From positions 923,001 through 987,000 of the forward strand of contig NZ_FLRH01000004.1 in assembly GCF_900089585.1 (NCBI RefSeq): a DNA stretch of 64,000 nucleotides, given 5' to 3'. Below, in pieces: positions 1 through 64,000 of this stretch (the stretch's first letter is position 1; the number at the start of each line of letters is the position of its first letter). The position numbers and the translations under genes were made by a program. This stretch comes from Micromonospora sediminicola (GTDB lineage Bacteria > Actinomycetota > Actinomycetes > Mycobacteriales > Micromonosporaceae). The notes beneath the pieces are model-generated. The model was not told the DNA's origin. It did not search any database and worked only from the letters and a program-made list of their open reading frames with translations.

Positions 1-815
1 GCGTCGTACACGTCGTCCTGGTAGTCCAGGAACACCGGGAACTCGCTGACCGGCTTGGCGGCCACCTCGGCCAGCTCGCTCTGCGCGCGGCACAGCTCGC
101 GGATGGCCGGCTTGGCGGCCTCCAGGCCACTGGCCACGATCTCCTCGGTCGGCGCGGTGGCGCCGCCCGAGATCAGGGTCACCGCGTGCGGGGTGGCCTC
201 GGCCTCGACCATCATGATCGCGACCTCGCCGTCGGGCAGGGTGCGACCGGCGACGACCATGTCGAAGGTGGCGCGCTCCAGCTCCTCCAGGGTCGGGAAG
301 GCGACCCACTGGCCCTCGACGTGCGCGACCCGGGTCGCGCCGATCGGGCCGGAGAACGGCAGGCCGGAGAGCTTGGTCGACATGGAGGCGGCGTTGATGG
401 CCACCACGTCGTACGGGTGCTGCGGGTCGAGCGCGAGCACGGTCTCGACGACCTGGACCTCGTTGCGCAGGCCCTTGACGAACGAGGGGCGCAGCGGCCG
501 GTCGATCAGGCGGCAGGTGAGGATCGCGTCCTCGCTGGGCCGACCCTCACGGCGGAAGAACGAGCCGGGGATCCGGCCCGCGGCGTACATCCGCTCCTCG
601 ACGTCGACGGTCAGCGGGAAGAAGTCGAACGACTCACGCGGCTGCTTGCCCGCCGTGGTGGCGGAGAGGACGACCGTCTCGCCGAGCTGGGCGACGACGG
701 AGCCGGCGGCCTGCCGGGCCAGCCGGCCGGTGGAGAAGGTGATCTCACGGGTGCCGAAGGACCCGTTGTCGATCACGGCGGTGCGGGATTCGGTGCCGAG
801 GTTGGTCTCGGTCAT
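1..815 (-). CDS. pnp: Polyribonucleotide nucleotidyltransferase (PNPase), N-terminal part, runs off the window
   Basis: 3'-5' phosphorolytic exoribonuclease of RNA decay in the cytoplasm; also called guanosine pentaphosphate synthetase I in actinomycetes. Only the first 271 codons are here. They show the first RNase PH fold: [20 protein letters not shown] near the start, then [12 protein letters not shown] and the [10 protein letters not shown] motif, which are hallmark PNPase sequences. The ATG at 813-815 is preceded by AAGGAG. It lies downstream of rpsO on the same strand, the classic rpsO-pnp pairing, with a likely terminator at 1001-1032 between them. The catalytic second PH domain and KH/S1 domains are outside the window. 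Confidence 0.97.
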
Positions 816-1000
816 GTGCTGTGGTGCTCCTTCGCGTCGTCGGCCGACGACACGGGAACTGCTCAGGCGGCCGGTCTTCGATCGAAGCGCCCGGGTGGGC
901 CGGCTTGGTGCCGGGGCTCCCGGGGGCCACTACCGGAGACCGGTGCTGACCGGCTCCCTCTCGGGTCGTCGCGCGGCCGGTTTCTTCTGGTGGTACGGGA

Positions 1001-1032
1001 ACGGGGGAGCGGCCGAGCGGCCACTCCCCCGT
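1001..1032 (-). terminator. Hairpin downstream of rpsO
   Basis: Arms of 9 bases (1001-1009 and 1024-1032, ACGGGGGAG/CTCCCCCGT) enclose a second GGCC/GGCC pair, so nearly the whole 32 bases fold. It starts five bases after the rpsO stop codon on the minus strand. There is no U run, as is usual for high-GC actinomycete terminators. It may also act as an RNA-processing site for the rpsO-pnp transcript. Confidence 0.6.
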
Positions 1033-1036
1033 CACG

Positions 1037-1306
1037 TCATCGGCGCAGGCCGAGCCGCTCGATGAGCGACCGGTAGCGGTTGATGTCCTTCTTCTGGACG
1101 TAGTTGAGCAGCCGACGGCGCCGGCCGACCAGCAGCAGCAGCCCGCGGCGGCTGTGGTGGTCGTGCTTGTGCACCTTCAGGTGCTCGGTCAGCTCCGCGA
1201 TCCGCTTGGTCAGGACCGCGACCTGCACCTCCGGCGAACCGGTGTCGCCCTCGGCGGTCGCGTACTCCTGGCGGATCTTGGCCTTGGCTTCCTGGTCGAG
1301 CGCCAT
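1037..1306 (-). CDS. rpsO: 30S ribosomal protein S15
   Basis: 89-aa primary 16S rRNA-binding protein of the small subunit. The sequence starts [10 protein letters not shown] and contains [31 protein letters not shown] and the terminal [12 protein letters not shown], all diagnostic of S15. Length equals the family norm. The ATG at 1304-1306 follows a GGGAGAAC stretch; an upstream in-frame start would add 27 residues unlike S15, so it was not used. It sits between ribF and pnp on the same strand. S15 often represses its own mRNA; the 185-base leader could do this but no structure was proven here. Confidence 0.97.
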
Positions 1307-1490
1307 GTTCTCCCTGTTTCGTGGGTCGTTCGATGAGGTCCGTCGGAGCGGTCGTGGTGACCGGTGCGACGGCCCGGTTCCTCGCACCCGCGGCGTCGTG
1401 CAGGCACGCGAGGCCCCCGTCGGTCAGCCGACGTCTTCCCCACCTTACCAGCCCCGACCCGGACCGGCCGGTCAAGGTCCGCCGAGCGGG

Positions 1491-2417
1491 TCAGGACACC
1501 GCCCGGCGGGTCCGCTCCACGTCCTCGGCGATCTGGGCGACCAACGGCTCGATCGCGTCGTACGTCCGTTGCTCGCGCAGGTGGGCCACGAAGTCCAGCG
1601 CCAGCCGCTCGCCGTACAGGTCGCCGCTGAAGTCCAGCGCGTACGCCTCGACCCGACGCTCCCGCCCGGAGAACGTCGGGTTCGTGCCGATCGAGACCGC
1701 CGCCGCGAGCGGGTCGCCGCCGCGGCGCACCAGCCGGGCCGCGTACACCCCGTCGGCGGGCACCGCCGCGTACCGGTGGGTCAGCAGGTTGGCGGTCGGG
1801 TAACCCAGCTCACGCCCGCGCTGGTCGCCGCGGACCACCACGCCCTCGACCCGGTGCGGACGGCCCAGCGCCGCCGCCGCCGCGCGCACGTCGCCCGCGT
1901 CGACGCAGGACCGGATGTACGTGGAGGAGAAGACCGTGCCCGCCTCGGCGACCAGCGGCGCCCCCTCCACGGCGAAGCCGAAGGTGCGGCCCAACCGCTC
2001 CAGCAGGGCCACGTCGCCGGCCGCCCGGTGCCCGAACCGGAAGTTGTCGCCGACCACCACCAGCGCGGCGTGCAGGTGCTCGACCAGGATGTCGTGCACG
2101 AACGCCTCGGCCGGCAGCCGGGAGAACTCCGGGGTGAACGGCACCACGCAGAGCACGTCCGCGCCGAGCGCCTCGATCAGCTCCGCCTTGCGGGCCGGCT
2201 CGGTGAGCACCGCCGGGTGCGAGCCGGGGCGGACCACCTCGGCCGGGTGCGGGTCGAACGTCACCACCACCGACTTGACGCCCAGCTCACGGGCGCGCGC
2301 CACGGCATGACCGATGGTGGCCTGGTGCCCCTTGTGCACGCCGTCGAAGACGCCGATGGTCACCACCGAGCGCCCCCAGCCGCCGGGCGCCGCCTCGTAC
2401 CCCCGCCACCGCTGCAT
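1491..2417 (-). CDS. ribF: Bifunctional riboflavin kinase / FAD synthetase
   Basis: 308 aa, normal for RibF. It makes FMN from riboflavin plus ATP (C-terminal kinase) and FAD from FMN plus ATP (N-terminal nucleotidyltransferase). The N-terminal domain has the GVFDGVHKGHQ nucleotide-binding motif at residues 22-32 and SSTYIRS further on. The kinase domain has GRELGYPTANL (PTAN motif) and VEAYALDF with the catalytic acidic residue. The ATG at 2415-2417 follows a strong GGGGAGGAG site. It lies directly downstream of truB (30-base gap), an arrangement conserved in many bacteria, and upstream of rpsO. Confidence 0.96.
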   Translation of the reverse strand: MQRWRGYEAAPGGWGRSVVTIGVFDGVHKGHQATIGHAVARARELGVKSVVVTFDPHPAEVVRPGSHPAVLTEPARKAELIEALGADVLCVVPFTPEFSRLPAEAFVHDILVEHLHAALVVVGDNFRFGHRAAGDVALLERLGRTFGFAVEGAPLVAEAGTVFSSTYIRSCVDAGDVRAAAAALGRPHRVEGVVVRGDQRGRELGYPTANLLTHRYAAVPADGVYAARLVRRGGDPLAAAVSIGTNPTFSGRERRVEAYALDFSGDLYGERLALDFVAHLREQRTYDAIEPLVAQIAEDVERTRRAVS

Positions 2418-2447
2418 GCCGCTCCTCCCCTGTCCGCCCGCGCGCCG

Positions 2448-3332
2448 TCAGGCCGGGGCCAGCACGATCTCCGCGCGGGCCCGTCCGTCCCGCTCGCTGA
2501 CGATAGCGATCAGCCCGCCGGCCGGGCCGAAGACCGCGTACGGCCCGGCGATCCCCACCGGGGCCAGCGGCCCGCCGTGGGAGAGCACCCGGGCCTCCTC
2601 GGCGGTGGCGTCCCGGCGCGGGAAGTAGCGGTCGGCCGCCGCGTCCAGCGACAGGTTCACCACCTCCGGGGCGCGCTCCTCCAGCTGGTCGAGCGTGGCC
2701 GCCTCGGCCAGCGTGAACGCGCCGACCGAGGTGCGGCGCAGCGCGGTGAGGTGCCCGCCGACCCCGAGCGCCACGCCCGCGTCGCGGGCCAGGGCCCGGA
2801 TGTACGTCCCGGACGAGCAGGTGACGTCGACGTCCACGTCGACCACGTCCGGGGTGTCCCGGCGGATCGCCCGCACGTCCAGCCGGGAGACGGTCACCCG
2901 GCGGGCGGGCAGCTCGACGGTCTCCCCGTCGCGGACCCGCTTGTACGCCCGCTGTCCGTCGATCTTGATGGCGCTGACCGCGCTGGGCACCTGGTCGATC
3001 TCGCCGGTGAGCACGGCCAGCGCGGCGCGTACCGCCTCGTCGGTGACCGCGCCGGCCGGGGTGCTCGCGACCACCTCGCCCTCGGCGTCGTCGGTGACCG
3101 TGGACTGCCCCAGCCGGATCGTCGCGGTGTAGCTCTTGCCGGCGCCGATCACGTAGGTCAGCAGCCGGGTCGCCCGGCCCACCCCGATCACCAGCACGCC
3201 GGTGGCCATCGGGTCCAGGGTGCCGCCGTGGCCCACCCGGCGGGTGCGGGCCAGTCGCCGCACGCGGGCCACCACGTCGTGCGACGTCATGCCGCCGGGC
3301 TTGTCGACCACGATCAGACCGTCTGCGCTCAC
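2448..3332 (-). CDS. truB: tRNA pseudouridine(55) synthase TruB
   Basis: 294-aa enzyme that isomerises U55 of the T-loop of tRNAs to pseudouridine. It starts VSADGLIVVDKPGGMTSHDV, the usual TruB N-terminus, and has the catalytic Asp in GHGGTLDPMATGVL (Asp40 from the chosen start). Later motifs are KSYTATIRLG and CSSGTYIRALARD; a PUA-like C-terminal domain follows. The start is the GTG at 3330-3332; the open frame continues upstream but that part is not TruB-like and would run into the divergent gene at 3442. ribF follows 30 bases downstream. Confidence 0.95.
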   Translation of the reverse strand: MSADGLIVVDKPGGMTSHDVVARVRRLARTRRVGHGGTLDPMATGVLVIGVGRATRLLTYVIGAGKSYTATIRLGQSTVTDDAEGEVVASTPAGAVTDEAVRAALAVLTGEIDQVPSAVSAIKIDGQRAYKRVRDGETVELPARRVTVSRLDVRAIRRDTPDVVDVDVDVTCSSGTYIRALARDAGVALGVGGHLTALRRTSVGAFTLAEAATLDQLEERAPEVVNLSLDAAADRYFPRRDATAEEARVLSHGGPLAPVGIAGPYAVFGPAGGLIAIVSERDGRARAEIVLAPA

Positions 3333-3441
3333 GACCGCCAAGCCTGCCAGACGGCGGTGATCGGCCCCGCGGGGGATACCGCCCGGGTCACCGGGGGTGT
3401 CAAGATCAGCCGCCGTCCGCCGCGCCTGCCCGGGAAGCCCG

Positions 3442-4431
3442 ATGACCGATCCCCGTTCCGCACCCGACCCCCACCCTTCCCACGAGGCCCTGGGGCCGGT
3501 TCCCGACTGGCTCCGCCAACCCACCCCGGAGGTCGCGCCGGGCCGGGCCGACCGGTGGCGGATCGGCCTGAGCCGGCACTCCGCGAAGCTGCTCGGCGGC
3601 GCGGCCGCGCTGCTCCTGCTGGTCTGCGCGGGCTCGGTCGCGGCGGCCGGCTACCAGGGACTCCAGCGTTGGCGCGAGGTCCCGGTGGCGTACCCCACGG
3701 TCAGCCCGCCGAGCGGCGAGCAGGCGGTCAGCTCGGCGTCGCCCCCGCCGGCCGCCGGGCCGTTCGACGGCACCCCCGCCGCCGACTTCGCCGAGGGCGC
3801 GGCCGGCATCGCCCTGCCCCGCGCCCGACGAACCGGCGCGTTCACCGAGAAGCAGGTGACCGACGCGCTGGCCAAGGTCCGCAAGGCGCTGGTCACCGGC
3901 CGGCTGGACCGCGCGTTCCTCACCGCGAAGGATCCGGAGCGGCTGGTGCGACAGTTCGCCCCGGACGACCGCGCCACCGTGCGGGCGGACTTCGCCAGCG
4001 GCGGCGCCGCCAACTACGCCACCCGGTTCGGGCCGAGCACCCGGTTGACGACCGACCAACCCCGGGTGCGGGGGCGGATCTCGTACCGCGCCACGCGGGA
4101 CTCCGACGGCATCCGGGTGCTGGAGGTCACCACCAACTTCGTCTGGGTCTACGCCGTCCAGAGCGTGCGCACCCTGGCGGACCCCGAGGTCATCCTGGTG
4201 CACGACACCGTGGTCTGGCAGGTGCCTCACCCGGGCGACGTCATCGCCGCCTCCCGTGGCCTGTGGATGCAGGACGCGGAGTCCTACGCGACGAACGTGG
4301 AGTGCGCCAGCCTAAACAAGGGCCTGCTCGAGCTGGAGATCACGCCGAGCTACGGCGGCTCCGGCGACGGGGAGCACCCGGACGCCGCGTACGACCTGGA
4401 CCGCTCGCTCAAGGTCGCGGAACAGTGCTGA
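3442..4431 (+). CDS. Membrane-anchored protein of unknown function, paralogue A
   Basis: 329 aa starting at ATG 3442. A proline-rich N-terminus of about 45 residues is followed by one hydrophobic segment (about residues 49-70, ending VAAAGYQGL). The remaining roughly 255 residues are predicted outside the membrane (type II topology inferred). No enzyme motif was recognised. The next gene is a clear paralogue: both share a segment around RLDRAFLT/RLDRAFMT, NFVWVY, a VHDTVVWQVPHPG/LHDEIVWRLPHAG stretch and an invariant cysteine near VECAS/VDCDA. Its stop overlaps the GTG of paralogue B, so the two are translationally coupled. Expressed divergently from truB. Confidence 0.8.
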   Translation: MTDPRSAPDPHPSHEALGPVPDWLRQPTPEVAPGRADRWRIGLSRHSAKLLGGAAALLLLVCAGSVAAAGYQGLQRWREVPVAYPTVSPPSGEQAVSSASPPPAAGPFDGTPAADFAEGAAGIALPRARRTGAFTEKQVTDALAKVRKALVTGRLDRAFLTAKDPERLVRQFAPDDRATVRADFASGGAANYATRFGPSTRLTTDQPRVRGRISYRATRDSDGIRVLEVTTNFVWVYAVQSVRTLADPEVILVHDTVVWQVPHPGDVIAASRGLWMQDAESYATNVECASLNKGLLELEITPSYGGSGDGEHPDAAYDLDRSLKVAEQC

Positions 4432-5366
4432 GCCGACCGGGCTCCGAGCGCGACGGCCACCCCGACTGGCTGGACCGGTTGGAGCGGGAGATCCGGCCGA
4501 GTCTCCTCGTACGCCTGCGGATCTGGTGCCGGCGGCGCGCCCGCCGGCTCGCGGCGGCGCTCGGCGTGGTGCTGCTGCTCGCCGCGACCGCCGGCGCCGC
4601 CGGTTACGGCTACCGACAGCTCCGACGTCCGGCGTCCACGCCGCCGCCTGCGGCCACCGGGGCTGCGGCCACGGCGGGACCGACGACGCCACCGGACGTC
4701 TTCGCCGACACCCCGGCGGCGCACTGGCCGGCGGGGGCGGCGGGGATCGTGCTGCCCCCGGCCCGCCCGACCGGCGGCCTCACCGCCGCCGAGGTGGCCG
4801 CCGGGCTCGACCGGGTCCGCGCCGCGATGCTGACCGCCCGCCTGGACCGCGCGTTCATGACCGGCGACAACCCGACCCCGCTGCTGCGCCACTTCGCCCC
4901 GGCCGCCCGCGAGTCGGTGCGCAAGGACTGGTCGACCGAGACGATCGGCACGTACGCGACCCGGCTGGCCCCGGACGCCCGGCTCACCCCGGACCAGCCG
5001 CGGACGAAGGGCCGGTTCACCTACCGCGCCGTCCGGCAGGCCGACGGCGTACGGATGCTGGAGGTGACCAGCAACTTCGTCTGGGTCTACGGGTTCCGCG
5101 ACCTCGCCTCCCGATCCGGTCACTCGGTGGTCGTGCTGCACGACGAGATCGTCTGGCGGCTGCCGCACGCCGGCGAGGTGGCACGGGCGGACCGGGGGCT
5201 CTGGTTGCACCGGATGTCGAGCTACGGGTCGGGCGTGGACTGCGACGCCGTGAAGCTCGGGCTGATCCGCCCCGGCGGCCTGGACCCGGCCGGCATCGGC
5301 TCCCCCGAGGACCCCGACGCGCTGTACGACCCGGAGCACCCGATCGAGCTGCCGGTCTCCTGCTGA
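4425..5366 (+). CDS. Membrane-anchored protein of unknown function, paralogue B
   Basis: 313 aa. The chosen start is GTG 4425, which overlaps the end of paralogue A by seven bases. A short N-terminal part (GHPDWLDRLEREIRPSLL) resembles the cytoplasmic part of A. One transmembrane segment lies at about residues 41-62, and the extracellular domain is similar along its length to paralogue A. Its last residues (LPVSC) end in a Cys, as do those of A (VAEQC), so a conserved C-terminal cysteine may form a disulfide. Function unknown; a tandem duplication is the simplest origin. Confidence 0.78.
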   Translation: MLSRPGSERDGHPDWLDRLEREIRPSLLVRLRIWCRRRARRLAAALGVVLLLAATAGAAGYGYRQLRRPASTPPPAATGAAATAGPTTPPDVFADTPAAHWPAGAAGIVLPPARPTGGLTAAEVAAGLDRVRAAMLTARLDRAFMTGDNPTPLLRHFAPAARESVRKDWSTETIGTYATRLAPDARLTPDQPRTKGRFTYRAVRQADGVRMLEVTSNFVWVYGFRDLASRSGHSVVVLHDEIVWRLPHAGEVARADRGLWLHRMSSYGSGVDCDAVKLGLIRPGGLDPAGIGSPEDPDALYDPEHPIELPVSC

Positions 5367-5372
5367 CCGGCG

Positions 5373-6695
5373 TCAGCGGACCGCGCCGACCACCGCCCAC
5401 GCGCCCGAGCGCATCCGCAGCAGCAGGCCGACCAGCCGCAGCACCACGAACAGCGTCAGCCCGGCCCAGATCCCGCCCAGCCCGAGGTCGAACCCGTAGG
5501 CCAGCCAGATCGCCGGCAGGAACCCGCCGAACGCACACACGATCGTGAGGTTGCGCAGGTAGCGCACGTCGCCCGCGCCGATCAGCACCCCGTCGAGCGC
5601 GAACACCACGCCGCCGATCGGCTGGAGCGCGACGAACCAGGGCCAGGCCGTCATGGCCTGCTCGCGTACCTGCGGATCGGAGCTGAACCACGACGGCACC
5701 ACGCCGGCGCCGGCGGCGATCAGCACCGCGAAGGCCACGCCGCACAGGCCGCCGAGCAGCGCGACGCGGCGGGCCAGGAACCGCGCGCCCGCCGCGTCGC
5801 CGGCGCCGAGCGCGGCGCCGACCAGTGACTGCGCGGCGATGGCCAGCGCGTCGAGCACCAGCGCGGTGAAGAACCACAGCTGTACGGCGATCTGGTGCGC
5901 GCCGACCGCGGCGGCGCCGAAGCGGGCCGCGACGGCTGTGGCGGACAGGAAGCTGGCCTGGAACGCGACGCCCCGCACGAGCAGGTCCCGGCTGAGCACG
6001 AGCTGCTGCCCGATCACCCGGGGCCGGGGCCGCAGCGAGACCCGCTCGCGCACGAGCGCCGCCGCGAACAGCACCCCGGAGAGCGTCTGCGCGATCGCGT
6101 TCGCCACCGCGGAGCCGACCAGGCCCAGCCCGGCCGGATAGACCAGCAGCGGGCAGAGCACCGCGGAGAGCAGGTTCGGGCCGAGCACGAACAGCAGCGG
6201 GCGCCGGGTGTCCTGGATGCCGCGCAGCCAGCCGTTGCCGGCGGCGGCGAGCAGCAGGCCGGGCGCGCCGAGCGCCGCGATCCGCAGCCATCCGGCGGCG
6301 GCGTCGGCCACCTCGCCCGGGCCGCCGACGAGGGTACGCGCCAGCGCGCCGCCGCCGATGCCGATGGCGACCGCCACCAGCACTCCGGTGGCGAGCGCGA
6401 GCCACGACGCCTGGACGCCCTCGGCCACCGCCGCGGCCCGGTCCCCCGCCCCGAACCGGCGGGCCGAGCGGCCCGTGGTGCCGTACGCGACGACCGTGCC
6501 GATCCAGGCGGTCAGGGTCATCACGGTGCCGCCCACGGCGAGCGCGGCGAGCGGCACCCGGCCCAGGTGACCCACCACGGCGGTGTCGACCAGGACGTAG
6601 AGCGGCTCGGCGGCCAGCACCACCAGGGCGGGCAGCGCGAGGGCGGCGATCCGCCGGGGCGAGGCGGCGGTGGCGAGGGCGGCGGTGGTGCTCAT
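5373..6695 (-). CDS. MATE-family multidrug/metabolite efflux transporter (DinF-like)
   Basis: 440 aa with about 12 hydrophobic segments, the expected layout for MATE antiporters that export drugs or metabolites using H+ or Na+. The N-terminus has RRIAALALPALVVLAAEPLY and VDTAVVGHLG, the typical MATE opening. The C-terminal half has the matching repeat (QLWFFTALVLDALAIAAQSL). DinF/NorM family substrates cannot be predicted from sequence. The ATG at 6693-6695 was chosen; an upstream in-frame start would add 17 non-hydrophobic residues. It converges with paralogue B, only six bases apart. Confidence 0.88.
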   Translation of the reverse strand: MSTTAALATAASPRRIAALALPALVVLAAEPLYVLVDTAVVGHLGRVPLAALAVGGTVMTLTAWIGTVVAYGTTGRSARRFGAGDRAAAVAEGVQASWLALATGVLVAVAIGIGGGALARTLVGGPGEVADAAAGWLRIAALGAPGLLLAAAGNGWLRGIQDTRRPLLFVLGPNLLSAVLCPLLVYPAGLGLVGSAVANAIAQTLSGVLFAAALVRERVSLRPRPRVIGQQLVLSRDLLVRGVAFQASFLSATAVAARFGAAAVGAHQIAVQLWFFTALVLDALAIAAQSLVGAALGAGDAAGARFLARRVALLGGLCGVAFAVLIAAGAGVVPSWFSSDPQVREQAMTAWPWFVALQPIGGVVFALDGVLIGAGDVRYLRNLTIVCAFGGFLPAIWLAYGFDLGLGGIWAGLTLFVVLRLVGLLLRMRSGAWAVVGAVR

Positions 6696-6746
6696 CGCCG
6701 CCGATCCTGGCACGCCTTCGGTAAGGTGTGCAAGGCAAGCGATCAC

Positions 6747-7259
6747 TTACGCGAGGCGGTCCAGGAGGCGCGCGACGTCGCGCGGCCCGCGCAGCCGGTG
6801 CACCGGGATCGTGGGCGCGTACGCGGCGACGGCCGCGAGCACCCGGGGGCGGGAGTCACGGGGATAGCGCCAGACGTGGCGCAGGAGGTCGAGGTCGATC
6901 CGCTCCGGGCAGCCGTCGGGAAGGTCGGCGCGGGGGTCGGAGACCGCGCGGCCGGTCCAGCGGCGGCGCAGCACCCGGGTCAGGCAGAGGATGCGGGAGG
7001 GGTCGCAGAGCATCAGGGCGTCGGCGCGGGGCAGCCGGAGGTCGAGGGTGCCCGCGTAGTTGCCGTCCATCACCCAGGCGGGGCGGGCGGCCAGCGACGC
7101 CACCTCGGCACGGAAGTCGGCCGGTGCCGGCGCGGTCCAGCCGGGCCGCCAGTAGTGCCGGTCGAGGTGGATCAGGGGCAGGTCGAGACGCCGGGCCAAC
7201 TCACCGGCGAGCGTGCTCTTGCCGGCGCCGGAACTGCCGACGACGAGGATGCGGCGCAC
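6747..7259 (-). CDS. Small P-loop kinase-like protein (FlaR/topology-modulation family)
   Basis: 170 aa. A Walker A motif GSSGAGKST starts at residue 8, followed by LARRLDLPLIHLDRHYWRPGW, which matches the adenylate-kinase-like family annotated as DNA topology modulation protein FlaR. The lid region contains the arginine-rich stretch LTRVLRRRWTGR. Proteins of this family probably phosphorylate a small molecule or nucleotide; the true substrate is not known. Start codon GTG 7257-7259. The stop lies about 50 bases from the MATE gene start on the same strand, so co-transcription is possible. Confidence 0.8.
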   Translation of the reverse strand: MRRILVVGSSGAGKSTLAGELARRLDLPLIHLDRHYWRPGWTAPAPADFRAEVASLAARPAWVMDGNYAGTLDLRLPRADALMLCDPSRILCLTRVLRRRWTGRAVSDPRADLPDGCPERIDLDLLRHVWRYPRDSRPRVLAAVAAYAPTIPVHRLRGPRDVARLLDRLA

Positions 7260-7415
7260 CGGGAGACGGTAGCGCCGCCGTGCGGTATCCGCTGACCGGT
7301 GCGGCGCCGTCGCGGCCCGCGGGCCTCCGGTCGCGTACGGCGGTGACGTCGGCCTCGGCCCGGGCGAACGGTGCGGGTGCCCGGCCCGGCCGACGTCACC
7401 GCCGGACGACCTGCG

Positions 7416-7514
7416 TCACTGACGGGTGTCCATCGAGGTCTGCAGCGCGCGGCGCATCTGCTCGCGCGCCTCGTCGGTGGTGGTCTCGGTCTGCGGCTTG
7501 CGCTTGCTCGGCAT
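7416..7514 (-). CDS. 32-aa charged small protein
   Basis: Short open frame with ATG at 7512-7514, preceded by GGAAGGA at good spacing, and TGA at 7416-7418. The product begins MPSKRKPQTETTTDEARE and ends ALQTSMDTRQ: basic N-terminus, then an acidic/helical part, no signal peptide or membrane segment. The ribosome-binding site and the biased composition suggest a real small protein, but no family was recognised. It stands alone between the P-loop kinase gene and an untranslated 300-base stretch. Confidence 0.5.
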   Translation of the reverse strand: MPSKRKPQTETTTDEAREQMRRALQTSMDTRQ

Positions 7515-7822
7515 GGAATCGAGTCCTTCCAGGGTGCGGACCACCGAGGCGCGGCGGCCCTACGGGCGTCCGGCGCTCCGACCGGACGCGACGACCGTCG
7601 CGCCGCGACCGGGAGTCGTCGGCCTGCTGAGCGCCGGCAGCGGTCCGGGATCACCGGAGCGGCTCGCCTGGCAGCGTGAGCCCGGGTCGGTCTGACCCTG
7701 GAGGGAGGCGATGCCGGGTGTGGCACCACCGCCCGTGACCAGCGCCGCGAAGCGCCGGCCCTCACCCAAATTAACGTTCACTTTCCAGATGTTGCCCACT
7801 GTTCCCGCAATGCGGACACCCG
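7515..7822. other. Intergenic stretch without a convincing gene
   Basis: About 308 bases. Most is ordinary GC-rich sequence. One AT-richer island at about 7766-7800 (AAATTAACGTTCAC and neighbours) stands out and could be a promoter region for the 32-aa gene, read leftward, or a regulator site; AACGTT within it is palindromic. No hairpin terminator or repeat was found. Confidence 0.4.
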
Positions 7823-8035
7823 TCAGCGGGCCAGGAAGTGCCAGCCGAGCCACCACCAGAAGCCGAACAGGCCGATCCGGCCGACCGGGACCGGGCCCAC
7901 CTCGTACCGCATGACGAAGGCGCACACGTCGGCCAGCGACGGGATCCGGGAACCCTCCCGACGGGCCGCCCACTCGACGGCCGCGAACAGCAGCAGCGCG
8001 GCCAGGAACCCGCCGATCGCCAGAGCGCGCATCAT
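7823..8035 (-). CDS. Small two-helix membrane protein
   Basis: 70 aa from the ATG at 8033-8035 (a second ATG follows at once). The N-terminal hydrophobic segment is RALAIGGFLAALLLFAAVEW and the C-terminal one is GLFGFWWWLGWHFLAR, separated by the charged segment RREGSRIPSLADVCAFVMRYEVGP in which positions vary; a pair of membrane spans with a short loop is predicted. The start overlaps the stop of the upstream gene in an ATGATGA arrangement, so both are probably translated together. Function unknown. Confidence 0.65.
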   Translation of the reverse strand: MMRALAIGGFLAALLLFAAVEWAARREGSRIPSLADVCAFVMRYEVGPVPVGRIGLFGFWWWLGWHFLAR

Positions 8036-8439
8036 CGGCGGACCAGTCCCCAGAACGCGGCCAGCCAGGCGAACCAGGCGGCCGAGCGGGCCAGGTGATC
8101 CTCCAGCAGCGGATCGGCCAGGCGGGAGAACGTCGGGAAGTCGTCGCCCACGGACAGCACGAACGTCGCCCCCTCGAAGACCCCGAAGACGGTGACCGGC
8201 AGCAGCCACCACAGCGCGCCGGACGGCAACCGACGTGGGGCCGGACGCCTCGGCACCCGGTTGTTCAGCCCGACCCAGATCAACCCCCCGCCCGTACCGA
8301 GGATGTAGAGGTTCGCCGCGGTCGAGAACGACGGCAGTTGACCACCGACCAGGGAGAGGCAGATCAGCACCGGTACGGAGACGACCGGCCGGTCCCAGAC
8401 CCGGGGCGCATCGACGGTGAGCTCGCGGGGATGATCCAT
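8032..8439 (-). CDS. Four-helix membrane protein of unknown function
   Basis: 135 aa from ATG 8437-8439. Four hydrophobic segments can be seen: VVSVPVLICLSLVGG, NLYILGTGGGLIWVGL, ALWWLLPVTVFGVFEGATF and SAAWFAWLAAFWGLV. Two short arginine/proline-rich loops lie between. No known domain was recognised. It is coupled to the 70-aa membrane protein downstream by a four-base overlap; the pair may form one complex. Confidence 0.65.
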   Translation of the reverse strand: MDHPRELTVDAPRVWDRPVVSVPVLICLSLVGGQLPSFSTAANLYILGTGGGLIWVGLNNRVPRRPAPRRLPSGALWWLLPVTVFGVFEGATFVLSVGDDFPTFSRLADPLLEDHLARSAAWFAWLAAFWGLVRR

Positions 8440-8507
8440 CACCCGATTGTCCCCAGCGTGACGTAACGCGGGAAGACCGGCACGCCTCGTGATTCCGTCG
8501 AATACGA

Positions 8508-8545
8508 CGAAGGCCGGCACCCCGGTTTCGGGGTGCCGGCCTTCG
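8508..8545 (-). terminator. Strong hairpin after the secreted lysozyme-like gene
   Basis: Perfect 17-base arms (8508-8524 and 8529-8545, CGAAGGCCGGCACCCCG and its complement) with a GTTT loop. It begins three bases past the stop of the gene at 8549 on the minus strand and separates it from the membrane-protein pair. The stem is long and GC-rich without a clear U tract. Confidence 0.8.
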
Positions 8546-8548
8546 GTG

Positions 8549-9100
8549 TCACTTGGTCCAGTGCTGGTTCACGATGTCGGTGGCCTGCTTCTCCCACTGG
8601 GCGTAGGCGTCGGGGTAGGCGGAGACCTGGACGGTCTGGGCGGCGTCGGTCAGGGGCATCTTGTCCCAGCCGTCGACCTGCTTCAGGCCCTTGAGGAAGG
8701 CCAGGGTGGAGTACTCGGGGTCGGTGATCTGCTCCGGCGTGCCCCAACCGGAGGAGGGGCGCTGCTGGAACAGGCCCAGCGAGTCGTGGTCATTCTTGTC
8801 GCCGAGGTGGCCGAGGTTCTCCAGCTTCGACTCCTGCAGGGCGGTGGCGATCGAGATGACCGCGGCCCGCTCCGGCAGGCCGGCCTTCTTCGTGACGGCG
8901 ATGATCGCCTTGGCGTTGGCGGTCTGCTCGTCGTTCAGGGTGATGCGCGACTGCTCGCCCTGCACGGACGCGACCGCGACGGGCTTGGCGGCGGCGTGGG
9001 CGGGGGTGTCGGCGTGGGCGGCGACCGGACCGGCGAACACGCCACCGGTGAAGGCCAGACCAGCGATACCGAGAATGCTCTTGCGCAGGATCGTGTTCAT
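8549..9100 (-). CDS. Secreted lysozyme-like (transglycosylase-fold) protein
   Basis: 183 aa from ATG 9098-9100, preceded by GGAG. The N-terminus MNTILRKSILGIAGLAFTGG is a signal peptide, probably cut after VAAHA. The mature part has AVISIATALQESKLENLGHL and HDSLGLFQQRPSSGWGTP, the pattern of actinobacterial lysozyme-fold proteins where the Glu in LQESK would be catalytic and LGLFQQRP forms the cleft. It ends WEKQATDIVNQHWTK. A role in cell-wall remodelling or secreted muralytic activity is inferred, not shown. The gene has a long upstream non-coding region and its own terminator, so it is likely a single transcript. Confidence 0.75.
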   Translation of the reverse strand: MNTILRKSILGIAGLAFTGGVFAGPVAAHADTPAHAAAKPVAVASVQGEQSRITLNDEQTANAKAIIAVTKKAGLPERAAVISIATALQESKLENLGHLGDKNDHDSLGLFQQRPSSGWGTPEQITDPEYSTLAFLKGLKQVDGWDKMPLTDAAQTVQVSAYPDAYAQWEKQATDIVNQHWTK

Positions 9101-9483
9101 GAGGGGGCTCCATTCGGGGGTCAACACACCCGGGGGGGTGCGGGCACCGTCAGGCGCGCGAAAAGCCTTGAAGGGGGATCCGGCACGCTCGTGGAGCCGG
9201 GGGGCCAGCTCACGGGGCCGGGGATGTCCGGCTGGCTCGCGGGGCGGGGGGCCTGCACGCGGCGCCGGGATGATGTGTAACGACCGGCGGCCTGCCGTCA
9301 TTCCCCGGGGACGGGGGTGGCGGCTCAGGGGTTCGCTGCCTGCTCGGTCGTTCACCCGTCTACAACGCCGCCGACCCGCCGCCGATTCCACGCCCGGGGT
9401 GCCGCCCACCACCGCTGAACCGGACAAGCCACCCCAGTCCACGCACCCGGGCGGGTGGAGACCGCGCGCATCCCGACCCCGCA

Positions 9484-9649
9484 GACACCCATGACGTTCC
9501 ACCCACCGGCCGCCAACCCCGCGAGTGGAACACCATGGGTGCCTCCCGGCCGCGGAGACACCCACCACGTTCCACCCAGCGCCCGCCAACCCCGTCAGTG
9601 GAACGCCATGGGTGCCTCCCGACCTCGCAGACACCCCTCACGTACCACC
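9484..9649. repeat. 73-bp tandem repeat, each unit a long hairpin
   Basis: Units start at 9484, 9557 and 9630 (third partial), period 73. In each full unit, 17-base arms pair: 9486-9502 with 9525-9541, and 9559-9575 with 9598-9614 (CACCCATGACGTTCCAC against GTGGAACACCATGGGTG, two mismatches or so). The loop is CCGCCAAC-rich. Differences between copies largely keep the pairing. Confidence 0.8.
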
Positions 9650-9708
9650 GGCGCCGGGACGTCTCCGGAACACGGACGCACTGCCTGTGCGCTCCCTTCC
9701 CTCCCCAC

Positions 9709-9760
9709 CGCTCGCCCGCTCGCCCGCTCGCCCGCCCGCTCGCCCGCTCGCCCGCTCGCC
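9709..9760. repeat. CGCTCGCC simple-sequence tract
   Basis: A run of GCTCGCCC octamers with small variations, directly before the GATCTTGG dyad. Non-coding on both strands as far as can be judged. Confidence 0.7.
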
Positions 9761-9812
9761 GAGATCTTGGAAGCAAACGGCCCCCAGAGGGACCCCGAAC
9801 TTCCAAGATCTC
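9761..9812. repeat. GAGATCTTGGAAG dyad
   Basis: Perfect 13-base inverted arms, 9761-9773 and 9800-9812 (GAGATCTTGGAAG / CTTCCAAGATCTC), around a 26-base loop. It resembles the dyad at 37731-37801 in size, GATCTTG edge and intergenic position. It may be a dispersed chromosomal repeat; it is not next to a stop codon, so a terminator role is unlikely. Confidence 0.75.
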
Positions 9813-9923
9813 CCCCAGAAGCGGACAGCCGACGCAATCCGCGCTTACGCCCGACTGAAAGCCACGACGTCGGGGAGCTGGCGGGGTCGGGGCCGAGCCC
9901 GCGACGGGGGCCGATCAACCCGA

Positions 9924-10060
9924 CGCCAGGACCGGGAGCGGCAGGTGGCGGCGGCATCCGGCGGGCGGAGACGCCGCCACGAAACACACGCCAGGACCGG
10001 GAGCGGCATGGCGGCGGCATCCGGCGGGCGGAGACGCCGCCACGACAAACACGGCAGGAC
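9924..10060. repeat. 64-bp tandem repeat with GTGGCGGCG hairpins
   Basis: Two near-identical units start at 9924 and 9989, with a third truncated start at 10052, all beginning CGSCAGGACCGGG. Each unit has an inverted pair: 9945-9953 with 9972-9980 and 10009-10016 with 10035-10042 (GTGGCGGCG/CGCCGCCAC). It lies about 40 bases beyond the stop of the DHH phosphoesterase gene. Confidence 0.75.
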
Positions 10061-10100
10061 CGGGCGACGGTGTCGGAGAAGCAGGCGGGAGGCGGGCCGG

Positions 10101-11132
10101 TCAGGAGTGCGGGGTGAGCACCTCGGCGCCGAGCGCGGCGCGGATGTTCCCGACCACCTCGTCGAGCGGGCCCCGGCCGGTGAAGCCGGCCGCGAACCGG
10201 TGCCCGCCGCCGCCGAGCGCCACCGCCACCCGGCTCACGTCCACCGCGCCCTTGCTGCGCAGCGAGACCGCCCACTCGGCGTCGCCGGACTGCTTGACCA
10301 CGCAGCTCACGTCCGCCTCGGCGGTGCAGCGCACCGAGTCGATCAGCGCCTCCAGCACGTACGCCGGCTGGTCGTGGCGGGCCAGGTCGTCGTGGGTCGC
10401 GTACGTCCAGACCAGGCCGTGCCCGGCGGCGGCGGCGGGTTCCAGCGTGGCCCGGCCGAGCACCTCGCCGAAGAGCCGCACGGCGCCGAACGGGCGGGTG
10501 TCGAAGATCCGCCGGGAGATGTCGCCGGGGCGGATGCCGGTGGCGAGCAGGCGGGCGGCCATCTCGTGCACCGCCGGGGTGGTCGCCTCGAAGCGGAACG
10601 AGCCGGTGTCGGTGGTCAGCGCCACGTAGAGCCCGGTCGCCATCTCCGCGTCCAGCGGGACGCCGAGCCGGTCCAGCAGGCCCAGCGCGACCACGGAGGT
10701 GGCCGCGGCGTGCGGGTCGACCAGGTTGATCCGGCCGAAGCCGGTGTTCGAGGCGTGGTGGTCGAGCACCAGCGACGTGCCCGCCCGGCCCAGCCGGTCG
10801 ACCAGGTCGCCCAGCCGGGAGTCGCCGGCCGCGTCGAAACAGATCACCAGGTCCGGATCCGGGTACGCGTCGTCCTGCGGCACCAGCAGCTCGACGCCGG
10901 GCAGCCAGCGGAACGGCTCGGGGACGCCGGGTGGGCCGGGGAAGGTCGCCTGGAGATGGCGTACGCCGAGCCGGCGCAGCCCCAGCCCGAAGCCGAGCAT
11001 GCTGCCGAGCGCGTCCCCGTCCGGGTTGACGTGGCAGATCAGGAGCACCCGCGCGTCGGCGGGGAGCCCGCGTACCGCCTCGACGGCGGCCGCCCACTCG
11101 GCGTCGGTGGGACCAGGGCCGGCCCCGGTCAC
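10101..11132 (-). CDS. DHH/DHHA1 phosphoesterase, NrnA type (nanoRNase / pAp phosphatase)
   Basis: 343 aa. The DHH catalytic core shows HVNPDGDALGS at residues 34-44, a metal-binding Asp in VICFDAAGDSRLG, the name-giving DHH in LVLDHHASNTGFG, and the C-terminal DHHA1 signature GGGGHRFAAG. NrnA-like enzymes degrade 2-5 nt RNA and dephosphorylate pAp; the related family also hydrolyses cyclic dinucleotide products. The GTG start (11130-11132) overlaps the rbfA stop by GTGA, and rbfA-nrnA coupling is common in Gram-positive bacteria. This places it in RNA turnover linked with the rbfA operon. Confidence 0.92.
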   Translation of the reverse strand: MTGAGPGPTDAEWAAAVEAVRGLPADARVLLICHVNPDGDALGSMLGFGLGLRRLGVRHLQATFPGPPGVPEPFRWLPGVELLVPQDDAYPDPDLVICFDAAGDSRLGDLVDRLGRAGTSLVLDHHASNTGFGRINLVDPHAAATSVVALGLLDRLGVPLDAEMATGLYVALTTDTGSFRFEATTPAVHEMAARLLATGIRPGDISRRIFDTRPFGAVRLFGEVLGRATLEPAAAAGHGLVWTYATHDDLARHDQPAYVLEALIDSVRCTAEADVSCVVKQSGDAEWAVSLRSKGAVDVSRVAVALGGGGHRFAAGFTGRGPLDEVVGNIRAALGAEVLTPHS

Positions 11133-11632
11133 CGGCGGTCGCCGCCGCGCGGTTCGTCGTCCCCGGTCGGCTCGTCCCCGGCCGCGGCGTTCCCGGCCGG
11201 CGAGTCCTCGTCCTCGTCCTCGACCCGGTACGGCTGGGCCTCGCCCGCGTAGGAGGACGTGGCGGCCAGCCGCTGCACCTCGGCGTCGGCGTTGCGCGCG
11301 GCCGCGAGCAGGTCGTCGATGTGCTTGACCTGGTCCTGCACGTCGTCGAGGACGAAGGTCAGCGTCGGCGAGTGTCGCAGCCCGAGGGCCTTGCCGACGG
11401 TGCTGCGCAGCATGCCCTTGGCGCTCTCCAGCGCGGCGGCGGTGCTCGCCTGGGCCGCCGCGTCGCCGAGCACGGTGTAGAAGACGGTGGCGTCGCGCAG
11501 GTCGGCGGTGATCCGGGCGTCGGTGATCGTGATCATGCCGAGCCGGGGGTCCTTGATCTGGCTCCGCACCAGCGACGCGACCAGTTCACGGATGCGCTCC
11601 GCGTGCCGGCGTACCTTGGCCGGATCCGACAT
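11129..11632 (-). CDS. rbfA: 30S ribosome-binding factor RbfA
   Basis: 167 aa. Late-stage 30S maturation factor with a KH-like fold: ADPAKVRRHAERIREL-type start (here MSDPAKVRRHAERI), VRSQIKDPRLGMITITDARI and LRHSPTLTFVLDD are typical. The extra C-terminal about 45 residues are acidic (DEDEDSPAGNAA) as in other actinobacteria. The ATG is at 11630-11632; the long upstream open frame is not RbfA-like. Downstream the DHH phosphoesterase overlaps by four bases. Confidence 0.95.
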   Translation of the reverse strand: MSDPAKVRRHAERIRELVASLVRSQIKDPRLGMITITDARITADLRDATVFYTVLGDAAAQASTAAALESAKGMLRSTVGKALGLRHSPTLTFVLDDVQDQVKHIDDLLAAARNADAEVQRLAATSSYAGEAQPYRVEDEDEDSPAGNAAAGDEPTGDDEPRGGDRR

Positions 11633-11645
11633 GTCCCCACCTCCA

Positions 11646-11705
11646 CGATCACGGTTCACCGGCCCCGACCCCGTGCCCGGCGCGTCGGGCGCCGTGCCGT
11701 GATCG
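11646..11705 (-). promoter_or_regulatory. Stem-loop in the rbfA leader
   Basis: Perfect 9-base arms CGATCACGG (11646-11654) and CCGTGATCG (11697-11705) enclose a smaller GCCCG/CGGGC hairpin. It lies 14 bases before the rbfA start in a 200-base leader. A -10-like TAATGT (complement of 11770-11775) lies upstream. It could be a regulatory leader structure; nothing else supports this. Confidence 0.35.
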
Positions 11706-11835
11706 GGAGCCGTCGGCCGGAGACGGACGACGCCGGGCGCCGCCGGGTCCGACCGCCCAACGTCGAAGAACATTACCCGCGTCCGGTCGGGCGTCGCGCG
11801 GCACGGCCGGGCTGCCGCGCGACGCGCCGACGGCG

Positions 11836-12129
11836 TCAGTCGTCCGCGCCGTGCAGGCGGCGGCGTACCGACAGCAGTTCGGTCTCCGGACGGGCGGCGA
11901 CCAGCCGCTCGCAGGAGTCGAGCACCTCGCGGACGTGGGCCGGCTCGGCGGCCACCACGGCCACCCCGATCTCGGCCCGGCCGTGCAGGTCGAGCGCGCC
12001 CACCTCGGCGGCGGAGACCTCGAACTTGCGCAGCGCGGCGACGATCGGCCGGACGTAGGACCGCTTGGCCTTCAGGGAGCGGGAGTCGCCCGAGAGCAAC
12101 AGGTCGAACAGCGCGGTTCCGGTATACAC
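11836..12129 (-). CDS. DUF503 family protein (YlxP-like)
   Basis: 97 aa starting VYTGTALFDLLLSGDSRSLK from GTG 12127-12129. The small alpha/beta family (ferredoxin-like fold) is nearly always encoded between infB and rbfA and is thought to take part in ribosome assembly or translation; its biochemical role is not settled. VRPIVAALRKFEVSAAEVG and LDSCERLVAARPETELLSVRRRL match the family. The longer frame upstream is arginine-rich and unlike the family. Confidence 0.88.
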   Translation of the reverse strand: MYTGTALFDLLLSGDSRSLKAKRSYVRPIVAALRKFEVSAAEVGALDLHGRAEIGVAVVAAEPAHVREVLDSCERLVAARPETELLSVRRRLHGADD

Positions 12130-12170
12130 GGCGAGCAACGGTACGCGGGCGGGCACCGCCCGGCACGCGA

Positions 12171-13214
12171 TTAAGGGGCGACCGCCACCAGCACGTCCCG
12201 CTCGATCGCCTGGTCGACCCGGTGGGCGAGGTCCCGCCAGCCGGGCCCGTCGACCACCCGCAGACCGGCGTCGGTCAGCACCGCCTCCGCCGCCGCGCGC
12301 GGCGCCACGTGGGTGTTCCAGGACAACCCCACCGCGCCGCCCGGCCGCAGCAGCTCCCGCCACACCGGTACGGCGGCGCTGAGCAGTTCCAGCGGGCTGC
12401 GGGACAACCCTTGCCCGGTGCGGCTGCCGTGGGCCACCCCGTACGGCGCGTCGGTAACGATCACGTCGGCGCAGCGGGGCCGCAGCACCTCGCGGGACCG
12501 GGTGGTGTCGGTGTTCAGCACGACGACCCGCTGGGTGACGCCGGCCCGGTGCGCGTCCCGGGACGGGGAGAGCACCGCCTCGAAGCGGCGGGCGACCAGC
12601 TTGCGGTCCCGGCGCACCGACGTGGTCTCCGCCGTGTGCTTGAGCCGCTTGCGGCGCAACCAGGTACGCAGGAACGCCGTGTACGCCTCCACGTCCTGGA
12701 GGTCGCGTTCGACCCCGATGCCGTCGTGGCCGTACATGAGCGCCTGGTTGAGCGTGGTGCCCCGGCCGCAGAGCGGGTCCAGCACCACCAGCCCGCCGTC
12801 GAGCATCCGGGGCGCGGCGGCCGAGGCGAGCAGCGTGACGTTGAGCAGCAGCCGGGTGAACTGCTCGTTGGTCTTGCCGGCGTACTTCTGGATGGTGATC
12901 AGGTCGGAGTCGTAGTGCGCCAGCGGGTGCAGCGGCACCGGCCGGAGCAGGTCGTCGCCGACCCGCTCGAAGAGCGCGTACGCCGCCGACAGGTTCGCCA
13001 GGTGGGCCAGGTCGCGGGTGCCGAGCCCGGGCTCGGGGGCGGTGAAGGTCAGGTACTCCACCCCGCCGATCCGCTCCGCCGCGACGTCGGCGGGGGCCGC
13101 GTCGAGCATCCCGGAGCCGGCGAAGATCTCCAATTCGGCGCGGGTCAGCCGGCCGGCGGCGTCGGCGTAGACGCGGTTGGCGGACGGGGCGAGCAGCAGC
13201 GCGTACCTGGGCAC
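12171..13214 (-). CDS. Trm11-like RNA methylase (UPF0020 type)
   Basis: 347 aa from GTG 13212-13214 (VPRYALLLAPSANRVYADAA). The N-terminal part resembles a THUMP-like RNA-binding domain. The C-terminal half is a Rossmann methyltransferase: VVLDPLCGRGTTLNQALMYG as the SAM motif and VIVTDAPYGVAHG as the catalytic D-PPY-like motif of N2-guanine or N6-adenine methylases. The usual partner of eukaryotic Trm11 acts on tRNA G10; the bacterial target is unknown. Its location between infB and the DUF503 gene suggests a tRNA or rRNA modification role. Other N-methylases cannot be excluded. Confidence 0.8.
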   Translation of the reverse strand: MPRYALLLAPSANRVYADAAGRLTRAELEIFAGSGMLDAAPADVAAERIGGVEYLTFTAPEPGLGTRDLAHLANLSAAYALFERVGDDLLRPVPLHPLAHYDSDLITIQKYAGKTNEQFTRLLLNVTLLASAAAPRMLDGGLVVLDPLCGRGTTLNQALMYGHDGIGVERDLQDVEAYTAFLRTWLRRKRLKHTAETTSVRRDRKLVARRFEAVLSPSRDAHRAGVTQRVVVLNTDTTRSREVLRPRCADVIVTDAPYGVAHGSRTGQGLSRSPLELLSAAVPVWRELLRPGGAVGLSWNTHVAPRAAAEAVLTDAGLRVVDGPGWRDLAHRVDQAIERDVLVAVAP

Positions 13215-13244
13215 GCCGGAGATTGTTCCAGCCTGCGGAAACGG

Positions 13245-13276
13245 CGACGGCCGGGGCCCTGGGGCCCCGGCCGTCG
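13245..13276 (-). terminator. Terminator after infB
   Basis: 14-base perfect stem (CGACGGCCGGGGCC, 13245-13258, with 13263-13276) and a CTGG loop, about 15 bases after the infB stop on the minus strand. It separates infB from the RNA methylase gene. Confidence 0.8.
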
Positions 13277-13290
13277 TCATGTCACACCGC

Positions 13291-16284
<2,994 letters not shown>

Positions 16285-16399
16285 TGCACTCCTCACTCCG
16301 AGGTCGTGCGGGCAGCACCCGCAGCGACCTCACTCGTGCACTTGAAGCCTGGTCATTTCAGGGACTTCATCGTGTGCTCATGTCGGTCGTCCTACCTTG

Positions 16400-16714
16400 C
16401 TAGCGACCCTCGACCGGACGGGCTTGACCGGTCGTCGGGGGTTGCGCGTCGACGTGCTCCGCGAGCGCACCGTGGTCGGGGACCCCGGTGACGCGCAGCG
16501 CCCGCCCGAAGGCGCGGCGCCGCACCGCTTGCGCGAAGCAGGCCGGATTGGGGTGCATGTTCGCTCCCCGACCCGGCAGTCTGCGGACCGGATCGGGCCG
16601 AAGACTGGTCTGACCAGCCTTGTCACCGACCGCGACGACCCGCAGCAACTCGCTGGCCGGCGCTCGTTTCCGGCAGCCCACACAGGTGCGCTCCGGCAGC
16701 GCGCGTCGTGCCAC
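16400..16714 (-). CDS. ylxR: YlxR family RNA-binding protein
   Basis: 104 aa with GTG start at 16712-16714. The family (DUF448) signature RTCVGCRKRAP is at the N-terminus, and GRGANMHPNPACFAQAVRRRAFGRAL follows in which the basic surface would bind RNA. YlxR lies between nusA and infB in most bacteria; here it starts 15 bases after the nusA stop and infB begins 115 bases downstream. It has been linked to RNA processing with RNase P; that is from other species. Confidence 0.92.
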   Translation of the reverse strand: MARRALPERTCVGCRKRAPASELLRVVAVGDKAGQTSLRPDPVRRLPGRGANMHPNPACFAQAVRRRAFGRALRVTGVPDHGALAEHVDAQPPTTGQARPVEGR

Positions 16715-16729
16715 TGAGCAAGTCTACCC

Positions 16730-17773
16730 CTAGCTGCTCGAGATCGCGCCGCCCGGCTCCGGGACGTGATCAGCTCCGCCCCGCGCGGACGGGCCGGCGG
16801 TCTCCGCGTCGGAGCGGATGTCGATCCGCCAACCGGTCAGGCGGGCCGCGAGGCGGGCGTTCTGCCCTTCCCGGCCGATCGCGAGCGAGAGCTGGAAGTC
16901 CGGAACGGTGACCCGGGCGGTACGGCTGGCCAGGTCGACCACCTCGACCCGCAGGGCCTTGGCCGGCGAGAGGGCGTTGCCGACGAAGGTGGCCGGGTCG
17001 TCCGACCAGTCGATGATGTCGATCTTCTCGCCGTGCAGCTCGCTCATCACCGCGCGGACCCGCTGGCCCATCGGGCCGATGCAGGCGCCCTTGGCGTTGA
17101 CGCCGGAAGCGGTCGACCGGACGGCGATCTTCGTGCGGTGACCTGCCTCACGGGCGATCGCGCCGATCTCCACCGTACCGTCGGCGATCTCCGGCACCTC
17201 CAGCGCGAACAGCTTCTTCACCAGCGCCGGGTGCGAACGGGACAGCGTGATCTGCGGCCCGCGCATTCCCTTGGCGACGTGCACCACGACGCAGCGGATC
17301 CGCTCGCCGTGCTCGTACCGCTCGCCGGGGACCTGCTCGGACTGGGGCAGGACGCCCTCCAGCTTGCCCAGGTCGACGCTGACGATGCCCTTCTCCCGGC
17401 GGGTCTCGTGCGCCTGCACCACGCCGGTGACCAGGTCACCGTCGCGGCCGACGTACTCGCCGAAGTGCACCTCGTCGGTGGCCTCCCGCAGCCGCTGGAG
17501 GATCACCTGCTTCGCGGTCATGGCGGCGATCCGACCGAAGTCGTGCGGGGTGTCGTCCCACTCCCGGGTCACCGTGCCGTCGGCGTCCAGCTCCTGCGCG
17601 TAGACCGAGGCGGCCCCGCTCTTGCGGTCGATCTCCACCCGGGCGTGCGCCTCGGCGCCGTCGGTGTGCCGGTAGGCGGTCAGCAGCGCGGTCTCGATCG
17701 CCGCGAGGATCGTGTCGAACGGGATCTCCCGCTCGCGCTCCAGGGCGCGCAGCGCCGCGAGGTCGATGTTCAC
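16730..17773 (-). CDS. nusA: Transcription termination/antitermination protein NusA
   Basis: 347 aa, the usual actinobacterial length, lacking the E. coli-type C-terminal acidic repeats. N-terminal RNA-polymerase-binding domain ([39 protein letters not shown]) is followed by an S1 domain with [20 protein letters not shown], then two KH domains with [14 protein letters not shown] and [17 protein letters not shown]. The GTG start (17771-17773) overlaps the rimP stop (GTGA), so both are translated in coupled fashion. It binds paused RNA polymerase and controls pausing and antitermination. Confidence 0.96.
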
Positions 17774-18420
17774 CTCTCCTCGTCCTCCAGATCTTCGTCG
17801 TCGTCGTCGATGTCGGTGTCGTCACCGAGGTCCTCGTCGTCCAGGCGGGAGAACTCCACCTGGACCCGGCCGGGGCCCAGTTCGGCGTACGCGTGCGTGA
17901 CGGGCCCGGCGTCGCTCTCCAGCTCCACCCGCTCGTCGTCGGCGGCCGTCACCCGGCCGGTGAGCTGCCGGTCGCCGGCCCCGCCGCGCACGGTGACCTT
18001 GACCAGCCGGCCGACGTTGCGTCGCCAGTGCCGGGGCAGGGTGAGCGGACGGTCCACACCGGGGGAGCTGACCTCCAGCTGGTACTCGCCGGCGACGATG
18101 TCGCCGCCGGCCTCCTCGGCCGCGTCCAGCGCCGCGGAGACCGCCCGGGACACGTCCGCGACGGCGTCCAGGTTGATCCCGCCGTCGGCGTCCACGATCA
18201 CCCGGACCACGTGCCGCCGGCCGGCCCGGGAGACGGAGAGGTCCTCCAGGTCGTAGCCGGCAGCGGTGACCACCGGCTCGATCACCTCGCGCAGCCGGGT
18301 CCGGCGCGCGGCGAGGTCGCCGCGGGGTGCGCCGCCCCGGTCCGCGCCGCGGGGGCCGTCGGACCGGCGAGGCCGTCCGCTGGGCCCCGTCGGCCGGGTG
18401 GCACGGCCACGCTGCGTCAT
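17770..18420 (-). CDS. rimP: Ribosome maturation factor RimP
   Basis: 216 aa. 30S assembly factor. The core has [42 protein letters not shown] and [12 protein letters not shown], which is diagnostic. The extra N-terminal about 40 residues are basic ([16 protein letters not shown]) and the C-terminus is very acidic ([17 protein letters not shown]). Start ATG 18418-18420 after GAGAGG. First gene of the nusA operon; its stop overlaps the nusA GTG. Confidence 0.94.
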
Positions 18421-18443
18421 TCCGCGTACCTCTCTGCTGTTGC

Positions 18444-18462
18444 CACGGCCCACCGGGCCGTG
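18444..18462 (-). promoter_or_regulatory. Hairpin in the rimP-nusA leader
   Basis: Perfect 8-base arms CACGGCCC/GGGCCGTG with a 3-base loop, ending 24 bases before the rimP start. It is in the divergent promoter region shared with the Tat lipoprotein gene. A role in the leader is a guess. Confidence 0.35.
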
Positions 18463-18609
18463 TTGGTCCCGCGCCGGCGCGGGCGGTCGTCCCGCCATGC
18501 CGGTACGCCACCGGGGCGTCCGCGCCCGGTGGCTGCGCAGAGCGTAACGCTTGGGCGCGGCGGCGGCCCGGGCGGCGCACCGACGACCCTGCCCCACGGG
18601 GCGGCGGAG

Positions 18610-19137
18610 ATGGTGTTGACTTGTGCGGTGGGGACCGGCAGAACACCATCCGACCAGGTCAGAGCGGGGCATTCCCGGCGTCGCCTGCTGCGCGCGGGCG
18701 CGCTCGTGGCGCTGGGTGGCGCGACCGCGCCGCTGACTGGTTGTGATCTTTTCGACCGTGACGACGAGCCGTCGCCGCCGGACGCGTTGGAGCCGTTGGC
18801 GGCCGAGGCGCTCGCCCTGGAGGCCCGCTACCGGGCGGCGGCGACCGCCGCGCCAGCGCTCGCCGCGCGGCTGACCCCGATCGCCGACGCGCACCGGGCG
18901 CACGCCGACGAACTGCGCCGGGTGATCGGTCGGCCGGCGCCCTCCGGCACGCCGGCGGCCGACCCGTCGGGCGCGCCGGTCACCGAGCCGGACGGGGTGC
19001 TGACCGACCTGCGCCGGGCCGAGCAGCAGGGCCGGACCAACGCCGCGAAGGCGTGCGCCGCCGCGCCGGCCGAGCGGGCCGCGCTGCTCGGCTCGATCGC
19101 CGCCGCCCGGGCCACCCACGTGGAGGCCCTGAAGTGA
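18610..19137 (+). CDS. Tat-exported lipoprotein with helical domain
   Basis: 175 aa from ATG 18610 (a GTG at about 18628 is an alternative). The N-terminus carries RRRLLRAG, a twin-arginine motif, a hydrophobic segment and a lipobox LTGC, so the mature protein should be a lipid-anchored exoprotein. The rest is almost all Ala-rich helix ([40 protein letters not shown]) and resembles one half of a ferritin-like bundle. The next gene overlaps by GTGA, and the two are likely partners. Function unknown. Confidence 0.75.
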
Positions 19138-19283
19138 GCGAACGCACCGAGCGCAGCGAGGGCCGTGAGCGCACGCCCGGCTTGCACAGCGTGAGCGAAC
19201 GCACCGAGCGCAGCGAGGGCCGTGAGCGCACGCCCGGCTTGCACAGCGTGAGCGAACGCACCGAGCGCAGCGAGGGCCGCCAG
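19134..19283 (+). repeat. 57-bp tandem repeat starting GTGAGCG
   Basis: Copies begin at 19134, 19191 and 19248 (period 57, third partial to about 19283). Each starts GTGAGCGAACGCACCGAGCG. The first copy sits exactly on the stop/start overlap of the two flanking genes. Because 57 is a multiple of three, the copies stay in frame with the downstream protein. Confidence 0.85.
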
Positions 19284-19745
19284 GCCCTGCCCGGCCGGTA
19301 CGCCCCGAGCCCGACCAGCGGCCCGACCCAGGCCCTCGCCGACGCGCTCGCCGCCGAGTACGCGGCGATCTGGGCGTACGGGGTGATCGGCGTGCACCTC
19401 ACCGACGCGGCCCGCACGGCCGCCCGCGCCGCCGAGGCGGCCCACCGGTCCCGCCGCGACGCGTTGCTCCTCCAACTCGCCGAGGGCTCCGGCCAGGTGC
19501 CCGCCGACCGGGCCGGCTACGCGCTGCCCTTCCCGGTGACCGACCGGGCCGGCGCGCTGCGGCTGGCGGTGGAGATCGAGGAGCGGACCGCCGGGCACTG
19601 GCGGGCCGCGCTGCCGCACACCACCGGCCCCGACCGCAACACCGCACTCGCCGCGCTCACCGACTGCGCGTTGCGGGCCACCCGCTGGCGGCGTACGGCG
19701 GGGGTGACTCCGGTCACCGTCGCCTTCCCGGGCCGCACGGCCTGA
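19134..19745 (+). CDS. DUF4439 ferritin-like protein with repeat-extended N-terminus
   Basis: 203 aa if started at GTG 19134, which overlaps the lipoprotein stop. The core ([55 protein letters not shown]) fits the DUF4439 ferritin-like four-helix family with conserved Glu residues; metal binding is plausible but unproven. The first about 42 residues come from two copies plus a partial copy of a 57-bp repeat coding [18 protein letters not shown]. Other GTG starts exist at 19191 and 19248, so the mature start is uncertain. Confidence 0.75.
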
Positions 19746-19796
19746 GCGCGGGCCCGGTCACCCGGCGGAGCCCTGCGGTTGCGGGCCGCATACCAG

Positions 19797-19806
19797 GTAT
19801 GCATAC
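19797..19806 (+). promoter_or_regulatory. Palindrome GTATGCATAC before the PadR gene
   Basis: Perfect 10-base palindrome, eight bases before the ATG at 19815, in an AT-richer spot with a second ATACC/GGTAT element directly before it. A position like this fits an autoregulatory PadR operator overlapping the promoter. Confidence 0.45.
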
Positions 19807-19814
19807 TCCACGCC

Positions 19815-20396
19815 ATGTCCATCCGTCACGGCCTGCTCGCCCTGCTCGAACGCGGCCAGATGTACGGCTACCAGCTGCGCGCCGCGTTCGAGGAGTCGAC
19901 CGGGTCGACCTGGCCGCTGAACATCGGGCAGGTCTACACCACGCTCGCGCGGCTGGAACGCGACGGACTGGTCCGCCCACTGCCGGAGAACGAGGGCGGG
20001 CAGCGGCCGTACGAGATCACCGACGCCGGGCGCGCGGACCTGGCGCTCTGGTTCGCCACGCCGATCAGCCGCGCGGACCGGCCCCGGGACGAGCTGTCGA
20101 TCAAGCTGGCGTTGGCGCTGACCACCCCCGGGGTGGACGTCCGCGCGGTGGTGCAGACCCAGCGCAGCGCCACCATGCGTGCCCTGCAGGAGTTCACCCG
20201 GTTGAAGTACGCCAGCGACAAGCCGGAGGATCTGCCCTGGCGGTTGGTGCTGGACGCGATGATCTTCCAGGCCGAGGCCGAGGTGCGCTGGCTCGACCAC
20301 TGCGAGACCAGCCTGGTCCGGCACCGCCCGGCGCCGGCCCGACCGGCGGACCACCCCGAGGCGGTGGACCGGGCCGGCGACGAAGCCCGCCGGTGA
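19815..20396 (+). CDS. PadR family transcriptional repressor
   Basis: 193 aa from ATG 19815 (MSIRHGLLALLERGQMYGYQ). The winged-helix domain shows the family pattern GQVYTTLARLERDGLV and a C-terminal helical part. It is followed 19 bases downstream by an ABC transporter pair it likely controls, a common PadR/exporter arrangement. The palindrome at 19797 is its probable operator. Inducer unknown. Confidence 0.88.
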   Translation: MSIRHGLLALLERGQMYGYQLRAAFEESTGSTWPLNIGQVYTTLARLERDGLVRPLPENEGGQRPYEITDAGRADLALWFATPISRADRPRDELSIKLALALTTPGVDVRAVVQTQRSATMRALQEFTRLKYASDKPEDLPWRLVLDAMIFQAEAEVRWLDHCETSLVRHRPAPARPADHPEAVDRAGDEARR

Positions 20397-20415
20397 GGCG
20401 GCACGGGAGGCGCGG

Positions 20416-21147
20416 ATGAACCCGACCGACGGGGTGCTGGAGCTGCGTGCGGTGCACCGCACGCACGGTGGCGGCGAGGCCGCCGTGCACGCGCTGCGCG
20501 GCGTCAGCCTCACCGTGGCCGCCGGCGAGATGGTGGCCGTGATGGGCCCCTCCGGCTCCGGCAAGTCCACCCTGCTGGCGCTGGCCGGCGGCCTGGACCG
20601 GCCCACGGCCGGTGAGGTGCTGGTCGAGGGCGAGGCGCTCGGCGGGCTCGCCGCCCGCGAGCTGGCCCGCCTGCGCCGGCGCCGGATCGGGTACGTCTTC
20701 CAGGACCTGAACCTGCTCGGCAGCCTGACCGCGGTGGAGAACGTGGCCCTCCCCCTGGAGCTGGACGGCACCGGGGTGCGGGCGGCCCGCCGGCTCGCCC
20801 TGGCCGCGCTGCGCGAGGTGGACGTCGCCGGCCTGGCCGACCGCTTCCCGGACCAGATGTCCGGCGGCCAGCAGCAGCGGGTGGCGATCGCCCGGGCGCT
20901 GGTCGGCGAGCGCCGGCTGGTGCTGGCCGACGAACCGACCGGGGCGCTGGACTCCCAGGCCGGCGAGGCGGTGCTGCACCTGCTGCGCCGCCGGGTGGAC
21001 GCCGGCGCGGCCGGCGTGCTGGTCACGCACGAGGCCCGCCACGCCGGCTGGGCCGACCGGGTGGTGTTCCTGCGCGACGGGGTGCTGGTCGACTCGACCG
21101 CCCCGCTGGTCGGGGTCGAGCACCTGCTCAGCGGCAGCAGCCGGTGA
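20416..21147 (+). CDS. ABC transporter ATPase, MacB/LolD type
   Basis: 243 aa. Complete nucleotide-binding domain: Walker A GPSGSGKST, Q-loop FQDLNLL, signature MSGGQQQR, Walker B LVLADEPTGALD and H-loop THEARHAGW. This belongs to the family that powers FtsX-type permeases. It is 19 bases downstream of the PadR gene and its stop overlaps the permease GTG. Confidence 0.93.
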   Translation: MNPTDGVLELRAVHRTHGGGEAAVHALRGVSLTVAAGEMVAVMGPSGSGKSTLLALAGGLDRPTAGEVLVEGEALGGLAARELARLRRRRIGYVFQDLNLLGSLTAVENVALPLELDGTGVRAARRLALAALREVDVAGLADRFPDQMSGGQQQRVAIARALVGERRLVLADEPTGALDSQAGEAVLHLLRRRVDAGAAGVLVTHEARHAGWADRVVFLRDGVLVDSTAPLVGVEHLLSGSSR

Positions 21148-23825
21148 ACCGCGGGCGGTTCGCCGCCGCGCTCCGGTCGTGGCGGCCCGCGCTGCGGATC
21201 GCCCGGCGCGAGGCGCTGCGGTCCCGGCGGCGCACGCTGCTGGTGCTGGCGATGATCGCGCTGCCGGTCCTCGGCCTCAGCTTCACCGCCGCCAGCTACG
21301 ACATGTCGGACCTGACCCGGGCGGAACGGCTCGACCGCCGGCTCGGCGGCGCCGACGCCGAGCTGCGCTGGACCGACCTGTCCCCGGTCACGCAGGATGC
21401 CTGGGGCGAGTCGGCCTGGTCGGTCGGGGACGACCCGGTCCCCCGGACCCGCCCGGTCACCGCCGACGAGTTGCGGGCGCTCCTGCCCGCCGGCAGCCGG
21501 GTCACCCGGGTCCGCTGGTGGCTGTCGTTCGAGACCCGGATCGGGCGCAAGGTCAGGTCGATGGACGCCCGGGCCGTCGACTTGACCGATCCGCTCGCCC
21601 GGCCGCTGGCCCGGGTACGCGAGGGCCGCCCCCCGACGCGCCCGGACGAGATCGCGGTCAACGCGGCCGCGCTGCGCCGGCTGGACACCCGCGTCGGCGC
21701 GCCGGTGCGCACGACCGACGGCACCACCTACCGGGTGGTCGGCGTGGTCGAGTTCCCCGACAACCTGCGCGAGATGGTCACGCTGGCCGACCTTGCCCCG
21801 GACAGTCCACCGGCCGAGTCGAGCTGGCTGGTGGACCTGCCCGGCTCGGTGGACCCCGCGCTCGTCGACCGGCTGAACGCGCAGGGCGTCCAGGTGACCA
21901 CCCGTACCAGGCTGCCGGGGCGGCAGGAACTGGCCCGCGGTCCGTCCATCCCCGACGTCGAGCAGACCGGCAGCGTGGCGCTGGTCGGCGGGCTGGGCCT
22001 GCTGGAGGTGGTGCTGCTCGTCGGACCGGCCTTCGCGGTCGGCGTCCGCCGCCGGCGACGGGACCTCGCGCTGGTCGCGGTGGCCGGTGGCGACGCCGCG
22101 CACCTGCGCCGGATCGTGCTCGCCGACGGGGTGGTGCTCGGCGCCGGCGGGGCCGCCCTCGGCCTGCTGCTCGGCGTCGGGACGGCGATCGCCGCGCGAC
22201 CGCTGGTCGAGCAGTACCTGCTCCAGGAGCGGATGGCCGCGTACCGGGTCTTCCCGACCGCGCTGGCCGCGATCGCCGCGGTGGCGGTGCTGGCCGGGGT
22301 GCTCGCGGCGCTCGCGCCGGCCTGGGCCGCGTCCCGGCAGGACGTGGTGGCCGGCCTGGCCGGGCGGCGCGAACCACCCCGGCCGGGCCGCCGGTGGTTG
22401 CTGATCGGTCTCCTGCTGACCGCCGCCGGCACCGCGCTGGCCGCGTACGCCGCCTCCCGGACCTCGCCCACCGGGGTGCTGGCCGGCGTGGCCCTCGGCG
22501 AGCTGGGGCTGGTCTTCTGCACGCCCATGCTGGTCGGGTTGCTCGCCCGGGCCGGGCGACTGCTGCCGCTGACGCCCCGGCTCGCGCTGCGCGACGCCAG
22601 CCGCAACCGGTCGTCGGCCGCGCCGGCCATCTCGGCCGTGATGGCGGCGGTCGCCGGCAGCGTGGCGCTCGGCGTCTACCTGGCCAGCGACGACGCCCGC
22701 AGCCAGGCGCTCTGGCAGCCCGGCCTGCCACCGGGCAACATGATCCTCATGCCCGCCGGCGGGCCGGTGACCGGTTCGCCGCCGGCGGCCGGCGCGGTCG
22801 CCGAGCGGGTGCGGACGGTGCTGCCGGGCGCCACCGTCAGCACGGTGGCCGGCGCGGTGTGCGCCCGCCCCGCCGGCCCGGACGACTACTGCATGGCCGT
22901 CGCCGTGCGTCCGCCGACGGAACGGTGCCCGTACGGGCCGTACGAGGAGGGTCCCGCCTCGACCCGGCACGACCCCCGCTGCGTCCAGCCGTTCCGGGAG
23001 CCGGACGACGTCTCGCTGCCGACGCTGGTGGACGACGGCGGCGCGCTGGCCGCGCTCACCGGCGCCCCGGCCGACGAGCTGGCCGCCGCGCGCCGCGCCC
23101 TGGCCGCCGGTGGCGTCGTGGTCACCGACCCCCGGCACCTGGTGGACGGGCAGGTGCGACTGGAGGTCAACCGCACCTCGGACAGCCGGACGACGGTCCG
23201 GCACCTGCCCGGGTACGTCCTGCGCGGCGGCCTCCCGGTCGACCGGCTGGTGCTCTCCCCCGCCGCCGCGACCACGCTCGGCCTGGCCGCCGAGCCGCTG
23301 GGCTACCTGGTGGACACCACCGGCCCGCCCACCGAGCGGCAGCGTGAGCGGCTGACCGAGGAACTGGCCGCGGTCGTCGAGCTGTCCGCCCAGATGGCGA
23401 CCGCACAACCGCCGTCGAACCAGCGGCCGTTGCTGCTCCTGCTGGCCGCCGCGTCGGGGGTGATCACGCTCGGCGCCGCCGCGGTCGCCACCGGCCTGGC
23501 CGCCGCCGAGGGCCGCCGGGACCTGTCCACGCTCGCCGCGGTCGGCGCCGACCCCCGGGTACGCCGGGTGCTGTCGCTCTGGCAGGCCGGGGTGATCGCG
23601 GGCATCGGCTCGGCGCTGGGCATCGTGGCGGGGCTCGGCTCGGCCGCCGTCATCCTGGCCGCGCTCAACCAGCGGTACGCGCAGTCCTGGCCGGTGCAGC
23701 CGCCGTACCCGCTGACCGTGCCCGGCCAGACCATGACGGTGCTGGTGGTGGTGCCGGTGGTGGCGATGCTGGGCGCGGCGCTGCTCACCCGCTCCCGCCT
23801 GCCGGTCGAACGTCGCCTCGACTGA
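21144..23825 (+). CDS. FtsX-type ABC permease
   Basis: 893 aa from GTG 21144. An N-terminal transmembrane segment (LLVLAMIALPVLGLSFTAAS), a large outside domain, then clusters of helices (GLGLLEVVLLVGPAFAVGVRRRRRDLA appears in part), a second outside domain and a C-terminal cluster including GVITLGAAAVATGLAAAEGRRDL. Two FtsX-like units are present, the MacB/efflux topology. It is paired with the ATPase upstream under the PadR regulator. The substrate is unknown; antibiotic, peptide or lipid export are options. Confidence 0.87.
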   Translation: MNRGRFAAALRSWRPALRIARREALRSRRRTLLVLAMIALPVLGLSFTAASYDMSDLTRAERLDRRLGGADAELRWTDLSPVTQDAWGESAWSVGDDPVPRTRPVTADELRALLPAGSRVTRVRWWLSFETRIGRKVRSMDARAVDLTDPLARPLARVREGRPPTRPDEIAVNAAALRRLDTRVGAPVRTTDGTTYRVVGVVEFPDNLREMVTLADLAPDSPPAESSWLVDLPGSVDPALVDRLNAQGVQVTTRTRLPGRQELARGPSIPDVEQTGSVALVGGLGLLEVVLLVGPAFAVGVRRRRRDLALVAVAGGDAAHLRRIVLADGVVLGAGGAALGLLLGVGTAIAARPLVEQYLLQERMAAYRVFPTALAAIAAVAVLAGVLAALAPAWAASRQDVVAGLAGRREPPRPGRRWLLIGLLLTAAGTALAAYAASRTSPTGVLAGVALGELGLVFCTPMLVGLLARAGRLLPLTPRLALRDASRNRSSAAPAISAVMAAVAGSVALGVYLASDDARSQALWQPGLPPGNMILMPAGGPVTGSPPAAGAVAERVRTVLPGATVSTVAGAVCARPAGPDDYCMAVAVRPPTERCPYGPYEEGPASTRHDPRCVQPFREPDDVSLPTLVDDGGALAALTGAPADELAAARRALAAGGVVVTDPRHLVDGQVRLEVNRTSDSRTTVRHLPGYVLRGGLPVDRLVLSPAAATTLGLAAEPLGYLVDTTGPPTERQRERLTEELAAVVELSAQMATAQPPSNQRPLLLLLAAASGVITLGAAAVATGLAAAEGRRDLSTLAAVGADPRVRRVLSLWQAGVIAGIGSALGIVAGLGSAAVILAALNQRYAQSWPVQPPYPLTVPGQTMTVLVVVPVVAMLGAALLTRSRLPVERRLD

Positions 23826-23877
23826 CCGGGGTCCGCAGGGGGGTGACGGGGCGCGGCGGGGGCGGCAGACTGGACGG

Positions 23878-24354
23878 GTGACCGCTCTGGGATCCCTCAC
23901 CCGCCGCCTCGGTCACCAGCAGTGGTTCGCCACCACCATGCGTCTGCTCGTCCCCGCCGACCGGCTCGTCGGCCGGCTGACGAAGGGTCGCGTGGTCGCC
24001 TTCGGGCTGGTGCCCACACTGGTGCTCACCTCCACCGGCCGCCGCTCCGGCAAGCCCCGCAGCAACCCCCTGGTCTACGTCCCCGACGGCGACGCCTACG
24101 TGGTGATCGGCTCGAACTGGGGGCAACGACACCAACCGTCCTGGACGTTCAACCTGATGGCCCACCCGGGCGCCGAGGTGGACGTCAAGGGCCGCCGGAT
24201 CCCGGTCACCGCCGAGCAGGTCACCGGCGAGGAACGGGAACGGCTGTTCCAGCGGCTGGTGCAGGAGTGGCCCGCGTACCGCACGTACGTCGAGCGGGCC
24301 GGTGGCCGCGAGATCAAGGTCTTCCGCCTGGCCCCAACCGCCAACCGGTCCTAG
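23878..24354 (+). CDS. Deazaflavin (F420)-dependent nitroreductase family protein
   Basis: 158 aa from GTG 23878. The sequence TSTGRRSGKPRSNPLVYVPD and YVVIGSNWGQRHQPSW is typical of the split beta-barrel Ddn/FDOR family, which uses the deazaflavin F420H2. Family members reduce quinones, nitroimidazoles or other substrates; the native one here is unknown. A separate transcriptional unit after the ABC permease. Confidence 0.85.
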   Translation: MTALGSLTRRLGHQQWFATTMRLLVPADRLVGRLTKGRVVAFGLVPTLVLTSTGRRSGKPRSNPLVYVPDGDAYVVIGSNWGQRHQPSWTFNLMAHPGAEVDVKGRRIPVTAEQVTGEERERLFQRLVQEWPAYRTYVERAGGREIKVFRLAPTANRS

Positions 24355-24491
24355 GGGTCCGGCGGACGGCACGGGTCTGAGCCTCCTCGCGGTGCCCCCT
24401 TGCCACCGGGGTCGCGGCGAGGTGGGTGCGCGGGCCGACCTGACTGGGGTGGCTGGAGGCCGCCGCGTTGTTCGCCGGATGGAGGTGGACG

Positions 24492-25208
24492 TTGACCGCC
24501 GAACGGAGTCTGGACGACCCGCGGTGGCGGGTGGCCGAGCGGGTAGGGGACGCCGTCCTCCGCCGCTTCCCGGCCGACGTGCTCGCGGTCGCGGTGCACG
24601 GCCCGCTCGCGCACGGCGACGACGACGGCGGCGGGGACAGCGAGGTGGGGCTGCTCGTCGCCACCTACCGACCGGGTGCCGGGCCGAGGCCGTCCACCCG
24701 CCGCGTCGACGGGGTGCTGGTCGACCTGACCGTGGCCGGGGCGGACGACTACCTGCGGCGGGCGACCACGATCACGGCGGGCTGGCCGCTGGCGGCTGAC
24801 CGGTACGTCACCACCCGCGCCCTGCACGATCCGACCGGCTGGCTGCCGAAGCTGCGCGACGAGCACCTCGCCCGGCTGGCCCGGGCCCGACCGGCCGAGT
24901 TCACCACCGCCGCGCGGCAGGCCTGGTACCGGGGCAGCGCGGCGCACGCCCGCGCGCTGCGGCTGGCCGAGTGGTACGAGACCGACCAGGCGCTGCTCGT
25001 GCTCGGTGAGGCCCGGCTGGCCGCCGCGACCGTGCAGGGGCTGTTCAGTCGCACCTACTTCCGCGATCCGGGGGACGCGGTGCGGCGGACCGGGCTGGCC
25101 GGGGCGGACATGACCGAGGTGGGCGCGGTGTTGACCCGGCAGGCCGAGGAACTGGCCGCCCGGGGCCGGCCGGTCGACGGCACCGTCGACGACCTGCTGG
25201 ACGGCTGA
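24492..25208 (+). CDS. Nucleotidyltransferase-domain protein
   Basis: 238 aa. The start is TTG 24492 with GGAGG at 24481-24485; ATG and GTG in the neighbourhood are out of frame. The N-terminal part VLAVAVHGPLAHGDDDGGGD holds a diverged G-S/D-x-D nucleotidyltransferase motif (SEVGLLVAT in place of SDIDL). The C-terminal half is helical (RLARARPAEFTTAARQAWYR). It resembles kanamycin nucleotidyltransferase-like proteins, but the first catalytic Asp is replaced by Glu (SEVG), so activity is uncertain. Function unknown. Confidence 0.65.
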   Translation: MTAERSLDDPRWRVAERVGDAVLRRFPADVLAVAVHGPLAHGDDDGGGDSEVGLLVATYRPGAGPRPSTRRVDGVLVDLTVAGADDYLRRATTITAGWPLAADRYVTTRALHDPTGWLPKLRDEHLARLARARPAEFTTAARQAWYRGSAAHARALRLAEWYETDQALLVLGEARLAAATVQGLFSRTYFRDPGDAVRRTGLAGADMTEVGAVLTRQAEELAARGRPVDGTVDDLLDG

Positions 25209-25219
25209 GCGCGGGGCCG

Positions 25220-25936
25220 TCAGCCGATACCGCCACCAACCCCGATCAGCGCGCCGATCAGATAGGTCGCGCCGGCTGCCAGCGCGCCGAGCAGCAGCTG
25301 CCGCAGGCCGCCGCTCCACCAGGCGCGGTAGGTGAACCGGGCCACGATCGCCCCGGCGAGGAAGAGCCCCACGCCGCCGACGCCGAGGGCCAGCCACAGG
25401 CTGGTGAAGCCGAGCAGGTACGGCAGCAGCGGCACCAGGGCGCCGATCGAGAAGCAGATGAACGACGAGATCGCCGCCGCCCACGGGCTGGGCTGGTCGT
25501 CGGGGTCGACGCCCAACTCCTCCCGGACGTGGACGCGCAGCGCCTCCTCCGGGTTGGCGCGCACCGCCTCGGCGACCTGGGTGGCCAGGTCGCGGGGCAG
25601 CCCGCGGGCCACCCACGCGTCGGCCAGCTCGCGGGCCTCCGCCTCCGGGTGCCGTTCCAGCTCCCGCCGCTCCTTGGCCACCTCGGCGGCCACCTGCTCG
25701 TTGGCGGACCGGACGCTCGTGTACTCGCCCAGACCCATCGAGATGGCGCCGGCCACCAGGCCGGCCGTGCCGGTGAGCACGACGCTGCGCGGGGACACCC
25801 CGCCGCCACCGACACCGGCGATCAGCGCGATGTTGGTGACCAGACCGTCCATGGCGCCGAAGACCGCCGGCCGCAGCCAGCCGCCGGACACGTCCGCGTG
25901 GTGCGCCTCGCGCAGCGCCGCCGGGGTGTCGGTCAC
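25220..25936 (-). CDS. VIT1/CCC1-family metal transporter
   Basis: 238 aa from GTG 25934-25936. Contains [33 protein letters not shown], a charged metal-binding-like segment ([20 protein letters not shown]) and a C-terminal set of transmembrane helices ([20 protein letters not shown]). The family moves Fe2+ or Mn2+ across membranes. The start overlaps the map stop by GTGA, so the two are coupled; methionine aminopeptidase is a metal enzyme but a functional link is only a guess. Confidence 0.87.
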
Positions 25937-26790
25937 GGCAGGGTCAGGATCTCGTAGCCGTCGTCGGTCACGACGATGGTGTGCTCGAACTGCGCCGTCC
26001 ACCTCCGGTCCTTGGTGACCACCGTCCAGCCGTCGTCCCACATGTCGTACTGGTGGGTGCCGAGGGTGATCATCGGCTCGATGGTGAAGGTCATCCCAGG
26101 TTCCATCAGGTCGGTGGGGCGCGGGCTGTCGTAGTGCGGGACGTAGAGGCCGCTGTGGAAGGCCTCGCCGATGCCGTGGCCGGTGAAGTCGCGCACCACG
26201 CCGTAGCCGAAGCGCTTGGCGTAGGACTCGATCACCCGGCCGATGACGTTGATCTGCCGGCCCGGCGCGACCGCCTTGATGCCGCGCATCATCGCCGCGT
26301 GGGTCCGCTCGACCAGCAGGCGGGCCTCCTCGCCCACCTCACCGACGCAGAAGGTCGCGTCGGTGTCGCCGTGCACCCCGTTCAGGTAGGCCGTGACGTC
26401 GACGTTGACGATGTCGCCGTCCTGGAGCACCGTCGAGTCGGGGATGCCGTGGCAGATCACCTCGTTGACGCTGGTGCAGCAGGACTTGGGAAAGCCCTTG
26501 TAGCCCAGCGTCGACGGGTAGGCGCCGTGGTCGCAGAGGAACTCGTGCACCACCTGGTCGATCTCATCGGTGGTCACCCCCGGCTTGCAGTGCTCACCCG
26601 CGAGCTGGGTGGCCCGGGCCGCGAGCCGACCGGCCACCCGCATCTTCTCGATGGTCTCCGGCGTCTGCACGTGGGACCCGCGCCACTCCTGCGGGCGCTT
26701 CTTCCCCACGTACTCGGGGCGCGGAATGTGGGCGGGGACCGCTCGCCACGGGGAGAGCGTGCCGGGGGTCAGCGGCGCACGGACGGTCAT
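25933..26790 (-). CDS. map: Type I methionine aminopeptidase
   Basis: 285 aa. Removes initiator methionine from nascent proteins using two divalent metals. Metal ligands appear in [20 protein letters not shown] (two Asp), [12 protein letters not shown] (His) and TFTIEPMI (Glu), and QFEHTIVVT supplies the last Glu. The N-terminal about 40 residues ([13 protein letters not shown]) are a typical actinobacterial MapA extension with an SH3-binding-like proline-rich start. Start ATG 26788-26790. Confidence 0.96.
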
Positions 26791-26884
26791 GTCCTCAGAC
26801 TATCGCCGGCACCCCCGTGACCCCCGCCACGGCCCCGCCCACCAGGTTGTTGCCGTGCCGCAAACGCTGTGCCATTGTTGCTGC

Positions 26885-27199
26885 GTGGATCAAGGGGGTG
26901 CACCGCCCGTCTTCACCGTGACGGCGGAGGGCGAGGGCGACCACCTCCGTGTCCTGGTGACCGGCGAGGTCGACATGGCGACCGCGGACACCATGTTCCA
27001 GAGCGCGCTCCGCGAGCCCGCCAAGCTGCTCACGCTCGACCTGCGCGCGGTCACCTTCTTCGACTCGGCCGCCATCCACGCGGTGGTGCGGCTGTCCCAG
27101 CGCTTCCCGGGCGCGCTCGTCGTCCTGCCGTCCCGGCAGGTCCGACGCGTGCTGGAGATCTCCGGCCTGGGCGATCAGGACTGGCTGGCGGACACCTGA
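26885..27199 (+). CDS. STAS-domain anti-anti-sigma factor
   Basis: 104 aa from GTG 26885. The STAS fold is clear: VTGEVDMATADTMFQSALRE and LTLDLRAVTFFDSAAIHAVV, where the Ser in FDSAAI is the expected phosphorylation site. Such proteins bind RsbW/SpoIIAB-type anti-sigma kinases when unphosphorylated and release the sigma factor. There is no sigma or anti-sigma gene next to it. The large fused PP2C/kinase at 30802-34470 could act on it. Confidence 0.85.
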   Translation: MDQGGAPPVFTVTAEGEGDHLRVLVTGEVDMATADTMFQSALREPAKLLTLDLRAVTFFDSAAIHAVVRLSQRFPGALVVLPSRQVRRVLEISGLGDQDWLADT

Positions 27200-27212
27200 G
27201 CCGGCTGCCGGT

Positions 27213-28466
27213 TCAGGGCGGATCTTCCGCACCGTGCGTCAGCGGGCCGGCCGGCCCGGCCTGCGGGCGATCCGCTGCCGGCTTCCGCTCGCCGGGGTCC
27301 GTGGCGGTGTCGGGGGCGAGGTCGCGCCGTAGCGTCTCGGCGTCGTGCTTGCTCACACCGCTCGCGCGGATGGTGTTCACGGCGATGATGCTGATGTCGT
27401 TAGCCAGGTTGACGCCACCGATCCGCAGCCCGCTGGTGAGTGCCTCCTGAGCCTGACGGATGGCCGTCATCGCGGCTCGTTGGGACCGGGACGGCCGGTT
27501 GGCCGACGGCGACCACTCCACGGCCACGTGCCGGACGGCCTCGGCGAGGCTGTCGACGGCGTCCGCGAGCCGGGGCGGTACCGGCTCGTCGCTACGGAGC
27601 GCGCTCTCCAGGTTGAGCGCGAGGTCACGACTCTGCAGCAGGGAGCGCATCATCAGTGCGGCGCCGTGCCTCCAGCCCTCCAGCGAGTTGTGGTTGTGCC
27701 ACCGCAGCGGTGAGATGCGGACGACCTCGACGGCCGCCGACAGCGCCGTGTCCAGGTCCGAGGTGTCGACGCCGCGCAGTGTGTCGAGGGCCCGCTTGGC
27801 CAGCTCGGCGTCCCGATTCCGGGCGGCCTCGGCCACCCGGTCCAGTTCGGTGGCGATGCGGTCGAGCAACGGTCGACCGGCGCGCCGGATCCGGTGGATC
27901 GGGTGCAGGGGGAGCACCACCAGCGCGACGAGGATGCCCACCACCCCGCCGACGATGCCGTCGACGAAGCGCGGCACCGCCAAATTCGTGTTGGCCGGGG
28001 CCAGCACCGCGATCACCATGGCGCTGCCACCGACCTGGGTCACGAACGACCCCTCGCCGCTCAGCAGCACGGCGAACAGGATCGATGCCGCCACGATGAC
28101 ACCGATCTGCACGTGGCCCTGCCCCACCCAGGAGACCAACAGGTCGCCGAGGGTGATGCCGACCGCGACACCGGCGACCAGGAACAGGGTCCGGCGGAAG
28201 CGCTGACCCACCGAACTGGCGATGGTGCCCACCGCCACGGCGGGCGCGAACAGGGGCTGGGGATTGTCCAACACGTCGTTGGCGATCCACCACGCGCCGG
28301 CCGCGGCCACGCCCGACTGGACCGCCACGAGCAGGCTCAGTCGCAGCCGTACCAGTCGGTCGCGGGCCGTGGCGGAGCCGGTCCGCCGCACCGCGCCCCA
28401 CGCCGCTACGACCGGGTCGTGGGTCGCGCGCGGGCCCGCCGGATCCCCTCGTCTCACCACCACCAC
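27213..28466 (-). CDS. FUSC-family / aromatic-acid-exporter-like membrane protein
   Basis: 417 aa from the first of four consecutive GTG codons (28464-28466); a GGAAG lies upstream. A basic N-terminus is followed by about six membrane segments (LLVAVQSGVAAAGAWWIAND, TLFLVAGVAVGITLGDLLVS, VIVAASILFAVLLSG, VGGVVGILVALVVLPLH) with the FUSC-like LFAPAVAVGTIASSVGQRFR. A long cytoplasmic helical tail (RDAELAKRALDTLRGVDTSD) follows. Export of aromatic acids or other anions is the family's role; substrate unknown. Confidence 0.75.
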   Translation of the reverse strand: MVVVRRGDPAGPRATHDPVVAAWGAVRRTGSATARDRLVRLRLSLLVAVQSGVAAAGAWWIANDVLDNPQPLFAPAVAVGTIASSVGQRFRRTLFLVAGVAVGITLGDLLVSWVGQGHVQIGVIVAASILFAVLLSGEGSFVTQVGGSAMVIAVLAPANTNLAVPRFVDGIVGGVVGILVALVVLPLHPIHRIRRAGRPLLDRIATELDRVAEAARNRDAELAKRALDTLRGVDTSDLDTALSAAVEVVRISPLRWHNHNSLEGWRHGAALMMRSLLQSRDLALNLESALRSDEPVPPRLADAVDSLAEAVRHVAVEWSPSANRPSRSQRAAMTAIRQAQEALTSGLRIGGVNLANDISIIAVNTIRASGVSKHDAETLRRDLAPDTATDPGERKPAADRPQAGPAGPLTHGAEDPP

Positions 28467-28586
28467 GCTACGGCTTCCGTCACTCCGGTCCGGGCGGAAA
28501 CCGAGGCTGGACGGCGGGATCACCCGCGCATGTCCCGGTGGTGAAGGGGTAGGCACCCGCGTCCTCGACGCGGAAGCGGTGGCTGG

Positions 28587-30782
28587 GTGGGTCTGATCGA
28601 GTTGCGGGTGCACGGCGTGGGTGGTTACAGCTCCGACCGGATCCTGGGCGAGCGGCCCGCCCATCTCGTCGCCGGTGACGTGGAGGCGGGCTTCTACCGT
28701 CCTGGCGCCGGCCCGGAGGACCAGCAGCCGGCCGGGAACGTGCGTCTGGAGGCCTACCGGTGGAACGGCCTGACCGGCGGAACGGCGGGTCGGACGTTCT
28801 CCCTGGTGTTGCTGCTGCCCTTCATGCTCGGCAACATCGCGCTCTGGGCCCTGCCGTTGACCGGTCGTGCCGGAGCGCCGGCCCGTGCGGTGGTCCGGCT
28901 CCTGTGCGTCTCGCTGACCATGATGTACGTGCTGGCGGTCGTCGGCGTGGCTCTCGATCTGCTCGCCTGGCAGTGCCTGAGTTATCCGCGCTGCTACCAG
29001 GACCGCCGTTTCGTCTCCTGGCTGGCCGGGCTGCCCGCCGGCTGGGAACTCGCCATCCTCGCCCTGCTCCCGCTGGCGGCGATCACCGCGCTGTGGCGCC
29101 TGGGTAGCCGGACCTGGCAACTGCCCGAGACCGGGGCGCCCGACGGCGGGGACACCGAGATCGAGGGCCTGGACGACCCCGCGTTCTGGGACAACCGCAG
29201 TCTGGTCCGACATCTCCGCGCCGTTCACCTGGTGGCGGCCCTGGGCACGCTCGACACTGCCGTCCTCAGCGCGCTGGTGCCGCACGACCGACGGTTCGCC
29301 GGTTACCTCCTGTTCGCCGCCGTGCTGCTCGTCACCGCGGCGGCGATGGCCATCTGCTGCCTGCCGGGCATCGAGCGTCGCACCAGCACCGCCCGCACCA
29401 CCGCCGTGACCCGGGCGCTGGCTCGCACCTCGGGCATCCTGACCGCAGCCGTTCTCGCCTACTCGCTCGTCCCGCGGGACTCCTGGAACGCCGCGGACAA
29501 CCTGCCCGGCTACGACGTGCTCGTGGCGACCGTGTACGTCAGTCAGATGGCGCTGCTGACCGCGCTGGCCGCCCTGGTCGTCTCGGCCCGGCGGCACCAT
29601 GTCAACGGGTCCGCCGTGCTGCGCGGGCTCGCGGCGCCGGTGCTCATCCTCGTCGCGATCGGGTTCGCCGTCTCCTACTCCTCCGGCCTGGTCTATCTCT
29701 CCGCCGACTACCTCGACCGCGGATCCAGCCCCACTCCGGCGCGTCCCACTCCACCAGGGGCTCCGCCGCTCACTCCACCCGTGGCCTTCCGCTGGGCTGC
29801 CCTGGGGTTCTTCCTGGCGGTGGTCCTCGCGGCGGTCGTCGTCCTGACCCGCAGACTCTGGCGACGGTCGGCGCGCCGGGCCGCGGTCATGCGGACCCTG
29901 CGGGCCGAGTACGCCGACCTGGACCGGGTGCCTCCCGCACGCGTGCACGCCGTACGCGACGCGGTCGTCTCGGCACAGTTGGCGGACAAGCTCGGGCCGC
30001 TGGCGCCGGCCGCGTACGCCGCGCTGGCGACCATCGCGCTCGGTGCCGCGGGATCGGCGATCGTGCACGACGGCCCCGGTGACCTGGCCCGTCTGCTCGG
30101 CGGTGAACCACTGGCGCGGCCGGTCGTCTTCGTCACCGACGTCGGCGCCTACCTGATCGGCACCTTCGCCCTCCTGCTGGGCGTTCTCGGCCTGTTCGCC
30201 TACCGGTCCAGGGGCATCCGCCTGATCGGCATCCTGTGGGAACTGGCGACCTTCTGGCCGCGGGGCGCCCACCCGCTCGCCGCGCCCTGCTACTCCGAAC
30301 GGGCCGTGCCCGACCTGACCCGCCGGGTCCGCCACCTGATCGCCACCGGGGACACCGTCGTCCTCGCCGGGCAGAGTCACGGCAGCGTCCTCGCGGCCGT
30401 GACCGCCCTGCAACTTCCCCCGGCCACGCGCTCCCGGCTCGCGCTGCTCACCTTCGCGTCCCCGCTGCAGCGGCTCTACGCCCGCGTGTTCCCCGCCTAC
30501 ATCAACGACGTGATGCTGCGGCGGATCGGCGCCGACCTCGACTGGCGCTGGACCAACCTGTGGCGCCGCACCGACCCGGTCGGCGGTCCGGTCTTCCCCT
30601 CGGACCGGAGGGCGTCGGACGATCCCGCCGCCGGCGTCGATCGACTGGTACGCGACCCGGCGGCGCTGACCATCGCGCCCGGCGACACCGTGCCTCCACC
30701 GATCGAACGCCACCTGTTCCGGTTCGACGAGACGTACCGCGCGGCGGTGCGGGATCTCGCCACCCGCCTGCCCCGAAGGTGA
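28587..30782 (+). CDS. Integral-membrane alpha/beta-hydrolase-like protein
   Basis: 731 aa from GTG 28587. It starts LIELRVHGVGGYSSDRILGE, where HGVGG looks like an oxyanion-loop motif of lipases. Around ten membrane segments fill the middle (about residues 70-560). A nucleophile elbow GQSHGS lies at residues 595-600 (Ser597), followed by SRLALLTFASPLQRLYARVF, the type of sequence that follows in serine hydrolases. The acid and His of a triad could be among the later Asp and His residues (HLFRFDETY near the end). A membrane-embedded lipase or esterase is inferred; no characterised homologue was recognised. Confidence 0.7.
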   Translation: MGLIELRVHGVGGYSSDRILGERPAHLVAGDVEAGFYRPGAGPEDQQPAGNVRLEAYRWNGLTGGTAGRTFSLVLLLPFMLGNIALWALPLTGRAGAPARAVVRLLCVSLTMMYVLAVVGVALDLLAWQCLSYPRCYQDRRFVSWLAGLPAGWELAILALLPLAAITALWRLGSRTWQLPETGAPDGGDTEIEGLDDPAFWDNRSLVRHLRAVHLVAALGTLDTAVLSALVPHDRRFAGYLLFAAVLLVTAAAMAICCLPGIERRTSTARTTAVTRALARTSGILTAAVLAYSLVPRDSWNAADNLPGYDVLVATVYVSQMALLTALAALVVSARRHHVNGSAVLRGLAAPVLILVAIGFAVSYSSGLVYLSADYLDRGSSPTPARPTPPGAPPLTPPVAFRWAALGFFLAVVLAAVVVLTRRLWRRSARRAAVMRTLRAEYADLDRVPPARVHAVRDAVVSAQLADKLGPLAPAAYAALATIALGAAGSAIVHDGPGDLARLLGGEPLARPVVFVTDVGAYLIGTFALLLGVLGLFAYRSRGIRLIGILWELATFWPRGAHPLAAPCYSERAVPDLTRRVRHLIATGDTVVLAGQSHGSVLAAVTALQLPPATRSRLALLTFASPLQRLYARVFPAYINDVMLRRIGADLDWRWTNLWRRTDPVGGPVFPSDRRASDDPAAGVDRLVRDPAALTIAPGDTVPPPIERHLFRFDETYRAAVRDLATRLPRR

Positions 30783-30801
30783 CCGACGGGGAGGCCGACG
30801 C

Positions 30802-33800
30802 TCAGTCCGTCCCGGTCAGCCGGCGGCGCAGCGTCAGCTCGGTGCCGTCCTCGGTGCGGGTCACGCTCATCTCCCCGAGCGCCTGGATCAGCGCCAGCCC
30901 GCGCCCGCGGAAGCTCGACCCGCTGGACTCGCGCCACCGCCCGCTGTCCCGGATCGTCGCCGTGACCGTGCGGTCCGCGATGGTCACCTCCACCTCGATC
31001 GACGGGTCGACCGGGTCGATCGGGTGCTCGATCGCGTTCGCCGCGGCCTCGGAGATCGCCACGGTGAGGTCGAACAGGTCCGTCTCGCCGACCTGGTGGG
31101 CGACGAGGAAGTCCTCCAGCCGCTTGCGCAGCACGCTGAGTCGGGTCGGGTCGGCGGGCAGGCGCAGCGCGAAGCGGTTCAACTCGGCCGCCTCCAGCGC
31201 GAGCACCGCCACGTCGTCGTGCCGGGTCCGCCCCGCGACCCGTTCCACCACCGCGTCCACCAGGTCGGCTACGTGCTCGCCGCGCGCGGTCGCGTCGCGC
31301 CGCAGCTGCCCGAGCCCGGCGTCGATGCCGGCCGTCCGGTCCTCGATCAGACCGTCGGTGTAGAGCAGCAACCGGCCGCCGGGGGCGAGTTCGCCCTCGA
31401 CGGTCCGGTAGGTGGTGCCGGGGATCGCCCCGACCGGCGGTCCGAGGGCCCGATCGTGCAGGAACGCCACGTCGTCTCCTCGGATCAGCAGGGGCGAGGG
31501 GTGACCCGCGCTGGCGTACCGCAGCCGGCCGTCGCGCGGGGAGAAGCTGAGGCAGACCACCGTGGCGAAGGAGCCGCTGCCGGTGGAGTGGACCAGCTGG
31601 TTGAGCCGGGTCAGCGCCTCGCCCGGGTCGTAGCCCTCCAGGACGTACGCCCGCAGCGCGTTGCGGAGCTGGCCCATCGCGGCGGCGGCCCGCACGCCCT
31701 TGCCGACCACGTCGCCGATGACGAGCACCATCTCGTCGTCGGGCGCGCCCATCACGTCGTACCAGTCGCCGCCGACCTCGACGTCCGCGCTGCCGGGCAG
31801 GTAACGGCTGGCCACCACCGCGCCGGGCAGCTGCGGCAGCGTACGCGGCAGCAGGCTGTGCTGGAGCGTGGTGGCGATCCGGTGCTCGGCCTCGTAGAGC
31901 TGGGCGTTCTCCAGCCGTACGCCGACCAGCCGGGCCAGCTCGGTCAGCGCCGCCTGCTCGGCGCCGCCGCCCTCGCCCCGCCACACCCGCAGCTCGCCGA
32001 GCTGCTCGCCGGTGGTCCCGGTCAGCGGCAGCACCACTGACGGCTCGGCGGGCAGGTCGCCGCCGGCGTCCTCCTCGTGGCGGGCGCCCGTCGCGGTGAC
32101 CAGCACCCGGTCCGCCTCGGCCAGGGTGAGCGCGTGCCGGGCGGCGACCCGGACCACCTCGGCGGTGGACCGGGCGGTGTTGATCGCCACCGCGGCGTCG
32201 GCGAGCGCCCGCAGCCGGCGGATGATCTGCCCGCGCAACTGTCCCAGCTCGACGTTGGCCCGGACCCGGGCGACCAGTTCCTGGCTGGAGAAGGGCTTGG
32301 TCAGGTAGTCGTCCGCGCCGGCCGAGAGGCCGGCGACCTCCTCGGCGGCGCCGGCCCGCGCGGAGAGCAGCACAATCGGCACGTGCCGGGTGACCGGGTT
32401 GGCGCGCAGCGCGGCGACCAGCCCGAAGCCGTCCAGCCGGGGCATCATCACGTCGCTGAGCACCAGGTCGAACGGGGTGTCGACGGCCAGTCGCAGCGCC
32501 TCCACGCCGTCCGGCACGGCCACCACCCCGTAGGCCGGGGAGAGCAGCCGGCCGACGTGCTCGCGCAGGTCGGGGTTGTCGTCGGCGACCAGGATCCGGC
32601 CGGCGGCGCCCGGCGTCCCGGACGGCTCGGGCAGCCCGGCCGGTCGGGCCACCTCGTCGGTCCAGAGCGCCGTCTCGGCGACGTGGAGCCGGGCCTGCTC
32701 CGGCTCGCTCAGCGGCACCGGGGACAGCGCGGACACCCGGTCGGCGGGCAGGTGCGCGTAGCCGAACGGCACGGTCACCGTGAAGGTGGTGCCCCGGTCG
32801 ACGACGCTGCTCGCGGTCACCGTGCCGCCGTGCATCTCGACCAGCTCACGGACCAGGGCGAGCCCGATGCCGGTGCCCTCGTGGGTACGGGAGCGGGCAC
32901 CCGCCACCCGGTGGAACCGCTCGAAGACCTGCGGCAGCTCCTGCGGCGCGATGCCGACGCCGGTGTCGGTCACCTCCAGCACGGCGGCCCCGTCGCCGGA
33001 ACGGACCCGGACCCGGATCTCGCCGTCGAAGGTGAACTTGACCGCGTTCGAGATCAGGTTGAGGACGATCTTCTCCCACATGTCCCGGTCCACGTAGACC
33101 GGCGCGCGCAGCGGCGGGCAGTCGACCACCAGGCGCAGTCCGGCCCGTTCGGTGGCCGAGCGGAACGTGCTGGCCAGCCTTGACGTGTAGTCGGCCAGGT
33201 CGGTGGGCTGGTAGCGGGCGGCCAGCCGGCCGGACTCCAGCCGGGAGAAGTCGAGCACGGTGTTGACCAGCTTGAGCAGGCGCAGCCCGTTGCGGTGCAT
33301 CATGGTCAGGCGATCGAGGTAGCGGTCGGGCAGCTCCCGGTCGGCGAGCATGTCCTCCAGCGGACCGAGGACCAGGGTGAGCGGGGTGCGGAACTCGTGG
33401 CTCACGTTGGCGAAGAAGTTGGTCTTGGCGCGGTCGAGCGCGGCCAGCTCGGCGGCCCGGGCCCGCTCCTGCTCGTACGCCCGCTGCTTGCCGACCGCCC
33501 GGGAGACCTGCGCGGCGACCAGGTCGACGAAGTCGCGGTAGTCGTCGGTGAACGGGAGCCGGCGGGACACCCCGAGCAGCAGCACTCCGGCCGGCTCGTT
33601 GGTGGCGGTCAGCGGCAGCAGCAGCGCCTGGTCGGCGGCGTCGGCCGGGACGGCGGCGGGCAGGTCGGCGGTGGCGATCCAGCGCGGCGCGGTCAGCTCC
33701 TCGCCGGCGCTCATTCCCGGGGGCGGCCCGGCGACCGTGGCCGGGTCCATGCCGGTGCAGCCGGCGAGCACGGCGGCGCCGCCGGGCTCAGTGAGCCAGA

Positions 33801-34470
33801 GCGCGCTGAACGGCACGTCGTCCCGGTGGGCGTCGAGCACCCGGGCGACGGCCCGGCCCAGTTCGAGCGTGCTCGGCACGTCGCCCAGCTCGTTGCCCAG
33901 CTCGGCCAGGGCCCGCAGCCGGCGCTCGCCGAGCACCCGGCCGGTGGTCTCGTTGACGAAGCAGAAGATCCCCTCGACGGTGCCGTCGGCGTCCCGGATC
34001 GGGTCGTACGAGACGTCGAAGTAGACGTCCTCCAGGAAGCCGTGCCGGTTGATCACGAAGGGATGGTTCTCGCCCCGGTAGGGCACGCCGGTGCCGCGCA
34101 CCCCGTCGAGCAGCGGGCCGAGGACGTCCCAGGTCTCGGCCCAGTGCAGCCGGGCGGACTGCCCGATCACCGCCGGGTGCTTGTCGCCGATGGTGGGCCG
34201 GTAGGCGTCGTTGTAGAAGGCCCGGTGCTCCGCACCCCAGAAGACCACCATCTGGGCGCGGGACGCCAGCATGGTGCTCACCGCGTGGCAGAGCGCGGCC
34301 GGCCAGCGGTCCGGGGTGCCGAGCGGGGTGGTGGCCCAGTCGAAGCCGCGCAGCCGCTCGCCCATCTCGCCGCCGGCGGCGAACGCCGCGGTCAGCAACG
34401 GTGGGAAAGACGCCTCGCCGGCCGCCGGGGACGATCGACCGACGTCCCCGCCCCCCTGGGCCGAGCCCAT
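30802..34470 (-). CDS. Fused hybrid sensor kinase, receiver, PP2C phosphatase and RsbW-like kinase
   Basis: 1222 aa from ATG 34470 (GGGAGG just before; alternatives at 34491 and GTG 34497). Domains in order: PAS with VIGQSARLHWAETWDVLGPL; GAF; HisKA with NVSHEFRTPLT (phospho-His about residue 357); HATPase with LNLISNAVKFT and TDTGVGI; receiver with ILVADDNPDLREHV, phospho-Asp in LVLSDVMMP (about 671) and KPF; a second GAF; PP2C/SpoIIE with GGDWYDV and IGDVVGKGV; and a C-terminal RsbW-like HATPase (SEAAANAIEH). All catalytic residues seen are intact. It can sense, phosphorelay, dephosphorylate and perhaps phosphorylate an anti-anti-sigma factor. Confidence 0.9.
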   Translation of the reverse strand: MGSAQGGGDVGRSSPAAGEASFPPLLTAAFAAGGEMGERLRGFDWATTPLGTPDRWPAALCHAVSTMLASRAQMVVFWGAEHRAFYNDAYRPTIGDKHPAVIGQSARLHWAETWDVLGPLLDGVRGTGVPYRGENHPFVINRHGFLEDVYFDVSYDPIRDADGTVEGIFCFVNETTGRVLGERRLRALAELGNELGDVPSTLELGRAVARVLDAHRDDVPFSALWLTEPGGAAVLAGCTGMDPATVAGPPPGMSAGEELTAPRWIATADLPAAVPADAADQALLLPLTATNEPAGVLLLGVSRRLPFTDDYRDFVDLVAAQVSRAVGKQRAYEQERARAAELAALDRAKTNFFANVSHEFRTPLTLVLGPLEDMLADRELPDRYLDRLTMMHRNGLRLLKLVNTVLDFSRLESGRLAARYQPTDLADYTSRLASTFRSATERAGLRLVVDCPPLRAPVYVDRDMWEKIVLNLISNAVKFTFDGEIRVRVRSGDGAAVLEVTDTGVGIAPQELPQVFERFHRVAGARSRTHEGTGIGLALVRELVEMHGGTVTASSVVDRGTTFTVTVPFGYAHLPADRVSALSPVPLSEPEQARLHVAETALWTDEVARPAGLPEPSGTPGAAGRILVADDNPDLREHVGRLLSPAYGVVAVPDGVEALRLAVDTPFDLVLSDVMMPRLDGFGLVAALRANPVTRHVPIVLLSARAGAAEEVAGLSAGADDYLTKPFSSQELVARVRANVELGQLRGQIIRRLRALADAAVAINTARSTAEVVRVAARHALTLAEADRVLVTATGARHEEDAGGDLPAEPSVVLPLTGTTGEQLGELRVWRGEGGGAEQAALTELARLVGVRLENAQLYEAEHRIATTLQHSLLPRTLPQLPGAVVASRYLPGSADVEVGGDWYDVMGAPDDEMVLVIGDVVGKGVRAAAAMGQLRNALRAYVLEGYDPGEALTRLNQLVHSTGSGSFATVVCLSFSPRDGRLRYASAGHPSPLLIRGDDVAFLHDRALGPPVGAIPGTTYRTVEGELAPGGRLLLYTDGLIEDRTAGIDAGLGQLRRDATARGEHVADLVDAVVERVAGRTRHDDVAVLALEAAELNRFALRLPADPTRLSVLRKRLEDFLVAHQVGETDLFDLTVAISEAAANAIEHPIDPVDPSIEVEVTIADRTVTATIRDSGRWRESSGSSFRGRGLALIQALGEMSVTRTEDGTELTLRRRLTGTD

Positions 34471-34593
34471 GCAGCCTCCCGCTCCGGCCATGTCCACGAC
34501 GGCCGGCGTGGTTACGCCGACCGTCCCCGCCTACTACCCCGGCGGAGGAGCAACGTAACGCACCGGCACCGGCGGACGCTGGTTACCTCCGCC

Positions 34594-35352
34594 TCATCCT
34601 GACGTAACCGGCGGGCGGGGGCGAGTCGGGCGGGGCCCCGGGCCGGCCGGCTGTGATCTGCGCGACACCGCGGCCTGGACCAGCGCCGTGACCGGCCGAG
34701 GATCGGCCTCGTTCTCCGGATGCCACTGCACGCCGAGCACGAAGCGCCGCGCCGGATCCTCCAGCGCCTCCACCACCCCGTCGTCGGCCCAGCCGGTGAC
34801 CGCCAGGCCGCCGGGGTCGGCCACCGCCTGGTGATGGTACGAGTTGACCCGGTCCACACCGGCCATCACCGTCCCGGCCCGGCTGCCCGGGGCGAAGCGC
34901 ACCGGGTGCGACCCGTAGACCCCGGGGGCCGGCCGGTGCCCGTCGTGCCCGACCACGTCCGGCAGGTGCTGGTGCAGGCTGCCGCCGTACGCGACGGCCA
35001 GCAGCTGCATCCCCCGGCACACGCCCAGCACCGGCAGGTCGGCGGCGAGCGCGGCGGTCAGCAGCGCCACCTCGCCGGCGTCGCGGTCCGGCCGGCTCTC
35101 GGTGCGCGGGTCGGGCGGCTGCCCGTAGCGCTCCGGGCCGACGTCCGCGCCGCCGGCCAGCAGCAGCCCGTCCAGCAGCCCGAGCACGTCGGCGTCGACG
35201 TCGTCCGGGGGCAGCACCACCGCCCGGCCGCCCGCCGCGGTCACCGCCCGTACGTACGCGTGCGGCACCAGCGTCGCCGGCACGTCCCGCCACACCGCCC
35301 AGCCGGCCGGCTCGACGTACGCGGTGACGCCGATGACCGGCCGTCGCCTCAC
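34594..35352 (-). CDS. Class-I glutamine-amidotransferase-like gamma-glutamyl hydrolase (PuuD type)
   Basis: 252 aa. Peptidase C26 fold: GLLLAGGADVGPERYGQP, nucleophile Cys in GVCRGMQLLAVAYGG, and catalytic His/Glu in GVQWHPENEAD. PuuD-like enzymes split gamma-glutamyl-GABA or related gamma-glutamyl amides. Start GTG 35350-35352, which is the last GTG of the 59-bp repeat chain. Upstream lie the SDR, ALDH and glutamine-synthetase-like genes on the same strand, so it likely does the last step of that pathway (see findings). A proline/arginine-rich tail (PGPRPTRPRPP) ends it. Confidence 0.85.
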   Translation of the reverse strand: MRRRPVIGVTAYVEPAGWAVWRDVPATLVPHAYVRAVTAAGGRAVVLPPDDVDADVLGLLDGLLLAGGADVGPERYGQPPDPRTESRPDRDAGEVALLTAALAADLPVLGVCRGMQLLAVAYGGSLHQHLPDVVGHDGHRPAPGVYGSHPVRFAPGSRAGTVMAGVDRVNSYHHQAVADPGGLAVTGWADDGVVEALEDPARRFVLGVQWHPENEADPRPVTALVQAAVSRRSQPAGPGPRPTRPRPPVTSG

Positions 35353-35588
35353 AGTGCTGGCCCGGTTCGCGACTGCGGGGCTCGCAACCCCGGCTCACTC
35401 CTCGCGCTCACAGCGCTGGCCCGGATCGCGACTGCGGGGCTCGCAACCCCGGCTCACTCCTCGCGCTCACAGCGCTGGCCCGGATCGCGACTGCGGGGCT
35501 CGCAACCCCGGCTCACTCCTCGCGCTCACAGCGCTGGCCCGGATCGCGACTGCGGGGCTCGCAACCCCGGCTCACTCCTCGCGCTCAC
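35349..35588 (-). repeat. 59-bp tandem repeat forming a chain of overlapping mini-ORFs
   Basis: Four copies of 59 bp, near identical. On the minus strand, GTG codons occur at 35588, 35529, 35470, 35411 and 35352, exactly 59 apart. Each opens 20 codons (VSARSEPGLRAPQSRSGPAL in the first three) ending in TGA that overlaps the next GTG. The first GTG overlaps the SDR stop, and the last is the hydrolase start. Each unit also has a small CGGGG/CCCCG hairpin. No spacers, so not CRISPR. Confidence 0.9.
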
Positions 35589-36361
35589 AGTGGCGTCACG
35601 TACGCGCCGGTGATGCCGCCGTCGACCACGAACTGCGCGGCGGTCATGAACGAGGCGTCGTCGCTGGCCAGGAACGCCACCGCGGCGGCGATCTCGGTCG
35701 GGTCCCCGAACCGGCCCATCGGCACGTGCACGAGACGCCGGGCGGCCCGCTCCGGGTCCTTGGCGAACAGGTCCAGCAGCAGCGGGGTGGCCACCGGCCC
35801 GGGGCAGAGCGCGTTGACCCGGATGCCCTCGCGGGCGAACTGCACGCCCAACTCCCTGGTCATCGCCAGCACCCCGCCCTTGCTCGCCGTGTACGCGATC
35901 TGCGACGTGGCGGCGCCCATCAGCGCCACGAACGAGGCGGTGTTGATGATCGAGCCCTTGCCCTGCCGGCGCATGTGCGGGATGACGTGCTTGCAGCACA
36001 GGTAGACGCTCGTGGTGTTGACCCGCAGCACCCGCTCCCAGGCGTCCAGCCCGGTCTCCAGGATGGAGTCGTCGTCGGGCGGGGAGATGCCGGCGTTGTT
36101 GAAGGCGACGTCCACCCGGCCGTGCCGGTCCACCACGCCGTCGAAGAGGTCACGGACCGCCGTCTCGTCGGCCACGTCCGCGGCGACGAACTCCCCGTTC
36201 ACCTCCCGCGCCGCCCGGGTGCCGGCGTCGGCGTCGATGTCCACGCAGACCACCCGGGCCCCCTCGGCGGCGAAGCGCCGCACGGTGGCCAGCCCGATGC
36301 CGCTGCCCGCGCCGGTCACCACGGCCACCCGGTCCTGAAGCCGTCCCTGCACTGTGATCAC
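35585..36361 (-). CDS. SDR-family NAD(P)-dependent oxidoreductase
   Basis: 258 aa from GTG 36361, which overlaps the ALDH stop (GTGA); a second in-frame GTG at 36352 is possible. Rossmann motif VVTGAGSGIG, structural NNAG, catalytic Ser in NTASFVAL, and YTASKGG as YxxxK, then PGPVATP. A classical SDR, so alcohol/ketone chemistry. Within the gamma-glutamylation cluster it could oxidise the alcohol of gamma-glutamyl-ethanolamide to an aldehyde for the ALDH. Substrate is inferred from context only. Its stop is the first link of the repeat chain. Confidence 0.87.
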   Translation of the reverse strand: MITVQGRLQDRVAVVTGAGSGIGLATVRRFAAEGARVVCVDIDADAGTRAAREVNGEFVAADVADETAVRDLFDGVVDRHGRVDVAFNNAGISPPDDDSILETGLDAWERVLRVNTTSVYLCCKHVIPHMRRQGKGSIINTASFVALMGAATSQIAYTASKGGVLAMTRELGVQFAREGIRVNALCPGPVATPLLLDLFAKDPERAARRLVHVPMGRFGDPTEIAAAVAFLASDDASFMTAAQFVVDGGITGAYVTPL

Positions 36362-37713
36362 TCCTCGGTGCCGATGAACACGTTCTTGACGTCGGTGAAG
36401 GCGTGCAGCGCGTCCGGGCCCAGCTCGCGGCCGAGGCCGGAGCGTTTCATCCCGCCGAACGGGGTCCAGTAACGCACCGAGGAGTGCGAGTTGACGCTCA
36501 GATTGCCCGACTCCACCGCCCGGGCCACCCGGACGGCACGGCCCACGTCCCGGGTCCAGATCGAGCCGGAGAGGCCGTACTCGGTGTCGTTGGCGAGCCG
36601 GATCGCGTCCGCCTCGTCGTCGAACGGGAGCACCGAGACGACCGGGCCGAAGATCTCCTCCCGCCAGTGCCGGTCCGCCGGGGAGCCGGCGAGCAGCACG
36701 GTCGGGGCGTGCCAGAAGCCGGGGCCGTCGGGGCACGAGCCGGTGAAGGCCACGTCCGCGTCGTCGACGTACCCGGCGACCCGGTCCCGGTGCCCGGCGG
36801 AGATCAGCGGGCCCATCTCGGCGGTCTCGCGGGCCGGGTCCTCCACCCGGAACGCCCGCACGGCCGGTTCGAGCAGTTCCAGGAAGCGGTCGTACACCGG
36901 GCGTTGGACCAGGATCCGGGAGCGGGCGCAGCAGTCCTGGCCGGCGTTGTCGAAGACCGCGGACGGGGCGGTGGCCGCCGCCTTCGCCAGGTCGGCGTCG
37001 GCGAAGACGATGTTCGCCGACTTGCCGCCCAGTTCCAGCGTCACCCGCTTCACCTGGGCGGCGCAGCCGGCCATGATCCGGGTGCCGACCTCGGTGGAGC
37101 CGGTGAAGCAGATCTTGCGGACGGCCGGGTGGGTGACGAACCGTTCGCCGACCACGCCGCCCGGCCCGGGCAGCACGGTGAACACGCCGTCGGGCAGCCC
37201 GGCGTCGCGGGCCAGCTCGGCCAGGCGCAGCGCGGTCAGCGGGGTCAGCTCGGCCGGCTTGAGCACCACCGTGTTGCCGGCCGCGAGCGCGGGGGCGAAT
37301 CCCCAGCCGGCGATCGGCATCGGGAAGTTCCACGGCACGATCACGCCGACCACGCCGAGCGGCTCGTGGAACGTGACGTCGAGCCCGCCGGGCACCGGGA
37401 TCTGCTGGCCGGTCAGCCGTTCCGGCGCGCCCGCGTAGTAGTCGAGCACGTCACGGACGTTGCCGGCCTCCCAACGCGCGTTGCCGATGGTGTGCCCGGC
37501 GTTGCGCACCTCCAGGAGGGCCAACTCCTCCAGATGCGCGTCGACCTGGGCGGCGAACCTCCGCAGCAGCCGCCCCCGGTCGCCCGGCGCCACCCGACGC
37601 CACGTCTCGAACGCGGCAGCCGCCCGCGCGATGGCGGCATCCACGTCCGCCACGGTCGCGGACGCGACCTCCCCGATCCGCCCCCCGTCAACCGGCGAAA
37701 TCACCTCACCCAC
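36358..37713 (-). CDS. Aldehyde dehydrogenase (PuuC/ALDH type)
   Basis: 451 aa from GTG 37713, which has a GAGGGGG ribosome site; the upstream extension into the dyad was rejected. NAD-binding PWNFPMPIAGWGFAPALAAG, Glu in TLELGGKSANIV and catalytic Cys in NAGQDCCARSRI are all present, with FGPVVSVLPF and the terminal YWTPFGGMKRSGLGRELG. Oxidises an aldehyde to an acid with NAD(P)+. In the cluster the substrate would be a gamma-glutamylated aldehyde. The downstream SDR overlaps by four bases. Confidence 0.9.
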   Translation of the reverse strand: MGEVISPVDGGRIGEVASATVADVDAAIARAAAAFETWRRVAPGDRGRLLRRFAAQVDAHLEELALLEVRNAGHTIGNARWEAGNVRDVLDYYAGAPERLTGQQIPVPGGLDVTFHEPLGVVGVIVPWNFPMPIAGWGFAPALAAGNTVVLKPAELTPLTALRLAELARDAGLPDGVFTVLPGPGGVVGERFVTHPAVRKICFTGSTEVGTRIMAGCAAQVKRVTLELGGKSANIVFADADLAKAAATAPSAVFDNAGQDCCARSRILVQRPVYDRFLELLEPAVRAFRVEDPARETAEMGPLISAGHRDRVAGYVDDADVAFTGSCPDGPGFWHAPTVLLAGSPADRHWREEIFGPVVSVLPFDDEADAIRLANDTEYGLSGSIWTRDVGRAVRVARAVESGNLSVNSHSSVRYWTPFGGMKRSGLGRELGPDALHAFTDVKNVFIGTEE

Positions 37714-37730
37714 GCCCGCCCCCCTCTTCG

Positions 37731-37801
37731 GCGATCTTGCAGTTGGTGCCCGGACAAAAGCCACCCATGCCGCGAGTTACGGGCCACAAGTGCAAGATCG
37801 C
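37731..37801. repeat. GCGATCTTGCA dyad between ligase and ALDH genes
   Basis: 22-base arms (37731-37752 and 37780-37801) matching at 19 of 22 positions, loop of 27 bases. Edges GCGATCTTGCA/TGCAAGATCGC are perfect. It lies between two genes of one putative operon, so it could be a processing or attenuation site; it also resembles the dyad at 9761-9812. Confidence 0.8.
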
Positions 37802-37820
37802 GGAGAGCGGGGCGGCGGGG

Positions 37821-39185
37821 TCAGAGGCGTTCGAAGCCACGCCGCAGCTCCCAGTCCGTGACGGCGGCGTCGAAGGCGGTCAGCTCGACCTTCGCCTGGT
37901 TGGCGTAGTGGTCTGCCACCTCGTCGCCGAACGCCGCCCGGGCCACCTCCGAGCGCTGCCACAGGTCGAGCGCGTCGCGCAGCGTGCCGGGGACCCGCTC
38001 GGCCTCCGGGTCGTCGTACGCGTTGCCGGTGCACTCGTCCGCCAGCTCCAGCTCGTTCTCGATGCCGTGCACCGCGCCGGCCACCAGCGCGGCGATCGCC
38101 AGGTACGGGTTGACGTCCGCCCCCGGCACCCGGTTCTCCACCCGCATCCCCTGCCCGTGCCCGACCAGCCGCAGCGCGCAGGTGCGGTTGTCGGTGCCCC
38201 AGCGCAGCGCGGTCGGCGCGAAGGAGCCCGGCTGGTAACGCTTGTAGGAGTTGATGTTCGGCGCGAACAGCAGGCTGAACTCGCGCATGGTGGCGAGCAG
38301 CCCGGCCAGCACCCGCTGCCCGGTCACACTCAGGTGTGCCGGCCCGTCGCCCAGCATCGCCGACTTGCCGGCGGCGTCGCGCAGCGAGAAGTGGATGTGG
38401 CAGGAGTTGCCCTCCCGCTCGTTCGGCTTGGCCATGAACGTGATCGCCATGCCCTCCTGGGCGGCGATCTCCTTGGCGCCGTTCTTGTAGATGACATGGT
38501 GGTCGGCGCAGCGCACCGCCTCGTCGTAGCGGAAGGCGATCTCGTGCTGGCCGAGGTTGCACTCGCCCTTGGCGCTCTCCGGGGTGAGCCCGGCGGCGGC
38601 CATCTCGGTGCGGATGCGGCGCAGCAGCGGCTCCACCCGCGCGGTGCCGAGCAGCGAGTAGTCCACGTTGTACTGGTTGGCCGGGGTCAGGTCGCGGTAG
38701 CCGCGCGACCACGCCTGCTCGTACGAGTCGCGGTAGAGCACGAACTCCAGCTCGGTGCCGGCGTACGCGGTCAGCCCGTGCGCGGCCAGCCGGTCGAGCT
38801 GCCGGCGCAGGATCTGCCGGGGCGAGGCGACCACCGGGCCGGAGCCGTCCAGCCACTCCAGGTCGGCCAGCAGCAGCGCGGAGCCGGGCTGCCAGGGCAT
38901 CCGGCGCAGCGTGTCCAGGTCGGGGCGCATGGCGAAGTCGCCGTAGCCGCGTTCCCAGCTCGACATCGCGTACCCGTCGACGGTGTTCATGTCCACGTCC
39001 ACGGCGAGCAGGTAGTTGCATCCCTCGCTGCCGTTCGTGACCACCTGGTCGAGGAAGAACGGCGCGTGGAACCGCTTGCCCTGCAACCGGCCCTGCATGT
39101 CGGTGAGGGCGAGCACCACCGTGTCGATCTCACCCTCAGTGACGGCGACCCGCAACTGTTCCAGCGAGAGCGGCGTTCTCTTCAT
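37821..39185 (-). CDS. Glutamine-synthetase-like gamma-glutamyl-amine ligase (GlnA4/PuuA type)
   Basis: 454 aa from ATG 39185 with GGAGG upstream. GS fold with GTELEFVLY, GQHEIAFRY, HIHFSL, FAPNINSYKRYQPGSFAPTA and RVENRVPGADVNPYL. Members of this group in actinomycetes ligate glutamate to ethanolamine (GlnA4) or polyamines (GlnA2, GlnA3); it is too diverged to be the main nitrogen-assimilation GS and lacks the usual adenylylation site. It heads a same-strand set of ALDH, SDR and hydrolase genes. The exact amine cannot be read from sequence. Confidence 0.87.
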   Translation of the reverse strand: MKRTPLSLEQLRVAVTEGEIDTVVLALTDMQGRLQGKRFHAPFFLDQVVTNGSEGCNYLLAVDVDMNTVDGYAMSSWERGYGDFAMRPDLDTLRRMPWQPGSALLLADLEWLDGSGPVVASPRQILRRQLDRLAAHGLTAYAGTELEFVLYRDSYEQAWSRGYRDLTPANQYNVDYSLLGTARVEPLLRRIRTEMAAAGLTPESAKGECNLGQHEIAFRYDEAVRCADHHVIYKNGAKEIAAQEGMAITFMAKPNEREGNSCHIHFSLRDAAGKSAMLGDGPAHLSVTGQRVLAGLLATMREFSLLFAPNINSYKRYQPGSFAPTALRWGTDNRTCALRLVGHGQGMRVENRVPGADVNPYLAIAALVAGAVHGIENELELADECTGNAYDDPEAERVPGTLRDALDLWQRSEVARAAFGDEVADHYANQAKVELTAFDAAVTDWELRRGFERL

Positions 39186-39273
39186 CAGGGGGCCTCCATC
39201 ACCAAGGTCTACTGGCAAACCGGATCACCGTCAATGCCCCGACGAGGTCGGGGGCGAAACGCCAGGAGTGCAC

Positions 39274-40446
39274 ATGCGTCGTCGGATCGTCGCGGCCGTC
39301 GCCGCCGTCCTCGTGATCGCACTGGGCGCCACCGACGCCCGAGCCGACCGGCAACCCGCCGCCGCACCTGAGCGCTCCGCCACCGCCGCCGGCGCGGTCG
39401 ACCGGCGGCCGGTCCCGTTCGACCTGCGCGCCGTCGGTCGGCGGACCGTCGGATCCGGGCCCGACCTGACCCGTCCCCGGGTGGTCGCCACCGGGCTGGA
39501 GGTGCCGTGGGGCCTGGGCTTCCTGCCCGACGGCAGCGCGCTGGTGGCGCAGCGGAACCAGGGCACGATCCTGCGGATCCGTCCCGGCCGCCCGGCCCGG
39601 CAGGTCGCCCGGATCCCCGACGTGGTGGCCGGCGGCGAGGCGGGCCTGCTCGGGCTCGCGGTCTCCCCCACCTACCGCCGGGACCGCTGGGTCTACGCCT
39701 GCTACACCACCGCCACCGACATCCGGGTCGTCCGGTTCCGGCTCCGGTCGGACCGGGCCCCGCAGGTGCTGGTCAGTGGCATCCCTCGGGCCACCTCCCA
39801 CGACGGCGGGCGGATCGCGTTCGGCCCCGACGGCATGCTCTACGCCGGTGTCGGCGACGCCGGGGTGCCCGCCCGCTCCCAGGACCTGACCAGCCGCAAC
39901 GGCAAGATCCTGCGGATCCGCCCGGACGGCGGCGTGCCGGCGGACAACCCGTTCCCCGGCTCGCCGGTCTACAGCTACGGCCACCGCAACGTGCAGGGGC
40001 TCGCCTGGGACCGCGGCGGCCGGCTGTTCGCCACCGAGTTCGGCCAGAGCACCTGGGACGAGGTGAACCGGATCGTGCCGGGCGGCAACTACGGCTGGCC
40101 GATCGTGGAGGGCGTCGCCGGCGACCCCCGGTTCCGGGACCCGGTGGTCGTCTGGCCGCCCGCCCAGGCCTCACCGAGCGGCGCCGCGTTCAGCCGGGGC
40201 ACGCTCTATGTGGCCGCGCTGCGCGGCACCCGGCTCTGGGCGATCCCGGTCGACGCCGCCGGCAACGTCGGCGTACCGGTGGCGGAACTGGTCGGGACGT
40301 ACGGCCGCCTGCGTACCGTGGCGGTCGCCCCGGACGGCGCGCTCTGGGTGACCACCAGCAACCGCGAGCCGCGCGGCGTCCCGCCGGCGGCCGACGACGA
40401 CCGCGTCCTCCGCTTCCCGCCCACCCACCGCCAGCCCTCGGCCTGA
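39274..40446 (+). CDS. Secreted PQQ-dependent glucose/sorbosone dehydrogenase-like protein
   Basis: 390 aa from ATG 39274 with CCAGGAG upstream. Signal peptide MRRRIVAAVAAVLVIALGAT, cut near ARA. The beta-propeller of soluble aldose sugar dehydrogenases follows: LEVPWGLGFLPDGSALVAQR, AGGEAGLLGLAVSP, YSYGHRNVQGLAWD and TEFGQSTWDEVNRI. These enzymes use PQQ and Ca2+; no PQQ synthesis genes lie here, so the cofactor must come from elsewhere or the protein works without it. Divergent from the ligase gene (88 bases). Confidence 0.88.
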   Translation: MRRRIVAAVAAVLVIALGATDARADRQPAAAPERSATAAGAVDRRPVPFDLRAVGRRTVGSGPDLTRPRVVATGLEVPWGLGFLPDGSALVAQRNQGTILRIRPGRPARQVARIPDVVAGGEAGLLGLAVSPTYRRDRWVYACYTTATDIRVVRFRLRSDRAPQVLVSGIPRATSHDGGRIAFGPDGMLYAGVGDAGVPARSQDLTSRNGKILRIRPDGGVPADNPFPGSPVYSYGHRNVQGLAWDRGGRLFATEFGQSTWDEVNRIVPGGNYGWPIVEGVAGDPRFRDPVVVWPPAQASPSGAAFSRGTLYVAALRGTRLWAIPVDAAGNVGVPVAELVGTYGRLRTVAVAPDGALWVTTSNREPRGVPPAADDDRVLRFPPTHRQPSA

Positions 40447-40494
40447 GACCCCTGGGGTACGCGGACAGCCCGTCGGTCGCCGGTGGCGCCCAGG

Positions 40495-41466
40495 TCAGTA
40501 GCGGGTGCCGGCGGGTGCCGGCAGAGCGTCGAGTTCCGCCAGGTCGGTGTCGGTGAGCCGGAGCCGGGCGGCGGCGGCGTTCTCGTCGAGCCGGGCGCGG
40601 CGACGGGTACCGGGGATCGGCACGACGTGGTCGCCCTGGGCCAGGGTCCAGGCGAGGGCCACCTGTCCGGCGGTGGCGTGGTGCCGGGCGGCGATGGCTT
40701 CGACCCGGTCGACGAGGGCGAGGTTGGCGGCGCGGTTGTCCTGGTGGAAACGGGGCAGGCGGCCGCGGAAGTCGTCGGCGGCGAAGACGGTGTCCCGGTA
40801 TCGGCCGGTGAGGAATCCGCGGCCGAGCGGGGAGAACGGCACGAACGCGGCACCGTGGCGGACGCACCAGTCGAGGCTGGTGGTGAGGTGGTCGCGGGTC
40901 CACAGGGACAGTTCCGACTGGACGGCGCTGATCGGGTGTACGGCGTGGGCGCGGTCGAGCTGGTCGACGGTGAACTCGGAAACCCCGAGGGCACGGGCCT
41001 TGCCGGCGGCGACCATCTCGGCCATGGCGCCGATGCTGTCCTCGACGGGGACGTTCGGGTCGGGCCGGTGCAGGTAGTACAGGTCGACGTGGTCGACTCC
41101 GAGCCGGCGCAGGGACGCGTCGATGGCCTGCCGCAGGTGTTCGGGCCGGCCGTCCTGCACGATGGGGAAGTTGTCCCCGTCGGTGTCGGTGACGACGTTG
41201 CCGCCCTTGGTGGCGAGGACGACCTCGTCGCGCCGGCCGGCGACGGCCCTGCCGACGACCTCCTCGTTGGTGAAGGGGCCGTACATGTCGGCGGTGTCGA
41301 GGAAGGTGACCCCGAGGTCGAGAGCGTGGCCGATGACCTGGTCCGGGTCCTCCGCCCCGGGGTCGTCACCGTAGGCCCAGGTCATACCCATGCAGCCGAG
41401 TCCGACGGCGCCGACGGTGGGCCCGTCGGTCCAGAGCTGCCGGGTGGGAATGGTGTCGGTGGTCAT
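40495..41466 (-). CDS. Aldo/keto reductase
   Basis: 323 aa from ATG 41466 after GAGGAG. (beta/alpha)8 NADPH-dependent reductase: [13 protein letters not shown], catalytic Tyr in [12 protein letters not shown], Lys in VVLATKGG, His in YYLHRPDP, then [12 protein letters not shown] and VPIPGTRRR. It resembles the YghZ/AKR13-like group. A MerR-type promoter with a 19-base spacer lies 66 bases upstream (41532-41562), so the gene may be induced by a redox or electrophile-sensing MerR regulator, not encoded in the window. Confidence 0.92.
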
Positions 41467-41531
41467 CCGTCTCTCCTCAGGTTCACGCCCCGGTCGGTGC
41501 GGGCCGCCTCCGGCTCCGGTCGTCGAACCCG

Positions 41532-41562
41532 ACGTTACGAGTTCGAGCGCACTCGAAGGCAA
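41532..41562 (-). promoter_or_regulatory. MerR-type promoter with 19-base spacer before the aldo/keto reductase gene
   Basis: On the minus strand -35 TTGCCT (41557-41562) and -10 TAACGT (41532-41537) are 19 bases apart, with the dyad TTCGAG-CGCA-CTCGAA (41542-41557) filling the spacer. Over-long spacers with a central dyad are typical of MerR-activated promoters. Confidence 0.65.
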
Positions 41563-41621
41563 CCTGTCGGCCCGGCGGTCCCGTCCACCGACCGCCGCCG
41601 CACGACCCGCGCGCGTCGGGG

Positions 41622-43184
41622 TCAGGCCGGCGGGGTGGGAGCCTGCTCCTCGACCGTACGACGGGGGCCGGTGAACCACCTGCGGGCCGAGGCGTACCAC
41701 CAGATCGCGACGCCGAGCAGCACGCCACCGATCGCCAGTGGGGCGTAGTTCACCGCGGTCCAGGAGAAGTCGGGGTGACCCGGCACGCCGGCCGGGACGA
41801 TCGGCAGGACGAAGTAGACCGAGATGATCGCGATCTCCACCACCGCGATCCAGCCGAGCAGCCGGTAGCGCCGGCCGAGCGTCCACGGCCCCGGGGTGAA
41901 CCGGTCCCCCATCCGCAGCCGCAGGAAGATCGGGATGATGAAGGAGAGGTAGAGCCCGATCACCGCCACCGACACCACCGCGTAGAACGCGACCGGGATG
42001 CCGCCGCGCTGGTAGAGCGCGGGCAGGGTGAGCACCAGCCCGGCCAGCGTGGCGCCGATGATGGCGTTGACCGGCGTGCCGTTGCGGTTGACCTTCGACC
42101 ACAGCCGCCAGCCGGGCACCGCCCGGTCCCGGCTGAACGCGTACGCCATCCGCGACATCGAGGTCACGCAGCTCATCCCGCAGAAGAACTGCCCGATGGT
42201 GGAGATGATGATGACGGCCTTGAAGAAGAACGGCGTCAGCGCGGTCTCGAAGATCGCCCCGGAGAACCCGCCCGCGGAGTTGATCGCGTCCACGTCGGTG
42301 GCCGCGAACAGGAACGCGAGCAGCAGGATCCAGCCGCCGACGGCGGAATAGAAGATCGACCGCCACAGCCCCTGCGCGGCGGCCTTGGACGCGCCCCGGG
42401 TCTCCTCGGAGACGTGCGCGCAGGCGTCGAAGCCGGTGATCGTGTACTGCGTGAGCAGGAAGCCCAGCGGCAGGATGTAGAACCAGAACGCCAGCCCGCC
42501 GGTGTCCCCGTCGCCGAAGCCGGAGTTGTTGAACCGCTCGGTGAACACGAAGCGGAAGCTCTGGTGGTCGTCCGGGACCAGGACCAGGATCAGCACCACC
42601 GCGGCCGCGCCGGCCACGTGCCACCAGACCGAGACGTTCTGGAGTACGTCGATGATCCGGTGCCCGTAGATGTTGATCAGCCCGTGCAGGGCGAGGATCA
42701 CCACGAACAGCCCGAACGTCTGGTGGCCGGTGCCGGCCCAGCCGTCGAACAGCGCCGACAGCGTCAGGTTGAGGAACGTGGCGCAGCCGTAGTCGACCGA
42801 CGCGGTCACCGCGACCAGCCCGATCAGGTTGAGCCAGCCGGTGAACCAGCCGTGCACCGGCCGGCCCATGGTCGCCGCCCACCAGTAGATCCCGCCCGCC
42901 GTGGGATACGCCGAGACCAGCTCGGCCAGGCAGAACCCGATGATCAGGATGAACAGCGAGATCAGCGGCCAGCCCCAGGAGATCGCCACCGGGCCGCCGT
43001 TGTTCCACGCCTGGCCGAACGTGGTGAAGCAGCCGGCCAGGATCGAGATGATGGAGAACGAGATGGCGAAGTTGGAGAAGCCGCTCCACTTGCGGCGCAA
43101 CTCCTGCTTGTAGCCGAGTTCGGCGAGTCGTCGGGCGTCGTCGTCCATCGGCTGCTCGGCGGTCGGCGCGGGCGTCGTGGCCAC
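41622..43184 (-). CDS. APC-superfamily amino acid/amine permease
   Basis: 520 aa, GTG start 43184, about 12 transmembrane segments. The N-terminus has [20 protein letters not shown] followed by [12 protein letters not shown], typical of the GabP/ethanolamine/choline-like permease subgroup. C-terminal soluble tail is short. It lies on the same strand as the gamma-glutamylation genes, but the AKR and PQQ genes intervene, so it may supply the amine substrate. Substrate is inferred. Confidence 0.85.
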
Positions 43185-43401
43185 TGCACACCTCCTCGAG
43201 GCGAAGTCCCCGTACGAGTGCTCGCAGTCTGCTCCCGCCGATCAAGGTGGTCAATACGCGTCCCGGGTAATTGCGTTGTCCCCGCTTCCCGCCCGGGGCA
43301 TGCTTGAAGCCGTGACCAGGCCCGACCCGACGGGCCGGCGCCGGGCGCTCGGCAACGCCCGGTCCGCGGCGGCGCGCGGCGTCCACCTCTCTCTCACTGA
43401 T

Positions 43402-43420
43402 GTACGGCGATCCGCCGTAC
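43402..43420. promoter_or_regulatory. Palindrome GTACGGCG-ATC-CGCCGTAC
   Basis: Perfect 8-base arms, 3-base loop, in the 263-base gap between the permease start and the UbiA stop. It could be a terminator stem for the UbiA gene or an operator. Confidence 0.4.
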
Positions 43421-43447
43421 CCCCGGACGCCCCGCGCCGCCGCACTC

Positions 43448-44362
43448 TCACGTCCGGCCGACGGTGATCCAGGCGGTGAGGAAGTCGGCGGCCGGCACCG
43501 CGAAGAGCAGGCAGACCCCGGCCAGCCGGGCGATGGTGGGCCGACGGACGGCGACGGCGTAGCCGGCGACCAGCACCGGCGCCCACAGGTCCTGAAGCAG
43601 CCACGACTCCCGCCGGACCAGCAGGTCGAGGTGGCAGACCGCGAGCCACACCACGGTCGCCGCCGACCAGAGGACCAGGCCGGCGCGTCGACACGCCCGC
43701 GTACCCCAGCGCACCGCCGCGGTGACGTCCCCGGCGACGCGGTCGGCGGCGACGTCCAGCACGGTCGTCGGCAGGTAGAGCGCGGCGACCAGGAACAGGC
43801 CCAGCAGCGCCACGAGGAGCGGGTAGCCGGTGACCGGCCGGTGCAGGGACCAGCCGGCCAGTGGCGCGAGGACCCCGACGGCGAGGGCGTTGGCGGCGAC
43901 GTCCAGGCCCGGCCGGGTCTTCAGTCGCACCGGCGGCGCGCTGTAGAGCCACCCGAGCAGCAGCACGACCGCCGTGCCGAGGGCGAAGGCCGGTCCGACC
44001 GCCGTGGCGGCGAGCACGAGCGCCGCGAGGGCGGCCCCGTGGTGCCAGCGCATCAGATCGGCCGCGGTGAGCAGGCCGGTGACCAGTGGGGCGCTGGCCT
44101 TGCGCCGGTTCCGCCGGTCGCTGGGCAGGTCGTACCGGTCGTTGACGGCGAGCACGGCGGTCCAGAGCAACGGCCCGAGCACCACCAGGGCGGCCAGCGA
44201 GCGCGGCAGCGTCGCCGCCGGCGGCAGCCAGCGGTGGGTGGCGAGCACCGAGCCGGCGTACGCGGCGGCCCAGCCGAGCGGCCAGAACCACGGACGCGAC
44301 AGGAGCAGCAGCGCCCGGACCCGGGCCGTCCGCGCGTCGGCGGCGGGGCGGAGGAGAACCAT
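43448..44362 (-). CDS. UbiA-family prenyltransferase
   Basis: 304 aa. Eight or nine membrane helices and the two Asp-rich motifs of UbiA enzymes: [15 protein letters not shown] (first) and [10 protein letters not shown] (second). It transfers a prenyl chain to an acceptor such as an aromatic or lipid head group; acceptor unknown. The ATG at 44360-44362 follows a GGAGG region. The DUF456 gene lies 80 bases upstream on the same strand. Confidence 0.83.
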
Positions 44363-44443
44363 GCCACCGACGCTAGGAATCCGCCCGGCCGACGGCCTCC
44401 CGCCGGCGAGCCAGGGCGCTCCCCCGCGACGGGGAACCGCGGG

Positions 44444-44944
44444 TCAGGCGAACAGCAGGCCCGCCACCCAGAGCGCGGCGATCACCAGGCCGGCGGAGAA
44501 CTCGACGAGCATGGACAACCCGGCCGCCTTGAGCGCCTGCACCGTCGCCGGCCAGGCCAGCTGGTTGCTGCCCAGCCGCAGCCGCTCCGCGCCCCAGATG
44601 CCGCCGATGAAGCCGATCGGCAGACCGACCACCGGGATCACGAAGAACCCGACCAGGCCGAGCAGTCCCCCGGCCAGCAGCGACGACGTGGGTACGCCGG
44701 TGCGCTTGAGGTTCCGCCCCGGCCAGAGGTACTTGACCACGGTGCCGCCGGCGGCGACCACGGTGGCGGCGGCGAGCACCGCCCAGCGGCCCGGGCCGGC
44801 GTCGGCGAAGATCGCCCAGACCAGCACGCCGCCCCAGCACAGCGGCAGCGCCGGCAGCCCCGGCACCACCACCCCGGCCAGGCCGGCCAGGATCGCCAGC
44901 GCGGCCACCACCGACACCACTGCCTGCGAATCGCTCAGACTCAC
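44444..44944 (-). CDS. DUF456 membrane protein
   Basis: 166 aa from GTG 44942-44944 with an AGAGAGAA run upstream. Four hydrophobic segments: VVSVVAALAILAGLAGVVVP, ALPLCWGGVLVWAIFA, GLLGLVGFFVIPVVGLPIGF and a terminal one. The PGLPALPLCWGG and PVVGLPIGFIGG glycine-rich turns are typical of DUF456. Function unknown. Confidence 0.82.
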   Translation of the reverse strand: MSLSDSQAVVSVVAALAILAGLAGVVVPGLPALPLCWGGVLVWAIFADAGPGRWAVLAAATVVAAGGTVVKYLWPGRNLKRTGVPTSSLLAGGLLGLVGFFVIPVVGLPIGFIGGIWGAERLRLGSNQLAWPATVQALKAAGLSMLVEFSAGLVIAALWVAGLLFA

Positions 44945-44986
44945 GAGTTCTCTCTCTTCTCTGCACAGGCGCTGCGTGATCGAGGT

Positions 44987-45041
44987 GTTAAGCGGGGCCC
45001 CCGCCTCTACCGGAAGCGTTAACAGGGGGCCCTTCCTTACC
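44987..45041. repeat. Direct repeat GTTAA-GGGGCCC-TACC, which supplies the GGDEF stop codon
   Basis: Two 25-base copies, 44987-45011 and 45018-45041, start 31 bases apart: GTTAAGCGGGGCCCCC and GTTAACAGGGGGCCCT, each ending TACC. The second includes the TTA read as TAA stop of the GGDEF/EAL gene (45037-45039). Its position after that gene suggests a terminator, and the form suggests a dispersed lineage repeat. Confidence 0.7.
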
Positions 45042-47187
45042 CCTCCAGGCGGGCGCGGATGCCGTCGGCGGGCATGGGGGCGCCGAACAGGCGGCCCTGC
45101 CCGGTGTCGCAGCGCAGCGCCCGCAACCGTTCGGCCTGCACCTCGGTCTCCACCGCCTCGGCCGTCACCGACAGCTCCAGCGCGTGGGCCAGCCGGACCA
45201 GCGCGTCGACGATCCGCTCGTCCCGGTGGTCGGCGACCGCGTCCGCGCCGTCGCCCCGGATCCCCTCGACGAACGGGCCGGCCAGCTTCACGCAGTGGAT
45301 CGGCAGCCGGCGCAGGTACGCCAGGTTCGAGTAGCCGGTGCCGAAGTCGTCGATGGCCAGCCGCAGCCCGAGGTCGGCGAGCTGGTGCAGGGCACGCAGC
45401 GGCTCGCCCGCGCTGCCCATCACCGCGCTCTCGGTCAGCTCCAGCTGGAGCAGCGCGGCGGGCAGCCCGGTGTGCTGCAACGCCTCGGCCACGGTCTCCA
45501 CGATGGCCGGGTCGTCGGCCTGCCGGGCGGCCAGGTTGACGCTCACCACCGGCGTGGTCGACGGGAACGCCCGCCGCCAGCCCTCCGCGTCCCGGCAGGC
45601 CTGGCGCAGCACCCAGGCGCCGAGCCGGACGATCAGGCCGGTCTCCTCGGCCAGCCCGATGAACCGGTCCGGCCCGAGCAGCCCCAGCTCCGGGTGCTGC
45701 CAGCGGACCAGCGCCTCGACCGCCACCATCGTGCCGTCCAGCAGGGACACGATCGGCTGGTAGTGCAGCACGAACTCGCCCCGGTCCAGCGCGGCCGGCA
45801 GGTTCGACGCCAGCGAGGAGCGGGCGATGTCGGCGGCGCTGCGCTCCGGGTCGTACACCGCCCAGCGGCCCCGCCCCTCGGCCTTGGCCCAGTAGAGCGT
45901 GGTGTCCGCGGCCTTCATCAGCTCCGCGACGCTGGTCTCCGCCGCCGGGCACTCCACGATGCCGATGCTGGCCGAGACGGCGAGCTGCTGGTCACCCACG
46001 TGCACCGGCGCGGAGACCGCGGCCAGGGCCAGCTCGGCCACCTCCACCGCGTCGTCGATGCCGCCGTCGGAGTCGACCAGGATGACGAACTCGTCCCCGC
46101 CCATCCGGGCCACCAGGTGCCCCCGACCGGCCACGCAGTCGCTCAGCCGCCGGGCGATCACCTTGAGCAGCCGGTCGCCCAGGTCGTGGCCGAGGCTGTC
46201 GTTGACCGCCTTGAAGCCGTCCAGGTCGATGAAGCAGAGCCCGACGCGCTGCTCCGGCCCGGCCGCGTCGAAGACGTCGCCCAACGTCTCGAAGAACAGC
46301 GTCCGGTTGGGCAGCCCGGTCAGCGGGTCGTGCAACGCCTGGAAGCGCAGTCGTTGCTGCAGCTCGTACCGCTGGGTGATGTCCTCGATCATGGCGACGG
46401 TGAAGCGGGGACGGCCGTCGTCGTAGCGGATGAGCGAGACGGCCAGGTCGGTCCAGACCACGCTGCCGTCCTTGCGGTAGTAGCGCTTCTCCACCCGGGC
46501 GCTGTCCCGCTTGCCCTCGATCAGCTCCTGGTAGACCTCCCACATGCCGGCCGCGTCGTCGGCGTGGAACAACGCGGCCACGTTGATCCGCCGCAGCTCG
46601 CCGACGGTGTAGCCGAGCATGTCCGCGAAGGACTGGTTCACCTCGATGATCTGCCCGTCGACGCCGGCGATGCCGATGCCGATGGCCGCGCCGGTGAAGA
46701 CCGCCCGGAAGCGTGCCTCGCTGTCGCGCAGCGCCTGCTCCACGGTGTCCCGGGCCTGCCAGGCGGAACGGGCGATCCGCTCCTGCTGGCTGAACACCCG
46801 GTCGCGCAGGGCCCGGGCGAACCCGGCGGCGAGCGCGCCCTGCAACAGCGCGACCCGTTCCCGCAGCTCGGGCGACTCCTCCCGGGCCGGCAGCACCCAG
46901 GGCAGGAACCGGTCGCCGAGGGCCTGCACCGACCAGTCGAGCACGCCGGGCTCGGTGAGGTGCGCCTCGACCAGGGCACGCCCGACCTCCTCCGCCGGCC
47001 GGGCGGAGAAGGTCGGGGCGAGCAACGCCCGGCCCAGCCGCTCGGTGAGCGGCACCAGCAGACGCTCGGTCTCGACCGCGCTCAGCGGCACGAACCCGAT
47101 GCGTCGCACCGCCCGGGCCCATTCCGCGGCGTACGCGGCGGCGCCGGGACGGCTGACGTCACCCCCGTCGTTCTCCGGGGTGCGCAT
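45037..47187 (-). CDS. PAS-GGDEF-EAL cyclic-di-GMP protein
   Basis: 716 aa. About 150 helical residues of unknown N-terminal domain, then a PAS domain (FTGAAIGIGIAGVDGQIIEV), GGDEF at RMGGDEFVIL (about residue 360) with HDPLTGLPNRTLFF, and an EAL domain with VAVEALVRWQHP (about 488), DDFGTGYSNLAYLR and TAEAVET. Both active motifs are intact, so synthesis and breakdown of c-di-GMP are both possible. No transmembrane segment was seen, so it is likely cytoplasmic. Start at the ATG 47185-47187. Confidence 0.93.
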   Translation of the reverse strand: MRTPENDGGDVSRPGAAAYAAEWARAVRRIGFVPLSAVETERLLVPLTERLGRALLAPTFSARPAEEVGRALVEAHLTEPGVLDWSVQALGDRFLPWVLPAREESPELRERVALLQGALAAGFARALRDRVFSQQERIARSAWQARDTVEQALRDSEARFRAVFTGAAIGIGIAGVDGQIIEVNQSFADMLGYTVGELRRINVAALFHADDAAGMWEVYQELIEGKRDSARVEKRYYRKDGSVVWTDLAVSLIRYDDGRPRFTVAMIEDITQRYELQQRLRFQALHDPLTGLPNRTLFFETLGDVFDAAGPEQRVGLCFIDLDGFKAVNDSLGHDLGDRLLKVIARRLSDCVAGRGHLVARMGGDEFVILVDSDGGIDDAVEVAELALAAVSAPVHVGDQQLAVSASIGIVECPAAETSVAELMKAADTTLYWAKAEGRGRWAVYDPERSAADIARSSLASNLPAALDRGEFVLHYQPIVSLLDGTMVAVEALVRWQHPELGLLGPDRFIGLAEETGLIVRLGAWVLRQACRDAEGWRRAFPSTTPVVSVNLAARQADDPAIVETVAEALQHTGLPAALLQLELTESAVMGSAGEPLRALHQLADLGLRLAIDDFGTGYSNLAYLRRLPIHCVKLAGPFVEGIRGDGADAVADHRDERIVDALVRLAHALELSVTAEAVETEVQAERLRALRCDTGQGRLFGAPMPADGIRARLEG

Positions 47188-47193
47188 GTCGGC

Positions 47194-48012
47194 TCAGCCG
47201 GCAGCGCGGTCGTGCCGGGCCACGCCACCGAACGCCCCGAAGCGTTCCGGGTGCTCGTCCACGTCGGACGGCGAGTCGGGCCGCCACAGCGGCATGTGCA
47301 CCACGCCCGGTTCGAGGATCGTCCAGTCGCCGAAGAAGCCGGTGATCTCGGCCCGCGAGCGGAGCGTGATCTCGGTGGCGGTACGCGCCGACAGCCGCTG
47401 CGCGTCCAGCATCTCCTGCGGCTGGTCCTCGAAGGTGGAGTGCGACACGACCAGGAAGCTGCCCGGTGCGGCGGCGGCCCGCAGGGTGGCCAGGATGTCG
47501 GCCGGACGGTCCGCGTCCGGGATGAAGTGCACCACGCCGGCGAGCAGGATGCCCAGCGGCCGGTCGAAGTCGATCAGGCCGCTGGCCCGGGCCTGGTCCA
47601 GGATCAGCTTCGGCTCCCGCAGGTCGGCCAGGATCGCGGTGGCCCGGTCGTTGCCGGCCAGCAGCTCGTGGCTGTGCGCCACCGCGACCGGGTCGATGTC
47701 CACGTAGACGATGCGGGCCTGCGTGTTGGCGGCCTGGGCGACCTCGTGCACGTTGCCCACGGTGGGAATGCCGGAACCGATGTCGAGGAACTGGTCGATG
47801 CCGGCGTCGAGCAGCACCCGGACGGCCCGGCGCAGGAACTCCCGCCCGGAGCGCATGGTGGCCGCCAGGTTGGGCGTCATGGCCGCGATCTGCTCGGCGA
47901 GCTGCCGGTCGATCTCGAAGTTGTGCGCGCCGCCGAGGAAGTAGTCGTAGACCCGGGCGGCGCTCGGCCGGGTCAGGTCGATCTCGGCGGGAAGTCCGTC
48001 CGGCGTCTGCAT
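47194..48012 (-). CDS. SAM-dependent methyltransferase (DUF574/Methyltransf_19)
   Basis: 272 aa from ATG 48012 (GGGGGAC upstream; ATG 48054 is an alternative). The family's opening DLTRPSAARVYDYFLGGAHN and FLDIGSGIPTVGNVHEVAQA with YVDIDPVAVAHS form the SAM site. This family is large in actinomycetes and mostly uncharacterised. Six bases upstream of the GGDEF gene, so the two are likely co-transcribed. Confidence 0.87.
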   Translation of the reverse strand: MQTPDGLPAEIDLTRPSAARVYDYFLGGAHNFEIDRQLAEQIAAMTPNLAATMRSGREFLRRAVRVLLDAGIDQFLDIGSGIPTVGNVHEVAQAANTQARIVYVDIDPVAVAHSHELLAGNDRATAILADLREPKLILDQARASGLIDFDRPLGILLAGVVHFIPDADRPADILATLRAAAAPGSFLVVSHSTFEDQPQEMLDAQRLSARTATEITLRSRAEITGFFGDWTILEPGVVHMPLWRPDSPSDVDEHPERFGAFGGVARHDRAAG

Positions 48013-48126
48013 CGCTCGGTCCCCCAGGTCGTTCGCCGCCACGAGGCGGATCATGTGGTCCAGCCCACTCTAGGCGCGGACGACCAGCAACGGGAGATCC
48101 ACCGGCGGCGATGCCGCCGGTCGGGC

Positions 48127-49332
<1,206 letters not shown>

Positions 49333-49442
49333 CGCGCGCACGTCCTTCGGGGGTGGGAAGGGGTCGGTCGGCGGGTCGCCCGCCGGGTCACGGGGGCACC
49401 CGGCGCCAGGATATCCGCGCCCGCAGCGGATAGGTTGGCGGC

Positions 49443-50400
<958 letters not shown>

Positions 50401-50408
<8 letters not shown>

Positions 50409-51069
50409 CCGCACCTCGCGCCGGGTCGCCGCCGGGTCCGCCGCCGCCTGCCTGGTGGCCGGCGTGGTCGCGGTCACGGTCGCGCTGGTCGCCGGCCCCG
50501 GTCCGGGCCTGACCGGGTACGTCAGCGAGGCCGGTGTCACCGACAGCGGGTACGCCGGGACGTACCGGATCGGGGTCTTCGCCCTGGCCGCGGCGCTGCT
50601 GCTGCTCGCCGCGGCGCTGCCGCCGGCGGTGCGCGCGGCGCCCGGGCTGCTCGGCACCGGCGCCGTCGCCACGGTGCTCTCCGGCGCGGTCACGTGCAGC
50701 ACCGGCTGCCCGCTACCACCGTTCGAGGCCGCCACGGTGGCCGACCTGGTGCACGGCGGGGCCAGCATCGCGGCGACCGCCGCGGTGGTCTTCGCCATGC
50801 TGGCGGTGCTGCTCTCCCCGGCGGCCGGTACGGCGTTGCGGCGGGTCGCGGCGCTCGGCGCGGCGCTGGCGCTGCCGCTGTCCGGCGCGGTCGGGCTGGC
50901 CATGCTCCTGGTCGGGCGGGGCGCGCTGGTGGGGGTGCTGGAGCGGGTGCTGCTGGGGGTGGTCGCGGCGTGGGGTCTGGGCACCGCGATCCTCTGCGTG
51001 TGTAAGGGGCCTCACGGGGAGCGGTCCTTCCATCCACGGCGCGACGGGAGTAACGTCGGCCGGCGATGA
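50401..51069 (+). CDS. DUF998-like membrane protein
   Basis: 222 aa from GTG 50401, overlapping the previous stop by eight bases. About six membrane segments: AAGSAAACLVAGVVAVTVAL, GVFALAAALLLLAAALPPAV, LLGTGAVATVLSGAVTCS and others, with two Cys residues in TCSTGCPLPP. Resembles the DUF998 family; function unknown. The C-terminal tail RSFHPRRDGSNVGRR is basic. Confidence 0.7.
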
Positions 51070-51195
51070 CCAATGTCTGGTGCCTCACCGAGCGCCTGTA
51101 CGTCGACCTCCGACGGCAGGCCAGCGGCGTCTGTCCGGCGTAGCTCCGCTCCCGCGACGACCCCCTACCCGCCCCGGACTCCTTGGACGCATCTC

Positions 51196-52494
51196 ATGGC
51201 TTCCGCCCTGCGCAAAATTCCCTTCTCCGTGCAGATCCTGCTCGGCCTCGTCCTCGGCGTGGCGCTCGGCTTCCTCGCCCGCGCCAACGACCTCGCCTGG
51301 CTGACCAGCACCCTCGACACCGTCGGCGGCCTCTTCGTCCAGCTCCTCAAGCTGGCCGTGCCGCCGCTGGTCTTCACCGCCATCGTGGTCAGCGTGGTCA
51401 GCCTGCGCGGTGTGGCCAACGCCGCCCGGCTGGCCGTCAAGACGCTGCTCTGGTTCGGCGTCACCGCGCTGATCGCGGTGAGCCTCGGCATCGGCCTCGG
51501 CCTGCTCACCAACCCCGGCCGGGGCGTCAACCTGGACCCGGCCGGCGCCAGCGCGCCGAAGACCACCGGCTCCTGGATCGACTTCCTCACCGGCATCGTG
51601 CCGACCAACCCGGTCGGCGCCTTCGTCGAGGGCAACGTCCTGCAGATCGTCTTCCTCGCCCTGGTGGTGGGCGCGGCCGCGTTGCTCGTCGGGGACGCCG
51701 CCGAGCCGTTCGTGTCGCTCAACCGCGCGGTGCTCACCATCGTGCAGAAGGCGCTCTGGTGGGTCATCCGGCTCGCCCCGCTCGGCACCCTCGGCCTGAT
51801 CGGCAACGCCGTCGCCTCGTACGGCTGGGACCTGCTGGCCCCGCTCGCGAAGTTCACCACCGCCGTCTACGTCGGCTGCGCCTTGGTGCTGTTCGTCGTC
51901 TACCCGGCGCTGCTCGCCGCGGCCGGCCGACTCAACCCGCTGCGCTTCTTCGCCGGCGCCTGGCCCGCCATCCAGCTGGCCTTCGTGTCCCGCTCCTCGG
52001 TGGGCACCATGCCGGTGACCCAGCGCTCGGTCGAGCGCCTCGGCGTCCCCCGCGAGTACGCCTCCTTCGCCGTGCCGTTCGGCGCCACCACGAAGATGGA
52101 CGGCTGCGCCGCCATCTACCCGGCGCTGGCCGCGATCTTCGTGGCGCAGGTGTTCGGCGTCGACCTCGGCGTCACCGACTACCTGCTGATCGCGTTCGTC
52201 TCGGTGGTCGGCTCGGCCGCCACCGCCGGCCTGACCGGTGCGATCGTCATGCTCACGCTGACCCTGAGCACGCTGGGCCTGCCGCTGGCTGGCGCCGGCC
52301 TGCTGCTGGCCATCGACCCGATCCTGGACATGATGCGGACCGCCACCAACGTGGCCGGGCAGGCCGTGGTGCCGACCATCGTGGCCGCCCGCGAGGGCAC
52401 GCTCGACCGGGCCGCGTACGACTCCGCCGGCAAGCGGGACCTGGTCGAGCCCGTCGAGCCGGCCGCCGAGCGCCTCGCCCCCGTACCCGCCTGA
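51196..52494 (+). CDS. Dicarboxylate/glutamate:cation symporter (DAACS/GltP-DctA family)
   Basis: 432 aa from ATG 51196 (MASALRKIPFSVQILLGLVL); an upstream open frame is not membrane-like and was excluded. Eight or so helices with the family motifs KLAVPPLVFTAIVVSV, SRSSVGTMPVT (the serine-rich hairpin), FGATTKMDGCAAIYPALAAI and GLTGAIVMLTLTLSTLGLPL, and ILDMMRTATNVAGQ. Moves C4-dicarboxylates or glutamate with H+ or Na+; exact substrate not predictable. The tail is charged. A hairpin at 52505 follows. Confidence 0.92.
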   Translation: MASALRKIPFSVQILLGLVLGVALGFLARANDLAWLTSTLDTVGGLFVQLLKLAVPPLVFTAIVVSVVSLRGVANAARLAVKTLLWFGVTALIAVSLGIGLGLLTNPGRGVNLDPAGASAPKTTGSWIDFLTGIVPTNPVGAFVEGNVLQIVFLALVVGAAALLVGDAAEPFVSLNRAVLTIVQKALWWVIRLAPLGTLGLIGNAVASYGWDLLAPLAKFTTAVYVGCALVLFVVYPALLAAAGRLNPLRFFAGAWPAIQLAFVSRSSVGTMPVTQRSVERLGVPREYASFAVPFGATTKMDGCAAIYPALAAIFVAQVFGVDLGVTDYLLIAFVSVVGSAATAGLTGAIVMLTLTLSTLGLPLAGAGLLLAIDPILDMMRTATNVAGQAVVPTIVAAREGTLDRAAYDSAGKRDLVEPVEPAAERLAPVPA

Positions 52495-52504
52495 GCATCC
52501 TGAT

Positions 52505-52548
52505 CCGGGTGCGTTCCTGGTCGCCGCGGCGACGAGGGACGCACCCGG
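52505..52548 (+). terminator. Terminator after the symporter
   Basis: Arms starting CCGGGTGCGT and ending ACGCACCCGG (52505-52514 and 52539-52548) with an inner GTCGCC/GGCGAC pair form a nearly continuous stem. It starts ten bases after the stop and ends 24 bases before the next ATG. Confidence 0.75.
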
Positions 52549-52571
52549 TTCCATGACCCGAGGAGAACCGC

Positions 52572-53639
52572 ATGAGCACCCTGTTCACGCCGCTCGCCCT
52601 GCGCGGCGTCACGCTGCCCAACCGGATCGCGATGGCGCCGATGTGCCAGTACAGCGCCGGCCCGGACGGGCTGCCCACCGACTGGCACCGCGTCCACCTC
52701 GGCTCCCGGGCCGTCGGCGGCGCCGGGCTGGTGCTCAGCGAGGCGACCGCCGTGGTCCCCGAGGGGCGGATCACCCCGCAGGACGTCGGGCTCTGGTCCG
52801 ACGCGCACGTCGACGCGTGGCGGCCGGTCACCGCGTTCGTCGCCGGCCAGGGCGCGGTGCCGGCGGTGCAGCTCGCACACGCAGGGTTCAAGGCCTCCAC
52901 GTACCGGCCGTGGGCCCCGCGCCACGGCGGCGTGCCGGACGCCGAGGGCGGTTGGACGCCGGTCGGCCCGGGCGGCGACCCGTTCGTCCCCGACTACCGC
53001 ACACCGGCCGCGCTCGACGAGGCCGGCATCGCCGCCGTGGTGGCCGCCTTCGCCGCCGCCGCGAGGCGGGCGCTGGACGCCGGCTTCGCCGCGGTGGAGA
53101 TCCACGCGGCGCACGGCTACCTGCTGCACGAGTTCCTCTCCCCGCTGACCAACCGGCGCGCCGACGGCTACGGCGGAGACCGGGCCGCCCGGATGCGGTT
53201 CACCCTGGAGGTGGCCCGCGCGGTCCGCGCCGAGGTCGGCGAGGCCGTGCCGGTGCTGACCCGAATCTCCGCCACCGACTGGACCGACGGCGGCTGGACC
53301 GTCGAGGACAGCGTGGTGCTCGCCGGCGAGCTGGCGGCGGCCGGCGTGGACCTGGTCGACACCTCCTCCGGTGGCGCGGCGGCCCGGGCGTCCGTGCCCG
53401 TCGGCCCCGGCTACCAGGTGCCGCTGGCCGCCCGGATCCGCCGCGACGCCGGCGTGCCCACCGGCGCGGTGGGCCTGATCGTGGAGCCCGAGCAGGCCGA
53501 GCAGATCGTCGCCGGCGGTGAGGCGGACCTGGTGCTGCTGGGCCGGGAACTGCTCCGCGACCCGTACTGGCCGCGCCGCGCCGCCGCCAAACTGGGCGCC
53601 ACCCCGGCCTGGCCCGACCAGTACGCCCGGGCCTTCTGA
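52572..53639 (+). CDS. Old Yellow Enzyme family NADH:flavin oxidoreductase (YqjM-like)
   Basis: 355 aa from ATG 52572 with GAGGAGA. FMN-dependent ene-reductase fold: MAPMCQYSAGPDG (Cys of YqjM-type), QLAHAGFKAST, EIHAAHGYLLHEFLSPL, and GRELLRDPYWPRRAA at the end. It would reduce activated C=C double bonds with NAD(P)H; the in vivo substrate is unknown. Confidence 0.93.
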   Translation: MSTLFTPLALRGVTLPNRIAMAPMCQYSAGPDGLPTDWHRVHLGSRAVGGAGLVLSEATAVVPEGRITPQDVGLWSDAHVDAWRPVTAFVAGQGAVPAVQLAHAGFKASTYRPWAPRHGGVPDAEGGWTPVGPGGDPFVPDYRTPAALDEAGIAAVVAAFAAAARRALDAGFAAVEIHAAHGYLLHEFLSPLTNRRADGYGGDRAARMRFTLEVARAVRAEVGEAVPVLTRISATDWTDGGWTVEDSVVLAGELAAAGVDLVDTSSGGAAARASVPVGPGYQVPLAARIRRDAGVPTGAVGLIVEPEQAEQIVAGGEADLVLLGRELLRDPYWPRRAAAKLGATPAWPDQYARAF

Positions 53640-53645
53640 CGCCAC

Positions 53646-53679
53646 CCGTCCGCCCCGCCGCGACGGGCGGGGCGGACGG
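53646..53679. terminator. Shared terminator between convergent genes
   Basis: 14-base perfect arms (53646-53659 and 53666-53679, CCGTCCGCCCCGCC and its complement) around a 6-base loop, between the ends of the OYE gene (53639) and the fused ABC gene (53683). It can serve both directions. Confidence 0.8.
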
Positions 53680-53682
53680 TGG

Positions 53683-56600
53683 TCAGCCGGCCAGGTGCGA
53701 CCAGCGGGCCTCCAGGTCGGACCAGGCGCCCTGGGCCGCGACCACGCCGTCGACCAGCACCACCACGTGGTCCGCGCGGACCAGCGCGGCCCGCTTGGCG
53801 GTCGAGCCGACCACTGTCACCCCGTGCTCGCGCAACGCCGCCCAGAGCGCCAGCTCCGTGGTCACGTCCAGCGCCGACGACACGTCGTCGGCGACCAGCA
53901 GCTCGGTACGCGGGGCGAGCGCCCGGGCCAGCGCCAGCCGCTGGAGCTGCCCGCCGGAGAGCCGGGTCCCCTTGTGCCCGATGAGCAGCCCGAGCCCGCC
54001 CCCGGCGGCGGCCAGGTCGTGTTCCAGCTGGGCGGTGGAGACCGCGCCGGCGGCGTCGACCTGGTGGCCGAGCGCGATGTTCTCGGCCACGGTGCCGGAG
54101 AGCACCCGGGGCAGCTGCCCCACGTAGCCGACCTGGTTGGGGCGCAGGAACATCTCCGGCTCGGTGACCGGCTCGCCGTTCCAGCGCAGCGCGCCGACGT
54201 GGTGCACGATGCCGGCGAGCGCGCGCAGCAGCGAGGACTTGCCGGCGCCGACCGGCCCGACCACCAGCACCAGCTGCCCGCGCTCGACCACCAGGTCGAC
54301 GTCGCGGACGGCCAGCGTGCCGTCGGAGTGCAGCGCGCCGAAGCCGGCCAGCTCCAGCCGACGCAGCGGGTGCCGGGGCGGCGGCTCGGGCGCCGGCGCG
54401 GTGCCGGCGGCGAGGTCGAGCCCGGGCACCTCCGCGGAGTAGGTGGCCGTCCCGGTCATCGCCACCGTGCGCCGGGTCCACACCCGCGCCGACGGGTACT
54501 GCGAGACCAGCGCCGCGGTGGTCCAGGCGAACCAGCGGGCCGCGCCGAGGGTGGAGACGGCGACCAGCGTGGCGCCGGCGGACAACTCACCGGCCAGGTA
54601 GAGCGCCCAGGCCCCGATCGGCAGCAGTCCACTGGCGACGGACGGGGTGGACCGGGCCCACACCTGCATGGCGATCTCCCGCCGCTGCCGCTCGCTGCGC
54701 ACCGCGTCCAGCCCGGCGAGGTGGCGCAGCACCGGGCGGGTGGCGCCGGCCAGCTTCACCGTCCGGGCGGCGGAGAGCGCGGAGACCAACGCGGTGGCGA
54801 ACGCGGCCCGCGCCTTGACGGTGCCGGCGGCGGTGCGTTCCAGCTTCGGCCCGAACAGCGTGGCCGCCAGGCCGGAGGCCACCATCGTGCCGACGAAGAA
54901 CAGCGCCGGTACGACACTGCCGGTGACCAGCGTCATGGTGAGCACGATGGCCACCGAGATGAACTGGTCCATCAGGTTGTCGGCGAGCTGCACCACCCGG
55001 TCGGTGTCGCCGCCCTGGGCCACCACCTCGGCCGGGGTGTGCCCGCTGACCCGGCGCGCGCCGGTCTGCCCGTGCACCAGCCGGGCGCTGATCCGCAGCA
55101 TCTGGCGGATCCACCACTGCGGGAACCACAGGTTGGTCAGGTAGGGCAGCGGCAGCACCAGCAGCAGCGCGGCGGCGATGCCGAGCGCCGGCAGCCACGG
55201 GTCGCCGCCGGCGACCAGGTCGGCCCAGAGCCAGGGCAGCACCGCGCCGTCCAGCCCGAGCAGGGTCATCACCACGAACAGGGCGACCGACACCAGGCCG
55301 TACCGGGGGTCGTTGATGCCCAGCCGCAGGATCTCCCGCATGGTCCGGGCGGGCGGCGCGGGCGGCGCCGGCGGCGGTTCGGCGCGCGGCACGGCGACGC
55401 GGCGCGGCTCGTCGGCCGGCAGCACCGGCGCGTCGTCGACCCACTCGTCGGGCGCGTCGAGCAGGTCCACGCCGCCGCGGCGGGCGCCGGCGCCCGCGTA
55501 CGCGCCGGCGTGGCTGGTGGCGAGCAGCTCGGCGAAGCGGGCGGACTCGCGCAGCGGACCGGCCTCCAGCACCGCGCCGTCGGCCATCACCACGACCTCG
55601 TCGCAGCGCCGCACCGAGGAGAGCCGGTGCGCGATGACGATGCCGATGCGGTCGGTGAGCAGCCGCTCGGTGGCCTGGCGCACCCGGTTCTCGGTGACCG
55701 GGTCGAGCCGCGCGGTGGCCTCGTCGAGGATCACCACGTGCGGGTCCCGGACCAGGATCCGGGCGAACGCCACCAGTTGCTCCTGCCCGGCGGAGAGCAC
55801 GTGGCCGCCATCTCCTAGGCGGGTGTGCACGCCGTCGGGCAGCTCGGCGATCCACCCGGCAAGGCCGAGTTCGGCGAGCGCCCGCTCGGCGGCGCCGAGC
55901 AGTTCCGGGTCGAAGAGGGCGACGTTCTCGGCGAGCGTGCCGGCCAGGATCTCGGTGCGCTGGGGCACCACGGCGATCCACCGGCGCAGCTCCTCGACGT
56001 CCAGGTCGACCACGTCGGTGTCGCCCAGGAAGACGGTGCCGCGCGGCACCTCCACGGCCCGGGTGAGCACCTTGGCCAGCGTCGACTTGCCCGATCCGGT
56101 GCGGCCGACCAGCGCGTACGAGCGGCCGCGGGCGAAGTCGAGCCGCACGTCGCGCAGCGCCGGGCCGCGCTCGTCCCCGGCGGCCGGGTAGCGGAAGGTG
56201 AGCCCGCGGACGGTCAGGTCGCCGTCGGCCGGGGCGACGCCGCCGACCGGTTCCTGCGGCGCGCCGGCCAGCAGTTGCACCCGCCCCCAGGCGCCGAACG
56301 CCTGTTGCAGGTGCGGCACCCAGCGGGCGATGTGCTCGACGGTCGCGCCGAACGCGATCGCCAGCAGCCAGATGGCGGTGAGCCGGGCGGCGTCCACCCG
56401 GCCGGTGGCGAGCGCCCACGCGCCGGCCAGCACCACCGCCGCGATGCCGACCCGGACCCCGCCGGTGGCCACCGCGGTGACCCGGGCGGAGAGCCGGAAG
56501 ACCCGGCCGCAGCGGGCGATCACCTCGGCCGCCCGGCGGGCGTACAGGCGCAGCACGTACGGGCGGGCGAGGCTGGTGCGCACGTCGTCCTGGCCGTGCA

Positions 56601-57171
56601 CCGCCTCCTCCATCACGGCGGCGAGGTCGGACCACGCCTCCTCCTCGGCCATCCGGGCCGGGGCGATCCGGGCGGTGGGGCGGCGCAGCGTGGCCGCGAG
56701 CAGCACGGTCAGCAGCACCATCCCGACGCCGGCGGGCCACCAGACGACCAGCGCGCTGACCGTGGCGAGCGCGCACACGGCGAGGCCCTGCGCCAGGCGT
56801 ACGCCGGTGTTCCGCATCTCGGCGGCGACCTGGTAGACGTCGTTGTCGATCCGGTCGAGCAGCTCGCCGACCGGGGTGGTCTCCAGGGCCGGCAGGTCCT
56901 GCCCGAGCGCGACGCGGCAGAGCCGGCGGCGGACGTCGGCGGACCAGTCGGCGGTGAGCCGGGCCATGATCAGCCCGATCAGCAGGTCGGTCACGACGGC
57001 GGCGACGAGCGCCACGGCGAGCGCGACGAACCAGCCGGACGAGCGGTGCACCAGCACCGGCCCGGCGAGCGCGGAGGCGGCGGCCTGACCACCGGCGCCC
57101 AGCACGATCAGCAGCAGGACGGCCGCCATCCGCCGGGGTGCGGTGGTCCAGAGATCTCGGAGCAGGCGCAT
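53683..57171 (-). CDS. Fused ABC exporter (two TMD-NBD halves, one degenerate)
   Basis: 1162 aa, ATG 57171. Two half-transporters joined head to tail, each with six membrane segments and a nucleotide domain. NBD1 (about residues 340-570) is complete: GRTGSGKSTL, LSAGQEQ, VVILDEAT, IAHRLSS. NBD2 (about 950-1160) has GPVGAGKSSL and LSGGQLQRLALARAL, but Walker B reads LLVADDVSSALD (Asp for the catalytic Glu) and the H-loop reads STAKRAAL (Ala for His). This asymmetric pattern matches heterodimeric exporters with one weak site. Probably multidrug or lipid export; 90 bases downstream of the TetR gene. Confidence 0.9.
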   Translation of the reverse strand: MRLLRDLWTTAPRRMAAVLLLIVLGAGGQAAASALAGPVLVHRSSGWFVALAVALVAAVVTDLLIGLIMARLTADWSADVRRRLCRVALGQDLPALETTPVGELLDRIDNDVYQVAAEMRNTGVRLAQGLAVCALATVSALVVWWPAGVGMVLLTVLLAATLRRPTARIAPARMAEEEAWSDLAAVMEEAVHGQDDVRTSLARPYVLRLYARRAAEVIARCGRVFRLSARVTAVATGGVRVGIAAVVLAGAWALATGRVDAARLTAIWLLAIAFGATVEHIARWVPHLQQAFGAWGRVQLLAGAPQEPVGGVAPADGDLTVRGLTFRYPAAGDERGPALRDVRLDFARGRSYALVGRTGSGKSTLAKVLTRAVEVPRGTVFLGDTDVVDLDVEELRRWIAVVPQRTEILAGTLAENVALFDPELLGAAERALAELGLAGWIAELPDGVHTRLGDGGHVLSAGQEQLVAFARILVRDPHVVILDEATARLDPVTENRVRQATERLLTDRIGIVIAHRLSSVRRCDEVVVMADGAVLEAGPLRESARFAELLATSHAGAYAGAGARRGGVDLLDAPDEWVDDAPVLPADEPRRVAVPRAEPPPAPPAPPARTMREILRLGINDPRYGLVSVALFVVMTLLGLDGAVLPWLWADLVAGGDPWLPALGIAAALLLVLPLPYLTNLWFPQWWIRQMLRISARLVHGQTGARRVSGHTPAEVVAQGGDTDRVVQLADNLMDQFISVAIVLTMTLVTGSVVPALFFVGTMVASGLAATLFGPKLERTAAGTVKARAAFATALVSALSAARTVKLAGATRPVLRHLAGLDAVRSERQRREIAMQVWARSTPSVASGLLPIGAWALYLAGELSAGATLVAVSTLGAARWFAWTTAALVSQYPSARVWTRRTVAMTGTATYSAEVPGLDLAAGTAPAPEPPPRHPLRRLELAGFGALHSDGTLAVRDVDLVVERGQLVLVVGPVGAGKSSLLRALAGIVHHVGALRWNGEPVTEPEMFLRPNQVGYVGQLPRVLSGTVAENIALGHQVDAAGAVSTAQLEHDLAAAGGGLGLLIGHKGTRLSGGQLQRLALARALAPRTELLVADDVSSALDVTTELALWAALREHGVTVVGSTAKRAALVRADHVVVLVDGVVAAQGAWSDLEARWSHLAG

Positions 57172-57261
57172 AGGACAGTCCTCCGGACTCGGACGGGTGG
57201 GGGCGGTGAACCCAGCCTTCCCGTCCGGCCGGTGCGGATCAAACGAATTACCGCGTTCCGG

Positions 57262-57855
57262 TCAGGTGTGGGCGACCCGGCGGACGATGCCGAGCAGTGC
57301 CTCCTGCACGTCGGCGATCGGCCGATCGGGCTGGAAGACCAGCCAGTCCACGGCCACCACGAGCCCGACGCCGAACAGCGCCGAGCTGGCGGTCCGCACG
57401 TCCAGGTCGGCGGGGAGGTCGCCGCTGTCCACGCCGGCCCGGACCGTCTCGGCGATCACCTCGATGGCCTCGCCGCGCAGCAGCCGCAGCGTCTGCTGCC
57501 ACTCCCGGTTGGTGCGCCACATCTCCGAGAGCAGGAGCTGGGCGAAGGCCCGGTAGCGGCGGATGTAGTCCAGCTCGGCCCGGACCAGGGCGGCGAGCGC
57601 CTCGCGCGGCGGCAGCCCGTCGACGGCGGCCCGGAACTCGGCGGTGAGCAGGCCGATGCCGTGCCGCAGCAGCTCCTCGAAGAGGACCGTCTTGGACTCG
57701 AAGTTGTAGTAGACGGTCCCCTTGGCCACCCCGGCCCGGGCCGCGATGTCGTCCACCGTGGTGGCCGAGAAACCCTGCTCGGCGATGAGCTCCACCGCCG
57801 CCACGAAGAGACGCTGGCGGGTGTCCTCCCGCCGGCGCGACCGACCGTCCGTCAC
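57262..57855 (-). CDS. TetR-family transcriptional repressor
   Basis: 197 aa, ATG 57855. N-terminal helix-turn-helix: RLFVAAVELIAEQGFSATTV, DDIAARAGVAKGTVYYNFES. C-terminal ligand domain. It lies ten bases after the YhgE/Pip gene and before the fused ABC gene on the same strand, so it is in the operon it probably controls through the dyad at 60772. Ligand unknown. Confidence 0.92.
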   Translation of the reverse strand: MTDGRSRRREDTRQRLFVAAVELIAEQGFSATTVDDIAARAGVAKGTVYYNFESKTVLFEELLRHGIGLLTAEFRAAVDGLPPREALAALVRAELDYIRRYRAFAQLLLSEMWRTNREWQQTLRLLRGEAIEVIAETVRAGVDSGDLPADLDVRTASSALFGVGLVVAVDWLVFQPDRPIADVQEALLGIVRRVAHT

Positions 57856-57865
57856 CGGCCCATCC

Positions 57866-60016
57866 TCACATGGTCAGTTCGGGGTGCAGTTTGGCCGGGG
57901 TCAGCCGGCGGGACCGGCGCGCCGCCCCGACGGTGAGCACCATGGCGCCGAGTCCGAAGGCGAGCAGGACCAGCGCCCCGTTGACCACCGGGCCGGCCGG
58001 CCCGCCGTTGATGGTGTGCCGCAGGCCGGCCACCACGTACGTCATCGGCAGCCAGGGGTGGATCGCCTGGAAGAAGCCGGGTGAGGTCTGCACCGGGTAG
58101 GTGCCGCCGGAGGAGGTGAGCTGGAGCATCAGCAGGGCCAGCGCGGCCAGCCGGCCGGCCGGGCCGAGCGCGACGCCGACCAGCTGCATGATCGCGGTGA
58201 ACGCCAGCGAGGTGAGCGCGAGCAGCCCGAACGTCGCCGCGCCGTGCTCCGGGTGCAGTCCGAGCGCGAGCGTCACCACCGTGTAGAGCACCGCGACCTG
58301 GGCCAGGCCGATCGCGGCGGCCGGCAGCCAGCCGGCGAGCACGACCCGCCAGCCGGGCGCGCCGGACATCACGTGTCGCCGGTTGACCGGCCGCAACAGC
58401 ATGTACGTGATCATCGCGCCGACCCAGAGCGCCAGCGCCAGGAAGTAGGGCGCGAAGCCCACGCCGTAGGAGCCGGCCGGGTGTCGCGAGTCGCGGATCA
58501 GGCCGACGGGGTCGCCGAGCACGTCGGCGCGACTGCTCGCGTCGTCGTACCCGGGCAGTTTCTTCTCCCCGGCGGCGAGCCCGTCGGCGAGGTCGCCGGC
58601 GCCGCCCTCCAGCCGGGTCAGCCCGTCGACCAGCTTGGTGCTGCCGGTGCCGAGCTGGGCCAGGCCGCCGTCGAGCGCCCGGGCGCCGGTGGCGAGCCGG
58701 TAGAGCCCGCCGCGCAACTGGTCGGCGCCGGTGGACGCGTCGCCGAGCCCGTCGCGGAGCTTGGCGCTGCCCTGGGCCAGCGTGGTGAGCCCGCCGGCCA
58801 GCTCGTCGACCTTGGCCCGGGCGGAGGCGACGTCGTCGGCCAGGTGCGGCGCGGCGGCGGCCACCTCGCGGGCGGTCTTCGCGACGTCGGTCATCTGCTT
58901 CCTCAACGCGGCCAGGTCGGTCCGGTCCAGCGCGGAACCCAACGCCTTCGCCTGGGTGACGGCCCGGTCGGCGGCCGTGCGGGCGGCGGCGAAGTCGCTG
59001 TCGTCGGCGAGTTCGGGGTGTTCCTTCGCGACCGCGTCGAGCCGGTCGGAGATCTCCTGCGCCGTCCGCACCACCTCGTCGGCCTTGGCGGGTAGCGCGT
59101 CCAGGCCGTCGGCGAGCTGCTGCGCGCCGGTGGCGACGGCGGTGGCCGCCCGCTGGATCTTCTCGGCGTTGCGGCGCAGCACCGGTTCGTACCGGTCGGC
59201 CGCGGCGTCGACCTTCGCGGCGGCGGCCCTCGTCTCGGTGGCGGCCCGGCCGGCGCCGTCGGCGAGCTGGGCCGCGCCGGTCTGCAACTGGTCGAGGCCC
59301 CGGGCCAGCTTGTCGGCGCCCTGCACCGCCTGGTTCAGGCCGCCGGCGAGCTGCCCGGCCCCGTTCTCGGCGCTCCCCAGCCCGTCGGCGAGCTGACCGG
59401 CGCCGCGCTGCGACGTGCCGAGCCCGTCGGAGATCTTCCCCGCCCCGTCGGCGGCCCGGCCGGTCTCGGCCTTGGCGTCGGTGAAGCCGATGAGCATCTT
59501 GTCGAAGTACGAGGCGGCGGTGCTCTCCGCGGCGGCGGCCCGGATCTCGCTGAACGCCGAGCGGGCGAGCAGCCCGGAGAGGTAGTTGGTGGCGTCGTCG
59601 TTCACCACCTTCAGCTCGCCCTGCCGGGCCGGGCGGTCCGGCTCGGGGCTGGCGGCCAGCGTGGCGGAGAAGTCGGCGGGGATGGAGAAGACCAGGTGGT
59701 AGCGGCCGTCGCGCAGGCCCTTCGTGGCGTCGGCCTGGTCGGTCACGGTCCAGCCGAAGACCTTGCGGTCGAACAGTTCGTCAGCGAGGTCCCGCCCGGC
59801 GTGCACCTCGGTGCCGTCGCCGGCCCGGGCCGGCCGGTCGGCGTTGACCAGGGCGACCGGGATCCGGTCGAGGTTCCCGTACGGGTCCCAGAAGGCGTAG
59901 AGGTAGAGCGCGCCGTAGAGCAGCGGCACCACGGTGAGCACGGCGAGCGCGGCGCGCGGCAGCCGGCCGCGGGTCATCCGGCGCAGCTCGAACAGGGCCA
60001 GTCGCAGCACGCTCAT
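57866..60016 (-). CDS. YhgE/Pip-domain ABC-2-like membrane protein
   Basis: 716 aa, ATG 60016, overlapping the ABC ATPase stop (ATGA). One N-terminal helix, LAVLTVVPLLYGALYLYAFW, then a large extracytoplasmic part with PVALVNADRPARAGDGTEV, GWTVTDQADATKGLRDGRYH and a long helical region of GAGQLADGLG-type repeats (about residues 190-480), and five to six C-terminal helices. The YhgE/Pip family includes phage-infection proteins and exporters; in actinomycetes it is often near ABC ATPases. The partner ATPase here lacks normal catalytic residues. Confidence 0.88.
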   Translation of the reverse strand: MSVLRLALFELRRMTRGRLPRAALAVLTVVPLLYGALYLYAFWDPYGNLDRIPVALVNADRPARAGDGTEVHAGRDLADELFDRKVFGWTVTDQADATKGLRDGRYHLVFSIPADFSATLAASPEPDRPARQGELKVVNDDATNYLSGLLARSAFSEIRAAAAESTAASYFDKMLIGFTDAKAETGRAADGAGKISDGLGTSQRGAGQLADGLGSAENGAGQLAGGLNQAVQGADKLARGLDQLQTGAAQLADGAGRAATETRAAAAKVDAAADRYEPVLRRNAEKIQRAATAVATGAQQLADGLDALPAKADEVVRTAQEISDRLDAVAKEHPELADDSDFAAARTAADRAVTQAKALGSALDRTDLAALRKQMTDVAKTAREVAAAAPHLADDVASARAKVDELAGGLTTLAQGSAKLRDGLGDASTGADQLRGGLYRLATGARALDGGLAQLGTGSTKLVDGLTRLEGGAGDLADGLAAGEKKLPGYDDASSRADVLGDPVGLIRDSRHPAGSYGVGFAPYFLALALWVGAMITYMLLRPVNRRHVMSGAPGWRVVLAGWLPAAAIGLAQVAVLYTVVTLALGLHPEHGAATFGLLALTSLAFTAIMQLVGVALGPAGRLAALALLMLQLTSSGGTYPVQTSPGFFQAIHPWLPMTYVVAGLRHTINGGPAGPVVNGALVLLAFGLGAMVLTVGAARRSRRLTPAKLHPELTM

Positions 60017-60750
60017 GCGGGCACCTCGGCGGTCGGAACGGAAGCGGTCGGGGCGGAACCGGCCGGGGCGGGACCGGTCAGGGCGGGCGCGGGCAGCGCG
60101 GGGTCACCGATGCGGTGCGCGGTGGCGGACACCCCGGGTTCGACGGCGCGGGCGCTGACGACCACCGCGTACCCCTGGTCGGCGAGGCGTTCCAGGGCGG
60201 CCCACATCCACTCCCGTTCGGGGCGGTCGGCGCCGGCGTCCACGTCGTCGGCGACGATCAGGCGGGGGCCGCCGAGGCTGGCCAGCACCAGCCCGAGCAC
60301 CTGCCGCTCGACCGGGGTGAGGTCGCGGCCGTACCGGTCGGGGTCGAGCGGGGCGTCGGTGAAGCCGGCGCCGGCGATGGCGGCGGCGTAGGCGTCGCGG
60401 CGGTAGGCCCGGCGCGCCCGCACGGCGGCGACCGGGACGAGCTGGCGGCGGCGGCGCGGGACCGGGCCGAGCAGCAGCAGCCGTTCGGTGATGTGCTCGG
60501 CGACGGTGAGCGTCGGGTCGGGCTCGTGCACGCCGGCCACCTGGCCGAGCGCGGCCGGTCCCCGGCGGCGCAGCTCGCCGTGGCTGTGCGGGAAGCGTCC
60601 GGCCAGGGCGAGCAGCAGCGAGGTGCGCCCGCTGCCGGGCGGCCCGGTCACCGCGTGCAGCTCACCGGCGGCGGCGGTGAGGTCGACGTCCCGGTAGACC
60701 CATCCGCGGCGGGTCCGCAGCCCGAGCCCGCTGGCCTCGACGATCGTCAT
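60013..60750 (-). CDS. Degenerate ABC-transporter ATPase-like protein
   Basis: 245 aa, ATG 60750. The ABC fold is recognisable but the key residues are changed: Walker A GPPGSGRTS has Arg for Lys, the signature region is LTPVERQVLGL in place of LSGGQ, Walker B is LIVADDVDAGAD (Asp for the catalytic Glu), and the H-loop SARAVEP has no His. ATP hydrolysis is therefore doubtful. It overlaps YhgE/Pip. It may be a non-hydrolysing partner or still bind nucleotide. Confidence 0.85.
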   Translation of the reverse strand: MTIVEASGLGLRTRRGWVYRDVDLTAAAGELHAVTGPPGSGRTSLLLALAGRFPHSHGELRRRGPAALGQVAGVHEPDPTLTVAEHITERLLLLGPVPRRRRQLVPVAAVRARRAYRRDAYAAAIAGAGFTDAPLDPDRYGRDLTPVERQVLGLVLASLGGPRLIVADDVDAGADRPEREWMWAALERLADQGYAVVVSARAVEPGVSATAHRIGDPALPAPALTGPAPAGSAPTASVPTAEVPA

Positions 60751-60771
60751 GACACCCGTTCCCGAAACTAA

Positions 60772-60785
60772 ACTGACTGGTCAGT
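60772..60785 (-). promoter_or_regulatory. TetR-type operator ACTGAC-N2-GTCAGT
   Basis: Perfect 6-base arms around two bases, 22 bases before the ATG of the ABC ATPase-like gene at 60750, in an AT-rich stretch (AAACTAAACTGACTGG). Fits an operator over the -10 region, with the TetR gene later in the operon as the candidate repressor. Confidence 0.7.
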
Positions 60786-60849
60786 ACAAAAACATGACCA
60801 GCATAGCGCCGGGTGTCCGGTTCGACGCAACGCGAGGAGAGGGTGATCC

Positions 60850-61689
60850 TCAGAACAGCACGGTGGCGAGCGTGCCGACCGGGCGGAAGCCGCAGCGCTC
60901 GTAGACCCGCCGGGCCGGCAGGTTGAAGTCGTTGACGTAGAGGCTGACCGTCGGCGCGACCCGCTCCAACGTGTCGCGCACCACCGCGGCCATGGCGGCG
61001 GCGGCGATGCCCCGGCCCCGCCACTCGGGCGCCACCCAGACGCCCTGCACCTGCGCGGTGCGGCGGGTCACCACGGCCAACTCGGCCTTGAAGACCACCC
61101 GGCCGTCGACGAAGCGGGCGTAGGCCCGGCCGGCGCGCACCAGCTCGGTCACCCGCCGCCGGTAGCCGCGCCCGCCGTCCTCGGCCAGCGGCGAGACCCC
61201 GACCTCCTCGGTGTACATCGCCACCGCCGCCGGGAAGAGCCGGTCGACCTCGCTGCTGCGCACCCGGCGCACCTGCGGGTCGGGCCCCACGGCGGGCAGG
61301 GCGTCCGTGGCCAGCAGCGGCTGGTTCGGGCGTACGTCCCGGGCCGGCCCCCAGTGCGCGGAGAGGCGGTCCCAGAGCCCGAGCACCGCGTCGGCGCGCC
61401 CCACGATCGAGGAGCAGAGCCGCTCCTCCGCGCCCAACTGCTCGGCGAACGCGGCCACCGCCGGCTCCGACGCGAGCACCGGGGTGAGGTTGCCGCCCAA
61501 CCAGCAGATCGACTCCAGGTTGCGGCGGGAGCCGTAGCCGAGGATCCGCGCCTCGGCCCGCCACCAGGCCAGCCCGCGCGCCGCCACCCGCTCGGCGACC
61601 TGCGCGCCCGCGTACGGGTCGAGGTCGAGCAGCCGCTCGACCGCGCGGCGCTCCGACTCCCCCAGTTGGCGTACCGGCACCGTGAGCAC
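60850..61689 (-). CDS. GNAT-family acetyltransferase with N-terminal DUF4081-type domain
   Basis: 279 aa from GTG 61689. The N-terminal half (LDLDPYAGAQVAERVAARGL, SRRNLESICWLGGNLTPVLA) is the DUF4081 type. The C-terminal GNAT domain has VQGVWVAPEWRGRGIAAAAM, the acetyl-CoA loop (R/Q-x-x-G-x-G/A), and VSLYVNDFNLPARRVYERCG. Acceptor unknown; protein or small-molecule acetylation is possible. Confidence 0.87.
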   Translation of the reverse strand: MLTVPVRQLGESERRAVERLLDLDPYAGAQVAERVAARGLAWWRAEARILGYGSRRNLESICWLGGNLTPVLASEPAVAAFAEQLGAEERLCSSIVGRADAVLGLWDRLSAHWGPARDVRPNQPLLATDALPAVGPDPQVRRVRSSEVDRLFPAAVAMYTEEVGVSPLAEDGGRGYRRRVTELVRAGRAYARFVDGRVVFKAELAVVTRRTAQVQGVWVAPEWRGRGIAAAAMAAVVRDTLERVAPTVSLYVNDFNLPARRVYERCGFRPVGTLATVLF

Positions 61690-61766
61690 GGTTACCAGCC
61701 TGCCAGATGGACCCGGGAGCGCGCGGGCCGACCGGACACCCCGGCGACCGGCCGGTGAGCGGCGGC

Positions 61767-62993
61767 TCAGCCGGCCGGAACCGGTTCCGGCGCCGCCGCC
61801 GGCGGCCGGGTGCGCGCGGCCCACCGCACCACCGGCGGTACCAGCACGCCGAGCAGCAGGAACGACCCGCCGAGCAGCAGCCAGCCGGGCACGCCCCAGC
61901 CGATCGCGAGCGTGGTCACCACCACCGGGGCGACCATCGACCCGAGCTGCATGCCCATCCCGTACGCCCCCTGGTACTGACCGTGGGCGTGGGCCGGGGC
62001 GAGGCCGAACGAGACGCCCCAGCCGGCCGCCGCGTGCCACAGCTCCCCCACCACGTGCACCAGCGCGCCGACCAGCAGCAGCGGCACCGCCACCGCCGCC
62101 GGTACGCCACCCGCGGCCGCGAACAGCACGCAGGCCACCCCGATGAACGCGCCCGCCCGGCGGGCGGCCCGGCCGGCGCCGGTCAGCTCCTCGGTGCCCC
62201 GCGAGGCGCGGACCTGGAAGAGCACCACCACCACGGTGTTGACCAGCAGGCAGGCGGAGACCAGCCAGCGCGGCGCGTTAGTGTGCCCGGCGATCCAGAG
62301 CGGCAGGGCGATGTTGGTCAGCGAGAAGTGCATGGACATCAGCCCGTCGAGAACGGTGAAGGCCAGGAACGGCCGGTCCCGCAGGGCGATCAGCCGGGGT
62401 CCGTGCGTGGGCGCCGGCACCGGCGGCACGGCCGGCAGCCGGAGCAGCACCGCCGCCGCCAGCAGGTAGGTGAGGCAGTCGAGCAGGATCAGTGTCACGT
62501 ACGCGCCGCGGGTGTCGGCGGCCAGCGCGAACCCGGCCAGGACGGCGCCCACCGAGATCCCGACGTTGGTGACCGCGCGCAGGTAGGCCCGCGTGCGGAC
62601 CCGCTGGTCGGCGGGGACGACGCCGGCGATCAGCGCCCCCCGCGCGCCCCGGCTGGCCGAGTCGGCGACGGCCATGAGCACGCCGACCACCAGGAACCCG
62701 GCGAACGAGCGCACCGCGACCAGGGCGGCGGTGCAGCCGGCCGAGGCGATCAGCGCCGCCAGCTGGAGACCGCGCGGGCCGAGCCGGTCGGCCAGGTAGC
62801 CCATCGGTGCGCTGGCCACCAGGCTGACCAGTGCGGTGAGCGTGAGCGCCACGCCGACCTGGGCCACGGTGAGCCCGACCGAGCGGGTGAGGAAGAGCGC
62901 GCTGGCGGTGAGCCAGGTGCCTCGACCGACGGTGTTGATCAGCATGGACAGGGCGAGGGTCCGGGACGGCCCGGGTTCGGGTAGCAGGCGCAC
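61767..62993 (-). CDS. MFS transporter
   Basis: 408 aa, 12 membrane segments. Motif A appears as GYLADRLGPRG (residues near 75), and the opening INTVGRGTWLTASALFLTRS is typical of drug-efflux MFS proteins in actinobacteria. It is divergent from the PadR gene at 63116, with palindromes between them, so PadR may control it. Substrate unknown. Confidence 0.87.
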   Translation of the reverse strand: MRLLPEPGPSRTLALSMLINTVGRGTWLTASALFLTRSVGLTVAQVGVALTLTALVSLVASAPMGYLADRLGPRGLQLAALIASAGCTAALVAVRSFAGFLVVGVLMAVADSASRGARGALIAGVVPADQRVRTRAYLRAVTNVGISVGAVLAGFALAADTRGAYVTLILLDCLTYLLAAAVLLRLPAVPPVPAPTHGPRLIALRDRPFLAFTVLDGLMSMHFSLTNIALPLWIAGHTNAPRWLVSACLLVNTVVVVLFQVRASRGTEELTGAGRAARRAGAFIGVACVLFAAAGGVPAAVAVPLLLVGALVHVVGELWHAAAGWGVSFGLAPAHAHGQYQGAYGMGMQLGSMVAPVVVTTLAIGWGVPGWLLLGGSFLLLGVLVPPVVRWAARTRPPAAAPEPVPAG

Positions 62994-63011
62994 TCCGGCA
63001 CTTTAACAAGA

Positions 63012-63021
63012 CGTACGTACG
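63012..63021. promoter_or_regulatory. Palindrome CGTACGTACG at the MFS promoter
   Basis: Perfect 10-base palindrome, 19 bases upstream of the MFS start in the divergent region. Possible operator for PadR or another regulator. Confidence 0.4.
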
Positions 63022-63057
63022 GTTTGCAGCCCCGATTTGCTTCAGCGTCTTGTCGCC

Positions 63058-63087
63058 GATGCATTGCCGATATATCGTTGATGCATC
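63058..63087 (+). promoter_or_regulatory. Nested palindromes before the second PadR gene
   Basis: Outer perfect dyad GATGCAT (63058-63064) and ATGCATC (63081-63087) enclose the inner palindrome CGATATATCG (63068-63077). The ATG lies 29 bases further on, after AAGGAGA. The AT-rich nested dyad is a strong candidate for autoregulation by this PadR protein. Confidence 0.6.
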
Positions 63088-63115
63088 AGTGATATGACGA
63101 CAGAAGGAGAGCCCG

Positions 63116-63709
63116 ATGGGTTTCCGTCGACACGCGCACACCATGCACGACGAGATGCACCGCCACGGCGGCTTCGGCTTCCCGCCCGTACCCCCGGGAC
63201 CGCCGCCGTTCCCGCCCGGACCGCACGGTCACGGGCGGGGCCGGGGTGGCCGGGGCCGCGGACGCGGCCGGCGGCCGAACGTGCGCGGCGCCGTGCTGGC
63301 GCTGCTCACCGAGCGGCCGATGCACGGCTACGAGATGATCCAGGAGATCGACTCCCGCACCGGCGGGGCCTGGCGGCCCAGCCCCGGCTCGATCTATCCG
63401 ACCCTGCAACTGCTGGAGGACGAGGGCGTCATCGCCACGGCCGCCGACTCGGACGGCGGGCGCAAGCGGTTCGCCCTCACCGAGCAGGGACAGGCCGAGG
63501 CGACCGAGGCGGCGCAGACCCCGCCCTGGGCGGAGTTCGCCGAGCAGACCGTCAACAGCTGGCACGACATCCGCGACGCCGGCGCGCAGGCCATGAACGC
63601 GTTGCGCCAGGTTATGACCACCGGCACCGACGACCAGCGCGCCCGGGCCGCCCAGGTGCTCGACGAGACCCGGCGCAAGCTGTACGCCATCCTCGCCGAG
63701 TCCGAGTGA
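63116..63709 (+). CDS. PadR-family repressor with His/Pro/Gly-rich N-terminus
   Basis: 197 aa, ATG 63116. The first about 53 residues are unusual: MGFRRHAHTMHDEMHRHGGF with six His, then PPVPPGPPPFPPGPHGHGRG and a Gly/Arg run. The winged helix follows (VLALLTERPMHGYEMIQEID, PSPGSIYPTLQLLEDEGVIA). The His-rich end may bind metal. Divergent MFS gene is the likely target along with its own promoter. Confidence 0.9.
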   Translation: MGFRRHAHTMHDEMHRHGGFGFPPVPPGPPPFPPGPHGHGRGRGGRGRGRGRRPNVRGAVLALLTERPMHGYEMIQEIDSRTGGAWRPSPGSIYPTLQLLEDEGVIATAADSDGGRKRFALTEQGQAEATEAAQTPPWAEFAEQTVNSWHDIRDAGAQAMNALRQVMTTGTDDQRARAAQVLDETRRKLYAILAESE

Positions 63710-63722
63710 ACACCGCCGCCGG

Positions 63723-63759
63723 GACGGCACGCCGGCCGGGCGACGACCGGCGTGCCGTC
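63723..63759. terminator. Hairpin between PadR and methyltransferase ends
   Basis: 13-base perfect arms GACGGCACGCCGG (63723-63735) and CCGGCGTGCCGTC (63747-63759), 11-base loop. It reaches into the stop codon of the minus-strand gene and lies between convergent ends, so it serves as a two-way terminator. Confidence 0.75.
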
Positions 63760-64000
63760 AGGCGCGGCGCGCGGTGACCAGCAGGTACTCCCACCGCATC
63801 ACGCCGCCCTCCAGGTGCCGGGCGGCCAGGTCGGTCAACGCGCGGTCGAGCCCGGCGGTCCGCTCCGGGTCGCCGGCGTTCGCCCGGTAGACCGCCACCG
63901 TCGGCCCGTAGTGGGTGGCGAAGAAGTCCCGGAACTGCTCCGGCGAGGCGAACCGGTTCACGACCACCGCGTCCCGTCCCAGCGTGAGCGAGGAGACCCG
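63758..64000 (-). CDS. C-terminus of a class-I SAM-dependent methyltransferase
   Basis: Runs off the right edge; 80 codons are visible. VNRFASPEQFRDFFATHYGP, VAVYRANAGDPERTAGLDRA and MRWEYLLVTARRA are a common end of small-molecule class-I methyltransferases in actinomycetes. The GTG/Val near 63967 is internal, as the frame stays open to the edge with sensible sequence (SSLTLGRDAV). The SAM-binding part lies outside. Confidence 0.75.
   Translation of the reverse strand, partial: RVSSLTLGRDAVVVNRFASPEQFRDFFATHYGPTVAVYRANAGDPERTAGLDRALTDLAARHLEGGVMRWEYLLVTARRA

Follow-up and report, generated by a model that had tools for sequence, protein, structure and literature searches.

Four tandem repeats between two enzyme genes of Micromonospora sediminicola very probably belong to a short mobile repeat family of the Micromonosporaceae. 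In kind the family resembles the MIRUs (mycobacterial interspersed repetitive units, reportedly described by Supply et al. in 1997): its units lie at stop/start codon overlaps and, to judge from their sequences, leave the ribosome an open path into the next gene. The array lies within the window (the whole 64,000-nucleotide stretch of DNA analysed), among the following features:

35585..36355, minus strand: short-chain dehydrogenase/reductase (SDR) gene, upstream of the array; 5' limit approximate
35530..35588, minus strand: repeat unit 1, a 20-codon mini-ORF; its GTGA (35588-35585) overlaps the SDR stop
35471..35529, minus strand: repeat unit 2, a 20-codon mini-ORF
35412..35470, minus strand: repeat unit 3, a 20-codon mini-ORF
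35353..35411, minus strand: repeat unit 4; its mini-ORF TGA (35351-35349) overlaps the hydrolase GTG
34594..35352, minus strand: Peptidase C26 gene (gamma-glutamyl hydrolase type), downstream of the array; GTG start at 35352

The four 59-bp units follow one another head to tail from 35588 to 35353 on the minus strand. Units 1-3 read VSARSEPGLRAPQSRSGPAL and unit 4 reads VSARSEPGLRAPQSRTGPAL; every unit starts with GTGAGCGCGAGGAGTGAGC, and CACTGTGAG flanks the array on both sides. Minus-strand GTG codons start at 35588, 35529, 35470, 35411, and 35352. Each unit comprises 20 codons, the terminal TGA sharing bases with the GTG that follows; the SDR gene stops in the first GTGA, and the Peptidase C26 gene starts at the fifth GTG. 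Tandem Repeats Finder delimits the repeat at 35344-35590 (period 59, 4.2 copies, 98% match, score 473). Coordinates and program together confirm the exact 59-base GTG ladder, with TGA/GTG overlaps between the SDR and hydrolase genes, that a sequence-only reading of this DNA had described, and the geometry of its proposed stop/restart ladder is present in the sequence. Pfam assigns adh_short_C2 to the upstream protein and Peptidase_C26 to the downstream one. An aldehyde dehydrogenase gene and a gene of the glutamine-synthetase type lie further upstream on the same strand, neighbours reminiscent of a gamma-glutamylated amine pathway.

The array is not a chance arrangement, because the genome contains its unit at dozens of sites. 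With up to two mismatches, the head GTGAGCGCGAGGAGTGAGC occurs 51 times in the 6.9-Mb source genome (reversed control: once), where arrays hold one to four units. The unit consists of a core, usually 45 nt, which starts with GTGAGCGCGAGGAGTGAGC and ends with CCCCGCAGTCGCGA, followed by a variable tail of mostly 11-20 nt. A core sequence, GCGAGCCCCGCAGTCGCGA, matched with at most one mismatch in 16 of 16 same-genus genomes of a first survey (8 to 49 matches each), and in 22 of 22 of a second survey that overlaps the first (8 to 57 matches). Distribution within the family is patchy (48 of 134 other genomes of the Micromonosporaceae). Outside the family, matches in 171 genomes of the order are at control level: four genomes with one match each, against eight genomes for the reversed control.

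The association with gene junctions appears to extend to another genus. Of the 30 loci fetched from genome G155, 16 were read; the upstream frame could be scored in eight, and in six of these the upstream gene stops within a GTGA shortly before the first core. Other inserts break up its cores more frequently, and the pattern is not as clean as in Micromonospora. A palindrome-like insert of about 50 bp, of the type GC[AG]TTCCGGGG...CCGGAATGC, is found inside the repeat unit near position 14-20, both in a Micromonospora (L118, about 2890-3000) and in G155 (L424, L429, and L440).

Position and frame were scored in 149 arrays from 11 genomes, which represent part of each genome's copies and are not all independent. 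For genome G000, 33 of 35 fetched loci were scored, the weakest matches (L112 and L113) being left out; for the other ten genomes, arrays were drawn from some of the matches listed. Frames were called as open frames with high third-position G+C, gene starts being inferred from these frames; the script dropped arrays too close to a locus end and kept misplaced heads. The upstream frame could not be scored in 25 of the 149 arrays, nor the downstream frame in eight. In 105 of the 124 scorable arrays, the upstream coding frame stops at unit positions 2-4, within the GTGA (a raw share, uncorrected for the base rate of RTGA overlaps); in five more it stops at the unit's second GTGA. The sequence-only reading had held that many copies ignoring stop/start junctions would speak against it; the arrays were checked for this, and it was not seen. 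Orthology grouping yields 109 groups, and the upstream stop lies at the GTGA in 76 of 89, one member sufficing.

The downstream frame obeys a rule. Phases 2, 0, and 1 occur in 106, 31, and 4 of 141 arrays, and in 81, 20, and 3 of 104 orthologous groups when one member of each is scored; against an expected one third, the rarity of phase 1 across the groups has a binomial p of 1.5e-14. Phase 2 corresponds to stop/restart: the mini-ORF stop overlaps the downstream start in 100 of 106 phase-2 arrays, that is, in 100 of the 141 with a scorable downstream frame. Phase 0 is mostly in-frame fusion, since 28 of the 31 arrays are open throughout and three meet a stop first. Total lengths of phase-2 units vary, mostly from 53 to 65 bp. 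The 94 tandem spacings likewise take several values: 60 bp (37), 59 bp (31), 62 bp (8), 56 bp (7), 61 bp (6), and others (5). Because spacings of 60, 62, and 56 bp are also used, 59 bp is one of several allowed lengths, and the supposed need for an exact period of 59 does not hold. A 60-bp spacing puts the next unit in the same frame, giving read-through. What is rare is a spacing of 1 mod 3, seen at group level in three of 62 spacings, with 61-bp spacings in two groups. Two loci, L201 (G021) and L285 (G034), carry four units each at the 61-bp spacing, which is 1 mod 3; the second GTGA of their units could still offer a stop/restart path.

A path script traced a ribosome out of the upstream frame, letting it either restart at an overlapping start codon or read through. 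A path to the downstream frame is open in 111 of 118 arrays and absent in seven. Removal of a single tail base leaves it open in 25 of 118 (21%), and addition of two tail bases in 115 of 472 trials. One added base is often tolerated (324 of 472 trials), because phase 2 then turns into fusion. Units with altered cores give similar information: those with a core length of 1 mod 3 number 26 (20 being 5 nt shorter than usual), of which 19 are in phase 2 and seven in phase 0, with phase 1 unrepresented; the four with a 41-nt core divide into three in phase 0 and one in phase 1. Part of the phase-2 excess is a consequence of the shared unit length, and selection need not account for the whole of it.

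Comparison of orthologous junctions reveals empty, occupied, and scarred alleles. The SDR-hydrolase junction was compared in 29 species (25 of 80 relatives' loci, plus four loci of the G-numbered genomes). It is empty in 15, of which 13 have a 4-bp gene overlap (ATGA in 11, GTGA in two), bearing out the earlier proposal that the array grew inside an ancestral 4-base overlap; at the other two empty junctions, from Phytohabitans, the stop is TAG and a gap separates the genes. The junction is occupied in 11 species: by four copies in the window; three in cabrerizensis and G021; two in CB01531, orduensis, and G110; and one in NBS 11-29, phytophila, arida, G034, and MP36 (the last with an insert). 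Remnants persist as scars in three species, marina, parastrephiae, and parva. Stop/restart leads to the hydrolase in the window, phytophila, and orduensis; in arida, NBS 11-29 (with one unread base), and G034, the hydrolase frame runs uninterrupted from the first GTG of the unit. These in-frame cases likewise speak against a required period of 59. In M. cabrerizensis (L131) the third unit has GTA instead of GTG, and one step of the ladder is therefore broken.

Presence at this junction changes irregularly. Nine presence changes are needed on the junction tree, six of them forced by well-supported branches, and presence is no more clustered than under label shuffling (176 and 180 of 500 randomisations were as low). 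The sister species M. maritima is empty, as against four copies in the window. Comparison of copy number among relatives, as the sequence-only reading had proposed, gives a range of 0 to 4 between species here; copy number is variable at other loci, too. Two further junctions were judged by eye, using 12 of 30 loci for the L092 type and 22 of 30 for the L100 type, the remainder being distant homologues. The 12 L092-type orthologues comprise two occupied junctions, one with a head-like start only, and nine empty ones with RTGA; the 22 of the L100 type comprise eight occupied (some degenerate), one unclear, and 13 empty. At the L102-type junction, cores are present in two of 30 orthologues (L374 is misaligned). 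Upstream of the L102-type orthologue in other species (L375 and L371), other GTGAGCG-headed short repeats or elements occupy the same junction.

At the L100-type junction (L216 of G032, and L381-L393), a stretch of up to nine bases leading into the first overlap recurs ahead of the downstream overlap; in L216, nine identical bases precede both. This suggests a target duplication at that locus. In a set of 77 arrays, position -1 alone is exceptional (0.58; shuffles average 0.29 and reach 0.45 at most), and the 12-base sum of 5.52 slightly exceeds the maximum of 5.25 from 1000 shuffles. Target-site duplication is not established as a feature of the family.

Most copies carry a Shine-Dalgarno-like tail. 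Pairing with the anti-Shine-Dalgarno sequence averages -9.2 kcal/mol for tails before downstream starts (n = 100), -7.7 for internal tails (n = 94), and -6.4 for the stretch before the first unit (n = 149), compared with -3.4 for random 15-mers (n = 745). The window array is an exception: its tails pair weakly (-2.7 to -3.1) and contain no good Shine-Dalgarno sequence, and its ladder may therefore be leaky.

Neither the encoded peptide nor an RNA fold appears to be the object of conservation. Codon positions of the core vary about equally (mean entropies of 0.161, 0.163, and 0.187, from 115 of the 149 units); the peptide is thus not conserved as a protein, and the missing codon-position signal speaks against protein-type selection on it. 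A stable stem-loop was also considered and rejected, the 149 last units folding no better than dinucleotide shuffles (mean z of +0.32; the window unit alone, -1.28). Of five sample folds, those of L096 and L100 carry little or no weight, the L096 reference being displaced by a few bases and the L100 reference lying outside the unit. With no excess fold or codon-position signal, what is kept is, by these measures, the DNA core together with the reading path.

These features suggest a general model. A unit would insert at the 4-bp RTGA stop/start overlap of two co-directional genes, oriented with them, such that its first GTGA supplies both the stop of the upstream gene and its own start, while its last codons reach the overlap with the downstream start, usually behind a Shine-Dalgarno-like stretch in the tail. 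A ribosome finishing the upstream gene would restart at the unit GTG, translate about 20 codons, and restart again at the next unit or gene; with units of 57, 60, or 63 bp, in-frame fusion would replace stop/restart. Units would multiply locally in tandem and be removed by deletion. Such a mobile mini-ORF element would be tolerated because translation stays coupled. Distribution and alleles point to transposition as the cause of the spread; from the sequences we infer reinitiation at the units in vivo, and the frame rule is probably explained by selection that keeps the ribosome path open.

The frame rule also bears on other readings. Conceivably, though with less probability, the units are selfish insertions without a role: the insertion mechanism would need RTGA and a fixed length, the coupling geometry would be a by-product, and conservation of frame would reflect common descent. 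The lack of protein-level conservation in the peptide, a distribution at the SDR-hydrolase junction as scattered on the tree as shuffled labels, and the existence of scarred alleles all agree with this. Unit totals vary, yet only three of 104 groups are in phase 1, and altered cores are paired with tails that give an allowed phase. The rarity of phase 1 and the altered cores are thus a sign that the path is under selection, though not that the element brings a benefit.

A benefit is the essence of a further proposal, that copy number and tail strength might set the hydrolase level relative to SDR. The 0 to 4 copies among species and the differences in anti-Shine-Dalgarno pairing among tails are what such a tuner would display, but presence changes irregularly, even between the window species and its sister M. 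maritima, and tuning seems unlikely. It is very improbable that the units act as an RNA or DNA signal (a hairpin, terminator, promoter, or REP-like binding site) with incidental mini-ORFs, even though the MIRU-bearing senX3-regX3 region of mycobacteria is reported, in the portion of the paper used here, to drive regX3 independently (PMC4213456). The last units show no excess fold; a scan of 35250-35750 for sigma-70-like promoters and terminators, which does not cover actinobacterial promoters, found neither; Rfam returned no match up to E 1 in 34500-36500; and a signal would have no use for a frame rule.

The preferred reading, a mobile family that keeps the ribosome path open, has a close counterpart in mycobacteria. 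In the parts of the two papers compared, MIRUs are apparently mobile and insert at start codons, with an internal ORF coupled at -4 nt (PMC12548453), and the senX3-regX3 units (77 and 53 bp, both 2 mod 3) lie in tandem between genes and differ among strains (PMC4213456). The family described here is likewise short and apparently mobile, with an ORF coupled to the downstream start through a 4-nt overlap and units in tandem between two genes. The sequence-only reading had claimed a new class of repeat, which gives way before descriptions of MIRUs in the same terms, so far as the compared part extends (PMC12548453). The units found here are dispersed, also tandem, between co-directional genes, and sit where empty alleles have a pre-existing stop/start overlap (13 of 15, and two further loci). 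By analogy the family works like MIRUs, a likeness of description, descent apart; the host is Micromonosporaceae and not mycobacteria, and MIRUs are known here by description and not by sequence. In about a fifth of the scored arrays the downstream gene shares the frame of the unit, and most units carry a Shine-Dalgarno-like tail, features with no MIRU counterpart in the material compared. The mixture of stop/restart with in-frame fusion, and the second, 57-bp family described below, exceed those MIRU descriptions. Among the papers listed by searches of open-licence literature, no title or abstract opening described these repeats in Micromonosporaceae.

REP/BIME and other palindromic interspersed repeats are also short, dispersed, and located between genes. 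The Micromonosporaceae units share these traits, but are without excess RNA fold and are tied to stop/start overlaps and frame. With ordinary 4-bp overlaps and their translational coupling they share site and restart geometry, but they interpose one to four units, and every unit contributes either another stop/restart step or a further in-frame stretch.

Genes are commonly coupled in translation where stop and start codons overlap, and how much sequence fits such a junction without breaking the coupling is hard to measure. Here the genomes of a single genus each offer many replicate insertions. The same junctions occur in empty, single, tandem, in-frame, and scarred forms, and the frame rule is clear. 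An element kind known from mycobacteria is thereby extended to another actinobacterial family. For annotation, the family is a warning that a repeat can be the origin of N-terminal stretches such as VSARSEP... and (V/M)SERTERSEG....

The window also contains an array of a second family:

19134..19279, plus strand: second repeat family, 57-bp units, 2.6 copies; starts at a GTGA stop overlap and runs in frame into the next gene

At 12 places fetched from the source genome, the upstream gene stops at the unit TGA in 11 of 11 scorable cases; unit and downstream gene share a frame at 10 of the 12 places, and the remaining two are in phase 2. The 57-bp pattern occurs in 12 of 150 genomes of the Micromonosporaceae, including 10 of 16 of the same genus. 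The balance tips modestly toward a broader picture, in which at least two Micromonospora families (one of 59/60 bp, one of 57 bp) have come to occupy RTGA overlaps, the path being kept by stop/restart or by N-terminal fusion in frame; Micromonospora would then provide a natural library of tolerated stop/start geometries, with the third phase purged by selection. Two more tandem arrays lie in the window, at 9471-9649 (73-bp units) and 9923-10064 (63-bp units).
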